Source of the DNA: an uncultured Desulfovibrionaceae bacterium | GTDB taxonomy: Bacteria; Desulfobacterota; Desulfovibrionia; Desulfovibrionales; Desulfovibrionaceae | Direction of reading: 5' to 3' | NCBI GenBank assembly: GCA_949741925.1 | Contig: CATJOY010000035.1 | Span: 1-64,000, forward strand | Length of the DNA: 64,000 bases | In this document: in pieces, positions 1 through 64,000 of the stretch | Position numbering within the stretch: the first letter of the stretch is position 1 | Layout: every line of letters begins with the position of its first letter | Made by a program: the position numbers and the translations under genes | The notes under the pieces: model-generated | What the model saw: the letters and a program-made list of their open reading frames with translations, nothing else | The model's database searches: none | Told to the model about the DNA's origin: nothing

Positions 1-158
1 CAAGAAGAGTTTTTCCAAGGTATTTTTTCTTTTACACTTTTTTACTGAAATATTTTTCAGAATGTATCTCATAACCTTGCTTATTTGCATACTTTTTTAC
101 CACAAAAATCGACAGTCCGCCTGTCAATGAAGGCGGATCTTCTCAGCGACAAAACTGC

Positions 159-198
159 AAAGAGGCAAACCGACTGCGTCTCGGTCTGCCTCTTTTTA
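159..198 (+). terminator. Intrinsic terminator
   Basis: AAAGAGGCA and ACCGA in the left arm pair with TCGGT and TGCCTCTTT in the right arm, and the hairpin runs into a short T tract. It probably ends transcription of a gene to the left of the window and insulates the thi operon. The arms are nearly symmetrical, so some function in the opposite direction is possible. Confidence 0.75.
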
Positions 199-286
199 TC
201 GTCGCTTCCTTTACCGGGGTTCCCGTTTCCGCTCTCTTCAGGCCTCCGCTTGGCTCGAAGCTGAGCATAGAATGGGCATAAGCCCC

Positions 287-315
287 TTGACCAAACCGGA
301 AATGCGTCATAGACC
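287..315 (+). promoter_or_regulatory. Possible sigma-70 promoter of the thi operon
   Basis: TTGACC (287-292) is separated by 17 bases from TAGACC (310-315). The -10 match is only moderate. The position, about 70 bases before the TPP riboswitch, fits a leader that starts just upstream of the aptamer. Confidence 0.35.
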
Positions 316-383
316 TATTCCCGGAACAGGAATCCTGTTTCGTGCAAGACGGACTGTCCGTTGTTTTCGGAGCGGTTCAAACA

Positions 384-475
384 AGCTGGGGGAGCTGTTC
401 GGAACGGCGGCTGAGAGTGGAGTGATCCAGACCCCTTGAACCTGAAGCAGGTAAGGCTGACGCAGGGAAGCTTAC
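384..475 (+). ncRNA. TPP riboswitch (THI element)
   Basis: The conserved TPP aptamer blocks appear in order: GGGGAGC near 388-395, CTGAGAG at 411-417, ACC-CCTTGAACCTGA at 431-445, and GCAGGGAAGC near 463-472. These are the pyrimidine-sensing and pyrophosphate-sensing arms of the THI-box. It sits directly before thiS, so thiamin pyrophosphate should repress the thi operon. A terminator hairpin follows at 506-536, which suggests transcriptional control. Confidence 0.93.
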
Positions 476-505
476 GGCGCCGCCCATAAGGTGTTCTTCG
501 TGTGT

Positions 506-536
506 AACCTGCCAGTGGATATGGCGGGTTTTTTTG
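506..536 (+). terminator. Riboswitch-controlled intrinsic terminator
   Basis: ACCTGCCA (507-514) pairs along all eight positions (one G-T pair) with TGGCGGGT (522-529), and a run of T follows to 535. It lies between the TPP aptamer and thiS, the expected place for the expression platform. CCGCC at 480-484 could pair with GGCGG at 523-527 and act as an antiterminator; that part is inference. Confidence 0.8.
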
Positions 537-580
537 TTTGCGGCGTTTGCCGCGCCGGAAGAGAACTAAGGGAGAGAATC

Positions 581-805
581 ATGACGGAAACCAAGCTGAC
601 CCTTCGTGTCAACGGCGAGGACATGGTGTTTTCCCCGGCCCCGCCCGGCCTCAGCGTCGCGGATTTGTTGGAGCGCCTTGCGCTGGACCCGGAGCGTGTT
701 GTTGTGGAATACAACGGCAAGATAATTCAAGCCGCAGAACGCGGGACAACCCCGCTTCAGGATGACGATAGCCTGGAAATCATTCATTTTGTCGGAGGAG
801 GGTGA
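581..805 (+). CDS. thiS: Sulfur carrier protein ThiS
   Basis: ThiS is the small ubiquitin-like carrier that delivers sulfur as a C-terminal thiocarboxylate for thiazole synthesis. The 74-residue protein has the usual ThiS length and ends in Gly-Gly-Gly, so the diglycine tail that ThiF adenylates is present. The start is the ATG at 581, preceded by AAGGGAGAG. The same frame is open from 491, but that would translate through the riboswitch terminator, so the longer form is rejected. It is the first gene of the thi operon, 3 bases before thiG, under the TPP riboswitch. Confidence 0.93.
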   Translation: MTETKLTLRVNGEDMVFSPAPPGLSVADLLERLALDPERVVVEYNGKIIQAAERGTTPLQDDDSLEIIHFVGGG

Positions 806-808
806 ACC

Positions 809-1606
809 ATGAGTTCAAATACAGATATATTCCGGCTTGGAGGTCGGGAGCTAACCAGCCGTCTTTTTATCGGCACCGGCAAATATGGTTCAGATAGTCT
901 GATCCCCGCCGTGGCCGAAGCCTCGGGAGCGGAGGTCATCACCGTGGCTCTGCGCCGGGTGGATATGAGCGCCCCCAAGAGCGGCATTATGGGGTACATC
1001 CCCGGGCACATGCAACTTTTGCCCAACACCTCCGGAGCACGAACCGCGGAGGAAGCCGTGCGCATCGCTCGGTTAGCCCGAGCTGCCGGTTGCGGCGATT
1101 GGATTAAAATCGAAGTCATCAGCGATACCCGGCACCTTCTGCCGGATGGCTATGCCACGGCCCGGGCCACCGAAGTGTTGGCCAAAGAAGGCTTTGTGGT
1201 TCTGCCCTACATGAACCCTGATCTTTACGTGGCCCGGGATTTGGTCAATGCCGGGGCTGCGGCGGTTATGCCCCTGGGAGCGCCCATCGGCACGAATCTG
1301 GGGCTGGCAACCCGAGAAATGATCGGCATTCTTATTGAGGAAATCGAGCTGCCCATCATCGTTGATGCAGGCATCGGCCGCCCCTCCCAAGCTTGCGAGG
1401 CCATGGAAATGGGGGCTGCCGCCTGTTTGGTGAATACGGCCATTGCCACAGCCGGCGATCCCGTGCATATGGGGCGCGCCTTTGGCGAGGCCGTAGCCGC
1501 GGGGCGCAGGGCCTTTCTTGCCGGTCCGGGGCGCGTTTTGCCGCACGGAGCTTCGGCCTCGTCGCCCGAAGCAGGCACGTTGACGGGCTTTCTGGGAAAA
1601 TCATGA
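809..1606 (+). CDS. thiG: Thiazole synthase ThiG
   Basis: ThiG builds the thiazole phosphate ring from deoxyxylulose phosphate, dehydroglycine and ThiS-thiocarboxylate. The 265-residue protein has family-typical length and a TIM-barrel pattern. K100 in the W-I-K-I-E-V segment matches the Schiff-base lysine. Phosphate-binding loops are visible near VDAGIG and LVNTAIA. An SD-like GGAGGAGGG lies just before the ATG. The stop overlaps the thiH start (ATGA at 1603), which indicates translational coupling. It should work with ThiH, which supplies dehydroglycine from tyrosine in anaerobes. Confidence 0.95.
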
Positions 1607-2823
1607 AAACGATTTCTTCACCGCGGAAGGAGGGCTTTTACCCGCACCTGGCGCGCCTTGACGATGCGGCGCCCTGGCGTCGGCTGGAAGAGATAGGCCC
1701 CGATGCGGTCCGGGCCGCTCTGACCATGCGCCGCCCGGGGCCGGACCAGCTTCTTGCTTTGCTTTCCCCGGCGGCGGAAGAATTTCTTGAGCCTATGGCT
1801 CGGCGGGCCCATGAGGAGACCCTCCGCGCCTTCGGGCGTGGAATACAGTTTTTCACCCCCCTGTATCTCGCCAATTTTTGCACCAACCGTTGCCTTTACT
1901 GCGGTTTCAACACCCGCCGGGATATCCCCCGGCATATGCTCGCCCCGGAAGAGGTTGAAGCTGAGGCCCGCTGCATCGCGGCCAGCGGTCTTTCCCGCAT
2001 TTTGGCTTTGACCGGGGATGCGCCTGCCAGAACCGGGGCGGATTATTTAGCCCGTTGCACGGCGATTCTGGCCCGTTATTTTTCTTCGGTAGGTATTGAA
2101 GTGCCTTCCATGAGCATTGCGGAATACGCGCAGGTGGTGGAATCCGGGGTAGACAGTATGACCATGTTCCAGGAGACCTATAACCGCGAACTCTACGCCC
2201 GGCTGCACCCGGCAGGGCCTAAGAGCGATTTTGCCTGGCGGTTGGATGCCCCGGAGCGGGCTGTGCTCGGCGGGGTGCGCGCGGTTAATCTGGGGCCGCT
2301 GTTGGGGCTGGATGACTGGCGGCGGGATGTCTTTCTCACGGCCATGCATATGGATTACCTGCAACGACACTACCCGCAGCTTGAAGTTAGTGTTTCTCTG
2401 CCGCGTATGCGGCCCTGCGGGGAAAAACCCGATGCCGCCGCGGAAAAGGCCTTCAGTCCGCTTGTGGTCAGCGATAAAAATTTGGTCCAAGCCCTGACGG
2501 CTGTGCGTATTTTTCTGCCTCAATCCGGGGTGACACTTTCCACCAGGGAGCCCGCTTCCTTGCGCGACAAGCTTATTCCCCTGGGCGTAACCCGCGTTTC
2601 GGCAGGCGTTTCCACTGCCGTAGGGGGGCACAGTGTGCACAAGGAGGGCGCGGACGAAGCCCCGCAGTTTGCCATTTCCGACCCACGCTCCGTGGAAGAA
2701 ATGGCTCTGGCCGTCCGGGACATGGGCTACCAGCCCATATTTACGGATTGGCTGCTGACGGGCAAGGGGCTGGAAGCGCCGTTGCAGCACCCGGAGCCTC
2801 AGGAAATCAGGCCGAACGCATGA
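1603..2823 (+). CDS. thiH: Dehydroglycine synthase ThiH (radical SAM tyrosine lyase)
   Basis: ThiH cleaves tyrosine by radical SAM chemistry to dehydroglycine and p-cresol, feeding ThiG. The radical SAM cluster motif is clear: C93, C97 and C100 in CTNRCLYC. The protein is 406 residues, slightly longer than the E. coli enzyme. The start is the ATG at 1603, which overlaps the thiG stop; the open frame to the left is inside thiG and is not used. Having ThiH rather than the oxygen-dependent ThiO fits an anaerobic lifestyle. Its stop overlaps the start of thiF by the ATGA arrangement. Confidence 0.94.
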
Positions 2824-3461
2824 AGAACCGAGGCTCCGATTCCGCCCTGTTGCGCGGGCTGTCCCGTTACCTTGACCCCCGGCGTTTGGAGCGTTTGGCG
2901 GCGGCTCGTATCGGCGTAGCCGGCGCGGGCGGGCTCGGCTCCCAGGCTGCTCTTATGCTTGCCCGCAGTGGCCTTCGCTCCTTCCGCATTGCGGATTTTG
3001 ACTGTGTTGATGCCTCTAACCTCGGCAGACAAGCCTATTTTCCCGAGGATATAGGCTGCGCCAAGGTGGACGCTCTGGCCCGGCACATCCGGCGGCTGGA
3101 TTCCGGCTGCGTAGTGGAGGCATTGCGTCTGACCCTGCGCGAGGGCAACGCCGCTACTGTCTTTGACGGTTGCACCGCCGTTATCGAAGCTCTGGATAGC
3201 GCCCCGGCTAAGGCCATGCTCTACGCGGCCTTAGCTGACGGAAGCCGCCCTTATGTCGGAGCATCCGGCATTGCGGGCTGGGGAGGCCCGCCCCTGACCA
3301 GCCGTCGTCTCAAAGAGAATGTCTTCCTGGTGGGTGATTTTGTTTCGGATATCGCCGATCTGCCGCCACTGGCCCCCCGTGTTATCCAAGCGGCAGCCAT
3401 GCAGGCGGATATTATTCTTTCCTTGATCCTCGGAACCGGAGAAAACCATGCGCACCCCTGA
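2820..3461 (+). CDS. thiF: ThiF-family adenylyltransferase for ThiS
   Basis: This E1-like enzyme is expected to adenylate the C-terminus of ThiS so that sulfur can be attached. The nucleotide-binding loop GAGGLGS lies at residues 35-41, followed by the acidic D-F-D-C-V-D segment typical of the superfamily. At 213 residues it matches the short ThiF type that lacks the zinc-binding tail of the E. coli protein. The start at 2820 overlaps the thiH stop. The C-terminus overlaps thiE by 14 bases. No CxxC zinc pair is seen, which is normal for this short form. Confidence 0.88.
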   Translation: MKNRGSDSALLRGLSRYLDPRRLERLAAARIGVAGAGGLGSQAALMLARSGLRSFRIADFDCVDASNLGRQAYFPEDIGCAKVDALARHIRRLDSGCVVEALRLTLREGNAATVFDGCTAVIEALDSAPAKAMLYAALADGSRPYVGASGIAGWGGPPLTSRRLKENVFLVGDFVSDIADLPPLAPRVIQAAAMQADIILSLILGTGENHAHP

Positions 3462-4083
3462 ACTCACCGGCCTTTACGCCATCACCGATGATTCCTTATC
3501 CCTTGGGCGTCCCGTGCTCCAGGTAGTGGATGAACTTTTGAAAAGCGGCATCCGTATTCTGCAATACCGTGAAAAAGATAAAAAGGCCGGCCGTATGCTT
3601 GAGGATTGCTTGGCTATCAGGGCCAAAACCAGCGAAGCGGGGTGCCTTTTTATCGTCAATGATCATGTGGATATCGCCATGCTCTGCCGGGCCGATGGCG
3701 TGCATATCGGTCAGGAGGATTTGCCCCTTGAGGCAGTCCGCTCCCTGGTCGGTCCGGAAATGGTTATCGGGCTCTCAACCCATTCCCCTGATCAAGCGGC
3801 TCGGGCCGTAGCGCTCGGCGCGGATTATATCGGCGTTGGGCCTCTTTATGCCACCAAAACCAAAAAGGATGTCTGCGAACCCGTGGGCCTGGAGTATCTC
3901 GACCATGTGGCAGCAACCTATCCGGATCTTCCCTTTACCGCCATCGGCGGCATTAAGCGCGGGAATATCCGGGATGTAGTCCGCCACGGAGCGCGCTGCT
4001 GCTGCCTTGTTTCGGAGATCCTCTCGGCTCCGGATATTCCCGCTCGGGTCGATGAACTGCGGCATCTGATGGCAACAGCCTGA
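3448..4083 (+). CDS. thiE: Thiamin-phosphate synthase ThiE
   Basis: ThiE couples HMP diphosphate and thiazole phosphate to give thiamin phosphate. The 211-residue TIM-barrel carries the family blocks QYREK, FIVNDHVDIA, DGVHIGQEDL, IGVGPLYATKTK and AIGGI. The start lies inside the end of thiF, so the two are translationally coupled. It is the last gene of the tight thiS-E block. A 200-base gap with a strong GC-rich hairpin separates it from thiD. Confidence 0.95.
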   Translation: MRTPELTGLYAITDDSLSLGRPVLQVVDELLKSGIRILQYREKDKKAGRMLEDCLAIRAKTSEAGCLFIVNDHVDIAMLCRADGVHIGQEDLPLEAVRSLVGPEMVIGLSTHSPDQAARAVALGADYIGVGPLYATKTKKDVCEPVGLEYLDHVAATYPDLPFTAIGGIKRGNIRDVVRHGARCCCLVSEILSAPDIPARVDELRHLMATA

Positions 4084-4134
4084 GCAAGGGGCAATCCGGC
4101 CGTAGCCTTAATTGCCGGCAGAAACTGTGTTGCG

Positions 4135-4169
4135 CCCGGGGCGGGCTGCCGAAGTCGGTCCGCCCCGGG
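4135..4169 (+). promoter_or_regulatory. Strong GC hairpin between thiE and thiD
   Basis: CCCGGGGCGG (4135-4144) is perfectly complementary to CCGCCCCGGG (4160-4169) with a 15-base loop. There is no T tract, so it is not a standard terminator. It may stabilise the upstream mRNA or reduce read-through into thiD. Confidence 0.5.
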
Positions 4170-4283
4170 GGATCGTTTCTCCGGCCGTTTCCTCGGTCCG
4201 GCAAGCGTCCTTCCGCTGCTGTGATCTCCGGGCGAGGCGGGCCTATACATATTCACCTTTCAATACACTTCCGAGGAGGTTCC

Positions 4284-5099
4284 ATGATTTTGCCGACTAT
4301 TCTGACCATTGCCGGTTCCGATTCCGGCGGCGGCGCGGGGATTCAGGCCGACCTGAAAACCTTTACCGTTCTCGGCTGTTACGGTTCTTCCGTCATCTGT
4401 GCCCTGACTGCTCAGAACGGTTTCGGCGTGCGCGGCATCCATGCCCCGGAGTCCTCGTTTACCGCCTTGCAACTGCAGGCCGTTCTTGAGGGATTCCCCG
4501 TGGCCGCCGCAAAAACCGGCATGTTGTTCTCGGCTTCCATTATCGAGACCGTGGCCTGCCACTTGCGGGATAAAGCATTTCCCCTGGTTGTGGACCCGGT
4601 GGCCGTCAGCCAGACCGGCCACGCCTTGCTTGAAGAAAGTGCCGTTGATGCTCTGGTTCGGTTGATGCTCCCGCTGGCGGATCTGCTCACCCCTAACAGG
4701 CCGGAGGCCGAAAAACTCTGTGCCATGGCTATCAATTCCCCCGAGGATATCGCTGTAGCCGGCCGTAAATTGCTGGCTATGGGGGCATCCGCCGTACTCA
4801 TTAAGGGCGGCCACTTTGAGGAATCCGGCTCGGTGATGACCGATTGGCTCTGCTTGCCCGAGGAGGACCCCAAACCTTTGCGCCATGCCCGCATCGATAC
4901 GCCTAACAACCACGGCACCGGCTGCGCTCTCTCCGCCGCTATTGCCTCCTTCCTCGGCAAGGGGCATACCCTGGAGCAGGCCGTAACCAATGCCCAGGCC
5001 TATCTTACCGCCGCCCTGGCCGGTTCTTTCAATCCCGGCGGCGGTACCGGACCGGTTAACTTTTTGGCCGGAGCGCGGGCTATCGGCTCGCTGGAGTAA
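4284..5099 (+). CDS. thiD: Hydroxymethylpyrimidine kinase / HMP-phosphate kinase ThiD
   Basis: ThiD phosphorylates HMP and HMP-phosphate, supplying the pyrimidine half to ThiE. The 271-residue ribokinase-fold protein begins with the typical TIAGSDSGGGAGIQADLKT pattern and carries DPVAVSQTG and the anion-hole/catalytic region GTGCALSAAIA. The start at 4284 follows a good SD (GAGGAGG); the upstream open frame lacks one. It is on the thi strand but 200 bases after thiE, so it may be a weakly coupled last gene. No thiC is present in the window. Confidence 0.94.
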   Translation: MILPTILTIAGSDSGGGAGIQADLKTFTVLGCYGSSVICALTAQNGFGVRGIHAPESSFTALQLQAVLEGFPVAAAKTGMLFSASIIETVACHLRDKAFPLVVDPVAVSQTGHALLEESAVDALVRLMLPLADLLTPNRPEAEKLCAMAINSPEDIAVAGRKLLAMGASAVLIKGGHFEESGSVMTDWLCLPEEDPKPLRHARIDTPNNHGTGCALSAAIASFLGKGHTLEQAVTNAQAYLTAALAGSFNPGGGTGPVNFLAGARAIGSLE

Positions 5100-5417
5100 A
5101 GCAGGATGTGTTGAAGCCAAGATATGAGGGCGGGGCGCTGCCTCGCACCCCGGCAGGGGGATGCTTTCCCCGCTACCCCGGCAAACAGGCCCCATCTGAA
5201 GGAAAAGGCGCTCGTACCGTTCAGTAGAGGCAAGCGTTTTTCGCGGAATAAGGGAAGAGTAACGAGGGCGGTTTCGGCTTTCGTCCCTGCGGGGCACAGG
5301 AATGCGGTTCCTGTGCCCCGTTTTGTTTTCCCGCGAAGAATCTTAGGGGCGTAGGGGGCTTATTCCTCTGGCAGGGGCCGGGCAGCGCCCTGACCGCCGA
5401 GGCATCCGGAAACAAGA
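5100..5417. other. Intergenic gap between thiD and znuB
   Basis: The two genes converge here. Apart from the terminator at 5290-5328 I see no gene or clear repeat in this stretch. Confidence 0.6.
5290..5328 (+). terminator. Intrinsic terminator of the thi operon
   Basis: GGGGCACAGGAA (5291-5302) pairs perfectly with TTCCTGTGCCCC (5308-5319) and is followed by GTTTTGTTTT. It lies 190 bases after thiD and is oriented to end the thi transcript. Confidence 0.85.
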
Positions 5418-6269
5418 TTACAGAGAGGTGCTTGGCTTAGGCCGTAGCTGTCTTTTTCGTATTTTGCAGAGAGCTACTTGGAGGGCGAACCCGGCGCTGG
5501 CGCTGGCAATGATGAGGGCCCCTGAGGAGAGATCGAAGAGCGTTGCCAGTGTCAGCCCCAGCAGGCAGAAGAGAAGGCAGAAGGCTGAAGAAAGCGCCAT
5601 CATGGCCCCCAGACTTCGGGTGAGCGAGCGGGCCATGCACGGGGGGATGGTCAGCAGAGCGATGACCAGGACGAGACCGACGACCTGGAGCAGCATAACC
5701 ACCGCCAGGGCGGTCATGCCGATGAGCAGAAAAAAGTAAGCTCGAACGGGAAGCCCCCGGGCCATGGCAAAGTCTGGATCCAGGGAGAGGGCGATGAGCC
5801 CTTGCCGAAAAAAAAACAGTAAAAGGATGAGCAGCAGGTCAAGCCCGGCCATCAGCATGAGGTTGGCCGGGGGCACAGCCAAAATACTGCCGAAGAGAAA
5901 GCCCGTCAGCTCTCCGGCGTAGCCCGGAGAGAGTTCGATGAGCAGAATGCCAAAGGCCATGCCGCCCGCCCAGAGAATGCCGATGAGGGTATCCGGATCA
6001 CTGTTCAGAGTCGGGTGTTCGCCGCGCGAGGCGATGTGGGCCATGAGCAGGGAAGAAGCCAGGGAAAAACCCAGGGTACAAGGGAGCGGCGGCAGCCGGA
6101 ACATGAAGGCAATGCCGATACCCCCGTATGCCGCGTGGGCGATAGCCCCGGCCAGGTAGGAAAGACGGTTGAGCACCACCAGGCTGCCGATAACGCCGCA
6201 GGCGATGCTGCACAGGAACGCTGCCAGGAGCGCGTGTTGCATAAACGGATATCCGAGATACTCAAGCAT
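5418..6269 (-). CDS. znuB: Metal ABC transporter permease ZnuB-type
   Basis: This is the integral-membrane subunit of an ABC-3 family importer for zinc or manganese. The 283-residue protein has about eight or nine hydrophobic membrane segments with family landmarks near the N-terminus (L-V-V-L-N-R-L-S-Y, A-H-A-A-Y-G-G-I-G-I-A) and a Q-V-V-G-L-V-L-V segment in the second half. Its start overlaps the znuC stop region by 8 bases, and AAAGGA lies just upstream. It is the last gene of znuA-znuC-znuB. Substrate choice between zinc and manganese cannot be settled from this subunit alone. Confidence 0.88.
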   Translation of the reverse strand: MLEYLGYPFMQHALLAAFLCSIACGVIGSLVVLNRLSYLAGAIAHAAYGGIGIAFMFRLPPLPCTLGFSLASSLLMAHIASRGEHPTLNSDPDTLIGILWAGGMAFGILLIELSPGYAGELTGFLFGSILAVPPANLMLMAGLDLLLILLLFFFRQGLIALSLDPDFAMARGLPVRAYFFLLIGMTALAVVMLLQVVGLVLVIALLTIPPCMARSLTRSLGAMMALSSAFCLLFCLLGLTLATLFDLSSGALIIASASAGFALQVALCKIRKRQLRPKPSTSL

Positions 6270-7239
6270 GCGGCATTCCTTTAGGCGCGGAGGTTCCAGG
6301 GAGTGGAGAGGACGGAAAAACCCGGCTATAGGCGCGGGCTGCCGGGCAATCGGCCGAATGTTCCCCTAGAAGCGGAATGATCAGCTTTTTCGGCGTAGTG
6401 TCGGGGGCTCCTCCTGATAGGCCTCTTTCCCGGCATCTATCCGGAGAGACCAGGCTGAGGGTGCGGTTGACAACGGCCACCTTGTTGAAAAAAGGATCAA
6501 CCATGCCCAAATCGTGGCTGACTACGATCATGGTGCATTGCCCGCGCAGGCTATCCAGAAATTCGTAAAAACAGAACCGTCCCTCCGGGTCGATATTGGC
6601 CGTTGGCTCATCCAGCAGGAGAAGAAACGGTTTGGCCGGATCTCGCCCCATCAGGGCCCGGGCTACCAAAAGGCGTTGGCGCTGTCCGCCCGAGAGCGCT
6701 GCCACAGGGCTTGAAGCTCTGTCGCCGATGCCGAGAAGCTCCAAGAGCTCCAGAGCCTGCTTGTGGGCCGTGTTTTTTTCGGACCAGAGTCTGCCTATCC
6801 CCCTAAAGAGGCCTCCCCGCGTGTTGGGTTTTCCCGGGCCGGACCGCGGGCGGGCTGCCCCCATGAGGGTCATTTGCAGCGCGCTGACAGGGAAATCCGG
6901 GCGGATAGTGGAAAACTGGGGCACATAGCCCATACAGCCTTGCGCTTCTGCCGGAGGAAGGCCGAACACCCTGATGCTTCCCGAGGCAGGGCTGAGCAGG
7001 CCTAAGATTAGCCGGAGCAGCGTTGTTTTGCCGCCGCCGTTGGGACCGATCAGAGCTAGAAAATCCCCCTGGTCCACCTCCAGGGTAATGTTCTCGAGAA
7101 CAGCTTCGGCCTGCCGGAAAAAATTGAGATCGGCGAGCGCCACGGCGGCGATCCGGGAAGCCGGATGCGCAGCGCTATCCTCCGCTACGGGAGTGGGGCA
7201 TTGAGGGCCTGGCTGAGCAACGGTCGGGGACATGGTCAA
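6262..7239 (-). CDS. znuC: Metal ABC transporter ATP-binding protein ZnuC-type
   Basis: This ATPase powers the zinc/manganese importer. Walker A GPNGGGKTT is at residues 65-73, the ABC signature LSGGQ at 182-186, and Walker B with the catalytic Glu (LLLLDE) near 206-211. The protein is 325 residues, longer than usual, because of a roughly 30-residue Pro/Ala-rich N-terminus and a C-terminal tail of about 70 residues after the H-loop. It directly abuts znuA and overlaps znuB by 8 bases. The first ATG is used; a second ATG two codons in is equally possible. Confidence 0.9.
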   Translation of the reverse strand: MTMSPTVAQPGPQCPTPVAEDSAAHPASRIAAVALADLNFFRQAEAVLENITLEVDQGDFLALIGPNGGGKTTLLRLILGLLSPASGSIRVFGLPPAEAQGCMGYVPQFSTIRPDFPVSALQMTLMGAARPRSGPGKPNTRGGLFRGIGRLWSEKNTAHKQALELLELLGIGDRASSPVAALSGGQRQRLLVARALMGRDPAKPFLLLLDEPTANIDPEGRFCFYEFLDSLRGQCTMIVVSHDLGMVDPFFNKVAVVNRTLSLVSPDRCRERGLSGGAPDTTPKKLIIPLLGEHSADCPAARAYSRVFPSSPLPGTSAPKGMPHA

Positions 7240-8163
7240 TTACCGCATGGCCGCGGCCAGGGAGCTGGAGATTTTCCAGAGATTGTCCGGCCAGTTTTCG
7301 GCCGTCAGGTCAGCTTCAACAACGACACCGCCAATATTTCGGGCTATAGCTTCGGCGGAGGAACGGTTGGTTCCGGAACTGATCACAAGAGCTTTGATGT
7401 TCCGTTCTCGAGCGAATTTGATCAGCCCGGCCATGCCGCGCGGCCCTGGCTCCTTACCCTGGTATTCGACGCTTGCTTCACGGAGGCCAAAAGCGGCCGC
7501 ATAGTTGCCCCAGGCATGGTGAAAGGTTAGAAACGAACGTTGTTTTGGGGGCAAGGAGGCGAAAAGGGCACTGATGCGTTGTTCCAAGGCGTTGATATCC
7601 GCCAGGAGGGCTTCGGCGTTGGCGGTGAATTCCCGGCGTTTGTCAGGCAGGGCCTCAATCAGGGCATCGCGCATAATGGCGGTCACCGTGGCCATGGCCG
7701 GTGGGGATAACCAAATGTGCGGGTCGGCATGGTGATGCTCGGGGCCTCCTTCAGAGGCATGCCCGCTGTGCCGCGCTTCTCTGCCAAGGCCCGGTATGTC
7801 TACCGGTTCCGCGTGAGGTTGCGCCAGGAGTTCTGCAGGAGGGCTGACAAGGCGCATCTGCGGGGCAAAGGCCGCGAAGCGGGGCAGCCACTGTTCTTCA
7901 AAGGGGAGGCCGATACTGAAATACAGGGCGGCCTTGCTGACGCCGGCCATGAGTGAGGCAGTGGGTTCATAGCTATGGGGATCGCCGCCTTGGGGGATCA
8001 TGACGGTCACGCGCACTGCGTCGCCCGCGATGCGCTCTACAAAGTATTTTTGCGGCATGATGCTGACAGCAACAGGCAGGGGAGAGCCGCCAAGAGCGGG
8101 AGCCGCCGTAGCGAACAGGAAGGCAAACAACGAGAGGATGGAGACTATCCGACGAGAAATCAT
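7240..8163 (-). CDS. znuA: Periplasmic zinc/metal-binding protein ZnuA-type
   Basis: This is the solute-binding protein of the importer. A signal peptide spans roughly residues 1-25. The metal-binding motif DPHSYEP gives H63. A His-rich loop (about residues 132-149, including the triplet H143-H145 and DPHIW) is the feature that separates ZnuA from most manganese-binding relatives. FHHAWGNYA further on holds another expected ligand. It is the first gene of the operon. A promoter and an inverted repeat covering the SD sit immediately upstream, suggesting metal-responsive control. Confidence 0.9.
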   Translation of the reverse strand: MISRRIVSILSLFAFLFATAAPALGGSPLPVAVSIMPQKYFVERIAGDAVRVTVMIPQGGDPHSYEPTASLMAGVSKAALYFSIGLPFEEQWLPRFAAFAPQMRLVSPPAELLAQPHAEPVDIPGLGREARHSGHASEGGPEHHHADPHIWLSPPAMATVTAIMRDALIEALPDKRREFTANAEALLADINALEQRISALFASLPPKQRSFLTFHHAWGNYAAAFGLREASVEYQGKEPGPRGMAGLIKFARERNIKALVISSGTNRSSAEAIARNIGGVVVEADLTAENWPDNLWKISSSLAAAMR

Positions 8164-8167
8164 AAAA

Positions 8168-8194
8168 ACACCTTGAGCAACATGATCAAGGTGT
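8168..8194 (-). promoter_or_regulatory. Palindrome over the znuA leader and Shine-Dalgarno
   Basis: ACACCTTGA and TCAAGGTGT are perfect 9-base inverted arms around a 9-base centre, ending five bases before the znuA ATG. In the mRNA the downstream arm contains the SD (AAGGTG), and a run of five U follows the hairpin. It may be a Zur/Fur-type operator, an SD-sequestering hairpin, or both. No regulator gene lies nearby. Confidence 0.6.
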
Positions 8195-8195
8195 A

Positions 8196-8224
8196 TCTAT
8201 ATACCCCATCCTGTGGGGCGACAA
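8196..8224 (-). promoter_or_regulatory. Sigma-70 promoter of znuACB
   Basis: Reading the minus strand, TTGTCG (8219-8224) is followed after 17 bases by TATAGA (8196-8201). Transcription would start at the edge of, or inside, the palindrome at 8168-8194. Confidence 0.6.
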
Positions 8225-8346
8225 GGCCTTAGAACTCCCCATAGGGCAAGCAGATAAAAGGAATGTTTCTTACCAGTTTTTTTCCGGCTTCCTTTCCGGG
8301 AGGAATTTTTTGGCGTTTTGCGGAGGCGGTGGGTTGAAAACAGCTC

Positions 8347-8853
8347 TTAGCCGCCACAATACCGTCGTGTGACCGGCGTACGCTTAGGCCATTTGACGCT
8401 ATTCAGGAGGGCAATGCCCAGACGGCTCACACTGCCTGCGGGCACGCAGAGCACGAACCGGCCGGGCCAAGGGGAGGAGTGCACGGTTTCGCTGTAAGGC
8501 TCGGTGTTCCGGACAATATGGAAGATGACGCCTTCCCTGTTGATAAACACCATATCCAAAGGGAAGGGGACATTTTTCATCCACATGGACATGACGGTGT
8601 CTTCTTCAAAGTCGAAGAGCATACCATGGTTCTCAGCAATGTCCTCTCGGTAGGCCAGACCGCGCAGGCGCTGGTTGAGAGATTCCGCAATTTCAACAGA
8701 GAATACGGCCGGCGGACCGGATTGTCTGATAATTTTCAGGATGCCGGTTCTGAAATCCGAAGCCGAGGCCGGGGAACAGAGGCAAACAAGAAGAACCATG
8801 GCCGCCGGAATTATGCGTTGCCAAAACAGGCCGGAGGAAGCCGGATAATACAT
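8347..8853 (-). CDS. Exported DUF192 family protein
   Basis: This 168-residue protein has an N-terminal signal peptide (about residues 1-32, ending in PASASD) and then a DUF192 domain. Family marks are RLRGLAYRE, GMLFDF, MWMKN and PFPLDMVFI. DUF192 proteins are small periplasmic or secreted proteins of unknown biochemical role. It lies 22 bases after cheZ on the same strand and could be co-transcribed with it. The first ATG lacks a strong SD. Confidence 0.82.
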   Translation of the reverse strand: MYYPASSGLFWQRIIPAAMVLLVCLCSPASASDFRTGILKIIRQSGPPAVFSVEIAESLNQRLRGLAYREDIAENHGMLFDFEEDTVMSMWMKNVPFPLDMVFINREGVIFHIVRNTEPYSETVHSSPWPGRFVLCVPAGSVSRLGIALLNSVKWPKRTPVTRRYCGG

Positions 8854-8875
8854 ACTAGGATCTTCGTTATGTGGA

Positions 8876-9634
8876 TTACAAGCCCAGGTCGGCCAACAGG
8901 CTATCTACATCGGCTTGGGATGTGCCTTCACAGGGTCCCTTGAGTTCAGACCCTCTGATTTCCTTGATTTCCTTGAGTTTATCCTGGCTTTCCCGGGCAA
9001 TATCTTCAAGGGCTTTGTCAGGCTGCTCTTCCCTGGATTTAATCATCAGTCCGCTGGAAACATACATTTCAAAGATAGATTCCTGGATATCGCTAAGGGC
9101 CTTGACCACTTTTTTCAGACGCTGGCCGGTCAGATCCTGAAAACTGAGCGTGGTCATGATGGAGGTCATGGCTTCTTCCATAGCCAGGCGGTGGTTTTCC
9201 AGGCGTTCGGTGGCGTTGTGCGGGGCGCTGGCCCGAAGAGAGAGCAGTAGTTGGCTGACATCCTGAAGCCGTTCCAGAATGCCTTCGACAGCAGCCATAA
9301 TGGATTCCGTGGCTTCAAAGGTGGTATTCATCACGGCTTCGAGCTGTTCCGAGGCTTCGGAAAAGAGTTTGCCGGTTTTCTCTGCGGAATCGGGCGGAGT
9401 TCCTTCCGTGGGCTCGCTGGCGGCGGTGATTTCCTTATAAATATTCTGCAAGCCACGGCGCATTTCCGTATTCAAGTGCCGGTAGAATTCGTTTTCCACC
9501 AGGGCCGTATGCATCGTTTCTGAAAGAGAATCTTTTACCGCATCCATGACCGCGCCTTTTATGGAATCGGCCACCTGGGAGGCCACGGTTTCCATGACCC
9601 GGTTGAGAATGTCTTCATGGGAAAGTGTCGCCAT
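8876..9634 (-). CDS. cheZ: Chemotaxis protein phosphatase CheZ
   Basis: CheZ dephosphorylates phospho-CheY at the flagellar or chemoreceptor cluster. The protein is largely helical. It contains the catalytic helix SFQDLTGQRLKK with D167 and Q171, matching the D/Q pair of the E. coli enzyme. It ends in the CheY-binding tail QADVDSLLADLGL, very like the E. coli C-terminus. A GTG at 9646 could extend it by four codons. The ATG at 9634 is preferred because GAGGTG lies at the right distance. No other che or flagellar genes are in the window, so it is an isolated chemotaxis gene. Confidence 0.88.
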   Translation of the reverse strand: MATLSHEDILNRVMETVASQVADSIKGAVMDAVKDSLSETMHTALVENEFYRHLNTEMRRGLQNIYKEITAASEPTEGTPPDSAEKTGKLFSEASEQLEAVMNTTFEATESIMAAVEGILERLQDVSQLLLSLRASAPHNATERLENHRLAMEEAMTSIMTTLSFQDLTGQRLKKVVKALSDIQESIFEMYVSSGLMIKSREEQPDKALEDIARESQDKLKEIKEIRGSELKGPCEGTSQADVDSLLADLGL

Positions 9635-9891
9635 TTGCTGATACACCTCTGAAATAATTATTGGATATGCAAAAGGATGCCCTCAGGCCGCGGTAATGCC
9701 GTAAAGAACCCAAGGAAAGCGTTGCGCGGCGCCGGGATCTGTCTGCAGGAAAACTATCCTTTTCCCCTGGCCGCATCTGCCGGAAAAAATAGATCTCGAC
9801 CTAGAGCCCACAACGCCTTCCCCCGCTTTTTTTCACTTCCCTACCGGAGAGAACCATTTTTACGCGGATATACTCTTTTTCAGCACAGCCC

Positions 9892-10413
9892 CTAGCCCAG
9901 GCGTTTGCGCAGTATTTTTCGCTCTTCGTGAAAAACCAAACGAATGATTTTTTCTTTGGCTTCATCTTCCAGGCGGGTAAAGGTCAAATCATAGAGAGAG
10001 CCTGGAGGGGTATCCGTTTTTTTTACCACCTGCCCGATACCTGAAACCACACTAAAAAAGGGGTGGGTTATCTGAAAAAATAGTTCAATGAAGTCTCCGG
10101 GAGCCAGCGGCTCAGCGGCCGTGAAGCGGATTCCTCCTGCGGAGATGGTGAGGATATCCATGGGGTGGGGAAAATCCCGGGCCAGGGCATCTTCCATAAG
10201 CGCGGTGAGGAGAGCATCCAATTTCAGATCCATAGCGACCAGAAAGCGGGTGACCTCCTCCGGAAGGTGCGCGTTGTTTTGAAACGCATCACGGGCAGCC
10301 GAAGAGGCAAAGCCCCCGCCCGGAGCCAAGGATGGCGCGTCAGGGCCTTCCAGGGGGCGGTACCGGCCGCGCATGTACACGGATATGGCGGCGTAGCGTT
10401 GGTCTTGGCTCAT
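9892..10413 (-). CDS. PilZ-domain-like protein
   Basis: The 173-residue protein has a predicted helical N-terminal part and a C-terminal beta-rich segment (about residues 80-165) with ISAGGIRF and a region resembling PilZ c-di-GMP-binding domains. The N-terminal RxxxR half of the canonical PilZ motif is not obvious, so c-di-GMP binding is uncertain. The start at 10413 overlaps the stop of the ferredoxin gene as ATGA; the open frame further left is inside that gene. A GGDEF cyclase lies 33 kb away in this window. Confidence 0.6.
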   Translation of the reverse strand: MSQDQRYAAISVYMRGRYRPLEGPDAPSLAPGGGFASSAARDAFQNNAHLPEEVTRFLVAMDLKLDALLTALMEDALARDFPHPMDILTISAGGIRFTAAEPLAPGDFIELFFQITHPFFSVVSGIGQVVKKTDTPPGSLYDLTFTRLEDEAKEKIIRLVFHEERKILRKRLG

Positions 10414-10856
10414 AAAAAACCGTTTTCCAACTCCACCTGCATGGCCATAACCGGGCAGACTCGGGTGCACAGCCCGCAGGCCGTACACCGCTCCACATCA
10501 AAGGGCACACAGCGGGTCTGAGGGTCGTTATGCAAAGCTCCCGTAGGGCAGACCGCGGTACAGGCCCCGCAGTGCATACAGGTTTCTTCATTTCTGGAAA
10601 TACGCTGGGCCGCCGGGGAAACGGCGAGCCCTCTTTCCCTCAGGAAGTCCAGCGATAGCTCGCAGTTTTCCCGGGTTCCTTCGAGTTGGAGGGTCAAAAA
10701 GCCCTCTTTGCCCGGAGTAATTTGCGCTTTGAGTATGTTAAAGGTGATATCTACCTCCCTGGCAAGCTGGCAGATGACGGGTTTACCGGAAATGCCCGAG
10801 GGAAAGGTAATATGGATATTCTTTCTCTGCGCTTTGGTGTGGTCGATATCGGTCAT
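10410..10856 (-). CDS. NIL-domain 4Fe-4S ferredoxin
   Basis: The 148-residue protein has an N-terminal NIL domain (about residues 10-80, as found after MetN) and two 4Fe-4S clusters. The ligands are C93, C96, C99, C103 and C124, C127, C130, C134. In Desulfovibrio and methanogens NIL-ferredoxins work with DUF39 proteins to make homocysteine from aspartate semialdehyde and sulfide; that role is plausible here, but no DUF39 gene is in the window. It lies 2 bases after cpoB and overlaps the PilZ-like gene. Confidence 0.85.
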   Translation of the reverse strand: MTDIDHTKAQRKNIHITFPSGISGKPVICQLAREVDITFNILKAQITPGKEGFLTLQLEGTRENCELSLDFLRERGLAVSPAAQRISRNEETCMHCGACTAVCPTGALHNDPQTRCVPFDVERCTACGLCTRVCPVMAMQVELENGFL

Positions 10857-10858
10857 GG

Positions 10859-11779
10859 CTATTTATTATCCTCAAGGAATTTTTTGGCCCTGCCGGCCTC
10901 CGGGCTGTTGGGGTATTTCTTGATGAGTTCATCAAGACGGAAACGGGCCGCATCCTTTTTTCCGGCATAGTAAAAACTCATGCCTTGCTTGAGCATAGAG
11001 GATTGATACTTGGCGCTGCCCGGAAATTTTTCCAATACTTCCTGGTAGGCCAGTACCGCTGCTCCGTAATCCTTGAGGGCATAGTTGGATTCGCCTTTCC
11101 AGAACCAGGCGTTGCTGGTCAGCTTGTTTTGGGGAAAGGCGGAGGCAAACTCCGTGAAAATTTTAACGGCATCCTGATAGCGGCGGTTATCAAAGGCCCG
11201 CAGACCGGAATCATAGAGATTACTGGCCGTATCTGTGGCTGCTCCCTGCTGGTATTCGGCGCTGCCCGCCGAGGGCAGGGGGGAACCCGGCTGCCCCGTT
11301 TCCCCTGTTTGGGATTGGCCCGAGGTAACCGGGGGGACACCGGGGTTGTAATCGGGCCGGCTCGGCACGGCGTTGCTCGAAGGGGAGCCGGGCTCGGTAG
11401 CGCCGGGGGCATCCAGAATGGAAGTATCGACGCCGAGCCCCGAAGCCATGCGGCGGAGCAGGGTTTCGATGCGGTTGACTTTGTCGCGCACAGCGGCAAA
11501 ATCCGCTTGCCCGTCACCGCCGCCTAAACGGACCTGCACTTCATCTGTCAGGCCGCGCAGGCTGTTTAACTCTTGGCGCATAGACTGCATTTGGGCCCAC
11601 ATCTCCGCCTGGCCGGGCAAAACTTGTTCGACATTACCCATTTGGCTGGAGAGGGCGTTGATTTGCTGTTCATTTTTGAGCACCTTGGCGTACATGGCGT
11701 CCACATCGCTTTGATTGGTGCATGAAAAGAGCAGGGGAAGACAGAGAACCGTCAGGGGAACTATACGGCGTTGCATCAT
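10859..11779 (-). CDS. cpoB: Tol-Pal associated lipoprotein CpoB/YbgF-like
   Basis: This envelope protein is likely to link Tol-Pal function with septal cell wall synthesis. A lipobox (LLFSC, Cys20) predicts a lipoprotein rather than the soluble periplasmic E. coli form. Residues about 25-120 are helical/coiled-coil, 120-180 are Pro/Ser/Gly-rich linker, and the C-terminal 115 residues form three TPR-like repeats (LYDSGLRAFDNRRYQDA, AWFWKGESNYALKDY, SSMLKQGMSFYYAGK). It belongs to the long minus-strand string below ileS. Two adjacent ATGs could serve as start. Confidence 0.85.
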   Translation of the reverse strand: MMQRRIVPLTVLCLPLLFSCTNQSDVDAMYAKVLKNEQQINALSSQMGNVEQVLPGQAEMWAQMQSMRQELNSLRGLTDEVQVRLGGGDGQADFAAVRDKVNRIETLLRRMASGLGVDTSILDAPGATEPGSPSSNAVPSRPDYNPGVPPVTSGQSQTGETGQPGSPLPSAGSAEYQQGAATDTASNLYDSGLRAFDNRRYQDAVKIFTEFASAFPQNKLTSNAWFWKGESNYALKDYGAAVLAYQEVLEKFPGSAKYQSSMLKQGMSFYYAGKKDAARFRLDELIKKYPNSPEAGRAKKFLEDNK

Positions 11780-11815
11780 GAAATACGCTCCAAAGGTGTT
11801 GCGTTGTTGCGTCGG

Positions 11816-12052
11816 TCAGGCGTCATCCCGCCTGGAAAGCCGAGAACCGGCGGTTCCCGGCGGCAGCGCCCGAGGGCGCCCCCACAGGAGATAAACCAGC
11901 CCGCCGACAACAGGCAAAAAGGTGGCCAGACGTATCCAAATCTTTTTTTCCTTCTCGCTCGGGAAATCGTGCTTGAAGGCGTGCCGAATAGACCATAGAT
12001 TGAACAGAATGGGAAGCATCAGCCCAAAGGCCAGCAAGAGGGTGGGCAGCAT
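11816..12052 (-). CDS. Small PLDc_N-type membrane protein
   Basis: The 78-residue protein has two membrane segments (about residues 3-20 and 38-56). Between them is a polar stretch with H-D-F and K-K-I-W-I-R, matching the small PLDc_N family named after the N-terminal region of cardiolipin synthases. No catalytic HKD motif is present, so it is not a phospholipase itself. Its function is unknown. The start at 12052 is 2 bases after the lspA stop with an SD (GGAAGG) inside lspA; the longer open frame overlapping lspA is rejected. Confidence 0.7.
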   Translation of the reverse strand: MLPTLLLAFGLMLPILFNLWSIRHAFKHDFPSEKEKKIWIRLATFLPVVGGLVYLLWGRPRALPPGTAGSRLSRRDDA

Positions 12053-12054
12053 GG

Positions 12055-12543
12055 CTAGGCCTTCCTTGCCGGACGGCGTTTCCAGGAAAGGATGATTGCC
12101 AGAAACGCCCCGCAGCAGATAGCAATATCCGCTACATTGAAGGCGGGCCAATGCCTGCCGGAGAGGGAAAAATCGAGAAAGTCCACCACTGCCCGGTATT
12201 GTAGGCGATCAATGAGGTTGCCTGCGGCGCCTCCGAGGATCAGACCAAGACTGACAAAAAAGCCGTATTCAGAAGAACCGGCCTGCCGGGCCAGAATAAT
12301 GATGATCGCGGCGGCCAGAACCGTAGCCGCCAGAAACAGCCAGAATTGCCAGGCAATATCGTGGCGGTCGAGAAAGCCAAAGGCCGCGCCGCGGTTACGC
12401 ACGTGGACCAGACTGAAAAAATCTTTGATCACAGGAACTTCTGTATGGAGCGCAATGTTGGCTTTGACCCACGTTTTGGTGGCCTGATCCAGAATAACCA
12501 CAGCAAGGCTGATGAGGGCGATTATGCAATAACGTTTGCGCAT
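12055..12543 (-). CDS. lspA: Lipoprotein signal peptidase LspA
   Basis: LspA cleaves the signal peptide of lipidated prolipoproteins in the inner membrane. The 162-residue protein has four membrane segments. The conserved blocks are VRNRGAAFGFL, GGAAGNLIDR, VVDF and FNVADIAI, giving D121 and D139 as the catalytic aspartate pair. GGAG lies 8 bases before the ATG. The gene follows ileS, the usual ileS-lspA pairing. Its likely substrates here include CpoB and the TPR lipoprotein at 25.5 kb. Confidence 0.95.
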   Translation of the reverse strand: MRKRYCIIALISLAVVILDQATKTWVKANIALHTEVPVIKDFFSLVHVRNRGAAFGFLDRHDIAWQFWLFLAATVLAAAIIIILARQAGSSEYGFFVSLGLILGGAAGNLIDRLQYRAVVDFLDFSLSGRHWPAFNVADIAICCGAFLAIILSWKRRPARKA

Positions 12544-12814
12544 AAGCAGTCTCCAATTACGGTATCCGGGATCTCACGGTCATGTTCCCACGCCTACGAT
12601 ACCCGGCCCGAACGACCTTGTCTTTTATAGCCCAAGCGCCATGGTGCTCAGGAACAAACTGCCAGGGGGTCGGTGCGGAAATTTTGTTGGCTGCTCGCCC
12701 CCAACCTCTCGCAGAGGAAGAATCCCCCTGCATCTGATCGCTGGCGTATGTATGCCATGCCGAGCACGACAGGAGGGGGGAGCAGCGCTTGAGTCTCCAT
12801 CTAGAGCAAAGGCC

Positions 12815-15730
12815 TCATTGCAATGAATCGATAGCCTTGCTCAGGTTTCCGATTTCAGTTTTCAGTTGACGAAGCACCGCACTACAGCGGGGGCAGGCGC
12901 CGGGAAATTCCGGATCGCTGCCCAGATCGGTGCTGTATATCCAGCAACGAGCGCACTTTTCACCATCCGCTTTGTATACGGCGATCTTCAGCCCTTTGAG
13001 TTCTTCGGCGGAGAGTGCATCTTCTCCGGCCTGCTCCAGCGGGAGAATATCCACCTGGGAGACGATAAAGAGGGCGCGCAGATCCGTATGCAACGCTTCC
13101 AGGGCGGCCTTGAGCGCCTCATCCACATAGAAGACGAGGCGGCAATCCAGGCCGTGCCCGATAGTCCCGGCCTGGCGTAACGGTTCAATGGCCCGGCTGA
13201 CTTCATTTCTGACGACCAGCATGGTTTCCCAGCGTGCGCGCTCTTCTTCGGGCAGGCGAAAAGGTTTTGCATCCTTGCCGCGCAGAGAAAAAACAGTGCC
13301 CTTGTGCGGGCGCAGGGCTTCCGGCAGATGCTGGTAAGCTTCTTCAGCGGTAAAGGAAAGCACCGGGGCCATATCCTGGAGCAACAGGAGCAGGATGCGC
13401 CAGAGCGCGGTTTGGGCGGAACGCCGTTCGCGGCTGCGCGGATGCGAGGCATAGAGGCGGTCTTTGAGCACATCCAAATAAAAGGCCGAAAGATCAGTGA
13501 CGCAGAGGTTGTGGAGGGTATGGAACACCTTGTGGAATTCAAAGTTGTCGTATGCTTCGGCCACCTTCTCATGGGCCCTGGTGGCCATATCCAAGGCAAA
13601 AAGATCCAGAGGGTCCATATCCTTTTCATCCAAGGCGTCGGCCGGTTCATCCAAGGCGTCGGCCGGGATGAAATCCCCGAGGTTCCCTAAGATATATCGG
13701 CAGGTGTTGCGCAGGCGTCGGTATGCATCCACCAGGCGGCTGAGGATCTCTTCCGAAACCCGGACATCCTCGCGGTAATCCACCGAGGCCGCCCAGAGAC
13801 GCAGAATTTCCGCGCCGTATGTATCAATCACTTCTTCCGGGGCGGTCACGTTGCCCACGGATTTAGACATCTTTTTGCCTTCGCCGTCCACTACATAGCC
13901 GTGGGTCAACACAGATTTGTAAGGGGGCGTGCCCCGATTGGCCATGCTGACCAGGAGCGAGGAATGGAACCAACCACGATGCTGATCCGAGCCCTCCAGA
14001 TACATATCTGCCGGGAAGAGACACTCGGGGCGTTGCTCGACAACGGCGGCAAAGCTGGTGCCCGAATCGAACCAGACATCCAAGATGTCGGTTTCCTTTT
14101 TCCATTCGTGATGTCCGCAGGAAGGGCAATGCAGATCCTTGGGCGCAATCTCGCTGACATCGGTTTCAAACCAGTAGTCGCAACCGGTTGGGTGCTTAGC
14201 AAATCGGTCGGCGATTTCTCTGACCCAGGCGCCGTCAAACCAGGCTTCACCGCAGTGCTTGCAGAGCAGGGCAATAATGGGCACGCCCCAAAGACGCTGG
14301 CGGGAGATACACCAATCGGGCCGGTTTTCGATCATCCCGTAGATGCGCGCTTCGCCCCAGGAGGGAATCCAGCGCACGTCGTTGCGGATAGCGGCCAGAG
14401 TCCGTTGCCTGAGCTGCTTGGCTTCCAGGCTGATAAACCATTGGGTGGTAGCTCTGAAAATGACCGGCTGTTTGCAACGCCAACAGTGGGGGTAGGAGTG
14501 CTTCAGCGTTTTGCGGGCCATCAGGTGCCCGACTTCCTCAAGTTTTTCAATAACCTTGGGATTCGCGTCAAAGACATGAAGCCCGCCAAACAGAGGCTCC
14601 GAAGGCAGAAAACGGGCTTCGTCATCCAGGGGGGAATACACTTCAAGGTTGTAGGCGATGCCCGTTTCGTAGTCTTCGCGGCCGTGCCCCGGGGCGGTGT
14701 GCACAAGCCCTGTGCCGGCATCCAGGGTAACATGCCCGCCGAGAACCAGCGGCGATTCACGGTCGTAAAAAGGATGGCGGGCTTTCAGGCCGCTGAGGGC
14801 TTCCCCTTTGATTGTGCCGATGGTTTCCGGCGCCTGATCCCAGCCGAACAGCGGCGCAACAGCCTCAAGCCGCTCGCTGGCCAGAAGGTAGTATTCAGCC
14901 CCTTGTTTTACCAGGGAATAGGCAAACTCCGGATGCGCGGCAATGGCCATGTTGTCGGGAATGGTCCAGGGCGTAGTTGTCCAGATGATCGCGTACGCTT
15001 TTTGGATATCTACACCGGGAAAGAGCGTTGCCAACTGTGGATCGTTGAGCGGGAAGCGCACGTAGATGGAAGGGGATTGGTGGTCGTAGTATTCCACCTC
15101 TGCTTCGGCCAGGGCGGTCTGACAAGAGCCGCACCAGTAAATGGGCTTTTTACTGCGGGTAACATAGCCCTCTTCCATGAAGTTTCCCAACTCACGGGCC
15201 GTGGCAGCCTCATAGGCCGGATCCATGGATTGGTACGGCTTGTTCCAGGTTCCGAAAACGCCAAGGCGGATGAATTCCTTGCGTTGGATATCCAGGTATT
15301 TAGAAGCATAGGCCCGGCAGCGTTTGCGTACAACATGGGCCGGCAGTTCTTTTTTCTTTTCGCCGAGCTCCAGTTCAACCTTGTGCTCTATGGGCAGGCC
15401 GTGACAATCCCACCCGGGCACATATTCGGCCTTATACCCGGCCATGTTGCGGGATTTGACTATAATATCTTTAAGCACCTTGTTCATGGCTGTGCCCAGA
15501 TGAATATGACCGTTGGCGTAGGGCGGGCCGTCATGGAGCACGTAACGGCCTTTTTCACCGCCAGTGGAGACCATGGCTTCGTAAGCGTTTTCCTTCTCCC
15601 ACCAACGCAGCATCTCGGGCTCGCGCTGCGTAAGGTTGGCCTTCATGGGGAACTTAGTATTCGGAAGGTTCAGGGTCGTTTTATAGGCCGCCTTTGCAGC
15701 GTCAAGAGCATCGTTCTTGTTCTGGCTCAT
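12815..15730 (-). CDS. ileS: Isoleucyl-tRNA synthetase
   Basis: This class I enzyme charges tRNA-Ile. The 971-residue protein has the HIGH-type motif HIHLG at residues 75-79, the KMSKS loop at 620-624, a large editing insert between them and a C-terminal Cys zinc motif (CARCW ... CPRC). SD GGAG precedes the ATG. A perfect 21-bp tandem duplication at 13625-13666 doubles the heptapeptide PADALDE in the helical region after KMSKS. The frame is kept, so function is probably intact. It leads the ileS-lspA-PLDc_N-cpoB-NIL-PilZ string. Confidence 0.97.
13625..13666. repeat. 21-bp exact tandem duplication within ileS
   Basis: The two copies (13625-13645 and 13646-13666) are identical and in frame, adding seven residues to IleRS. 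Exact identity suggests a recent event. Confidence 0.9.
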
Positions 15731-16083
15731 GGATATACTCCGAGTGGTTATGCGCCGGCGTGCATCGGGCGTCTTTCGCCTGGCTGAACTCTGTGCATCC
15801 CCGGTCTTTGATCATTTTCTGCAGACCGGTACGGATATAAAACCGCCGCCGGAAAAATAGCGTTTTGGCTCGCGCCGCGAAACCACGGCACAATTTGCGA
15901 GGGAACGCTCCCTCATGGAGAGGCACGAACCGCGCCGAATGCAGAAACATGGATCAAGACGGATGTGAAGTCAAGGCTCTACACGGGCGTGTAATCGTAT
16001 ACGGCTGTTCCTTGAGAGCTACGCCCCGGAAAGGCGGAAAATCCCGGCGAGGCGGCTGCCACTGCAGCCGCCTCGGTTCAAGC
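15731..16083. other. Intergenic region between glpC and ileS
   Basis: The region contains the terminator hairpin of the glp operon at 16048-16075 and presumably the ileS promoter. I could not assign a promoter with confidence and see no coding sequence. Confidence 0.5.
16038..16075 (-). terminator. Terminator of the glpABC operon
   Basis: CGAGGCGGCTGC (16048-16059) pairs perfectly with GCAGCCGCCTCG (16064-16075) around a 4-base loop, just after the glpC stop. On the minus strand a short TTTT follows 5 bases later. The tract is weak, so termination may be partial. Confidence 0.65.
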
Positions 16084-17319
16084 TTACAGATACATTCTTT
16101 CATTCTCTCCCAAGATCCCCAGCGAAAGGCAGATCAGGGTCCAGAGGTGCACGGTTTTGAAGCCGCCTTTGTAAAAGTGGGCCAGATCATGAATCTGCGA
16201 GTGGCAGTTATGGCAGGGGGCCACGCAGTAATCGGCCCCGGTGGCGATGATCTGGTCAAACTTTCGCTTGCCGTAGCGGCGGCGCTCGGCAGTGTATTTG
16301 GTGGCCTGGAGAAAGCCGCCCCCGCCGCCGCAACAGTAATTATTCGAGTGGTTGGGATACATTTCCACCACGTTTTCTTCCCCCACGACCCGGGCCAGCA
16401 CAAAGCGCAGATCGTCGGCCACGGGATCGCCCAGGGATTTGCGGACCAACTGGCAAGGATCCTGCACGGTAAATTTTAACCCCTTTGTGTTCCAATCCGG
16501 GGTGACCGGCAGCTTGCCTTCCCTAATCCAGCGGGCATACCAGGTAATGATGCTTTCGAGCTTGAAGTTGTGAGGAATACCGAATTTATGCAGCCCGGAC
16601 CGGACTGCGTAGAATTCGTGCCCTCATTCGGTGTTTAGCCAGACCTTACAGCCCAGATCCTCCAATGCCTTGGCTTTGTTTTCGACTATCGTTTTCCAGC
16701 CTTTCTCGTCAGCGGCGAACATGCAGTAGTTTTCCGCTGCCCAGCCCTTGGTGCCATAGGTCCAATCCGCCCCTACCCGATGTAGTATTTTCCAAAGCGG
16801 GGCCATTTCTTCGGGTTCGTTAACCGGCTCGCGGGAATTCTGATTGAGAAAGAAGAAGGCCCCGGGTCGGTCAAAGCTGACCTCCATATCCGAGAATTCC
16901 GGAAACTCTTCGCGGGTTTCTTCCAGAATATCTCCGACGACCTCGATCAGATCTTCAGTCCTGGCGCCCATAGCGCTGTTGCCCGGATTGTTCAGGGCTA
17001 TTGAACAGGATTTGACAATGCCGGAGGGTTTTTCCTCTTCGGGCCGCATATTGCGGGAAAGATAGACCAATTGCGGAATATCGATGTGCATGGGGCAGAC
17101 GTGGGTACACCGTCTGCACATGGTGCACATCCAGGCCCAGGGCGTTGTGGATAGGGCTTCATCCATACCGAGCATGGCCATGCGCACGAATTTACGCGGG
17201 TCCATGCCTTCCAGCCCCGCGGCAGGACAGGCCTGAGAGCAGAGGCCGCAGGCCAGACAGGTATTGAAGGAATGCCCTTCGGGCAACAATTCTAAAGCGG
17301 CTTCACGAAACGAGACCAT
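16084..17319 (-). CDS. glpC: GlpC-type Fe-S oxidoreductase, predicted selenoprotein (Sec232 by TGA)
   Basis: I read one 411-residue protein through an in-frame TGA at 16626-16624. Seen: two 4Fe-4S motifs at the N-terminus (CLACGLCSQACP, CTMCRRCTHVCP). A CCG domain follows, with DPC, 39 residues, CCGGGGG, then CHNC. At codon 232 the context is NTE-U-G-H-E, where related proteins usually carry Cys. The reading frame on both sides lacks other stops and is protein-like. A bSECIS-like hairpin follows directly. The length matches E. coli GlpC (about 396). The start at 17319 has an AAGGAGC SD. It is third in glpA-glpB-glpC and probably passes electrons from G3P oxidation to the membrane pool. A sequencing error or true nonsense mutation is the alternative. 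Confidence 0.8.
16582..16626 (-). promoter_or_regulatory. Predicted bacterial SECIS element with its UGA
   Basis: Reading the minus strand, UGA (16626-16624) is followed by a lower stem GAATT (16617-16613) with AATTC (16586-16582), an internal loop, and an upper stem GCAGTCC (16608-16602) with GGGCTGC (16596-16590). The apical loop is GGUCC, starting 22 bases after the UGA. E. coli fdhF has a GGU-containing apical loop at nearly the same distance. The hairpin lies within coding sequence, as expected for bacteria. Confidence 0.78.
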
Positions 17320-17506
17320 GGGGGCTCCTTGTTCATGCCCGGTATCCGGCACCATCACCAAACAATGCCGGATCGGCGGGTGGTCCAACGGTATCATGGA
17401 ATATCAAAACGGTTATGTATGCGCTCTATGGTTGTTCCCCGCAACAGGTTTTCCGGCTGTCACACCCGGCCCACCGGGCGGGGATGGAAAAAGTCGGCGC
17501 CACCGG

Positions 17507-18814
17507 TTATTCTCCGGCCAGCTCTTTCTCCATGGCCTGTACGGCTTTCCAGGCGCTGATCAGGGCTATGCCCGCGCCGGATTTTTCGCGGAGCCAATCC
17601 TGATGCGCCAAAATACCGCCCGCAGCATAGAGGCCCGGCATGGCAAGGCGCCCCTCACTGTCAACAGGGCGAAACCAATCGTCAACCATCACACCGACCC
17701 GGTTGATCGGGTGCCCTTGGGGAGCGAAATAGTCTTCTCTATGCCATTGAGAGCGCGTAGCGGGCGCGTTGAGGGGCAGGCCCAACAGACTTTCGCTTAT
17801 GCCCCTGATCCTGTCGGCGCGCAGGCCGCCGCTTAGAAAGCGGCCTGTAGCCAGGATCAGGCATTTTGCCCTGAGATTTGTTTCAGCTTGGCTTTCGCCG
17901 ACCGCCACGTGGAACAGATCATCTTTGCGGTTGAGCCCGTAGACGTAGCGTTGGGCAAAAAGGGCTACCCCTTTGTCGCGCAGCAACGCATCCAGGCATT
18001 CACGCAACCGGATGCCCGGCACGCCCGGCGGCATGGTCGGAATTTCAAAAACCGGCACGCCCAAAAGAGCGGAGAGGCGGGCCTGCACTGCGCTGCTTCC
18101 ATGGATGCCCAGAATAGCGGGCAAGCCGACTGCAGCTTCGCCCCGTAAGTGCGGCGTGATGATCGCTGCAAGTTTTTCCAGCGTGGCCGGCACTTCCAGG
18201 CAACGGGCCATGGCTTCGGGGTAGAGTTCTCCTGTCCACTCCAGATCCGGGAACTCCAGGCGTATCGGCCTGAGATCGGGCCAGACCTCTTTGAGAACAG
18301 CGGCCATGCCCTTGGCGGAAAAGGCCTTCAGGCCGTGAAAATCTATCAATAAACAGGGCGGACGGGTAGCATAGGCCTCAACACCGCTGAACATGGTGGA
18401 GGGCACGGCATAGGTGCTTTTAACCGTGCCGAGTGGCGAAAAACCTAGCATGTTGCTGCCGGTGCGCACGTAGGGCAGGTCTGCTACGGCCAAGCTTTCA
18501 AGAAATTCGCTGAAAGCGGCTCGGATCTCGTTATCGGTAGCCTTGGCGTAGGGATGGCCGGGATACTCTTCGCGGAGCGCGGCAATGCCTTCAAAGGGTT
18601 CGGCATAATAGGAAGAGGTCTCCGTCAGGGAGGAGCCCAGCAGATCCAAATAACCGGTGGTGTAGGCCAAACCGCCGGTAGAGCCCGCCAAGATGACGCG
18701 CAGCCCTCTATTGACGGCGAATATACCCGCCGCAAGGCCTGCGAGACCTGCGCCGACAATGACCACATCGGCGGGATCGCCGAAGTCAGGAATACGGGAT
18801 GCGCCGTTAGACAT
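17507..18814 (-). CDS. glpB: Anaerobic glycerol-3-phosphate dehydrogenase subunit B
   Basis: GlpB is the second flavoprotein-like subunit of the anaerobic G3P dehydrogenase. The 435-residue protein opens with a dinucleotide-binding fold (VVIVGAGLAGLAAG, residues 17-30). It has family landmarks G-L-A-Y-T-T-G-Y-L-D-L-L-G and the C-terminal G-L-Y-A-A-G-G-I-L-A segment. The E. coli protein is about 419 residues. The start at 18814 has SD AAAGGAG and overlaps the glpA stop by 8 bases; the longer frame lies inside glpA and is rejected. About 190 bases separate it from glpC. Confidence 0.92.
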   Translation of the reverse strand: MSNGASRIPDFGDPADVVIVGAGLAGLAAGIFAVNRGLRVILAGSTGGLAYTTGYLDLLGSSLTETSSYYAEPFEGIAALREEYPGHPYAKATDNEIRAAFSEFLESLAVADLPYVRTGSNMLGFSPLGTVKSTYAVPSTMFSGVEAYATRPPCLLIDFHGLKAFSAKGMAAVLKEVWPDLRPIRLEFPDLEWTGELYPEAMARCLEVPATLEKLAAIITPHLRGEAAVGLPAILGIHGSSAVQARLSALLGVPVFEIPTMPPGVPGIRLRECLDALLRDKGVALFAQRYVYGLNRKDDLFHVAVGESQAETNLRAKCLILATGRFLSGGLRADRIRGISESLLGLPLNAPATRSQWHREDYFAPQGHPINRVGVMVDDWFRPVDSEGRLAMPGLYAAGGILAHQDWLREKSGAGIALISAWKAVQAMEKELAGE

Positions 18815-20417
18815 GCTCTTCTCCTTTACAGGATAGGTGTTCCAGGCTGTAGAGACCGCAGTGCAGGGCTTCGGCGAGTTCCGCCTGAGCCAATTGGGTT
18901 CCCCAGAGGATGGGACGTTGCCCCTTGAACCGGGACCTGAGAAAATCGGTAAGCTGGTAAAGCCCTTCCGGGCCTGTAAAGGCATCGGCATCATAGAGCG
19001 CCGAGGTGATTCTGACCGAGCAGAACGCGCCCTGGCACGGGCCCTTGCCGACGCGACTGCGCAGGCCGATGGCCTGCAACAGCGAAACCTCGGTTTCCGG
19101 AAGCGAGGATACGATTTCCTCTATGGCCCGTTTCTGGACCAACTCACATTCACAAAGCACCGGATTCTCGGGTTCATGGTGTTCGAGCCAGAAGCGGGCG
19201 GCCCGGCCGGGTTCGGTCCAGCTTGAAGCGGCCACCGCCGGGAGCAGGGCCGTCCGCGTTCGGCAGGGGGCCGTAACGCCCATTTTGGCGCAGACGGCAT
19301 CGCTGGTCCGTTCCGCCATGAGCCGGTGGGTGGTCAGTTTGCCTCCGGTGATGGTGGTGAAATTTTCAATGCCGCCTTGATCCGGGCGGGCGTGGTCGAT
19401 CAGGGAGAAGTTTCGGGAAACGGCTCTATCCTCGCTGCCGCTGCCGGCCAGAGGGCGCACTCCGGCAAAGGCCCGGATATACCGGGTAGAAGCCAAGGCA
19501 GGAACCATGGGCGCGCCTTCGCGGATATTTTCTTCCACTTCGGCAATCGTTGGGCTGATGGAATCCAAGCCGCCCAGGCGAACGGCGGTTGTGCCGAGCA
19601 CCGAAACCGTTCCGCCGGGTACCAGAATATCTCCGTTGCCGGCCGGACGCAGCCGGTTGATAACCCGCGTAGCCAGCCGGTCGTGGGTGACCAGAAGGGT
19701 GCCTTTGGAAAGAACCAGGGGCACCGTGCCCCCGGCCATGGCGGCGATTTCACCGGCCCACGCTCCGGCAGCGTTGATATACTGTTTGGCTTCGATACGG
19801 AATTCGCCCAGTTTGGGGTGAACGGCCTTAGCCGCTACAACGCGCCGCCCGCTGATCTCAAGGCCGGTAATTTTGGTGTGGGAGAAGAGCTGGCTATCCG
19901 CTTCAAGGGTAGCATGGGCCATCAGATCCAGACAGAGGCGGAAGGGATCAATGGAGCCGTCGGGCACGCTGAAGGCCCGGGTGAGCTTGGGCGAGAGCGC
20001 GGGTTCCATGGCCAGAGCTTCCTCCACGGGAATTTCCTTGGCCGTAATTCCAGCGGCGGAGCAAAGGGCCGGGAAGGATTCGCCATAATCCGGATCATCG
20101 CCTACAACAGAAACAAAAAGACCGCCGCAATCCTCGATGCAGTGCGGGGCTGTCAGCCTGAGGATATCCCCTTCTTCGCGGCATTCCACCGCGGCCTCGC
20201 GGTCGGAGGCAACGTAGCGGGCGCCGCTGTGCAGCAGGCCGTGGTTGCCGCCTGAGGCCCCGGAGGCTACATCGCGCCATTCAGCAACAATGGCGTTGAC
20301 GCCTCGCAAGGCCAGATCTCTAGCAATGGCCGTGCCGGTTACGCCGCCGCCGATGATCAACACATCACATCGAGGGGGTGTGGAAAAGGTGACTGCGTCA
20401 TGCCTGGGGTCTGCCAT
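18807..20417 (-). CDS. glpA: Anaerobic glycerol-3-phosphate dehydrogenase subunit A
   Basis: GlpA oxidises sn-glycerol 3-phosphate to dihydroxyacetone phosphate with FAD. The 536-residue protein has a DAO-type FAD site (LIIGGGVTGTAIARD, from residue 20) and the substrate-site segment SGGNHGLLHSGARY. A C-terminal BFD-like Fe-S domain has C422, C424, C461 and C466. The start at 20417 follows AAGGAGCG; an open frame upstream has no SD. It is the first gene of glpABC and is divergent from glpR. The substrate is presumably imported or made from glycerol by genes outside the window. Confidence 0.95.
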   Translation of the reverse strand: MADPRHDAVTFSTPPRCDVLIIGGGVTGTAIARDLALRGVNAIVAEWRDVASGASGGNHGLLHSGARYVASDREAAVECREEGDILRLTAPHCIEDCGGLFVSVVGDDPDYGESFPALCSAAGITAKEIPVEEALAMEPALSPKLTRAFSVPDGSIDPFRLCLDLMAHATLEADSQLFSHTKITGLEISGRRVVAAKAVHPKLGEFRIEAKQYINAAGAWAGEIAAMAGGTVPLVLSKGTLLVTHDRLATRVINRLRPAGNGDILVPGGTVSVLGTTAVRLGGLDSISPTIAEVEENIREGAPMVPALASTRYIRAFAGVRPLAGSGSEDRAVSRNFSLIDHARPDQGGIENFTTITGGKLTTHRLMAERTSDAVCAKMGVTAPCRTRTALLPAVAASSWTEPGRAARFWLEHHEPENPVLCECELVQKRAIEEIVSSLPETEVSLLQAIGLRSRVGKGPCQGAFCSVRITSALYDADAFTGPEGLYQLTDFLRSRFKGQRPILWGTQLAQAELAEALHCGLYSLEHLSCKGEEHV

Positions 20418-20734
20418 GAAAACGCTCCTTGTTGCGAGCGCCCGCCTGGGCGCGGTCTTCCCGGAAAAAGGTGGTCGTGATTGTCCGTTGTACCGGATAG
20501 CTTTCCCGACGCCGCGGCCGTCATGCCGGGCCGCTCTTTGAGTGCCGGAGCATTTCGCCCCGTGTGCCCTGAAAAAGAGCCTATCAAATGTCGCGGTTTT
20601 GGCAAGCCCGCAACTGTTTCCAAACATTGTCGGGACCTGCTGCACAACCTGTAAGGTGGTTACGGGGCGCGGCCGTATGACAAAAGTTTTTTTCGGCCGG
20701 TGCCGCCGGATAGTTAGGTGAGATTAACCGCAGC

Positions 20735-20760
20735 ATATCTGACAGTGCTTGTCAAGATAT
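20735..20760. promoter_or_regulatory. Probable GlpR operator
   Basis: ATATCT-GACA (20735-20744) and TGTC-A-AGATAT (20750-20760) form inverted arms around GTGCT, with one unpaired A. It lies midway between glpA and the DeoR-family gene glpR and contains a perfect minus-strand TTGACA. The location suggests that one site controls both transcripts. Confidence 0.55.
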
Positions 20761-20788
20761 TGTTTTTTTTCAAAAAATCGGATATTTT
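20760..20788 (+). promoter_or_regulatory. Possible promoter of glpR
   Basis: TTGTTT (20760-20765) and TATTTT (20783-20788) are separated by 17 bases in a T-rich stretch. The match is moderate. The putative operator touches the -35, which would allow autorepression. Confidence 0.3.
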
Positions 20789-20875
20789 TTTTAATCATGA
20801 AAAGCCTGCCGCGCGGTCTGATGTGCTCCCGATGCATCGCGATCTCGGCAATTTTGGGCGTTCGCGAGGAACAGT

Positions 20876-21637
20876 ATGACCAAAGGCGCCGCCAGACGGC
20901 GGCAAATTCTGGAACTGGTTCGCAAACACGGCTTTTGCAGTATGGAGGCCCTGATTCGCGAGTTGGGCGTCACCCCCCAAACCATCCGCAAAGATCTTTC
21001 CGAATTGGCCGGGCAAAGGCTTTTGGAGCGGTTCCATGGCGGCGCGGCTGCCTCCTCCAGCACAGAGAACGTGGCCTATCGGGTACGCCGGACGATCAAG
21101 CTTGAAGAAAAACAACGCATTGCCCGTCTCGCTGCCGAACACATTCCCAACGGCTCGTCACTAATCTTAAACATCGGCACGACGACCGAAGAGGTTGCCA
21201 AGGCGTTGGCCCGACACAAAGATCTGATCATTATCACCAACAATTTGAATATAGCCCGCATCTGTTCCGGTCACGAGGGGTGCGAAGTCATTGTGGCCGG
21301 CGGTAACGTGCGTGGATACGACCAGGCGGTTGTGGGCACGGCGGCCATGGAATTCATCCGCCAGTTCCGGGTGGATTACGCCATTATCGGCATTGCCGGC
21401 ATCGATGAGAGCGGTACACTCCTTGACTTTGACCATCGGGAAGTACAAGTGGCCCGGGCAATTCTGCAATGCGCCCGCAACGTGCATCTGGTGGCGGATT
21501 CCTCTAAGTTTGGCCGTCCGGCCCTGGTCAGCGTGGGCAATCTTAGGGATATTACCGCCCTCTATACCGGCGCGCCGCTGGAAAAATCCTGGCGAACGAT
21601 GGTGGAAAACGCAGGGATTGCTCTGCATTTGTGCTGA
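20876..21637 (+). CDS. glpR: DeoR-family transcriptional repressor, GlpR-type
   Basis: The 253-residue protein has a DeoR winged helix-turn-helix at the N-terminus (about residues 6-60, with V-T-P-Q-T-I-R-K-D-L). A sugar-phosphate-sensing domain follows, with LILNIGTTTEEVAKAL and the C-terminal ADSSKFGRPALV block. Its length matches E. coli GlpR (252). SD GAGGAAC precedes the ATG. The divergent position beside glpABC, with an operator-like palindrome between, strongly suggests that it represses glpABC and is released by glycerol 3-phosphate. Confidence 0.88.
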   Translation: MTKGAARRRQILELVRKHGFCSMEALIRELGVTPQTIRKDLSELAGQRLLERFHGGAAASSSTENVAYRVRRTIKLEEKQRIARLAAEHIPNGSSLILNIGTTTEEVAKALARHKDLIIITNNLNIARICSGHEGCEVIVAGGNVRGYDQAVVGTAAMEFIRQFRVDYAIIGIAGIDESGTLLDFDHREVQVARAILQCARNVHLVADSSKFGRPALVSVGNLRDITALYTGAPLEKSWRTMVENAGIALHLC

Positions 21638-21725
21638 ATACGTCCTTTACAACCACCGGGCTTTCAAAAGCGAAATGTTGCGTGGAGAGAGAAGGGGGAG
21701 CTTTACTGCCGACCTTCTCGATTGA

Positions 21726-21731
21726 TATAAT
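21726..21731 (+). promoter_or_regulatory. Candidate -10 element of the GNAT gene
   Basis: A perfect TATAAT lies 22 bases before the GNAT ATG. The -35 at 17-base spacing (TTACTG, 21703-21708) is poor. Confidence 0.4.
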
Positions 21732-21752
21732 TTTTTTGGAAAGATACTTATT

Positions 21753-22265
21753 ATGATACTCACTAGAAAAGAAACTCCCAAAGATTATACTGAAGTACAT
21801 GCACTTATTAAAGAAGCATTTTCGCGTGCTACCTATTCTGATGGAAAGGAACATACGATAGTAGATTCTGTACGAAATAGTGAAAGTTTTATTCCAGAAT
21901 TATCATTAGTAGCAGAAATTGACGGGAGTATAGTAGGGCATATTATGTTCTCATTAGCTACTGTTGGGAGGGAGCGCGTAGTAGTTTTAGCGCCTCTTTC
22001 TGTAAAGCCGGAATTTCAAAGACGGGGCGTTGGCAAGGCGTTAGTTAATGAGGGGCATAAGAATGCAAAAACATTACCATATCCCTACATATTTGTCCTG
22101 GGAAGCAAAGCGTATTATTCTCAGTTTGGCTACACTCCCGCAAACCATTTTGGTGTGAAGGCGCCGGAAGGCATTCCTCAGGAAAATTTTATGGCTATAA
22201 AAATCCAAGAGCAAGCCGAGCCCCTTAGGGGGACGCTTGTATACGCAAAAGAATTCGGAATCTAA
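21753..22265 (+). CDS. GNAT family N-acetyltransferase
   Basis: The 170-residue protein is a YhbS-like GNAT acetyltransferase. It has the beta strand I-V-G-H-I-M-F-S, then L-A-P-L-S-V-K-P-E-F-Q-R-R-G-V-G-K-A-L, the acetyl-CoA binding motif A (Q/R-x-x-G-x-G). A Y-Y-S-Q-F-G-Y segment follows and is typical of the subgroup. The substrate is unknown. The gene is clearly AT-richer than its neighbours and uses AT-ending codons such as tta, ata and aga, which points to recent acquisition. Its stop overlaps the end of cobU tail to tail by 4 bases. Confidence 0.85.
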   Translation: MILTRKETPKDYTEVHALIKEAFSRATYSDGKEHTIVDSVRNSESFIPELSLVAEIDGSIVGHIMFSLATVGRERVVVLAPLSVKPEFQRRGVGKALVNEGHKNAKTLPYPYIFVLGSKAYYSQFGYTPANHFGVKAPEGIPQENFMAIKIQEQAEPLRGTLVYAKEFGI

Positions 22266-22837
22266 CACTTCTCTACCAGGCTATGCATGGGACGGCCATC
22301 CCGCTTGAGGACAAGGGGCAGGCCGCTGACAACGAAAACTGCCTCGGAGGCCAGCTCTGCGGCTGCCTGGTTGACCAGGCCGGCCAGGTCGCGGAATCGT
22401 CGAGATACGGCGTCGGCAGGGACCAACCCCAGGCCGAGTTCATTGGTCACTACCGCTACAGGCATGGAAAGGGCCGCAAGGGCCCGCAGCAACTCCCCGG
22501 CTTGGCGCATAACAACGGCGTCGCTCCAGGTGTATTCCAGGCAGCCGGAAACCCACAGCGTCAAACAATCGAAAAGCAGCCCCTGCCCGTGGCACGCAGC
22601 TTCGTCCACTGCGGCCCGGGGGGTGTTCCATAAAGCGGGGCCGGGTTCAACCACAGACCATCCGACGCCGCGGGCCTCCTGGTGCCGGGCAATGCGTTCC
22701 TGAAGTTCCGGGTCGGCCCCTCCTGCTCGATTCGCCATCGCCGTCGCCATATAAACTCGGCGTGAGGAGCGCTCTTGCACCCAAGCCTGCGCAAAGGCGC
22801 TTTTGCCGCTACGGCATCCTCCGCTGACCAGAAGCAT
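22262..22837 (-). CDS. cobU: Adenosylcobinamide kinase / guanylyltransferase CobU
   Basis: CobU phosphorylates adenosylcobinamide and then transfers GMP in nucleotide-loop assembly of cobalamin. The 191-residue protein starts with P-loop GGCRSGKS at residues 6-13. It also has H-Q-E-A-R (guanylylation His region), a CLTLWVSG block and VTNELGLGLVP, all family marks. The start at 22837 is 2 bases after the stop of the upstream gene and has no good SD, so coupling is likely; the longer frame is within that gene. No other cob genes are in the window. Confidence 0.9.
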   Translation of the reverse strand: MLLVSGGCRSGKSAFAQAWVQERSSRRVYMATAMANRAGGADPELQERIARHQEARGVGWSVVEPGPALWNTPRAAVDEAACHGQGLLFDCLTLWVSGCLEYTWSDAVVMRQAGELLRALAALSMPVAVVTNELGLGLVPADAVSRRFRDLAGLVNQAAAELASEAVFVVSGLPLVLKRDGRPMHSLVEKC

Positions 22838-22839
22838 AG

Positions 22840-24243
22840 TTAGCGGGCCGCTGCATCCAGGCGGCCGGCCGCAGTAACCAGAACGGCAGCGGCGGCCCGT
22901 AGCGCGGGGAGGGCCTGCGGCCCGCGCCGGAAGGCCCAAAAAGCGCAGTAAACGCGCGAGTCTTCGCCCAGACCTCGGCCAAGGCTGCCGGCTAGTGTCT
23001 GGAACGCTGCTTCGCGTTCCCGGATACACTGTTGATAGGCGGCGGCGTCATGATCCATTAGAGCCTTCAATTCAGCCAGACCGGGGCGTTTTTCCTCGCG
23101 GGCGGCTTCAAATTCAGCGCTGCTGTCCAGATAATCGCGGTTGGCCGCGTGGACGGCGGATTGCGTCAGGGCCAGTTTTTCCACCTTGGCCCGGATGCCG
23201 GGATCATCCGCATAGGCATTCAGCGTAGCGGCAAGCCCTCGAGCTCGTGCGGCATAAATCCGGAACATCTCGCGGATCTCGGCCGGACGCAGGGCCCGTC
23301 CGGCTGCGGGGTTAATCCGGCTATAGTCCCGCGCATCCCGATTCAAGGCGGCGATAAACCGGTCAAGATACAAGTTGGAGAGAAATTCCAGGCGGGAGGG
23401 TGTAAAAATGGATGTCAGGGCCGCTTGCCGGGAAGCAAAGGGATCCGCACTGACCCAGCGTATGCCGTTGGGGCGGGAGCCGTAGCGCAGATTGGCTGAT
23501 CTGACGCCCAAGGTGCTGATGCCTGAGGAAGTCGCTGTGGGGTGGGTTCCTTGCGGCCAGTAACTAGCTACCATGAGCCGCGCCAGATCATCTACAAAGG
23601 AGGGCAGCAGCATGCTGTCCCCGGCCGCGCCTTCGGCTCCGGCGGAGGAAGCAGGGGGATTACCGATGCTTCCAGGCTGTTCCACGGCCAGGGAGGCCGA
23701 AGCCTCCAGAGCGGAGGCCGGCAGGCTGCCCGGGGCGGGGGGCGCCGGGGAAGCCGGGGGCTGAAGAGAGGTTTGACCTTGTATCTGCCCTGAAGTGAGT
23801 CCTTTCTGCGGCACGTCGTCGGGAATTCGCGTGGGCGTTTGGTCCGGGGTTTGGGGAGGAAGCGGGGCCGAAGGCTGAGTCTGAGGGGAAAGCTGTTCGG
23901 GTATTTGGTCGGAAATCCCCGGCACAACTGCGGGCTGCGCCTCATTGGCGGGCCGGGTGGGGAGGGTTGTGTTCGGCAACAGATCTGCCGGGTCGGAAGT
24001 TCCCGGCAGCGGGGCAAGCGGCGGGAGTTGGACGCCTGTTCCCTGATTGCCGTTTCCGGCTGCCCCGGGTTGGGCGCCGGATTGCCCCGAAACCTCCGCC
24101 GAAGAGCCTGCGCGAACAGCCTGGCCTTGGGGGGAATGGTCACCGTCGAGAGTGTTTCGCATGAACAGAAACGCCGCTCCTGCGGCGATGATAAGCGCAA
24201 AAATAGTGAGGACAATGCCTCGGGATGAGTTGGATTTTTTCAT
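22840..24243 (-). CDS. Inner-membrane anchored protein with Pro/Gln-rich linker, function unknown
   Basis: I do not recognise this 467-residue protein. One membrane segment lies at about residues 9-27, so it is probably anchored with a periplasmic body. Residues about 35-215 are very rich in Pro, Gln, Ser and Ala, a long flexible linker. Residues about 225-467 look like a folded, mainly helical domain with many charged residues. The start at 24243 has SD GGAGGC. It lies between a HlyD-like gene and cobU on the same strand, suggesting an envelope role. Confidence 0.65.
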   Translation of the reverse strand: MKKSNSSRGIVLTIFALIIAAGAAFLFMRNTLDGDHSPQGQAVRAGSSAEVSGQSGAQPGAAGNGNQGTGVQLPPLAPLPGTSDPADLLPNTTLPTRPANEAQPAVVPGISDQIPEQLSPQTQPSAPLPPQTPDQTPTRIPDDVPQKGLTSGQIQGQTSLQPPASPAPPAPGSLPASALEASASLAVEQPGSIGNPPASSAGAEGAAGDSMLLPSFVDDLARLMVASYWPQGTHPTATSSGISTLGVRSANLRYGSRPNGIRWVSADPFASRQAALTSIFTPSRLEFLSNLYLDRFIAALNRDARDYSRINPAAGRALRPAEIREMFRIYAARARGLAATLNAYADDPGIRAKVEKLALTQSAVHAANRDYLDSSAEFEAAREEKRPGLAELKALMDHDAAAYQQCIREREAAFQTLAGSLGRGLGEDSRVYCAFWAFRRGPQALPALRAAAAVLVTAAGRLDAAAR

Positions 24244-24350
24244 ATGGAGCCTCCGGGAGCCGCTTTTCGACTCTTTCAAGGGACTGCATACACGCAAGAG
24301 AGCGCCGAGGCAATGAGCAACCTCTGGACCGGTATGCCGAGGAGCACTCG

Positions 24351-25373
24351 CTATTTCGGCTCCTGTTCCAGACGGACCGAGGCTTTCATGCCGGGATGAA
24401 TGGCGGGCATGGAAGCAGGGTCGTATGTATCAAGGCTGACCCGGACGGGCAGCGAGTCCTTGCCGCTTGAGGATTGTTCCTCCGGGAAAATGTCAATGAT
24501 CCTTCCCTCGAGTTCCGGGCCGTCAAAGCCGCTGAGGCGGATTACGCAACGGCTGCCTATTGTCAACTCCGGCTTCAGCGTCGGCTTGAAATGCGCGCTG
24601 ACCCACATATGCTCGAGGGTATACGGCATAACAAAGATTGCTTGGGCTCCAGCCAGGGCGTCTTCGCCCGTCCGGACCGTAATGCGTGTAACCATGCCCG
24701 GACCGGGAGCCCGGATGACTGTTGCTGCCAGCATATCCTCGGCCATGCGCACTTGCCCGGCCTGAGCGCGGTACAGGGCCAACCGTTCGGCCAGGCCTCC
24801 CGCCCTGCTGGTTGCCCGTTCCGCTCTCACTCTGGCCAGGCTCGCGGCTTCATGCACAGCTTTGGCTCTGGCGAGGGCTTCCTCTGCTTTCTCCGCTTGA
24901 TCCACGGCAAGCGCTACAGCTTCCTGGCTTGCTTGGCCCCGGTTGTACTGCACGCGCGTTCGGGCCAAGGAAAAATCAGCCTTGGCCTTGGCCTCGGAGA
25001 GGCGCTGGAGGTTCTTATAGGCTTGGTCTTCCTCTTGGCGCGCCAGAGGAACCAACTCGTGCCCGTCCCCTTCATCCCGCAGCAGTTCCGGCGGCAGGGA
25101 GGCCGCCAGGGATTCTAGGAGGCTCCGGGCATCCCGCAGAACCTTTTCCAGATCGCCGGATTCCAAACGGTAGAGTTCCTGCCCCGGGAAGACTGGTTCG
25201 CCTTCTTTTACGGCAATACTCACAACCTTACCCGGCACGGTCGGGGAAAGCGCTACAGAGGAACCTTCCACCTGGGCTTCCAGGCTGTCGGTATTCCAGA
25301 TGATCTGTCGCAAGATCCAAAAAGAAGCGGCCGCGCAGGTCAGGAGAACAACCGCAGTAATCAGTTTTTTCAT
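24351..25373 (-). CDS. HlyD-family membrane fusion protein
   Basis: The 340-residue protein has one N-terminal membrane helix (about residues 4-22) and a split biotinyl-lipoyl-like domain (V-E-G-S-S-V-A-L-S-P-T-V-P-G-K-V near the start, with the matching half after the hairpin). A long alpha-helical coiled-coil spans about 80-215, and a beta-barrel with C-terminal P-A-I-H-P-G-M-K-A-S-V-R follows. It should bridge an inner-membrane pump to an outer-membrane channel, but no transporter partner is adjacent. SD GGGGAG precedes the ATG. Confidence 0.82.
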   Translation of the reverse strand: MKKLITAVVLLTCAAASFWILRQIIWNTDSLEAQVEGSSVALSPTVPGKVVSIAVKEGEPVFPGQELYRLESGDLEKVLRDARSLLESLAASLPPELLRDEGDGHELVPLARQEEDQAYKNLQRLSEAKAKADFSLARTRVQYNRGQASQEAVALAVDQAEKAEEALARAKAVHEAASLARVRAERATSRAGGLAERLALYRAQAGQVRMAEDMLAATVIRAPGPGMVTRITVRTGEDALAGAQAIFVMPYTLEHMWVSAHFKPTLKPELTIGSRCVIRLSGFDGPELEGRIIDIFPEEQSSSGKDSLPVRVSLDTYDPASMPAIHPGMKASVRLEQEPK

Positions 25374-25456
25374 GAAAACTCCCCGGGGCTGAAGAAGTCA
25401 AAAATATGGCCCCATAGATAGTATATGCATCTGTTATGCCAGGATATGGATCGGCG

Positions 25457-26029
25457 TTACAGGCATATCCCCTCGTGCCTTGCTGATTCAAGCCCTACGC
25501 AGTCGCCGTTGGAGCAGCCTTTTGCAAAATCACGGCAAGCCGCGTCGGTATTTCCTTCAAGCAGGTTGAGGGCGGCTCGAAAATTCCAGGCGCGATGCTG
25601 TCCGGAGGAAAGTTCAAGAGATCTGTCAAAATCCTTGCGCGCTCCCAATATATTGCCGCCCCGCATGGAAATCAGCCCCCGGTAAGCATAGGCGGTGGCT
25701 GAAGGGGCAAGGCGCACGGCCAGGCTGAGATCATCAAAGGCGCCATCCCAGTCTCTTATATCGCTTTTGGCCAGCCCGCGCCGAAGATAGGCTTCTGCAT
25801 AGCGAGGTTCAATGGCAATGGCCCGGTCGAGTAATGCAATGGCTTGATAGGGGTCCGAACAAACCTCACTATTCTTCCAGAGGACATGGGCTCGAGAGAA
25901 CAATGTCTCCGCTTCAGGAGCCACCGTACCGGAGAGCCCCATGGGGTTATATGGGGCCAGAGGCTCTTGTCCGGCGCAAGAACAGAGCGCCAGGACAAAA
26001 AATAAAAGTAATTTTCTTGGCTTAACCAT
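25457..26029 (-). CDS. TPR-repeat lipoprotein
   Basis: The 190-residue protein has a signal peptide with a lipobox ending at Cys18 (ALCSC), so it is a predicted lipoprotein. Residues about 40-165 form three or four TPR repeats (for example AIALLDRAIAIEPRYAEAYLRRGLAKS and RKDFDRSLELSSGQHRAWNFRAA). The C-terminus has four Cys (C-R-D-F-A-K-G-C-S-N-G-D-C and a final C), probably disulfide-bonded. It lies upstream of the HlyD gene on the same strand, with a TGGAG SD. It is probably a scaffold; its partner is unknown. Confidence 0.75.
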   Translation of the reverse strand: MVKPRKLLLFFVLALCSCAGQEPLAPYNPMGLSGTVAPEAETLFSRAHVLWKNSEVCSDPYQAIALLDRAIAIEPRYAEAYLRRGLAKSDIRDWDGAFDDLSLAVRLAPSATAYAYRGLISMRGGNILGARKDFDRSLELSSGQHRAWNFRAALNLLEGNTDAACRDFAKGCSNGDCVGLESARHEGICL

Positions 26030-26133
26030 GAAAACTCCAGTTTAGGCTTTCAAGGGCTTGCTAATTTGGCAGCAGCTGTTCTATAGACAATTATATATTT
26101 TATTCAGTAGCAAATATAACAAAGGGTATGCAA

Positions 26134-26634
26134 ATGCACTTCAGCAGCATTCGAGATTCGCTGGATAAGGCGGCCGTCATACTTTTAAGCCAAGCTTGCG
26201 AACCTGAGTGCGAGGAGGAGTCGGCAAAACTCATTACTGCCTGCGTAGCCGGACTGCGCATGCTTTCCTCACACTGCGGGGAATATGACGACAAAGTACG
26301 TTATGGTCAAGATTATATCCGACACTTTCTGAAGGAGCTGGGGAATCTTTGCGCCAACGGCAAGGATGGCTTTACGCTGAACGAATGTCATGACGCGGCC
26401 TTTGCGCTGATGGAGGATATGGCGCTTTTTGTCCGGGAAAAGATGCTGCGCACGGGATTCGTGAATTGTCTGGAAGAAGAAAAGGCCCTGATCAACTTTT
26501 TTGAACAGTGCGGTTCCTGGGCGTTTGACGAACGTACCGTGCTGATGGATGACTATCATGTCAGGATGCCCGTCGCCGTTATGAAAGGCATGATCATGGA
26601 ATTGAAAGAATTAAAGGCAATCCGGACGAATTAG
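26134..26634 (+). CDS. Hypothetical helical protein
   Basis: I do not recognise this 166-residue protein. It is predicted all-helical, acidic, and has seven cysteines scattered through the sequence, without a CxxC pair or signal peptide, so it is probably cytoplasmic. AAAGGG lies 7 bases before the ATG at 26134. An ATG at 26128 is too close to that SD. It is divergent from the TPR lipoprotein gene and followed by a gap of about 330 bases. Confidence 0.55.
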   Translation: MHFSSIRDSLDKAAVILLSQACEPECEEESAKLITACVAGLRMLSSHCGEYDDKVRYGQDYIRHFLKELGNLCANGKDGFTLNECHDAAFALMEDMALFVREKMLRTGFVNCLEEEKALINFFEQCGSWAFDERTVLMDDYHVRMPVAVMKGMIMELKELKAIRTN

Positions 26635-26966
26635 GAGTAGTTTCGCAATAGATTTCTTCATCTCGAGCCTTCTTTTTCCCCTGATGGCCTCAGGCGGAAA
26701 AAACGATCCGGGAGTACGCTGAAGAGGCCTTCCCCTGTTTTTTCCGTCTTCCTTGCCCGGGAAAAGTGTTTGGCTTTCAGGGATGAAATATATTGAGAAA
26801 ATGCCCCTAGGAGTAAGGATCACTCTTCTTCATGCTTCAAACGTTTGGGAGGCGCTCCAGGTCCGCCAGCAGAGCGCCGAGGGATTCCCTCCTTCATATC
26901 TGCGCGACGGGCTGTCTTGCGTAAGCAGGCAAGAACAGGTATGCCGAAGAAAACGTGGAGCGCCTG
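26635..26966. other. Intergenic gap with a repeat-like stem-loop
   Basis: No gene is seen. A long stem (GGCGGAAAAAA 26693-26703 with TTTTTTCCGTC 26738-26748) belongs to the dispersed repeat described in the findings. Confidence 0.5.
26690..26748. repeat. Intergenic repeat copy B with inverted arms
   Basis: It begins with TCAGGCGGAAAA, shared with copies at 51531 and 51856, and closes with TTTTTTCCGTCTTCC, also found in the 51856 copy. The arms can form an 11-bp stem with one G-T pair. Confidence 0.5.
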
Positions 26967-28127
26967 ATGAGTGATCTTAGGACCCGTGCGCCTCAAGAGA
27001 CCGGACGCATTGCCGTCATGTTGCCCCGGTTCAGCCGGTATGGCGGAGTGGAGCAGTTTGCCTGGCGTCTGGCTGAAGGACTGGCGAAACGCGGTCATCA
27101 TGTGGATTTTATTTGTTCCCGGCAGGAGGTCGAGGCGCCCCCCGGCGTCACTGTGCTGCCGCAGGGGCGGCTCGGCCTTTTTCCCTCGTTGAAAATGCTC
27201 TGGTTTGCCTGGCGTGCGGAACATGTGCGCAGGCGCGGCGGTTATGATCTTAGCGTCAGCCTGGGCAAAACCTGGAATCAGGATATTCTGCGGGTTGGGG
27301 GCGGTCCGCTGCCTGTGTACCAGCGCCTTTCCCTCATGGCCTGGCCGCCAGGGCCATCCCGTTTTCTCAAACGAGCGCAACGTTTTTGTTCCCTGTCCAC
27401 CCAGTTGATTTTGGGCATTGAAAAACGTCAGTACGGCTGCCCGTGCCGTCTGGTTGCGGTATCCCATCTAGTTCGGGACTGGATCGTGGAAACCCACCCT
27501 GAACGCTCCCGTTCAGCCATTGATATTATTTACAACCGGCCCGACCTCTCCAGATTTTATCCACCCTCTCCTGAAGAGCGCCGCCGGGCCCGAGAGCAGC
27601 TGGGTATAGGCCCGGATGACAGGGCTGTTGGCGTGGCTACTACCAATTTCAGGCTTAAGGGCGTGGGGCCTTTGATCGAGAGCATGGCACAACTCCCGGA
27701 GCATGTGAAACTGTTTGTGGCCGGGGGCAGGGATGCCCGCTTTTATCGCAAACTGGCCGGGCGGCTTGGCGTAGCGGGCAGGGTGCACTTTCTCGGCAAG
27801 GTGACGGAAATGCCCGCTTTTTACCAGGCCCTGGATCTCTTTAGCCTACCCACGTACTACGATGCCTGCGCCAACGCCACCTTAGAGGCCTTGGCCAGCG
27901 GCCTGCGCGTGATCACTTCTGCTGTGAACGGGGCGGCCTATTTCCTGCCCCCTGAGAATGTCACCACGCAGCCTGCTGATCCTGGGGAACTGGCCCGAAT
28001 GATCGCCGGACTTCTGGAACGGCCGTCGCCAGCGCCGTTTTCCTGGCCCGCGGCTGTGCCCTCCGGTTTGGAAGCCTTTATGGATTTGGTTGAAGAGGAG
28101 CTGGAGCACAAGAGGGCCGGGAAATAG
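26967..28127 (+). CDS. GT4-type glycosyltransferase (WaaG-like)
   Basis: The 386-residue protein has two Rossmann-like halves of the GT-B fold. The N-terminal part has YGGVEQFAWRLAEGLAKRGH. The C-terminal part has the donor site F-S-L-P-T-Y-Y-D-A-C-A-N-A-T-L-E-A-L-A-S-G, where E-A-L is the EX7E-like region. It resembles lipopolysaccharide core glucosyltransferases such as WaaG. The acceptor and sugar are not predictable. ATG at 26967 with GGAG upstream is preferred over a GTG at 26955. No other LPS genes flank it. Confidence 0.82.
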   Translation: MSDLRTRAPQETGRIAVMLPRFSRYGGVEQFAWRLAEGLAKRGHHVDFICSRQEVEAPPGVTVLPQGRLGLFPSLKMLWFAWRAEHVRRRGGYDLSVSLGKTWNQDILRVGGGPLPVYQRLSLMAWPPGPSRFLKRAQRFCSLSTQLILGIEKRQYGCPCRLVAVSHLVRDWIVETHPERSRSAIDIIYNRPDLSRFYPPSPEERRRAREQLGIGPDDRAVGVATTNFRLKGVGPLIESMAQLPEHVKLFVAGGRDARFYRKLAGRLGVAGRVHFLGKVTEMPAFYQALDLFSLPTYYDACANATLEALASGLRVITSAVNGAAYFLPPENVTTQPADPGELARMIAGLLERPSPAPFSWPAAVPSGLEAFMDLVEEELEHKRAGK

Positions 28128-28389
28128 GGAGTAAGTTCCTTTAAACCTGCTATATCTATATGGAGGGTACTGCCTCGAATCCTGCCGGAGGCATGCTGCC
28201 CGCCCGATGCCATCGCCCTCTATGGGGCGGCTCACCCACAGCACCGCCCGGAAGCTTGGGGAGAGGGAAGAAGCGTTCTCCTGCCCAGGGTTCGTGGGAG
28301 GGGAGCCGCCACCCTGTTTCCCTTTGCCCCCCGCCGGGGAACAATCCTCTCCTGAACTTTTCGGATACGCATGCACCTCGGGTATGTCT

Positions 28390-29265
28390 TCATGCTTCCG
28401 GGAGCATTCGTGTCAGTTCCCAGGCGGCCATACGGCGTACCGCGGGGCAGAAGAGCATACCCAAGTGGCCGGAGAGGGGCGTTAGCCGAAACTGCCAGCC
28501 GGGAGAGGTGGGGACTAGGCCCGATGGGGGCAAGACCATAGTATCAGCGGCACTGGCAAGGGCGACGCAGGGAATGGAACGAGGCTTCTCACGGCGTTCG
28601 AGTTCGGCAAAAAAGGGATCGCCGGGCATCAGGCGTCTGCCCAACCGTTCCGGAGCCAGCGCTCCCATTTTGCTCCCCCGGTGGGGCGTGCCCAAGGTCA
28701 GCACGCCGGAAATACGGTGTTCATGGCCTTCGTTGAGCCAGGCCCGGATGAGCAATCCCCCCAGACTGTGCCCGATCAGCAGGGGTTTTTCTCCGGGGTA
28801 CAGGGCTTCCATCTCTTGGATAGCCTTTTCTACGTCAGCGGCTAAATCTTCAGGAGAAGCGGCAACGCTTCGGTAGCTGATGGCCTTGCTTCGCCTGAAG
28901 CCCGCCTTGGCAAGGGTACGGCGCATAAAATACCAGGCTGAGGCGTTGTGGTAGAGGCCGTGGATGAGCAAAACCGGCGGAGCGGTGTTTTCAACCTGTT
29001 CAGAGTTCTTGCTGTTTTTTCTAAAACGGGTCGAAGAGGCCGCTTGCAGCGTGTGGAACACAAACGCTAGAGGCGCCACCAGGGTTCCAAAGAGCGCAAG
29101 GAGAAAAATTGTGGTTCTGCCGCGGAGATCCGGTGGTAGGGTCGGGATATCTTCGCAAGGGTTGTTGAGGCTCTCATACCAATAAAACAGGGTGCTGCAG
29201 AATATCGTGCCCAGAAAGGAGGCAACAACACCAAAAAGAATCAGCAGAAGGAGCAGAAACAGCAT
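28390..29265 (-). CDS. Membrane-anchored alpha/beta hydrolase (lipase-like)
   Basis: The 291-residue protein has two N-terminal membrane segments (about residues 1-25 and 50-72) and an alpha/beta hydrolase domain. The oxyanion-hole region is LLIHGLYHNASAW, the nucleophile elbow is GHSLGG, an acid candidate lies in S-A-A-D-T, and the His in L-S-G-H-L-G. TLGTPHRGS is typical of triacylglycerol lipases and PGAP1-like esterases. The substrate is unknown. SD GGAGGC precedes the ATG. It is oriented away from the exported protein at 29600. Confidence 0.8.
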   Translation of the reverse strand: MLFLLLLLILFGVVASFLGTIFCSTLFYWYESLNNPCEDIPTLPPDLRGRTTIFLLALFGTLVAPLAFVFHTLQAASSTRFRKNSKNSEQVENTAPPVLLIHGLYHNASAWYFMRRTLAKAGFRRSKAISYRSVAASPEDLAADVEKAIQEMEALYPGEKPLLIGHSLGGLLIRAWLNEGHEHRISGVLTLGTPHRGSKMGALAPERLGRRLMPGDPFFAELERREKPRSIPCVALASAADTMVLPPSGLVPTSPGWQFRLTPLSGHLGMLFCPAVRRMAAWELTRMLPEA

Positions 29266-29599
29266 GGAGCCTCCGGTAGGCCGCCCTCTCGGCGGCGGTT
29301 CGGCCGGGCGGTTTTCCCGGCAGTCAACACAGTGGCGGCATACAAGCCCTGAACCGGCTTCAGCCGACCCCTAAGCCCAATGGCGGAACGAGTTGTTTTC
29401 CGGCGAGCTCCAGGGTTTATAGAGCACAATATCGGTCTTGACCTGAAACGTGGAGGCACGTATCTTCCCACGATCCCGGCAACTTCGGGAGTCGCGCTTC
29501 TCCCGCATTGATCGTTTCCCGTCGGAGAACGCGGCGGGTACAGGTTCTTTGCCTGCACAGGCAGTATACATCAATTTTTTCTCAAGGCGAATACTCGAT
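29266..29599. other. Divergent intergenic region
   Basis: It separates the lipase-like gene (-) from the exported protein gene (+). An open frame runs through it into the latter but has no SD. I see no repeat or RNA gene and cannot place promoters reliably. Confidence 0.5.
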
Positions 29600-30796
29600 A
29601 TGCATTTTTATATTTTTTCATATTTCAAATGGTTGGCGTCTTCTGCCATAGGTATTGGGCTTTTTGTGTTGGCGGCCGCGGCAAGTCTTCCGGGGCATGC
29701 TGCCGCCGCGAATGGCGGCATTCCGCCCGCTGTGGAAAAGGCTATCGGGGCTATCCTAGCATCGCGGGGTCCTGAAGCGCCTTTGCCCGATGCCTCGACC
29801 ATGAAGGTCTTTTTGGATTATGTCATGTCCCCGGTCAATCCTGTGCAGCCTTCGGGCGAAGCCGTGTACCCGGCCAAACGGAGCAAAGAAGGGCACGGCA
29901 TCTATTGGCGTGCGGTCATCAACGCCCCGTTGAAAAAGGTGTTGCGCTATCTTTACGATCCCAAGCTGCCTGGCGAGGTTGCCTACCCGGCTTCACTGCG
30001 TGTGCAACGATGGCTCCCCGGTAGCCCCTTTGCGAATCTCTCTCCCGGGCTGTGGGAACGGCTCGGCCAGAACAAGGAGCGTCCCTTTGCCGTGCGCGGC
30101 GTGGAGTTTGAGGAAATAACCCCGGATACGTTTAGCGGAGCGTATTACAGCTATACGATGGACCGCCTGTTCATCCTGACGGAAAATGAAGGCCGCCAGG
30201 CCCTGGTGACTGTATCCTGGCAAAAGGATCGTTCCGCTGTCGGTAAAAAAGCTGTACCTATTGGCCCCTATGAAAACTGGGATTTTGTCTATTCTGGAGC
30301 CCCCGGCACCCTGGCCTCCGGCATTGGCTGGGCGGATACCTATATGTACGCCTCCTGTGCCATCATCGTGTTTTATGAAGATTCCCCCGGCAGCAATGTA
30401 ACCCGTTATGCGGTTTTTAAGTGGCTTGACGCCGGGTGGAGCGGCATGAATATGGTGAAGCGCAACCATATTGAAGATGGAGCCCGGCGTTCCTTTTCCG
30501 GTTTGAAGGCCTTTGTGGAATCGAACAAGCTTCCCCCGGCCGAGGAGATAGTTTCCTATGTCGCCGGCTTGCGGGCCATGGATGAGGAGGCCTTGCGCAA
30601 GAAATTTGCGCCCTATGCCGCCAAAGTTTCCGCGGCTGCTGCACAGAACGAGGTGCTGCGTAGTGCCGACTTCCAGAAGGTTATTGCCGACAATGGCTAC
30701 GGAAACAGCCTTTCCAAAGAAGAGCTGATTTCCGCCTTGAGCGTTGCCTGGATTAAGGAAAAATTGGGTAGACCCCTGTTAGCCGGGCCGCTGTGA
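29600..30796 (+). CDS. Exported protein of unknown function
   Basis: The 398-residue protein begins with a clear signal peptide (about residues 1-37, ending AAAAN). The body has a segment that could be an SRPBCC/START-like fold (about residues 95-300: R-A-V-I-N-A-P-L-K-K-V-L-R-Y-L-Y-D, then several beta-like strands rich in Tyr and Trp). That is a weak guess. AAGGCG lies upstream of the ATG at 29600. Its stop overlaps the GTG of the next gene (GTGA), so the two are coupled. Confidence 0.6.
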   Translation: MHFYIFSYFKWLASSAIGIGLFVLAAAASLPGHAAAANGGIPPAVEKAIGAILASRGPEAPLPDASTMKVFLDYVMSPVNPVQPSGEAVYPAKRSKEGHGIYWRAVINAPLKKVLRYLYDPKLPGEVAYPASLRVQRWLPGSPFANLSPGLWERLGQNKERPFAVRGVEFEEITPDTFSGAYYSYTMDRLFILTENEGRQALVTVSWQKDRSAVGKKAVPIGPYENWDFVYSGAPGTLASGIGWADTYMYASCAIIVFYEDSPGSNVTRYAVFKWLDAGWSGMNMVKRNHIEDGARRSFSGLKAFVESNKLPPAEEIVSYVAGLRAMDEEALRKKFAPYAAKVSAAAAQNEVLRSADFQKVIADNGYGNSLSKEELISALSVAWIKEKLGRPLLAGPL

Positions 30797-31716
30797 GCAA
30801 GGGCGTGATCGATCAGGAGCGTAATTGCGCGGAGGGCTTGAACTTGCCGGCGGATACACTGCCGGAAGCCCCGTTTTTCCCGGCTGGTCTCAACCTCGTG
30901 GAGGACAGGGCCTTTGCCGTTGCCTATGAGAGTATATCGCCGGAGCAACGGGGAGCGCTCAAAGTGGCCATCGCTCGGCTTGGGGCGGTTTATGGCTCCC
31001 CGGATAGGCTTGGGGAAGAACGGCGGTGCAGCCTACGCCAGGGGGTTGATATTCTTGAGCGGTCCCGTCCGGTGGATTGGGCCGCGCTGTTTTGGTCCGA
31101 AGAGTTTACCAGCCCCTCGCAGCTTTTGGCCGCGCTGCTTCCGGCCATCCTTGCGGGAGTTCCGGATATTCTGGCCTGCCGGGTGCGCGGAACGGCCAAA
31201 AGTTCGCCGTTTCCCCCGGCGCAGCTCGTCGCTCTTGAACTGGCCGGTCAGGAGTCGGTAGCCGAAGTCGGGCCGGAGATGCTCGGCGATGTGCTGCGAC
31301 AGATCGCTCAGGGGAACACAAGTGGTCGCATTATCCTGTTGGGATCGGGGCTACGGGAGGTTGATCCGTTGGTCGCTCTTCCCGGAGAGGCCGAAGGGCG
31401 GATTGCGGTATGGCGGCGTTGCGCACAACAGCGCATCGGCCTAAGCGCCGGGGTTGTGGGGGCGCAGGCCGTTTCGCCCTCAGCAGACCTGCTGGCTTTT
31501 GCCCATAGCGGGGCCTTCTTTCACGAGCAGTGCTCCCCGGATATGATGCCGGATGCGACGCTGCATGCTATATTCTGCGGGGCGGAAGAGGCCGGGGCAT
31601 GGCTCGGGAGCGCACCGTTGGTATTGACGCCGGGCCAGGAAAGCTGCTGGCTTTGGCCGGACTTGGAGCCCGGCTTTTTCCGGGAACGGCGTATTTCCCT
31701 TATTGGTCCAGCCTGA
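30793..31716 (+). CDS. Hypothetical protein, possibly dehydrogenase-like
   Basis: The 307-residue protein starts at GTG 30793, overlapping the previous stop. It has no signal peptide and is probably cytoplasmic. The segment A-A-L-L-P-A-I-L-A-G-V-P-D-I-L-A-C and a later G-R-I-I-L-L-G recall the nucleotide-fold part of histidinol-dehydrogenase relatives, but the histidinol-dehydrogenase catalytic motifs are not visible. I would not assign activity. Coupling to an exported partner of unknown function is its clearest clue. Confidence 0.5.
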   Translation: MSKGVIDQERNCAEGLNLPADTLPEAPFFPAGLNLVEDRAFAVAYESISPEQRGALKVAIARLGAVYGSPDRLGEERRCSLRQGVDILERSRPVDWAALFWSEEFTSPSQLLAALLPAILAGVPDILACRVRGTAKSSPFPPAQLVALELAGQESVAEVGPEMLGDVLRQIAQGNTSGRIILLGSGLREVDPLVALPGEAEGRIAVWRRCAQQRIGLSAGVVGAQAVSPSADLLAFAHSGAFFHEQCSPDMMPDATLHAIFCGAEEAGAWLGSAPLVLTPGQESCWLWPDLEPGFFRERRISLIGPA

Positions 31717-31822
31717 TCAGCCTGTTGTTGGCTGTTTTTTGCTGAACCACCTCCGGTTTTTGGCATGCAGCACTGTTTTGGAAGGCATATCTGTTTGAGA
31801 GGGAACCTGGCATTACCCTCGA

Positions 31823-31846
31823 GGCTCTTGCTGAAGAGCCTTGTTT
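31823..31846 (+). terminator. Probable terminator before the EF-G gene
   Basis: GGCTCTT (31823-31829) pairs with AAGAGCC (31834-31840) around GCTG, followed by TTGTTT. It lies between the hypothetical gene and the EF-G paralogue. Confidence 0.5.
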
Positions 31847-31885
31847 AAAGCCCCTTCTTGATAATTGGAATCATGCGGAGGCTCT

Positions 31886-33916
31886 ATGCCACGACGGAAC
31901 ATCGGAATCATCGCCCATATTGATGCCGGCAAGACCACGCTTTCCGAGAGGATGCTTTTTTATACGGAGAGCATTCACCGCATGGGCGAAGTGCACGAAG
32001 GCGCGGCGACCATGGATTTTCTGCCCGAGGAGCAGGACCGGGGCATTACCATTGCCTCGGCCTGCACTACCTGCACCTGGGGGGATACGACCATCAACCT
32101 GATTGATACGCCGGGCCATGTGGATTTCACCATGGAGGTAGAACGAGCCTTGCGTGTGCTGGATGGGGCTGTCGGCGTTTTTTGTGCCGTGGCCGGGGTA
32201 GAGCCGCAGTCGGAAACAGTCTGGCGGCAATCCGAGAAATTTGCCGTGCCCAAATTGGTCTTTATCAACAAAATGGATCGTCCCGGAGCCTCGTTTGCCT
32301 CAGTGTTGGCCGCCCTGGCGGATCGGTTGCACGTCCGGCCGGTGCCCGTAGTTATTCCTTTGGGCGCCGAAGAGAACTTTGCCGGCGTGTTGGATCTTCT
32401 GAGTCGCGAGAAGTTGTTTTTTGATCAAGCCGACCAGGGCCGCACGGTAACGCGTTCCCCCTTTGGCCCGGAGGAAGAGGCGCTGGCCGCTCCTTGGCTG
32501 GATACCCTGCTTGAAGCCGCTGCGGATGAAGATGATCTGATTATGGAGGCCGTTCTTTCCGGTGAGAGCGTGCCGCCGGAAGCCCTGCGCGCCACCGTGC
32601 GCAAGGCGACTCTGGCCCGGCGCATTGTGCCTGTTTTTGCGGGCTCGGCTTTGCGCAACATCGGCGTGCAACCGTTGCTGGATGGCATACGCGATTTTTT
32701 ACCCGCTCCCGAGGATGTTGCGGCTCCATTGGCTATACTTCCCGCCAAAGGCAACCCCGTCGGGCAGGAGCAGGAAACGATTGCTGTCCCCTGTACTCCT
32801 GAAGCTCCGTTGTGTGCCCTGGTCTTCAAGGTAATTATGGAAGGCGGCCGGAGTCTTTCTCTCTTACGGCTTTACGCCGGAACGCTTCGAGAGGGTATGG
32901 CCCTGGTCAACGTCTCCCGAGGCAAGCTGGAAAAATGCGGTCGGGTCTTTCGGCTGCTGGCCCACCAGCGGGAGCATATTGCCTCCGCATCGGCTGGAGA
33001 TATTGTGGCCGTACAGGGATTGCGCTCGGCTAGGACCGGGGATAGCATAACTAGCCCGGAGTATCCCCTGTTGTTGGAAAATATCGACGCCTACACCCCG
33101 GTTATATCCTTGGCTCTGGAGGTCAAAAATACTGAGGAGGGCAAAAAACTTGATGACGCGTTGGAGCGGGCTCTCCTGGAAGATCCTACCCTGCGCCTGG
33201 AACTGGATGATGTTTCGGGGCAGCGTTTGCTTTCGGGCATGGGGGAGCTGCATCTGGAAGTGCTTCTGGATCGTTTGCGCCGGGAATACGGCGTCTCTCC
33301 CCGGGTAGGCAATCCCCGGGTGGTCCACCGAGAAAGCATCCGGGGAGAAGCGGAGGAAACAGGAGAATTTGATCGAGAGTTGGGCGATCAGCGGCATTAC
33401 GGCTTTGTCTCTGTGCAGGTTGCCCCTAGGGAGCGGGGTGAAGGGAATCGGATCTCCTTTGCCGATCTCGGCGAAGGCTGGCAACCGTTATTGATGGAGG
33501 CGGTTCGGCAGGGGCTGGATGATGCCTTGAATTGTGGCCCCTTGGGCTATGCTGTTGAGGATGTGGCAGTGACACTGCTCCGTTTGGAGCGCAAGGAGGG
33601 CCTTGCCACAGCTCCCGGCTTCCGTATGGCGGCAGCCATGGCCTTGAAGCAGGCCTTACAGGCAGCAGGAGGCATTCTTCTGGAACCCGTTATGGATGTG
33701 GATATCAGCGTGCCTGAACCCCAGGTGGGAGCCGTTGTTTCTCTGCTGGGCAGCCGTGGCGGCAAAGTTGAGGAGATCCGGGATGAAGGCGGGCAGACGT
33801 TGATCCGGGCCGGGGCGCCTATGCGGGGGCTTTTTGGCTTCGCCACGGCCTTGCGTTCGGCTACCCAAGGCAGGGCAGGCTTTCAATTACGTTTTGCCCG
33901 ATTCGATAGAAGCTAG
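31886..33916 (+). CDS. Elongation factor G paralogue
   Basis: This 676-residue translational GTPase has the full EF-G layout: G1 A-H-I-D-A-G-K-T-T, switch RGITI, G3 DTPGHVDF, G4 NKMD, then domains II-V. It is shorter than a standard EF-G (about 690-705) and stands alone rather than in an rpsL-rpsG-fusA operon, so it is likely a second EF-G rather than the main translocase. A role in translocation, recycling or stress is possible. SD GGAGG precedes the ATG at 31886. Confidence 0.85.
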   Translation: MPRRNIGIIAHIDAGKTTLSERMLFYTESIHRMGEVHEGAATMDFLPEEQDRGITIASACTTCTWGDTTINLIDTPGHVDFTMEVERALRVLDGAVGVFCAVAGVEPQSETVWRQSEKFAVPKLVFINKMDRPGASFASVLAALADRLHVRPVPVVIPLGAEENFAGVLDLLSREKLFFDQADQGRTVTRSPFGPEEEALAAPWLDTLLEAAADEDDLIMEAVLSGESVPPEALRATVRKATLARRIVPVFAGSALRNIGVQPLLDGIRDFLPAPEDVAAPLAILPAKGNPVGQEQETIAVPCTPEAPLCALVFKVIMEGGRSLSLLRLYAGTLREGMALVNVSRGKLEKCGRVFRLLAHQREHIASASAGDIVAVQGLRSARTGDSITSPEYPLLLENIDAYTPVISLALEVKNTEEGKKLDDALERALLEDPTLRLELDDVSGQRLLSGMGELHLEVLLDRLRREYGVSPRVGNPRVVHRESIRGEAEETGEFDRELGDQRHYGFVSVQVAPRERGEGNRISFADLGEGWQPLLMEAVRQGLDDALNCGPLGYAVEDVAVTLLRLERKEGLATAPGFRMAAAMALKQALQAAGGILLEPVMDVDISVPEPQVGAVVSLLGSRGGKVEEIRDEGGQTLIRAGAPMRGLFGFATALRSATQGRAGFQLRFARFDRS

Positions 33917-34158
33917 GGTAGCGCGAAAAAAATTTTATCCGGGAAAGGCGGATTTTCTCCCTGGCACGGAAGAGGGTAAACAGCGGATAAAGGCGATTGG
34001 GCATACATTGAGCGTGGTTGTTTCTCGGCTAATGCTGCCCCAGGGAATAGGTAGCTTTCAGGAGAATGGTATTGGCCCTATTCTCTGTACCGTTGTTCTG
34101 GATGCCCCCGGTGGCCGGGCCTTGCCCTGGCCGTACCAGCGAGAGAAGGCGAAATACC

Positions 34159-35031
34159 ATGGAAGTTTATTGCGAGGATGCCGCGCAAGGCACATCCGGA
34201 TCTGCTGGAGGAAGCCGGGGAGAGGCGAGGCCTCCTGCCAAGAGAAGCTTGGGGCAGAACTATCTGCGCGATCCGGAGGTTACTCGGCGTATTGTCGCCG
34301 CCTTGAAGGCGGAACCCGGCGATAGCCTGATCGAGATCGGCCCCGGCCCTGGAGCTCTGACGGGTCATCTCCTTGCCGGCGCACCGGAGCGCCTTGTTCT
34401 GGTCGAAAAAGACCATGCTTGGGCTTTTGCCCGGAGAGAAACCCTGCGGGAATTCCCAGGGGTATCCGGCGGCGTGATCTTGGCGGACGCCCTGGAACTG
34501 GCCTGGGAAAGGGTGCGCGGTCCCTGGAAAATTATCGGCAATCTGCCGTACAATGTGGCCTCGCCGTTGATGTGGGAAATTTTCAGCCGGGCGGGATTTT
34601 CCAGGGCTGTATTTATGATCCAGAAAGAAGTGGGTGAGAGGATTGCGGCTTCTCCCGGCAGCCGCGCTTATGGGGCATTGAGTGTTTGGTTGCAGAGTTT
34701 TGCCCGGCCGCAACTGGAATGTATCGTACCGCCCCAGGCGTTCTACCCTCGCCCCAAGGTCTATTCGGCCGTGCTTTCCTTTACGCCGCTTTCGAGAGAG
34801 GGAACCGGAAGCCTGCCGCCGCCACCGGCCCTAAAGCCCGTTCTGGCCGACTTGATTAGACGTTGCTTTCAACAGCGGCGGAAGCAACTCGGCACTATTT
34901 TACGGGAGGCGCGCGGGGAAGCCGGATTGTGGGAAAAAAGCGGCATTGATCCGGTTTTGCGGCCAGAAAATTTGAGCCCCGGAGATTTTCTCAGGCTGGC
35001 TCTTGTGTTTTCACAAAGGATTTCCTTATAA
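34159..35031 (+). CDS. ksgA: 16S rRNA dimethyladenosine transferase KsgA
   Basis: KsgA dimethylates two adjacent adenosines near the 3' end of 16S rRNA. The 290-residue protein has LGQNYLRD, the SAM motif IEIGPGPGALT, the acidic V-E-K-D loop and the catalytic NLPYN. The C-terminus has R-R-K-Q-L-G-T. A 30-residue Gly/Ser-rich N-terminal extension precedes the domain. The start at 34159 is chosen because the open frame further left has no SD and no homologous look. It lies 240 bases after the EF-G gene. Confidence 0.94.
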   Translation: MEVYCEDAAQGTSGSAGGSRGEARPPAKRSLGQNYLRDPEVTRRIVAALKAEPGDSLIEIGPGPGALTGHLLAGAPERLVLVEKDHAWAFARRETLREFPGVSGGVILADALELAWERVRGPWKIIGNLPYNVASPLMWEIFSRAGFSRAVFMIQKEVGERIAASPGSRAYGALSVWLQSFARPQLECIVPPQAFYPRPKVYSAVLSFTPLSREGTGSLPPPPALKPVLADLIRRCFQQRRKQLGTILREARGEAGLWEKSGIDPVLRPENLSPGDFLRLALVFSQRISL

Positions 35032-35095
35032 GGCCGTTGATCGGGGCGCTCCTCCCTGCTTTGCCTTTTCTGGAAAGGCGCTCTGGCGGGATTCT

Positions 35096-35116
35096 GGGGG
35101 AGAGTAGCACTCCCCC
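35096..35116 (+). terminator. Terminator-like hairpin after ksgA
   Basis: GGGGGAG (35096-35102) pairs with CTCCCCC (35110-35116). No T tract follows, so it may be a weak or Rho-aided terminator. Confidence 0.4.
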
Positions 35117-35166
35117 CGGTTGTGGAAGGCGCTCGGGGCAGCCTACCCCGATAGCGCGAAAAATAC

Positions 35167-35194
35167 TTGCTTTTTATTTGTGATAGAGTAGAGT
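35167..35194 (+). promoter_or_regulatory. Possible promoter of rpsU
   Basis: TTGCTT (35167-35172) and TAGAGT (35189-35194) are separated by 16 bases in a locally AT-rich window, 87 bases before the rpsU start. Confidence 0.4.
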
Positions 35195-35280
35195 AACACG
35201 TTTTCTCTTGCCGGGTGCTCAGTGCTCCGCAAGATGATCCGGTTTCAGTACGGAAATATGACGCAGGGGAGGTGAGGCAA

Positions 35281-35484
35281 TTGCCCGGAGTGTATCTCAA
35301 CGATGATGAGTACAGCTTTGATATAGCGCTCAGGCGTTTCAAGAAGCAGGTTGAAAAGGCCGGCATTCTTTCGGAAATGAAAAAACGTCAGCATTATGAG
35401 AAGCCCAGCGTCATGCGGAAAAAGAAAAAAGCTGCGGCGCGCAAGCGTTTGCTGAAAAAGATCAGAAAAATGAATATGGCCTGA
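35281..35484 (+). CDS. rpsU: Ribosomal protein bS21
   Basis: bS21 is a small-subunit protein near the anti-SD end of 16S rRNA. I start it at TTG 35281, giving a 67-residue protein beginning (M)PGVYL, as in Desulfovibrio relatives. GGAGGTGA sits at the proper distance and no ATG is usable nearby. Family blocks [16 protein letters not shown] and H-Y-E-K-P-S are clear, and the Lys/Arg-rich C-terminus is complete. It is the head of the macromolecular-synthesis-like string to rpoD. Confidence 0.93.
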
Positions 35485-35500
35485 TCCTTCAGGAGCGTGT

Positions 35501-35580
35501 ACGCGTCCCGCGCTCGCCTTGCCCCGCGCACGACCTGCCCGGTTTCGTGTTCTCTGTGGCAGCGCGAGGGCGGGACGCGT
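35501..35580 (+). promoter_or_regulatory. Long inverted repeat between rpsU and yqeY
   Basis: Two 17-base arms (35501-35517 and 35564-35580) pair with one mismatch around a 46-base loop and are followed by TATTTTG. It may be a partial terminator lowering expression of yqeY-rpoD relative to rpsU. Confidence 0.55.
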
Positions 35581-35687
35581 TATTTTGTCGATTCCTGGCG
35601 GTTGGATGCAGGGTGTCCCGCGCTTTATGCTATTCCTATCGGGAATACGCTCCGAGTCTTTTCTTTCCCAGGCCTGGGGAGGGTGCC

Positions 35688-36164
35688 ATGGGTCTTCTGA
35701 AAAAAATTGAATCCGATTATGTGACGGCCTATAAGGCCAAGGACTCTGTCCGCCTGACGGTGCTGCGGCTTTTGAAGACGGCTGTCAAAAACCTTCAGGT
35801 TGAACGCTCTCGAGCCGAACTGAGTGAAGGCGATATTTTGGATGTGGTGGCCAAGCAGTGCAAACAACGCCAGGATTCCATCGAGCAGTTTCGCTCCGCG
35901 GGGCGCGATGATCTGGCTGATAAGGAAGCCGCTGAACTGGCCGTTCTGGAATCGTATCTTCCCGAACGGATCACAGGCGATGCCTTGGGCGCTCTGGTGC
36001 GGGAAATCATTGCCTCGGTCGGCGCTTCGGGTCCCAGGGATATGGGAAAGGTCATGCAGGCTTTGACAGCCGGACATAAGGGCTCCTACGACGGTCGTGA
36101 GGCTAGCGAACTGGTCCGGATAAGATTGCAAGAGCTGGCCGCCGCCCAGTCCGCCGAAGCCTGA
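35688..36164 (+). CDS. yqeY: GatB/YqeY domain protein
   Basis: The 158-residue protein matches the YqeY family, which resembles the tail domain of the GatB amidotransferase subunit and is thought to bind tRNA. The exact role is not established. Family blocks are LRLLKTAVKN, KQRQDSIEQF and ESYLPE, and the C-terminal GKVMQALTAGHKGSYDGREAS. The ATG at 35688 follows GGGGAGGG; the open frame to the left lacks an SD. The order rpsU-yqeY ahead of primase and sigma genes is common. Confidence 0.88.
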   Translation: MGLLKKIESDYVTAYKAKDSVRLTVLRLLKTAVKNLQVERSRAELSEGDILDVVAKQCKQRQDSIEQFRSAGRDDLADKEAAELAVLESYLPERITGDALGALVREIIASVGASGPRDMGKVMQALTAGHKGSYDGREASELVRIRLQELAAAQSAEA

Positions 36165-36922
36165 TCGTCCTCCCGAACTCCCGCGGGGCAGGGCTTTTCC
36201 GGATTATGTGTCGGGCCAGAAGGCGTGGTAGCCCCAGAAGGTGTGGTAGCCTTGGTTGCGTAAATCCCATACGATTTTTGCAGCCGGGGATTTTGTTGTT
36301 TAAGGGATCCCGCAGGGAGACGCAGGGGAGAGAGGGGTACTTCCGGCATAGAACGTTTCCAAGGGACATTTGTTCCTCGCAGGGAGGGGGCATCACAGCG
36401 GGGGGAATGACTGCCTCGGGCCATCCAGAGGGTGTTTCTTAAGATATTTTTGTTGCCAAGCTCCCTTTGCGCCTCGAGCGGCATCAGCCGGAAAAACCCC
36501 CTCTATGTCGAATACGCTCTTGTCCGCTTTTAGGGGCATTCTTGACCGAGGAGCCCCTTTGATGTTTTGCGGATGGAGCGCATAGGAAAACAGCTCCCAT
36601 CCTTCGCTCCTATGGAAGCACTCATGGCATTCCCGGCTCTTTTTTCCTATATCCCCTTTGGGCCCGGGGCGCGCCTTGACCGCCGAGGGATGAAGGAGGC
36701 CGTGATATAGGGCATTGCCTTCACGGTGTGATGGAGCAACGGACCTTTGGGGGCCCGGGAAAGAAACGAAGGCTCAGTTGCCGGACAGTGCACGGCGGCC
36801 GCGCCGGGAGGCCTCAACTGGAACCTGAGGGCGGCGATGGATGGCCTGGCGAATTGCCTTTTGGATGGAAGCTCCGGAGGCAGGATTATGAGGCAACATG
36901 CTCCTTTGGGGTGGAGAAGAAC
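36165..36922. other. Long gap between yqeY and mutS2
   Basis: I find no convincing gene in this 758-base stretch. It includes an 18-bp tandem repeat at 36216-36251 and a degenerate member of the intergenic repeat family near 36481. The 3' part is an open extension of the mutS2 frame without an SD. Confidence 0.5.
36216..36251. repeat. 18-bp tandem repeat
   Basis: Two adjacent 18-base units (36216-36233 and 36234-36251) differ at one position. No promoter or gene overlaps it. Confidence 0.75.
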
Positions 36923-39424
36923 ATGGAGCGCAGGGAAAAGCCGGGCGATCAGGCCCGGATGTATGCGGAGGGAACACCTCCGACCGATGTAGATCGGGGG
37001 CCGGCACAGCGCGCTGAGCGTGCCATGTACCTGCTGGAGTTACCCAAGGTACTGGCCAAACTGGCGGAACTGACGGTTTCCGAAGGGGGGCGTGACCTTG
37101 CCTTGACCTTGCGACCGGCCGGGAGCCTGGAGGCCATTCGCGAACGTTGCGCCTGGTTTGCTCAAGGGAGGGTCTGGCTAGCACAGACCGAGTTTACACT
37201 GTCTTCGTTCCCTTCATTGGCGGGTGTCCTGCGCTTTTTGGAAGCTCCGGGCTCGCTGCTTGACCTGGACGCCCTGTGGGGCCTTAAGCAGGGTCTTGCT
37301 CCGGCTATGGAGGCTCTTACTCTGCTGCGTCGGGACGATGCGCCGGAAAAGGCCGCTCGGGAGTGGCCGTTACTGCTGGCCCGTGCTACTTCCTTTCTGC
37401 CTCCGGTCCAGAGTATGGCCGCTCTGAAGCGCTGCGTTTCCGACGACGGTCTCTTGCGGGACGAAGCCTCCCCGGAGCTGGCTTTGGCCCGGGGGGAAAT
37501 CCGCCGTCTTCACCAGGGCTGCACCCGCAGGGTTAAGGATTTCGTGCGCAAGGAAGGCCTGGAGCACTATCTCCAGGATGAGTATATGACCCTGGCCTCG
37601 GATCGTTATGTACTGCCCTTGAAGACCAATTTCAAAGGCAGGCTCCAGGGGATCATCCACGACTACTCCCAGACCGGCGAAACGTGTTACTTTGAACCAA
37701 TGTTCCTGGTGGAGATCAACAACCGCCTTCAGGAATTGAAGCGCGAAGAGCGCGAAGCCGAAGTGAGTGTGCTGCGCTACCTCAGTGACCTCTTGCGCGG
37801 TGAACTCCCCGGATTGTGCGGTGCCGTTGCGTTGCTGGCCGAACTGGATCTACTTCAGGCCGTTTCCGGTTTGGCCGTTCGCTATGACGGACATTTCGCG
37901 GAATTTGGTGAAGACCGCAGCCTTTCGGTTTTGCAGGCGCGGCATCCCCTGCTGGCCTTGGCGCATGCGGAAGCCCCTAAAAGCGCCCCTTCTCCAGTGC
38001 CGGTGGATCTTGTGTTAAAGTCAGGGCAGCGTGGTCTTATTGTCAGCGGCGGCAATGCAGGGGGCAAAACGGTCAGCCTGAAGACCTTAGGGCTCTGCGC
38101 CCTTATGGGCATGTGCGGCCTGCCCGTGCCTGCGGCTCCCGGCGCCTCCTTCCCGCTTTGGCGGCATATCCATGTATTTATTGGCGATGAGCAGAGCCTG
38201 GAGGACCATGTTTCCACCTTCACGGCTCAGGTGCGGCATCTTTCCGCAATCTGGCCCGGTATCGACGGGGCCAGCCTGGTTATCCTCGATGAATTCGGCG
38301 CGGGTACAGATCCTTCCCAAGGAGCGGCGTTGGCCCAGGCTGTGGTGGACGGGCTCCTTGAACGCGGCGCGTTTATCGTGGCCGCCACACACTTTCCGGC
38401 ACTTAAGGTCTATGCCCTTTCCCGGCCGGAGGTGCGCGCGGCCTCGGTGCTGTTTGACCCGGCCTCTAAAAAACCCTTGTTCCGGCTGGCCTATGACCAG
38501 GTAGGAGCCAGTCAGGCCCTGGATGCCGCCCGTGAGCACGGTTTACCTGAGGAAGTCCTGCGGCGTGCTGAGCAGTACCTGTTGTTGGATGGGGCAGATG
38601 CCTCGGCGCTGGTAGAGCGGCTGAACAGCCTTGCCGTTGAGCGCGAAAAGGAGCTTGCGGCGCTGGATGAAGAACGGCGCAGTCTGGAAAATGCGCGCCG
38701 CGGCCTGGCGGAGAAATTCGCCAGGGAGCGGGAGGCTCTCTTCGAGCGTATCCAGGCGGAAGCCCAAACGATTCTCAAAGAATGGAAGTCCTCCCGCCTC
38801 AGCCATCGCCAGGCTATGAAGGAATTGGCTAAAACGCGCAAGGTCCTGCGCAGCAGCTTGGGAGCCCGGGAGGAGGGGCCGGGCGGCACTGCCGGAACCG
38901 CCGGAGAACGCCCGGATATCGCCTCTCTTCAGCCGGGCATGGAGCTTTATTACGGGCCATGGGAAAAATCTGGCCTGGTGGTGGATGTGGACCGCAAGAG
39001 GGACCGAGTCCGGATGGATATGTCCGGAATCACCTTATGGGTAGAGCTGGAAGATTTGACTTTACCTCCGGCCGGCAAGGATCGAGCCGCCAGTGCCGGA
39101 GGAGGGACCTCCGCAACGGCAGAGCGGAAAAAGGCGGTGGCTCCCGCGGCCGGCGGCGTGCGGGTGAACACCGTCTCCAGAGCGGGGTTGCGCCTTGACT
39201 TACGCGGTATGCGTGCTGATGTTGCTCTAGCGGATCTTGAAAAATTTCTCGATGCGGCCTTGTTGGGAGGCCGGAACGAACTGACGGTTATCCATGGCAG
39301 GGGCACAGGCGCTTTACGTCGAGAAGTGCATGCCTTTCTGGCGCGATTTCCGCATGTCGCTTCTTATGCATTGGCTCCGGAAGATCAGGGCGGCGATGGC
39401 GTCACCCTGGTGGAACTTACGTAA
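36923..39424 (+). CDS. mutS2: Endonuclease MutS2
   Basis: MutS2 is a MutS-like ATPase with a C-terminal Smr nuclease, linked to recombination control and ribosome rescue. From the ATG at 36923 (SD GTGGAG) the protein is 833 residues; a start at 36959 is possible and the family norm is about 780-790. The ATPase P-loop is GGNAGGKT at 376-383, a variant of the usual GPNTGGKT. The E-F-G-A-G-T-D region carries Walker B and signature features. The Smr domain at the C-terminus has L-D-L-R-G-M and H-G-R-G-T-G. The next gene, dnaG, starts 6 bases after the stop. Confidence 0.9.
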   Translation: MERREKPGDQARMYAEGTPPTDVDRGPAQRAERAMYLLELPKVLAKLAELTVSEGGRDLALTLRPAGSLEAIRERCAWFAQGRVWLAQTEFTLSSFPSLAGVLRFLEAPGSLLDLDALWGLKQGLAPAMEALTLLRRDDAPEKAAREWPLLLARATSFLPPVQSMAALKRCVSDDGLLRDEASPELALARGEIRRLHQGCTRRVKDFVRKEGLEHYLQDEYMTLASDRYVLPLKTNFKGRLQGIIHDYSQTGETCYFEPMFLVEINNRLQELKREEREAEVSVLRYLSDLLRGELPGLCGAVALLAELDLLQAVSGLAVRYDGHFAEFGEDRSLSVLQARHPLLALAHAEAPKSAPSPVPVDLVLKSGQRGLIVSGGNAGGKTVSLKTLGLCALMGMCGLPVPAAPGASFPLWRHIHVFIGDEQSLEDHVSTFTAQVRHLSAIWPGIDGASLVILDEFGAGTDPSQGAALAQAVVDGLLERGAFIVAATHFPALKVYALSRPEVRAASVLFDPASKKPLFRLAYDQVGASQALDAAREHGLPEEVLRRAEQYLLLDGADASALVERLNSLAVEREKELAALDEERRSLENARRGLAEKFAREREALFERIQAEAQTILKEWKSSRLSHRQAMKELAKTRKVLRSSLGAREEGPGGTAGTAGERPDIASLQPGMELYYGPWEKSGLVVDVDRKRDRVRMDMSGITLWVELEDLTLPPAGKDRAASAGGGTSATAERKKAVAPAAGGVRVNTVSRAGLRLDLRGMRADVALADLEKFLDAALLGGRNELTVIHGRGTGALRREVHAFLARFPHVASYALAPEDQGGDGVTLVELT

Positions 39425-39430
39425 CGCGCC

Positions 39431-41356
39431 ATGAAAAGAGCCCTATCAGGCAAAGAGGCCACCAGGGCCATCAAGGAACGTTTGAATCTTGCGGACGTGG
39501 CCCGGCGCTATATCACCCTGACCAGAGCGGGCGGCCGCTGGGTGGCTCCTTGTCCTTTTCACCAGGAAACCAAGCCTTCGTTCTCGATCAACGAGGAGGA
39601 AGGGTTTTTTTACTGTTTTGGCTGCCAGGCCTCGGGAGATCTCTTTGATTTTTATGCCCGGATCAATGGCTTGGAATTCCGTGAGGCCCTGGAACAGTTG
39701 GCGGAAGAGGCGGGCATACCGCTGGACGCCGGAAAACAGGATGGCAGCGGCGCTTCCAAGGATTCGGGCTCTGCAAAGCTCCGGCAGGATGCTCGGAAAA
39801 TGCACGAACTGGCCGCAGCCTACTACGGCCGGACTCTGGCCGGTCCTGAGGGGGAGGCATGCCGGGCCTACCTGGAAAAACGGCAGATCAGCCCGGAAAT
39901 CGTCGAGACCTTTGGCCTGGGCTGGAGCCCTCGGGAATGGCGCGGCCTGGCCGATACGCTACGCCGTTCGGGATTTGAGCCCCGGCGCGGGGTAGAGGCC
40001 GGGCTGCTCACTGCTTCGGAGAGAGGCGCTCCCTATGATCGCTTTCGGGGCAGGTTGATGTTTCCTATTAAGAGTCTTTCCGGCCAGGTTATCGCGTTTG
40101 GCGGACGTATCATTGCCGATGAGGATGCGGCCAAATATATCAACAGCGCGGATTCGCCGCTGTATAAAAAAGGTGATCACCTCTATGGCCTGTTCCAGGC
40201 CCGGAGGTCCATTGCAGCGGCCTCTTCGGTTATGTTGACCGAAGGGTACATGGATGTGCTGACCCTGCATCAGTTTGGGTTTAGCAATGCTTGCGGAGTC
40301 CTGGGTACTGCCCTGACCGCCGAGCAGGTCCGGCGTTTAGCCGGTTTCTGTTCGGATTTTGAACTCCTTTTTGACGGTGACGATCCGGGCCGTAAGGCGG
40401 CGCTTCGCGCCTGCGAGATGATTATCACCAAAGGGCTGCGCTGCAAGGTGGTGCTGTTCCCTCAGGGAGAAGATATTGATAGTTTGCTGCACGGCAGTGG
40501 ACCGCAGGCCTTTGAAAGCCTGCGTCATGAGGCTCCTGAGGGGCTGGATTTTTGCATCCGGTATTTGGCGGGCAAGGCTCCGCGGGATGCCCTTGAGTGG
40601 GTCAAGAATTTTCTGAAACAGCTTCACGCCGCCCAGCCTGAGTTGTTGACCGGCTACGCCTCCCGCCTGGCCCGCGGGTTGGGCATGGATGAGGCTGAAC
40701 TTGTGCGGGGTCTGCGCGGTTCTTCCGGCGGAACGGCCGAGAGCCGGGGCGCAGCCGGGATTCCCTGGGAGAGCGCGCCTGTTGGGGCTGTACACCAGGG
40801 CAACTCGCCGGAGTATGGGGCCGGGACGCCGCGGGAGCGGAGCCGTCGTGGGGATTTTACCGGCCGCCGGGCTGCCGAACGCTTTGGCCAATCCGGCCGC
40901 GCGGGCTTCGGCCGTGGCTCTCTCTCGTTTACCGGGCCCAGGCCCGAGGTGCCCTCCGTAGAGGTACACCTCTTGAATTTTCTTGTGCGCTATCCGCATC
41001 ACCTGCCGCTCTTGCGCGATCAAGGCGCGGAGCTTGTGTTACTGGATCCCTGGAACCGGGGGCTCTGGGCCAAGGTAGCAGCTGCCGCTCCTGAATTTGA
41101 TGTGGATGAAGTTTTCTCGTCTTTGGACGATAAGGAACGTGAATTTTGGATTCAGCAGCGTATGCTCCACGCCGGGCTACCAAAGGAAAACGAAGATTTG
41201 GAGCTGGCGGACGTGTGTGAGCGCATTCAGAAAGTCTGCCACGACCGGCAGGGAAAGAGCTGTATTTCCGCCTTGCGCAGGACAAGCTCCGGGGCTACGT
41301 ATGACGCTGATTTAATGAGGGCACTCTTGGAAACTATGCGGAGGAAGCATGGGTAA
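39431..41356 (+). CDS. dnaG: DNA primase DnaG
   Basis: DnaG makes RNA primers at the replication fork. The 641-residue protein has the zinc-binding N-terminus (C41-P-F-H44 and C62-F-G-C65) and the TOPRIM core (L-T-E-G-Y-M-D-V and [10 protein letters not shown]). A Gly/Arg-rich linker at about 430-510 leads to the helicase-binding C-terminal domain. It lies 6 bases after mutS2 and overlaps rpoD by 8 bases. Confidence 0.96.
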
Positions 41357-43121
41357 TATTAAAGACATTCAACAGATTAAAGTGCTTATCGCCAAGGGGA
41401 AGACGGCGGGCTTTCTTACCTTTGACGAGGTGAATAAGGCCCTGCCCTCCGAGGTAAGCAGCCCCGAGCAGATTGAGGAAATCATCGGGATCTTTGATCA
41501 GCTGGATATTGCCATAGTGGATTCGGAAAAAGACGGTAAAAAGATCAGCGTCTCCGCAGGAGAACCTGAGGAAGATGTCATTGCCGAGCCGAGTTTGGAT
41601 CTTGTGGAAGAAGAGGAAAACGCGGATTATTCTTCCCGCAGCACCGATCCGGTGCGCATGTATTTGCGCGAAATGGGCGCTGTGCCGCTTTTGGATCGGG
41701 AAGGCGAAGTGCTGATCGCCAAAAAGATTGAACTCGGTGAGCAGGATGTGCTTTATGCCCTGGTAGAAGTGCCTGTGGCTGTTGAAGAACTGATCAGCGT
41801 GGGCGAGGATCTTAAGCAAAACCGCATCAAACTGAAGGATGTCGTCAAGACCATTGAAGAGGATGACCCCAGTGAAGACGAGATGAACCAGCGTCAGAGG
41901 GTTATTCTGCTGCTGGATGAAATAAAGGCGACTTACAAAAAAAAGAAAAAGCTGTACGCCAGGCTCAACGAGTGCGTCGGCTGTGATAAATCTGTGGCTG
42001 CGTTGCAGAGAAGTATTGTCAGCTACAAAGATGACGTGGTTACTCGGCTTCGGGATATCAAGCTGGAAAAGACGCTTATTGACCGCATTATTGAAACTGT
42101 AGAAGACTACGTGCGGCAAATGCACAACTGCCAGAGAGATCTTTCGGCCTATATCCTTTCCACCGGCAAGACCCAGGTGGAAATCATGGAGATTTTCCGC
42201 CGTCTGGAAGAGCGGGAGGAAAGCCCTACTGTTTTGGCGGAATCACTTCATTTTAGCGTGGATGAGTTGTTTTCCTTTAAGGAAATGATCATGGGCAAGG
42301 TAGAAATTCTGGCCAGACTCCAGGAAAAATGTTGCCACAACGCCTATGATCTTGAAGAAGTGCTCTGGCGCATCAAGCGCGGCAATAATGCAGCCATGCG
42401 GGCCAAGCAGGAACTGATCCGTTCCAACCTGCGTTTGGTGGTCTCCATTGCTAAAAAATACACTAATCGCGGTTTGCAGTTTTTGGATTTGATTCAGGAG
42501 GGCAATATCGGCCTGATGAAGGCGGTGGATAAGTTTGAGTACCAGCGGGGATATAAATTTTCCACCTATGCCACCTGGTGGATTCGTCAGGCCATTACCC
42601 GCGCTATTGCGGATCAGGCCCGGACTATTCGTATCCCGGTGCACATGATTGAAACCATCAACAAATTGATCCGCATCTCCCGCTACCTGGTGCAGGAATT
42701 CGGCCGTGATCCCACGCCTGAAGAAATTGCCGAGCGCATGGATTATCCGCTGGATAAGGTTAAGAAGGTGTTGAAAATTGCCAAGGAGCCCATTTCTCTG
42801 GAAACCCCCATCGGCGATGAGGAAGATTCCAGCCTTGGCGACTTCATTGAGGATAAGCGGGCTGTAGCCCCGGCCGAGGAAGTGGTCAACACCAAGCTTT
42901 CCGAGCAGATCACCAATGTCTTGGCCGACCTTACACCTCGCGAGGAACAGGTGCTGCGCAAACGTTTCGGCATTGGCGAGAAGAGCGACCATACCCTGGA
43001 AGAGGTCGGCAAACTATTCAATGTTACCCGCGAACGTATTCGGCAGATAGAAGCCAAGGCTCTGCGCAAGCTTCGCCACCCGGTCCGCAGCCAGACATTG
43101 CGTTCTTACTATGAGAGCTGA
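41349..43121 (+). CDS. rpoD: RNA polymerase primary sigma factor RpoD
   Basis: RpoD is the housekeeping sigma factor. The 590-residue protein has region 1.1 at the N-terminus, region 1.2 with [11 protein letters not shown], the non-conserved insert, region 2 ([16 protein letters not shown] and [14 protein letters not shown]) and region 4.2 ([14 protein letters not shown]). Its start overlaps dnaG by 8 bases. A strong terminator ends the transcript. Confidence 0.98.
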
Positions 43122-43181
43122 GACCTGTATTGGTTGTTCGAGAGGGTGCCGTACCGCTGCGGATGCTCCTTTAAGGAAATG

Positions 43182-43225
43182 AAAAATACCAGGCTGGGAA
43201 CCCTCCCTGCCTGGTATTTTTTTTT
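43182..43225 (+). terminator. Intrinsic terminator of rpoD
   Basis: AAAAATACCAGGC (43182-43194) pairs perfectly with GCCTGGTATTTTT (43209-43221) and runs into a nine-T tract. Confidence 0.93.
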
Positions 43226-43411
43226 AGCCTTGGCCTCTTTGCAGGCCCACGCTGGAGCAATGCGCGGCACGTTTCGGATGCCGGCGGCCTGCAAAAGTAC
43301 AGTGTGTCGGGTATAACAAAAGATACCAATTGCCGCCTTTTCATTATTATGTTTATTTGGTATGTACATAACCGTTCAGGATTCTTTCACACTTTTGAGG
43401 AATGAATTCAT

Positions 43412-44485
43412 ATGAAGTCTTCGCCGCCGTGCCTCCATGATTGTGTCTGGTCTACTAAGGATTGTCTTCACAATATGCTGGATAACGCGGGTGTTCCTCG
43501 AGATGCCAAATGGCGCAGCCTGATTGTTTATCTGCGCGGCATCGCCGATCTCCCCCATCTGACCGACCATCAGAAAACACATGCCCAGCGGCTTTTTACC
43601 CAGGCCCTGGCCCAAAAGGATTTTTCCGAAGCCCGGTTTGCCCAGATTCTGGAGGAATACCACGCCAGTATAACTGAAAGCTACCGGAAGACTATTGATG
43701 AGTTGGTTCGGGAAGCCTCGGCCGTAGTCAAGGGGTTTCAGGATATGCTTACCTCTCGGTACGGCGACCTGGAACAGCTTGAGGAAACTACAGTCCAGAC
43801 CGTGGGGGAGATTCAGGATGGCCCGGCAGTGGCGCACCAGCTCCGCCAGGCCTTTGGCAAACTGAAAAATGCCATGGAAAGTGACTTGCGCTCCCTTGAG
43901 GATATGGCCCATCGAGATGGTTTGACTGGGCTGTTCAACAGGCGTTCTTTTGATCGTTTTATGAGCGAGTCTGTTATTCGCTGGCAGGAGGAGCAGCAGC
44001 CGCTGACCCTGGCGTTATTCGATATTGATCACTTCAAGGTGTTCAATGATAAGTATGGCCACCGTGTTGGCGATCAGGTGCTTACGGTGGTGGCCGGTCA
44101 TATCCAGCATGCCCTGCAAGTGGTTGATCAAAGAGAAAATCGGGTTATAGGGGCCAGATACGGGGGAGAGGAATTTGCGGTGGTCATATCTGGCCCTGCT
44201 GCCGTGCGCTGCACTAAGCTTGTGGAAGGTATCCGGGAGTCCATTCACAGCTATAGTTTCCTTGTCAGGGATACCAACGGAAATATAATGGAACGCGGCT
44301 TACGGGTTTCTGTCAGTTGCGGCATTGCTTCCATGTGGCCCGGCTGGCCGGGATCGCATGCCGAAAACCTGATTGAAAGCGCTGATAAGGCCCTGTATTT
44401 TGCTAAAGGAGATGGGCGGGACCGTTCGGCAATTTTTGATCCCACAGGCGACCAACCCTATAGAACGATTTCTGAAGGCAAGTAA
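43412..44485 (+). CDS. Diguanylate cyclase (GGEEF domain)
   Basis: The 357-residue protein has a C-terminal GGDEF domain (about residues 165-345). The active-site motif is GGEEF at 251-255, and D204-I-D is the metal-binding segment. No RxxD inhibitory site lies at the usual spot before GGEEF. The N-terminal 160 residues are helical, without a recognised sensor domain or membrane segment, so it is probably cytoplasmic. It should make c-di-GMP from GTP. GAGG precedes the ATG by 11 bases. Confidence 0.9.
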   Translation: MKSSPPCLHDCVWSTKDCLHNMLDNAGVPRDAKWRSLIVYLRGIADLPHLTDHQKTHAQRLFTQALAQKDFSEARFAQILEEYHASITESYRKTIDELVREASAVVKGFQDMLTSRYGDLEQLEETTVQTVGEIQDGPAVAHQLRQAFGKLKNAMESDLRSLEDMAHRDGLTGLFNRRSFDRFMSESVIRWQEEQQPLTLALFDIDHFKVFNDKYGHRVGDQVLTVVAGHIQHALQVVDQRENRVIGARYGGEEFAVVISGPAAVRCTKLVEGIRESIHSYSFLVRDTNGNIMERGLRVSVSCGIASMWPGWPGSHAENLIESADKALYFAKGDGRDRSAIFDPTGDQPYRTISEGK

Positions 44486-44631
44486 TCCCTGGTGGAAGTC
44501 GGGTTGCATTCGTTCTTCCAATCCCTAGGGGGGGAAGAGGACGATATCAGGTGTCAGAATTATACTGGAAGGGGCGCGCTGAGAAACGTTGCGAATATGC
44601 CGTGCATCGGCAACTGTAAACAACACAAAAA

Positions 44632-44690
44632 ATTGCCATATTCAAGGAGAGGAACAGCCCGTGGGCCGTTTTTACCTTGAATATGGCAAT
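44632..44690 (-). terminator. Terminator of rho with nested hairpin
   Basis: A perfect 16-base inverted repeat (44632-44647 and 44675-44690) encloses a smaller GC hairpin. On the minus strand it is followed by TTTTTT, just after the rho stop. The plus-strand side, after the diguanylate cyclase, has a weaker T tract, so it may work in both directions. Confidence 0.88.
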
Positions 44691-44745
44691 AGTTCTCTTT
44701 TCCTTTAAAAATTTCTGTATAGTTTGGGACACTGCTAAGGAGCGA

Positions 44746-46050
44746 TCACCTGTTCATAACGTTCATGAATTCAGCATTGCTCGTGGTGCCGCGCATTTTA
44801 TCCAGAAGAAATTCCATGCTGTCGATGGAGCTCATGGGGGCAAGAATCTTGCGCAGTATCCAAACTCTGTTGAGCACGTCTTCGGAGAGCAGCAATTCTT
44901 CCTTACGGGTGCCTGTTCTGTTGATATCAATAGCCGGGAAGACGCGCTTTTCGGCTAGGTGGCGATCCAGGTAAATCTCCATGTTGCCGGTGCCCTTGAA
45001 TTCTTCAAAAATGACCTCATCCATGCGCGATCCGGTATCGATCAGGGCTGTGGCAATAATAGTCAGGCTGCCGCCTTCTTCAATGTTTCTGGCAGCGCCG
45101 AAAAAGCGTTTGGGCCGCTGCAGGGCGTTGGCGTCCAAGCCGCCGGAAAGTACCCGGCCGGAAGAGGGGGTGACTGCGTTGTAAGCGCGGCCGAGACGGG
45201 TGATGGAATCCAAAAGGATAACGACATCGCGTTTCCGCTCAACGAGCCTCTTGGCCTTTTCCAGTACCATTTCGCATACCTGCACATGGCGGGTGGGCGG
45301 TTCATCGAAGGTGGAGGAAACTACTTCGGCATTGCGCACCGTGCGTTCCATATCTGTGACCTCCTCAGGGCGCTCGTCAATGAGCAGCACGATGAGGTAC
45401 ACATCAGGATTATTGGCATTGATAGAATTGGCCATCGTTTGGAGCAGGATAGTTTTGCCGGTACGGGGAGGAGCAACAATGAGGCCGCGCTGGCCGCAGC
45501 CTATGGGGGCCATGAGATCGATGACCCGGCTGGACATATTTTTCTCGCCGTTTTCCATGACCAAACGTCGGTCGGGATACACTGGGGTCAGGTTATCGAA
45601 AAGAACAAGATTTTTGGCGTGTTCAGGCGGTTCAAAACCAATTTCATTGACCTTGAGCAGGGCGAAATAACGTTCTCCTTCTTTGGGAGGACGAATTTGC
45701 CCCGCAACAACGTCGCCCTTGCGGAGAGAAAAGCGGCGAATTTGGGAAGGAGAAACATAAATATCATCGGGGCCCGGGGTATAGCTGCACAAAGGGGAAC
45801 GGAGGAAGCCGAAACCATCGGGCAAAATTTCTAAAACGCCATCACCGAAAATTGCCCCATTCTGCAGAGAGCAATTCTGCAAGAGCGCAAAAATCAATTC
45901 CTGCTTGCGCATCCCGCTGGCGTTTTCAACATTATACTGCTCCGCAAGCTCCATGAGCTCCGTCATGCTCTTGGTTTTGAGTTCGGAGAGGCTCATTCCG
46001 GCTTCGTTTTCCGGTTCCATTTCCACTGCAGGTGCTTTCTTTTTCCGCAT
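44746..46050 (-). CDS. rho: Transcription termination factor Rho
   Basis: Rho is the RNA-dependent ATPase that ends many transcripts. The 434-residue protein has the N-terminal helical domain, a cold-shock-type RNA-binding fold (G-F-L-R-S-P and [11 protein letters not shown]) and the ATPase core [14 protein letters not shown]-type and [11 protein letters not shown] motifs follow. ATG 46050 is preferred; a TTG at 46062 could add four residues. No clear SD is seen at either. Confidence 0.96.
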
Positions 46051-46438
46051 AAAGGTGTTCAAGGTAAAAGGTTACAATACATTACCGGGCTTTTGCCGCC
46101 ATAGAGAAAGTTTTTATGCCCCTGGAACGATTCGTTTCCTAGGCCGAGCATTTTGCACCGTTAGAAAGAATTTCAAAGGGAGAATGCTCGTAAACAGGCC
46201 CCGGCATAGTATCTGCCGGAAAATATCTGATAAAGTATGGTCACGAGATTATGAAAACAGTATCTGGCGGACACTGCACCATCGGCTCTCTATAGCTCCG
46301 TCAGGAAAGATTGTCTGGCCGGGCATGATTGAAGAAATCAGGCGACAGTGCGCACTCTCATTAAGGCTGGATTGTATGGATAAACAACGGCCAAAGCAAA
46401 AGGTTCGTACCCTACCTTGCATGATATGGCAAGAGGCA
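46051..46438. other. Gap between carD and rho
   Basis: The 388-base stretch must hold the rho promoter and leader. I see no coding sequence. One imperfect hairpin follows carD, but I could not assign a promoter or confident terminator. Confidence 0.45.
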
Positions 46439-46963
46439 TCAGGAGTTTTTTTCGTCTTTTTCCTCTTTCTGCAATACATCGGCGAACATACTTTCAATTT
46501 CCGCCTTGATATCTTCGGCACTCCTTTCCAGCGAACAGGCCAACTCCACACTGACCAGCGCCATAGATTGCTCGAGGAGCCGCCTCTCCCCGAAGGAAAG
46601 CTCTTTTTCCCCGCTGATGAGCAACAGTTCCTTAGCAACGTGGCTTACATCTTCAAGCTTGCCGCTTTTTAAACGATCGGAGTATTCACGGAAACGGCGG
46701 TTCCAGTTTTGCCCGATGTGCCCGGTAAAGCTACTGCGATCTTTGAAAGACTCCAGAACCTCCAGAGCCTCATTTCTATTGTGCAGAGGACGCAAGCCAA
46801 CCTTGGCGGCCGTGGCCACAGGCACCATCAACGTGACGTTGTTGCCAAGGATGCGCACAATATAAAAATCCACGCCCTGGCCGCCGATATCCCGACGCTC
46901 GATACTCTCTATTCTGCCCACGCCCTGGGCAGGATAGACAACGAGTTGTTCGGGATTGAACAC
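46439..46963 (-). CDS. carD: CarD-family transcription regulator
   Basis: CarD/CdnL proteins bind RNA polymerase beta and stabilise open complexes at promoters such as those of rRNA. The 174-residue protein has the N-terminal beta-rich RNA-polymerase-interacting domain (L-V-V-Y-P-A-Q-G-V-G-R-I) and a helical C-terminus ending in a Glu/Lys-rich tail. The start is a GTG at 46963 with AAGGAG at ideal spacing; the open frame to the left has no SD. It lies upstream of rho on the same strand. Confidence 0.9.
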   Translation of the reverse strand: MFNPEQLVVYPAQGVGRIESIERRDIGGQGVDFYIVRILGNNVTLMVPVATAAKVGLRPLHNRNEALEVLESFKDRSSFTGHIGQNWNRRFREYSDRLKSGKLEDVSHVAKELLLISGEKELSFGERRLLEQSMALVSVELACSLERSAEDIKAEIESMFADVLQKEEKDEKNS

Positions 46964-47490
46964 AGAAGACTCCTTGGGTCGTAAGCGAATGAAATAAGAT
47001 GCCTTAGGGCTTGTACAGGCCCGCGCGGCCTCGCGAAGGCCGGGAGATAAAAGACAATATAGATCCAGGATGTTCAAATATAGCAAAATTATCAGATTTA
47101 GTCCAGGCCGTGAAAAAAAAAGTATGGGGATAGTTTGACGGACGAAGCGCCTTGCGAAACGGTGCCGAGGTCAGTTGACACCGCGAGTAAAATACAAGGT
47201 CTTTTCAACAGGTAAAGAGCAACGGAGAGCGAGGAAACGCCGGAGGGGAGCACAAGTGAAAGCAATGGTTGCCTTATGCGGTAACCAGGGGGGAAAGGGC
47301 AGTGCGGGGAGAGATAGGAGAAGATACGCCCTTTGGGCTTGTACCTGCCAGGCGCCCTGGTTATGGAAGGGGAAGTGTCGGTCTTTTTTTTGTCCGGCAG
47401 TGCCGGATGCCTGAGCTAGGAAGGGGAGGGAGATAAACAAAGGATGGCTTTTCCGGTCGCCTGAATGCGAGCGGAAAGTCTTCTCACCCA
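46964..47490. other. Gap between pth and carD
   Basis: No gene is seen in these 527 bases. TAACCAGGG (47282-47290) and CCCTGGTTA (47355-47363) are inverted and 64 bases apart, and TCCGGC-AGT-GCCGGA is a small hairpin near 47393-47407, but neither has a terminator T tract in the useful direction. An unannotated small RNA is possible but not supported. Confidence 0.4.
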
Positions 47491-48108
47491 TTATGCTGAG
47501 GAAACGCTGTTCGCGGAGCAGGCGTCAAAGGCGTTGGCGAGGCGCCCGGCCTCCTTAGGTGCCCCGGCTGCAAAGGTGTAAAAAGCCTGCATGCCCGTCT
47601 CGAGTATTTGAGGGAGGAGGCTGGTTTCCCCAGAGTTGAAGCGGCCAAGGACGTACGATACTGTATCGCCCCCTGTAGGTTTGCCGATTCCCAGGCGCAG
47701 CCGGTAAAAAGCGGGAGACCCGGCCAATGTGGCAATGGATTCGATTCCCTTGTGCCCGGCGCTTCCTCCTCCTGACTTAATCCGCATGCGCCCGAAGGGC
47801 AGATCGAGTTCATCGTGGGCCACGAACAGCATGTCCAGAGGGATACGATAATAACGCAACAACGGCAGCACGGCTTCACCACTGCAATTCATAAAAGTTT
47901 GTGGTTTGACTACGATCCAGTCTTCTCCCCGTGGGATCGAGCATATCCAGGCTTCATAGCGTCCTTTGGCGCTCAGCGAGCGCACTGCATTTCTCGAGCG
48001 GCACGCTTCCAGAACGGCGTCAGCCAAGAGAAAGCCGAAGTTGTGGCGGGTATGGGCATATTCCGAGCCGGGATTTCCAAGACCGGCAAAAAGTCCGTGT
48101 ATGGGCAT
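47491..48108 (-). CDS. pth: Peptidyl-tRNA hydrolase
   Basis: Pth recycles peptidyl-tRNA released from stalled ribosomes. The 205-residue protein has GLGNPGSEY, T-R-H-N-F-G-F (catalytic His region), K-P-Q-T-F-M-N-C-S-G and H-D-E-L-D-L-P-F-G, then G-G-G-S-A-G-H-K-G-I. The start at 48108 has SD GAGAGG; the ATG at 48120 does not. It follows rplY, the common prs-rplY-pth order, but a terminator lies between. Confidence 0.93.
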   Translation of the reverse strand: MPIHGLFAGLGNPGSEYAHTRHNFGFLLADAVLEACRSRNAVRSLSAKGRYEAWICSIPRGEDWIVVKPQTFMNCSGEAVLPLLRYYRIPLDMLFVAHDELDLPFGRMRIKSGGGSAGHKGIESIATLAGSPAFYRLRLGIGKPTGGDTVSYVLGRFNSGETSLLPQILETGMQAFYTFAAGAPKEAGRLANAFDACSANSVSSA

Positions 48109-48189
48109 ATGGCCTCTCATAGGCTGGGCATTGTAGCTGAGGGAAGAAGCGCCACACTCTCGCTACAACGAAAGCAGGCGTTTTGAAAG

Positions 48190-48223
48190 CAAAGAAAGGC
48201 TGCCGCTTACGGGCGGCAGCCTT
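48190..48223 (-). terminator. Terminator after rplY
   Basis: AAGGCTGCCGC (48196-48206) and GCGGCAGCCTT (48213-48223) pair perfectly around a 6-base loop; on the minus strand TTTCTTTG follows. It separates rplY from pth, so pth may have its own promoter or be reached by read-through. Confidence 0.85.
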
Positions 48224-48278
48224 CTTGTATCGTATCCACTAAGCATTGAAAGGGGCTCCGGATGCCGGAACCTGGAAC

Positions 48279-48902
48279 TCAGGCTGCGCTTGCGCCATCG
48301 GCCGCGGCCGCGCCTTCTTCTCCTTCACCAGCTGCGGCAGAGGCGGAAATAACGCTTACCAACGTCACGCTGGGGTCAAAGGCGGAGCTGACGCCTTCAG
48401 GCAAGACGACATCTTGGACGCGAAGATGTTGATTAAGAGCAAGTTCAGTCACATCGATGACCAGCTTGCTAGGCAAAGCCAACGGTTTGCAGAGCACATC
48501 CATGGATTCAAAAAAGGTCTCAATGCTGCCGCCGAGTTTGGTACCCTTGGCCGTGCCTATATATTCAATCGGCACGCGAACCTTAATTTCTTTTTCCAAG
48601 TCCACGCCGAAAAAGTCGACATGCAGCATCCTATTTTTCGTAGGATGAAAGTCGATATCCCAGAGCAGAGCAGGCGCGGTGGTTTTTTGATCCCCGTCAA
48701 CAATTTCTACATTAAATATAGTTGTACGCCCGTGATTTTCAAAGATCTTTTCCAAAGGAAGCTCGGGCGCCTGAACAGGAATGTTTTCCCCACCCGGGGT
48801 ATAGAAAACCGCAGGGATAAGACCGGCAGCGCGCAGTCTGCGGTTAGCGCCTTTCCCTGTAGACGATCGTTTCTGCACAGTCAGGGTTACGAAATTGCTC
48901 AT
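48279..48902 (-). CDS. rplY: Ribosomal protein bL25 (Ctc form)
   Basis: bL25 binds 5S rRNA. The 207-residue protein is the long Ctc type, with the N-terminal L25 domain (G-K-G-A-N-R-R-L-R-A-A-G) and a C-terminal TL5-like domain. An Ala/Glu-rich tail ends it. ATG 48902 has a strong AAAGGAG SD. It lies 56 bases after prs. Confidence 0.94.
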   Translation of the reverse strand: MSNFVTLTVQKRSSTGKGANRRLRAAGLIPAVFYTPGGENIPVQAPELPLEKIFENHGRTTIFNVEIVDGDQKTTAPALLWDIDFHPTKNRMLHVDFFGVDLEKEIKVRVPIEYIGTAKGTKLGGSIETFFESMDVLCKPLALPSKLVIDVTELALNQHLRVQDVVLPEGVSSAFDPSVTLVSVISASAAAGEGEEGAAAADGASAA

Positions 48903-48958
48903 TACTGCTCCTTTCTGATCCTCAGCCATGACTTGCGCCGTTGCTGACGGAAGCGACC

Positions 48959-49897
48959 TCACACAAAGAGCACGCTGACGGAGGATTCGGTATGAATATT
49001 CTTAATGGTCTGGGCCAGAAGCCCGGCAATGGAAAGCGTCTCAATTTTCGGACAATCGTTGATTTTTTCGCCGATAGGAATGGTATCCGAAACCAGAACC
49101 TTGGTGAAAGCAGAATCTGCCAAGCGCTGCACGGCGGGGCCCGAAAGCACCGGGTGAGTGGCGCAGGCCATAACTTCAACGGCGCCGTGCTGCAACAGCA
49201 CCTCTGCGGCTGCAACCATAGTGCCGGCCGTATCAATCATATCATCGATAATAACAGCGACTTTTCCTTCAACATCGCCCACAACATGCATAGCGGAGGC
49301 TTGGTTGGGCCTATCCCGGCGTTTATCAATGATGGCTAAGTTAGCATTGAGGCGTTTGGCAAAAGCTCGAGCGCGTTCAACCCCGCCCGCGTCCGGGGAA
49401 ACCAAGACAACATCACCAGGGATGCGACGCAAGCTTTCAAGCATAACCGGGGCGGCATAGAGATTATCCACGGGAATATTGAAGAACCCCTGGATCTGAC
49501 CGGCATGAAGATCAACGGTTACTAACCGGTCGATACCGGAGGTTGTCAGGAAATCTGCCACCAATTTAGCGCTGATGGGCGTTCTGGCGCTGACCTTGCG
49601 GTCTTGCCGGGCATAACCGTAGTAGGGGACAACCGCTGTAACCCGGCCCGCGCTGGCTCTTTTAAGGGCATCAAGCATCAAACAGAGCTGCATCAGGTTA
49701 GAGTTCACCGGCGCGCACAACGACTGGACAACAAAAACATCGTCGCCGCGTACGTTGTCGCCTATTTCAATACGGATTTCGCCGTCGCTGAAGGTGTCGC
49801 AAAGGACCGGCGCAAGGCTTCGGCCCAGGTGTTCGCAAATAGCCGTGGCCAGGGCCGGATTCGATGTGCCCGTCATGATCTTCAGATCGCGGTACAT
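48959..49897 (-). CDS. prs: Ribose-phosphate pyrophosphokinase
   Basis: Prs makes PRPP from ribose 5-phosphate and ATP for nucleotide, His and Trp synthesis. The 312-residue protein has full family length. The signature is [14 protein letters not shown] near the metal and ribose site, and [13 protein letters not shown] is the PRPP loop. R-Q-D-R-K is seen at the ATP site. It lies between tRNA-Gln and rplY. Confidence 0.96.
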
Positions 49898-49945
49898 TGG
49901 ATTGTCCAGGGATTGTTCGGTGAATGGATTTAGTAAACAATTAAA

Positions 49946-50021
49946 TGGCTGGGGCGGAAGGACTCGAACCCTCGAATGACGGGACCAAAACCCGTTGCCT
50001 TACCAACTTGGCGACACCCCA
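49946..50021 (-). tRNA. tRNA-Gln (anticodon TTG)
   Basis: Reading the minus strand, the 76-base gene has a 7-bp acceptor stem (TGGGGTG with CGCCCCA, one T-G pair), a D arm and a T arm with the GTTCGAGTC loop. The anticodon arm ACGGG-loop-CCCGT holds TTG at positions 34-36. The 3' CCA is encoded. It lies 5 bases after the ispE stop and 48 bases before prs, so it is probably processed from the ispE-prs transcript. Confidence 0.95.
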
Positions 50022-50026
50022 GCATG

Positions 50027-50947
50027 TTACAATGTATGGAGAAAAACCTGTGTTGTTTTTTGTTTCAGCCTTTCAACTGCCTTTTCAGCTTTTTGCTTCT
50101 CTGCAAAAAGTCCAAAAATTCCTGATCCGCTACCACTCATAAGAGCGATCTGAGCTCCTTCGTCAAGAAAAGCTTTTTTGAACGAAGCTAGCTCCGGAAA
50201 CATTGTAAAAACAGGCTGCTCCAAATCATTGTGCAGACTTGCTTCGTGAACGAAAGACTCTTTATCGTTACCTGGCGATATTGTCAAGAAACTTCCCTGT
50301 TTTTTTAAAATATATTTTTTATCCCAGGCTTTAAAGGCTTCCGGAGTGGAAACATGGAGATCCGGAACCGCCAGCACCAGGAAAAATCCCTGAATCGGAG
50401 GCTCAGCCGGTTCTACAATATCCCCGATGCCCCTGACCCGAGCGGGAACGTTGGTCAGGAAAAAGGGCACGTCTGCGCCGATCGAGGCTGCCAGGGCATT
50501 GAGTGTTCTCTTAGGCAAGGGCTTTTCCCCCGTTGCCTGGCGCAACCGCTCTAACTCCAGCAGCAAGGCTGCGGCGTCGGCGCTGCCTCCCCCAAGCCCT
50601 GCGCCATGGGGAACGCCTTTGCGTAGAAAGAGGCTGAGTCCCGGGGAAAACCCGGTGGAGCGGGCATAGGCCGAGTAGGTCGCGATAAGAGTATTGTTCT
50701 CCGGGTCCAGATCCGGCAGGTTGGAGGAAAAACTCAAGCCATCGCCTTGTCTATCCCGGATTTCCAGTTCATCATGTGGTTCCGTTAAGGGTAAGAAAAA
50801 ACTCTCCAGGCTGTGGTACCCGTTCGGCAGCACCCCGCGTATCCGCAAATAGAGGTTGATCTTGCAGCCGGAGCGGAGAATGCGTGGCGAGACGGAGGGG
50901 GCCTGGAAACATTGGCGGATGTTTTCTCCGCAGCCGGTTTCTGGCAT
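50027..50947 (-). CDS. ispE: 4-diphosphocytidyl-2-C-methyl-D-erythritol kinase
   Basis: IspE is the fourth step of the MEP isoprenoid pathway. The 306-residue GHMP kinase has the substrate motif S-G-C-K-I-N-L-Y-L-R, the ATP loop P-H-G-A-G-L-G-G-G-S-A-D and the C-terminal M-S-G-S-G-S-G-I-F-G. ATG 50947 is 4 bases after the hslV stop; GGGAG is rather distant, so coupling is likely. The longer frame lies within hslV. Confidence 0.93.
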   Translation of the reverse strand: MPETGCGENIRQCFQAPSVSPRILRSGCKINLYLRIRGVLPNGYHSLESFFLPLTEPHDELEIRDRQGDGLSFSSNLPDLDPENNTLIATYSAYARSTGFSPGLSLFLRKGVPHGAGLGGGSADAAALLLELERLRQATGEKPLPKRTLNALAASIGADVPFFLTNVPARVRGIGDIVEPAEPPIQGFFLVLAVPDLHVSTPEAFKAWDKKYILKKQGSFLTISPGNDKESFVHEASLHNDLEQPVFTMFPELASFKKAFLDEGAQIALMSGSGSGIFGLFAEKQKAEKAVERLKQKTTQVFLHTL

Positions 50948-50951
50948 GGGG

Positions 50952-51497
50952 TCACATCTCCCGGCGCAGCGTTTCCACGGTGAGCTGCCCGTTGGTGTAA
51001 ACGCACATATCCCCGGCAATGCGCATGGCCTCGCGCGCTACGGCCTCAGCATCCATGGACGTGTTGTTCAGCAAGGCTCTGGCGGCTGCCAGGGCATACG
51101 GGCCGCCGCTGCCGATGGCAGCGGCGCCGTCATCGGGCTCGATAACGTCGCCGTTGCCGGAGATGATCAGGATAGTGGAGGCATCGGCGACCAGGAGCAT
51201 GGCTTCCAGACGGCGCAGGTATTTATCCGTTCGCCAGTCTTTGGCCATCTCTACGGCTGCCCTGGCTAAGTTGCCACTGTGTTCTTCGAGTTTGGCTTCA
51301 AAACGTTCAAACAAAGTAAAGGCGTCCGCCGTGGCTCCAGCGAAGCCGGCAATGATTTTTTCTTGGTAGAGGCGGCGGACCTTGCGGGCAGTGTGCTTCA
51401 TGATCACGGCCTGGCCTAAGGTTACTTGGCCGTCTCCGGCTATGGCCACGCCGTTATTATCACGAACTGCGAGTATGGTTGTTCCTTGTATATTCAT
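50952..51497 (-). CDS. hslV: ATP-dependent protease peptidase subunit HslV
   Basis: HslV is the proteasome-like peptidase that works with HslU. The 181-residue protein has the G-T-T-I-L-A-V motif near the N-terminus; the first Thr of T-T-I should be the catalytic residue after removal of a 5-residue leader. G-D-G-Q-V-T-L-G-Q and G-F-A-G-A-T-A-D-A are family marks. GGAG precedes the ATG. hslU is not in the window. Confidence 0.93.
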
Positions 51498-51530
51498 TGT
51501 CGTGCTCCATTATGGGGTAGCCTGAGCGCA

Positions 51531-51542
51531 TCAGGCGGAAAA
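51531..51542. repeat. Intergenic repeat copy E (core only)
   Basis: It shares the 12-base core TCAGGCGGAAAA with copies B (26690) and C (51856). No matching right arm is obvious. Confidence 0.4.
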
Positions 51543-51855
51543 TGAGTCGAAGCCTTCAGGGAGAACGCTTCGGAAACAGGGTAAAGAAAACGCTTCGGTC
51601 TCCTGGCGTGATTCGTTCTTCAGGGCGCTGTGCCCGCCGATGGTGGTTTCCTGTTTGCCTCTGACCACAGTACGGCAGGATGCAAGGGGCGCGGCCAGTA
51701 AGAATATGACGATGATCCGGAAAACCAGGGGGGGCGCGAAGAACCGCATTCTTTCTCCAGAGCTTGATCACATGACGCGTTGTATCGAAAATTGTTTATC
51801 AGGGGTTGTTTTCCACTCCATCGCTGTCGCGAAGCCGCCTTTTTGCCCGGAGGCG

Positions 51856-51921
51856 TCAGGCGGAAAAGAACCGATTGCGGCATATATTCTCCTCAATGCC
51901 CTTGCCTCCTTTTTTTCCGTC
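51856..51921. repeat. Intergenic repeat copy C with inverted arms
   Basis: The left arm GGCGGAAAAGA and the right arm TTTTTTCCGTC can pair, with G-T pairs. It shares the left core and the right TTTTTTCCGTCTTCC with copy B. Confidence 0.5.
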
Positions 51922-51986
51922 TTCCAGGGGGGAAGCCCTTCGTCTTTTCGTAAGCAAAATGTCTTCTGCCCTCGTTAAGAACCGGT

Positions 51987-53201
51987 TTATTTCAAAATAT
52001 CGTCAATTATGGCAAGTTTTTCGCTTTCCTGTCCGGGGAAGAGATGTGCGTAACGCATGGTCATGCTGATGCTTTCATGGCGCATGAGTTTTTGCAGCTC
52101 CATGAGCGAAACTTTGCCGGACTGAGCCAGCCAAGAGGCGAAGGTATGCCGCATGGTGTGCAGGGTAACGGCATAAAGGCTATCGCCGTCTTTGGGAGCA
52201 AGGTTGAGCTTTTTGACGGCTGTCCGGAAACAGGCCGGGGTTTTGGCAAAAGCCGTTTTTTTTCTGGGCTGCTGGAAAACTGGCTCGAGCGGCTTGCGTC
52301 CGTAAGCAAGGAGCATCGCGATCATATCGACGGGAACCCGCACCGGCACGCGCTTGCCGCCTTTAGATAGGATATGAAGAACATTGGCAACAGCGTCAAT
52401 ATCCTGGCCTCTTAGTTTAAAGATTTCCGTGGGGCGAAGCCCGGTTTTGAGGGAAAGCAAAACCATATCATGTAATTGGCTATGCCTGGTTTGTAAATCC
52501 TCCAGCAAGCTCCTGGCTTCGTCTTTTGTTAGAAAACGGAGCCGTTTGTTGTTGGCAGGAGCCATTTTCCAGATACCGCCCTTGGTGGAAAGCGGGTTAG
52601 CGCCGTTCCATAGCCCGGTGGCTATGGCTCTATTGATGGCAGACCGCATGAAGCTGAAAATATTATTAACTGTCTGCCCGGCCAGGGGTTTGCGGGGAGA
52701 GAAGCCGGCGGATTCAGGGTTTTTCCCGGCCCGGGTATTGCCGGCAGGCGTTTTCAGCAAGCGGGCCTTAAGGCTGGAGAGAAGATCGGGGCTGAGAGCG
52801 CCAATAGCCAGGGAATGGACCTGGGCTTGCACATGGGTACTGTATTGACGGTAGTGTTGGTCAACCTGCTTGCCCTCGTTTTTGCTCCAGGCATGGTAGG
52901 CTTCCACAACCTGCCCTACGGTGACAATCGGGTGATCAAGGGGAGGGCGAGGGGTATTGGCGCATCCGGCTAAAAATTTTGTCCGTTCCAGCATGGCTGT
53001 GACCGGACTGACACCCTGGCTGTGGCGTCCGACGGTTTTCCAATGACCTTTGCCTGAGGCATCGGCGTACCAAAAGATATAGATGCGGTCCGGATCGCCG
53101 GTATGCGGATCACACCTGGCAGAGTAGCGGTAAAAAACCCCTTCAAATTCGGTGCGCACGTATTTTCTGGAAACCTTGCTGACCATAAAGGGAATGTACA
53201 T
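51987..53201 (-). CDS. Orphan tyrosine recombinase (phage-type integrase)
   Basis: The 404-residue protein is a complete tyrosine recombinase. The catalytic residues are R256 (TGLRPTEI), K280, H348-x-x-R351 (HTMRH), H375 and Y384 (MTMRYAHLF). The N-terminal half fits a SAM-like core-binding domain. No other phage, plasmid or excisionase genes and no flanking direct repeats were found, so it may be a remnant of a lost element. The start lacks an SD; M6 at 53186 is an alternative. Confidence 0.9.
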   Translation of the reverse strand: MYIPFMVSKVSRKYVRTEFEGVFYRYSARCDPHTGDPDRIYIFWYADASGKGHWKTVGRHSQGVSPVTAMLERTKFLAGCANTPRPPLDHPIVTVGQVVEAYHAWSKNEGKQVDQHYRQYSTHVQAQVHSLAIGALSPDLLSSLKARLLKTPAGNTRAGKNPESAGFSPRKPLAGQTVNNIFSFMRSAINRAIATGLWNGANPLSTKGGIWKMAPANNKRLRFLTKDEARSLLEDLQTRHSQLHDMVLLSLKTGLRPTEIFKLRGQDIDAVANVLHILSKGGKRVPVRVPVDMIAMLLAYGRKPLEPVFQQPRKKTAFAKTPACFRTAVKKLNLAPKDGDSLYAVTLHTMRHTFASWLAQSGKVSLMELQKLMRHESISMTMRYAHLFPGQESEKLAIIDDILK

Positions 53202-53709
53202 GCCAATTCCGGCAAGAGCAAGGCACTTATCCGAATCTTATCCTTAATTATCCAAAAGAAGCTTTTATTCAGGGGATGGTGAGAATAGAAGGCTGATTTT
53301 GTTGGATATGCTCTTTCTTAAGCAGAAGAAAGATTGATTGAATAAGTAGGTAATACAAGCCAACCAGCCCGGACGTTCTGGGCCTTATTCCTGCACCATC
53401 TTTTTGCCTCCCGGCACAAAGGTTTGGTAGGGCGCAGCAATTTGTTAGGCCAGTCCTATGTGGGTACAAAAAACATGTCAACCCTAACGCTCGATTTTTT
53501 TTCTACAGACCTGCGAAAATCATAATTTTATTGTTTGTTTTCAATGAGTTAAATGGTTAGTCTAGTTTCCTTTTTTAGAGCATAGTTCAGGAAAAGGTAG
53601 AATTTTTTTTACTATCGCATCCTTTTGAAGCTGTCGTTCTCTATATAACCGACTTATTCACTCTGTTACATAGTAAGGCGGTGTCCATTACTATGAAAGG
53701 AAGGAACCA
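53202..53709. other. AT-rich gap between the integrase and the porin
   Basis: The 508-base stretch is visibly poorer in GC than its surroundings, without a supported gene. It should contain the porin promoter. TATATAAC near 53642 is a possible -10, but no good -35 was found at normal spacing. A remnant of a mobile element is possible. Confidence 0.45.
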
Positions 53710-55119
53710 ATGAAAAGACTCAGTGTTCTGCTGCTGGCCGTCTGCTTTGTATTCGGCTCTCTGAGCAGAGCCGCTGCCATTGACGTGAAAGTCAAAGGGA
53801 GATGGCAATTCAGCTATGGTTATTACGGCAACTATTCCCTGTATGACGGCGATAAAGGGCCGGGCAACAAAATGGACCCCTTCCAGGCCCGGATGCGCGC
53901 GCGTACTCAGGTGGAATTCATCGCCTCTGAAACCCTGCGTAGCGTGCTCCAGTTTGAAATTGGAACGCAGAATTTCGGTCAACCCGGCTTCACCGCCCTG
54001 GATGCTGACGGCAAAGATATCAAGGTAAAGCACGCTTTCATCGACTGGACCATTCCCAACACCAAAACAAGCCTTCGCATGGGGGTGCAGCCCATGAAGA
54101 TGCCTGGCCTCATCGCCGGTAACTTCGTGTACAACAACGATATCGCCGGTGTGATGGCATCCACGGAGTTCACCCCCGAAGTCGCCCTAACCGCCTTCTG
54201 GGCCCGACCCTATGATGCCTACCCCGCGGTTGACGCGAAAGGAAAGCGTTTTGACGAAATGGATCTCTTTGGATTCACCTTACCCGTGAAAACCCAGTTC
54301 GTCCGGGCCACTCCCTGGGCCATGATCGGTTCTGTGGGCGCGAATTCCGGCTATTACGAGAACAGCTACAATGCAACCTATGCCCCAGGGTATGATGCCG
54401 CCAATCGGTACGGTCAATCTTTGGCTTGGTGGGCCGGCCTGTCCTTTGAGCTGCCCACGCTTGACCCCTTCATCGTACAGGTCGACGGCATGTATGGTTC
54501 GCTCAGCGGCAAGGATAACCGTGGCACTAGCGGCTACTATCTGGCCATGCTCCTCGGCTACAAGTGGAACTGGGGCACCACCAGCCTTGTTGGTTGGTAT
54601 GCCTCCGGCGACGACGGCGAATGGGGTAAGGATGATATGGGCCGCATCCCCGTGGTTTCCGCTGACGGCGGCTTTGAAATGGGCACCCGCGGCTTTGCCG
54701 GCTATGCGATCTCCCGAGACCATGGCATCAGCGGGCTCGGTTCCGGTACCTGGGGCCTGGGCATCCGTATCGACAACGTCTCCTTTATAGATAACCTGAC
54801 TCACGGCTTTCACGCCAACTATGTGCGCGGCACCAACAGTGGCGAGCGCATCGGCCCCGACAGCCCGTTGTACCTCTCCTCCAGCAGCAGCGCCGATTAC
54901 GGTCGCATCAATGCTTCGTCTGACCACTATGCGTACTTGATCAGTACCGACAGCGCTTGGGATTTCATGCTGATCAACACCTACAAGGTTAGCGACAACT
55001 TCAACATTGGCCTCGATTTATCCTATACCCGCATGGACCTGAGCAAGCAGCGCAGCAGCCAGTGGAAAGATACCGCCGATGCTTATGCCGGCGTGATCAA
55101 CTTCGCCTACACGTTCTAA
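53710..55119 (+). CDS. Outer-membrane homotrimeric porin
   Basis: The 469-residue protein has a signal peptide (about residues 1-23, ending in AAA) and a beta-barrel pattern of alternating aromatic and polar residues. It ends in Phe, as outer-membrane barrels do for BAM recognition. It fits the trimeric porin family of Desulfovibrio, a major surface protein for small-solute diffusion. AGGAAGGA precedes the ATG. Its size and the terminator array downstream suggest strong expression. Confidence 0.88.
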   Translation: MKRLSVLLLAVCFVFGSLSRAAAIDVKVKGRWQFSYGYYGNYSLYDGDKGPGNKMDPFQARMRARTQVEFIASETLRSVLQFEIGTQNFGQPGFTALDADGKDIKVKHAFIDWTIPNTKTSLRMGVQPMKMPGLIAGNFVYNNDIAGVMASTEFTPEVALTAFWARPYDAYPAVDAKGKRFDEMDLFGFTLPVKTQFVRATPWAMIGSVGANSGYYENSYNATYAPGYDAANRYGQSLAWWAGLSFELPTLDPFIVQVDGMYGSLSGKDNRGTSGYYLAMLLGYKWNWGTTSLVGWYASGDDGEWGKDDMGRIPVVSADGGFEMGTRGFAGYAISRDHGISGLGSGTWGLGIRIDNVSFIDNLTHGFHANYVRGTNSGERIGPDSPLYLSSSSSADYGRINASSDHYAYLISTDSAWDFMLINTYKVSDNFNIGLDLSYTRMDLSKQRSSQWKDTADAYAGVINFAYTF

Positions 55120-55146
55120 GGTTTCATCGGCTTTACCCGGACGTTC

Positions 55147-55178
55147 AGCCCGGAGGCTTCGACCTCCGGGCTTTTTAT
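55147..55178 (+). terminator. Porin terminator 1
   Basis: AGCCCGGAGG (55147-55156) pairs perfectly with CCTCCGGGCT (55163-55172) around CTTCGA, followed by TTTTTAT. Confidence 0.92.
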
Positions 55179-55183
55179 ATGCA

Positions 55184-55210
55184 AAAACCTCCCGCTAGGC
55201 GGGAGGTTTT
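55184..55210 (+). terminator. Porin terminator 2
   Basis: AAAACCTCCCGC (55184-55195) pairs with GCGGGAGGTTTT (55199-55210) around a three-base loop. Its A-rich and T-rich ends let it work both ways. Confidence 0.85.
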
Positions 55211-55493
55211 CAAGAGCTTTTAGCCATGAGTATGTAGATAAAACTCATTCCTTTTGGTTTGTTAGAAAAGCCTTGGGGGCTGGCAACTGTAAGCAAAGAA
55301 GGCAAAAGGAGGTCACCATGGGCCACGCTAAAAGCTTAGATCACACATATAGTTTTTGCTTCCAAATATCTCCGTCAGGTTTTCTATGGAGAGAAAAAGC
55401 GTGCAGTTGCCGAGATTTTGCGCAAAAAGAACCTCCGGCTTGGCCGGGAGGTCTTTATTATGCCCTTCCCGAACCTAATGCCGGGGAGAGCAT

Positions 55494-55536
55494 AGATAAA
55501 AAAGGAGGGCCTTGTAGCATGCAAAGCCCTCCTTTT
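55494..55536 (-). terminator. Terminator of the atp operon
   Basis: AAAAGGAGGGC (55500-55510) pairs with GCCCTCCTTTT (55526-55536). On the minus strand it lies 18 bases after the atpC stop and is followed by TTTTTT. Confidence 0.9.
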
Positions 55537-55554
55537 CATGGAATGATCAGATTG

Positions 55555-55971
55555 TCATCTGATAAACCTTTTGAGACTGAGCCGGTTGAGGGCTCTTTTG
55601 AGAGCAGCGTCAGCTCGAGTGATATTGATCTCCTCGCTCCGGTCGGCGTCGCGCAGCCGGTCTTCGGCTCGTTTTTTAGCTTCCTCGGCCCGATTCATAT
55701 CAATTTCCTCGGCTTTTTCTGCAGAGTCAGCCAGAATACGAACTACATCATGGGAAACTTCGGCAAAGCCGCCGTTGACAGCCACATACTTGGTCTCCCC
55801 GGATAAAGTGGTATAGTGCAGACAACCCAAGGCCAAGGCAGAGAGAAAGGGCGTGTGTCCCGGCAGAACACCGAAAGCCCCTTCGGAACCGGGTACGGAA
55901 ACGAAGTCTACGGTTTCGCTAAGGACACTTTTGTCCGGAGTCACTATTTCCAGTTGCAGCGCATGTTCCAT
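55555..55971 (-). CDS. atpC: ATP synthase epsilon subunit
   Basis: The epsilon subunit joins the central stalk and inhibits ATP hydrolysis. The 138-residue protein has the N-terminal beta-barrel ([18 protein letters not shown] and G-G-F-A-E-V) and the C-terminal helical hairpin rich in Ala, Glu and Arg. It is the last gene of the atp operon, 75 bases after atpD. Confidence 0.95.
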
Positions 55972-56046
55972 GGTACGCTGTCTCCTTTGTATTCACCGCG
56001 TTACGCTGTCGTAAAGCCTGTCGCGGCCCCGTGGAGCCCCGGAGGA

Positions 56047-58369
<2,323 letters not shown>

Positions 58370-58402
58370 ACGCTACCTCTTAGGGAAGGCGTTCCGTGCC
58401 CC

Positions 58403-60466
<2,064 letters not shown>

Positions 60467-60470
<4 letters not shown>

Positions 60471-61030
60471 TGGAGCACCACCTTTGTTACAAATGCATCG
60501 ATCAGGGCTTCATGCTGTTTCGGGGTCAGAGATTCGGCCAAGGCTTTTTGGGTGGCTTCGGCAATAGCCTCGGCCAGATCGGCCCGCATGGCCGTCAGAG
60601 CCTGGTCGATTTCGTTCTGAGCTCCCTGTTGCGCTTGGGCAGTAATAATTCGGGCACGCTCTTCGGCCGCCGCGATAATCTCTTGTTTGACGGCTTCGCC
60701 CCGGGCCCGATATTCTTCTAAAATAGCTTCCCGCTCCCGGTCGAGGGAGGCGATGCGTTGCTCTACATCCTGAAGCTCCTGGCGGGCGGCCTCCTTGCGC
60801 GCTTCAAGATCATGCAGCTCCTGTTCAATGCCGGAACGTCTTCCCCGGAAAAAAGCGATAATTTTTTTGCCGGCCAGGTACCAGATAACTCCGGCCACCA
60901 GGAGGAAGTTAAGCACTCTCCAGAAAAGGTTCCACCAATCAAGATCATGCTCCGCCCCGGCAGCTCGAGCCAGAGGGGCTGCCAACAGAACAAGCGTGAG
61001 AGAAATGGGTATGCCGCGTAAACGAGCCAT
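60467..61030 (-). CDS. atpF: ATP synthase b subunit
   Basis: One of two b-type peripheral stalk subunits. The 187-residue protein has a hydrophobic, probably cleaved or membrane N-terminus (about 1-23), a membrane segment (W-R-V-L-N-F-L-L-V-A-G-V-I-W-Y-L) and a long coiled-coil. It follows atpF' by 4 bases. Confidence 0.92.
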
Positions 61031-61034
61031 GATG

Positions 61035-61499
61035 CTACCTCCCCACCTTGTTATTGTGGCCTCCCCGTCCGGAAGAGGAACCGGCCCGGGAAAGATTTGC
61101 GGCAGCTTCAGCGGCTAAGGCGGGGATGCGTCGGGAGAGTTCTTGCATGGCTTCTTCAATGGCCGCCCGCGTGGTTTCCCGGGTTTCCTGAAGAAAAGAT
61201 GCTGCCTGCGCTTGGGCGGCGCTCAAAATTTCGCCTTCGCGGCGATGTGCTTCAGCCTTTTCTCGTTCCCGTTCCTTGGAGGCCTCTTCGCGGGCCCTGG
61301 CCAGGGCTGCCTCATAGCTCTCTAATTTTTCCTTGGCGTTGGCCGTAAAGTTTTCGGCATCCTGGAGGAGCCCTGCTGCCAGCTCCCGCCGCTGCTTCAC
61401 AATTCTGCGGATCGGGCGAACAAGCAGGTAATTTATCCCCACCAATGCAATGATGAAGTTGACCAACTGGATGAGCAGGGTAATATTGAGATCAATCAT
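61035..61499 (-). CDS. atpF2: ATP synthase b' subunit
   Basis: The second b-type stalk subunit, 154 residues: one membrane helix at about residues 7-27 (T-L-L-I-Q-L-V-N-F-I-I-A-L-V-G-I), then a charged coiled-coil with R-P-I-R-R-I. Two different b chains are usual in Desulfovibrio. The start at 61499 is chosen from homology; GGCAGG is a weak SD. The frame upstream runs through the operon leader and is not used. Confidence 0.88.
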   Translation of the reverse strand: MIDLNITLLIQLVNFIIALVGINYLLVRPIRRIVKQRRELAAGLLQDAENFTANAKEKLESYEAALARAREEASKEREREKAEAHRREGEILSAAQAQAASFLQETRETTRAAIEEAMQELSRRIPALAAEAAANLSRAGSSSGRGGHNNKVGR

Positions 61500-62206
61500 A
61501 CCTTCAGACCTGCCGTTGCTTGAAAACGTACACCAAGACCTCGTAGCGCGTTTTGCTGTATTTGTAGCAAACACTTTGGCGGCGAGAACGCCACCCGCAC
61601 CGGAGGCCTGGAGAAAACTGCCTTTGGCCATAAGGTGCCGGAGAGAGCATCGCAAAATAAAGCTACTCCAAGGGCTGTTTCCAATACATTCCCCTCCAAA
61701 CCAGCTTTTCCTCAGAGTAGTCAGAAAAAAACTCGCAGTATGCTTAATACGCCTGAGCCTGTTTTTTCTGCCTTTCTTGCCGCGGAAAATAATTTGGCTG
61801 TTTAAGGACAAAATTATTTGGAAACAACCCTCAATGAATAGCCAATATCATTACAAATGTCAAAGTACCTTTAGGATTTTTTTAGGAAAGCGAAATTCCC
61901 TAAGCGGAAAAAAGAAAATATGAAAAATCCCAAGGTAAAATAAGGAGTTTGTCGCGGAATGCTCCGGCTGGAATCGCAGTGTCCCCGTCCCCAGCGTCAG
62001 AAGTGAGAACAAGGCTGTAGTGTCGTTTTTTATGGTTCAGAAGCCGGAATAGTTGTTTTGGTCGGCAGGCTTTTGGGGGCTGGCTCTTGTACGGTGTTTT
62101 CCGGCGCACGTGCTGCATAGTAGTATTTTACCCAGGGTTTATGAGCAAGCCTGTGGCGCGGGAAGCAGCCGCCTTTGCCGAAAGCACCTTTCCGACGGAG
62201 GCCGAA
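61500..62206. other. Leader and control region of the atp operon
   Basis: The 707-base gap separates pbpC from atpF'. It holds a near-consensus minus-strand promoter (61835-61863), giving an untranslated leader of about 330 bases. No terminator for pbpC was found and no gene is supported. Confidence 0.6.
61835..61863 (-). promoter_or_regulatory. Sigma-70 promoter of the atp operon
   Basis: Reading the minus strand, TTGACA (61858-61863) is followed after exactly 17 bases by TATTCA (61835-61840). The -35 is perfect. Confidence 0.7.
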
Positions 62207-64000
62207 TCAGGGGAGGAACCTGACCGGCTCGCCCTCGGTTTCCAAAATATCGATGACCCGGAACCGGGCGCTGGCCATGGCTCCCCGTTCGTCAATAAGT
62301 GATACCACATGCCTGCCCTTATGCAACGGCCAGAGTAGGGCCTCTCCTTTTTCCTGAAGTCCGAAGAACTCTTCGTCAACAAACCAGTAGACTCGACCCT
62401 CGGTTCCTTCGGCGTTGAGGGCGATATGCTGAACAGGCGCGTGGGGAGTGATGAAATAGCGCACGCCGGGCAGGGGCGAGGTAATATCCACGGCGGAGCT
62501 GCGGGCAACGCGGAGGCCGGTATTTGTTTTTCCTTTCTCGGGGGCTGTCGAGGTATCTCGATCCAGGCCGGCGGAAAAATCTGCCAGGTCCGGCGGCAGC
62601 ACGGTGACGGCTTTGCCTGCCTGGAGTTGGTGGATTGAGCAAGGGCTGGTTCGGCTGACGCCACGAATACGCCACTGCATGGCGCGCCCCGGGCAAGCCG
62701 GCGTAGCGGGCATGCCGGAAAGGGCACAGGCGGCAAAGCGTTCCAGGCCATCAGGGGGATCATACCAGGGGGCTTCTTCAAGTTTTTGGCCGTGTCGCGC
62801 CGGGAGGTGGGGCAGGCCGTGGAGAAGGCGCAGAGCGGCGGGCGCGGCCAGGGGCAGGCCCGAGAGGGCCGCATAGGGAATCCCCTCCGGGTCGCCCAGC
62901 CAAACAGCTACCGTGTACCGGGGGGTGTAGGCGGCGGCCCAGGCATCCCGCATGCCGAAAGATGTGCCGGTTTTAAAAGCAATGTGGCGGTTTTGTTCCT
63001 GCAAGGCCATGCGCAACATAGGCGGCATGCGTCCTGCCTCACGCAGGCTTTCAGCGATGAGGAAAGCGCTTTCGGCGGAAAACATGCGACGTTCGCCGGG
63101 GCTGCCCGGCACGGCTTTGGATTGGATGCCGGTCACCGGTCTGTAAAGTCCGAGGCGAGCGAGCGTGGCGTAAGCGTTGGCCAACTGCTGCAGGGTGATT
63201 TCACAGCCTCCCAGAACCAGGGAATCTCCATAGTGGTCGTAGGAACGCCGCAGACCGCTGAATCCCAGGGTACGCAGAAAGTGTAAGGAGGCCGCGCCGC
63301 CGGCGAGGCGGAGAACCCGCACAGCCGGAGCATTGAGGGAAAGGGCCAGGGCCCGGCCGGCGGCAACGGGACCGCGGTAGAGACGGTCATAATTACGCGG
63401 AGCTTCGCCGGCAAAGGAGAGCGGCGTATCGGCCAGCATGGTCGCCGGAATGATGCGGCCGCTTTCGATCGCCCTTAAATAGACAAAAGGTTTGAGAACA
63501 GACCCCGGAGAGCGGGGGGCGGAAGCACAATCCACCCAGTTCCTGCCAGAGGCAAGGGTAAACCGCCGGTTTCCCACATAGGAGATTAGCGCGCCGGTGC
63601 CGTTTTCAATGATTGCTGCCGCTGCGGTGATCCGCTCAGGTAAAGGGCTCAAGGCTTCGCTCAGTCGGAGTTCCGCCTGGCGCTGGGCATCAGGATTCAG
63701 TGTGGTGGGCAGGGGGGCGGCGCTCTGCTCCCAGAAAAGCGGCGGCAGTTCACGGAGCACCAGATCTGCGAAATGGCGGTGTTCGCCGGGAATAGCGCTC
63801 CGCCCCGGGGGCAAAGGCTCTAGCAGGGCCAGCTTCAGAGTTGCTTCATCCACGATGCCGCTGCCGGCCAATCTGGCGAGAATGGTGTTGCGGCGCTTGA
63901 GCGTTTTTTCGGGATTACGGTCAGGCCGGTAGAGCGAGGGGCCACGCAGCATGCCGATCAGGAGGGCGGCCTCTGCCAGGGAAAGTTCTTGGGCCCGTTT
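62207..64000 (-). CDS. pbpC: Penicillin-binding protein 1C, C-terminal part (runs off window)
   Basis: PbpC is a bifunctional peptidoglycan transglycosylase/transpeptidase. The frame is open to base 64000, so the N-terminus is missing; the residues nearest the edge (R-A-Q-E-L-S-L-A-E-A-A-L-L-I-G) are the end of the GT51 transglycosylase core. The transpeptidase motifs follow: S-x-x-K in P-G-S-V-L-K-P-F, S-L-N, and K-T-G-T-S. A C-terminal PBP1C extension, with G-V-S-R-T and beta-rich sequence, is complete. Confidence 0.92.
   Translation of the reverse strand, partial: KRAQELSLAEAALLIGMLRGPSLYRPDRNPEKTLKRRNTILARLAGSGIVDEATLKLALLEPLPPGRSAIPGEHRHFADLVLRELPPLFWEQSAAPLPTTLNPDAQRQAELRLSEALSPLPERITAAAAIIENGTGALISYVGNRRFTLASGRNWVDCASAPRSPGSVLKPFVYLRAIESGRIIPATMLADTPLSFAGEAPRNYDRLYRGPVAAGRALALSLNAPAVRVLRLAGGAASLHFLRTLGFSGLRRSYDHYGDSLVLGGCEITLQQLANAYATLARLGLYRPVTGIQSKAVPGSPGERRMFSAESAFLIAESLREAGRMPPMLRMALQEQNRHIAFKTGTSFGMRDAWAAAYTPRYTVAVWLGDPEGIPYAALSGLPLAAPAALRLLHGLPHLPARHGQKLEEAPWYDPPDGLERFAACALSGMPATPACPGRAMQWRIRGVSRTSPCSIHQLQAGKAVTVLPPDLADFSAGLDRDTSTAPEKGKTNTGLRVARSSAVDITSPLPGVRYFITPHAPVQHIALNAEGTEGRVYWFVDEEFFGLQEKGEALLWPLHKGRHVVSLIDERGAMASARFRVIDILETEGEPVRFLP

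Follow-up and report, generated by a model that had tools for sequence, protein, structure and literature searches.

An inverted repeat over the Shine-Dalgarno sequence of znuA in a Desulfovibrionaceae genome: a possible hairpin against read-through RNA

Hairpins that hide a Shine-Dalgarno (SD) sequence, intrinsic terminators and the silencing of read-through RNA are known kinds of control in bacteria. For the transposase genes of IS10 and IS50, read-through silencing is mediated by a hairpin which is formed only in RNA coming from outside the element; the start point of the element's own transcript lies within the first arm of this hairpin. In the pyrC leader of E. coli and Salmonella, a short hairpin at the 5' end covers the SD sequence. 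Whether it is formed depends on the exact start point, a displacement by a few bases being enough. This leader hairpin was reportedly described by Wilson in 1992 and by Sorensen in 1993, both listed among the references of PMC5730371.

For zinc uptake, the accessible part of an earlier study predicts a Zur box, ATGCAACNNNGTTGCAT, for two Desulfovibrio genomes (PMC545781). On SD hairpins at znuA or in zinc uptake, our search of the literature returned nothing beyond a general review.

The znuA leader and its inverted repeat

Here, a znu operon of an uncultured Desulfovibrionaceae bacterium is described, which is located in the first 64,000 nucleotides of contig CATJOY010000035.1 (assembly GCA_949741925.1), in the following called the window. 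The features of the locus are listed in Table 1.

Table 1. Features of the znu locus in the window.
Feature	Position	Strand	Basis
First (5') arm of the inverted repeat in znuA sense, ACACCTTGA	8186..8194	-	sequence and inverted-repeat listing
Spacer or loop of the repeat, 9 nt, TCATGTTGC	8177..8185	-	
Second (3') arm of the repeat, TCAAGGTGT, with SD-like AAGG, followed by TTTT	8168..8176	-	
Putative weak sigma-70-like promoter, TTGTCG-N17-TATAGA; predicted start ~8189-8187, in the first arm	8196..8224	-	
znuA, periplasmic zinc-binding protein of the ABC transporter	7240..8163	-	PF01297, E 1.7e-57
ATPase, znuC-type (longest ORF)	6262..7239	-	PF00005, E 8.8e-26
Permease, znuB-type	5418..6269	-	PF00950, E 3.1e-63
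DUF192 gene, upstream of znuA, co-directional	8347..8853	-	PF02643, E 1.1e-27

Upstream of znuA, a perfect inverted repeat with arms of 9 bp is present. It had been noticed in a preliminary description of this DNA, and both arms are indeed exact in the sequence. Read on the minus strand, the leader has the order ...TATATAGAT ACACCTTGA TCATGTTGC TCAAGGTGT TTTT ATG. The distance between the repeat and the start codon (8163-8161) is only 4 nt, and the SD-like AAGG (8174-8171), which lies 7 nt from the ATG, is located inside the 3' arm. If mismatches are allowed, the symmetry reaches arms of 18 nt at 83%, and the repeat ranks third among the inverted repeats listed for the window.

A frame of seven codons, MLLKVFL (8160-8183, minus strand), starts in the loop and overlaps with its stop the start of znuA (ATGA). 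It possibly encodes a leader peptide, a candidate without a visible SD of its own.

The DUF192 gene is separated from znuA by 183 nt and represents a possible source of RNA reading through into znuA. In the nearest relative (L133), a homologue of 8876-9646 is found directly before znuA, with no DUF192 gene in between. Two further hairpins were observed in the surroundings. One, terminator-like on the plus strand (8277-8311), has T runs on both sides, and the flanking genes that were identified are on the minus strand. The other is a strong inverted repeat at 5288-5320, with up to 15 pairs and a T-rich tail (plus strand), between znuB and a plus strand ORF ending at 5099; this is likely a terminator shared by that ORF and znuB.

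Folding of the leader, start point and read-through

The reading which we prefer, at a probability of about 0.35, is that the repeat acts as an RNA hairpin silencing or ending read-through RNA, and that the own transcript of znuA starts inside the first arm. In messages originating from the DUF192 gene or from an upstream promoter, the 9-bp hairpin with its short U tail would cover the SD of znuA; such read-through RNA would partly be terminated and would not be translated into ZnuA. The own transcript, starting at about 8189 inside the first arm, would be unable to form the hairpin and would leave the SD open, and znuA would thereby depend on its own promoter instead of on its neighbor. Within this model we infer the start point, the read-through, the termination and any effect of the hairpin on expression.

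The predicted folding depends on the 5' end of the RNA. RNAs with different 5' ends were folded, eleven with ends from 8600 to 8194 and further ones with ends down to 8188. For all eleven, the stem was predicted at 0.97-0.99 and the SD was unpaired at 0.00. With 5' ends at 8193-8191 the hairpin was still closed and the SD paired, at 8190 it was half formed, and at 8189 and 8188 it was gone, leaving the SD unpaired at 0.84-0.85. Opening of 8174-8159, which costs about 14.5 kcal/mol in the longer RNAs, requires 4.6 kcal/mol once the 5' end has moved to 8189. In the transcripts starting at 8189 and 8188, the start codon itself is predicted to be mostly paired, at an unpaired probability of 0.03-0.04, its partner being the former loop. 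The repeat had been proposed to hide the SD in RNA. This is borne out for RNAs beginning at about 8191 or further upstream, the only ones for which the predicted mRNA fold contains an SD-occluding leader hairpin, and does not hold for the predicted start at 8189.

In long RNAs the hairpin has an energy of about -12 kcal/mol, and the energy of the 35-nt hairpin lies 4.5 sd below that of shuffles. With 150 nt of upstream context, opening of the SD region requires 14.6 kcal/mol, which is the third highest value among 55 gene starts in the window (median 7.8), as collected by a crude ORF picker. This value exceeds those of the znuA starts of all 60 relatives (maximum 14.2, median 6.85). If folding is restricted to 35 nt ending at the start codon, znuA is fourth of the 55, and one relative (L170) is tighter than the znuA of the window. 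Of the two starts that rank higher than znuA with the longer context, one (5297) is that of an ORF which runs antisense to the plus strand ORF 4221-5099 and is probably no real gene.

The start point itself was predicted from the promoter. The -35 (8224-8219) and -10 (8201-8196) elements, 17 nt apart, share 8 of 12 bases with the consensus and represent the best-scoring promoter in the gap between the DUF192 gene and znuA, predicting a start at 8189. A good -35/-10 pair, as suggested in the preliminary description, is not present. Scanning at a threshold of 9/12 revealed no promoter at the znuA leader, and when 400 segments of 184 nt were taken at random from the window, 33.5% of them reached the base-weighted score as well. 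According to the accessible part of a published study, start points are preferred at 7 over 8 over 9 nt after the -10, with A at least equal to G, followed by T and, far behind, C (PMC2613000). Applied to this -10, these preferences point to T8189, T8188 or G8187.

Since these positions lie inside the first arm, the transcript of this promoter would not fold the hairpin, and hairpin-containing RNA would have to come from further upstream. Due to this, the two layers of control that had been suggested for this one segment would never act on the same RNA. Within the spacer between -35 and -10, a place where MerR-type regulators bind, an inverted repeat CCCCA-N5-TGGGG (8204-8218) was observed.

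The repeat at znuA also has a terminator-like character. No other hairpin on the minus strand in 8360-8100, a region covering the DUF192 stop to znuA, is followed by a T-rich tail. With loops of up to 12 nt allowed, it displays the hairpin and the U run of an intrinsic terminator (9 pairs, 4 of them G-C, tail TTTTATGA); a standard terminator scan missed it because the loop exceeds the limit of 8 used there. With so few G-C pairs in the stem and with this tail, termination is expected to be weak. The nearest relative, whose ZnuA is 49% identical, carries a GC-rich terminator-like hairpin followed by five T between the upstream gene and znuA. This hairpin at the same junction makes an insulation of znuA plausible in both genomes.

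The weak promoter, the weak tail, the paired start codon in the 8189 RNA, the missing conservation of the repeat and the chance expectation given below all speak against the read-through reading.

Alternative readings and conservation of the repeat

The repeat may instead be a DNA operator, bound by a putative repressor other than Zur that would cover the start point of znuA. We consider this possible, if rather doubtful. Its location just downstream of the -10 as well as the extended symmetry would fit, and three ArsR-type domains are encoded in the genome. Since a Zur clade protein is missing in this genome (see below), another regulator would be needed. Nevertheless, none of 15 consensus motifs tested at the repeat fits convincingly, the lowest shuffle counts being 22/200 (Fur) and 39/200 (MntR). 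Furthermore, throughout the genome, exact arms with a spacer of 5-13 occur only in the repeat itself, no second copy within two mismatches was found and the sole site with three mismatches sits in an open frame. As further sites at promoters are lacking, there is no sign of a regulon or of a repressor gene under its own control. The preliminary description had looked to copies of the motif at other metal genes as the mark of a metal-responsive operator; there are none at those of this genome, which counts against the operator proposed there.

Within the family, the exact 8-base arm pair CACCTTGA/TCAAGGTG is present in 13 of 288 genomes, the one of the window included. In 9 of the 12 others it belongs to one common 24-base stretch with an 8-nt spacer and one or two spacer base variants, which reads HLELWVKV in one strand and which we take to be Era-like; the remaining three sites are likewise in open frames. 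Comparison of the coordinates across the 288 family genomes revealed that in none of the 12 others the arm pair lies at the genome's own znuA match. A search on the level of the order with a narrower spacer gave matches in 12 of 348 genomes (the 288 among them), none of which is outside the family. This absence in relatives argues against a conserved operator. A search of a contig collection detected only distant relatives (best 35-36% identity). The nearest ZnuA, with its 49% identity, has a leader unrelated to that of the window. Therefore, footprinting is not possible, and the absence of the repeat elsewhere says little about its function here.

A repeat that arose by chance and has no function is an explanation we likewise regard as possible and rather doubtful. 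Perfect inverted repeats of this kind (arms of at least 9, loops of 3-12) number 8 in the window versus 4-7 in six dinucleotide shuffles and are thus ordinary in number, and the lack of conservation would also be expected. On the other hand, the arms are AT-rich, the SD occlusion is top-ranked among 61 znuA starts, and among the 55 crude gene starts that of znuA alone has an arm of 9 bp in the 45 nt preceding it, where about 0.2 would be expected by our own arithmetic. The placement at a gene start is thus mildly beyond chance.

It appears improbable that the hairpin acts as a general translational damper or as a signal-responsive RNA switch, with the main znuA mRNA starting upstream of 8194. 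Its stability in long RNAs would suit such a role, but the start predicted for the best promoter lies within the first arm, a second domain that could bind a ligand is not visible and no model of Rfam 15 matches at its gathering score, the only matches being two microRNA models below threshold. Very improbable is a switch as in pyrC operating in this Zur-less lineage, whereby starts at C8191/C8190 would hide the SD and starts at T8189 to G8187 would open it, switching the translation of znuA; the predicted folds would allow for this.

Zinc repressor sites and comparison with known systems

In other members of the family, the palindrome ATGCAAC-N3-GTTGCAT upstream of znuA and a Zur-like gene within the adjacent 4 kb co-occur. 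Of 60 znuA loci, which were chosen and not drawn at random out of those 143 of the 288 family genomes in which ZnuA is matched at E <= 1e-30, 29 have both and 28 have neither; two have zur only and one has the box only (counted set within L116-L175, loci L110-L115 being left out). Here, L137, scored as zur only, does carry the box (14/14), L175 is the box without adjacent zur, and L132 was counted as zur on a marginal match (E 8.5e-4). This palindrome is a re-finding of the Zur box given in the accessible part of PMC545781.

The locus of the window belongs to the group with neither. Its best match to the Zur box is 7 of 14 bases, which is reached by 200/200 shuffles, and a search for zur in the genome (98% complete) yielded two Fur-family proteins only, neither of the Zur clade. 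In a tree, all 30 Zur proteins form a clade of their own (support 0.996), with both of these proteins outside. For one of them, the closest protein is the nearest relative's Fur; the other is best matched by PerR models, below their curated cut-offs. With respect to a Fur operator (GATAATGATNATCATTATC-like), the best match at the repeat is 11/18, equalled by 22/200 shuffles. These values indicate that the repeat is no Zur box and does not come close to a Fur box; the zinc-repressor site usual in the family is a different one. The Zur or Fur operator suggested earlier is therefore hardly tenable, although znuA serves zinc uptake, the genome encodes a Fur-like protein and a partial Fur-box match exists, since the Zur box of the relatives is different and absent here, no Zur-clade protein is present and the Fur match is shuffle-like.

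Further candidates were compared with the repeat. For NikR, HcpR, ModE, CooA, LysX, HrcA, PerR and the Gram-positive Zur, with consensus motifs as given in the accessible part of PMC545781, none was above shuffles, and among the consensus motifs of DtxR, MntR, AdcR, SmtB and FNR none stood out against them. The search for DtxR-type regulators in the genome gave one sub-threshold match only.

If the read-through reading is true, the operon ignores the transcription of its neighbor by means of a start point placed inside the arm of an SD-covering hairpin. This draws attention to the znu operons of the family without Zur box and adjacent zur (28 of the 60 loci). The same gap was noted in 2004 for other delta-proteobacteria, according to the accessible part of that study (PMC545781).

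Like the Desulfovibrio Zur box, the repeat is a palindrome upstream of znuABC; in contrast to it, sequence, spacing and place differ, and both the box and a zur gene are missing here. With pyrC, the locus would share a short 5' hairpin over the SD, the formation of which is set by a start shift of a few bases. However, for pyrC the start has been mapped and is chosen according to nucleotide pools, whereas the znuA start is only predicted. As for IS10 and IS50, the hairpin would be limited to RNA from outside and the own start would lie inside the first arm, but here a chromosomal transport operon would be guarded and not a mobile element. The hairpin at znuA would be one more case of these known kinds of control, located at the operon of a Zur-less lineage.
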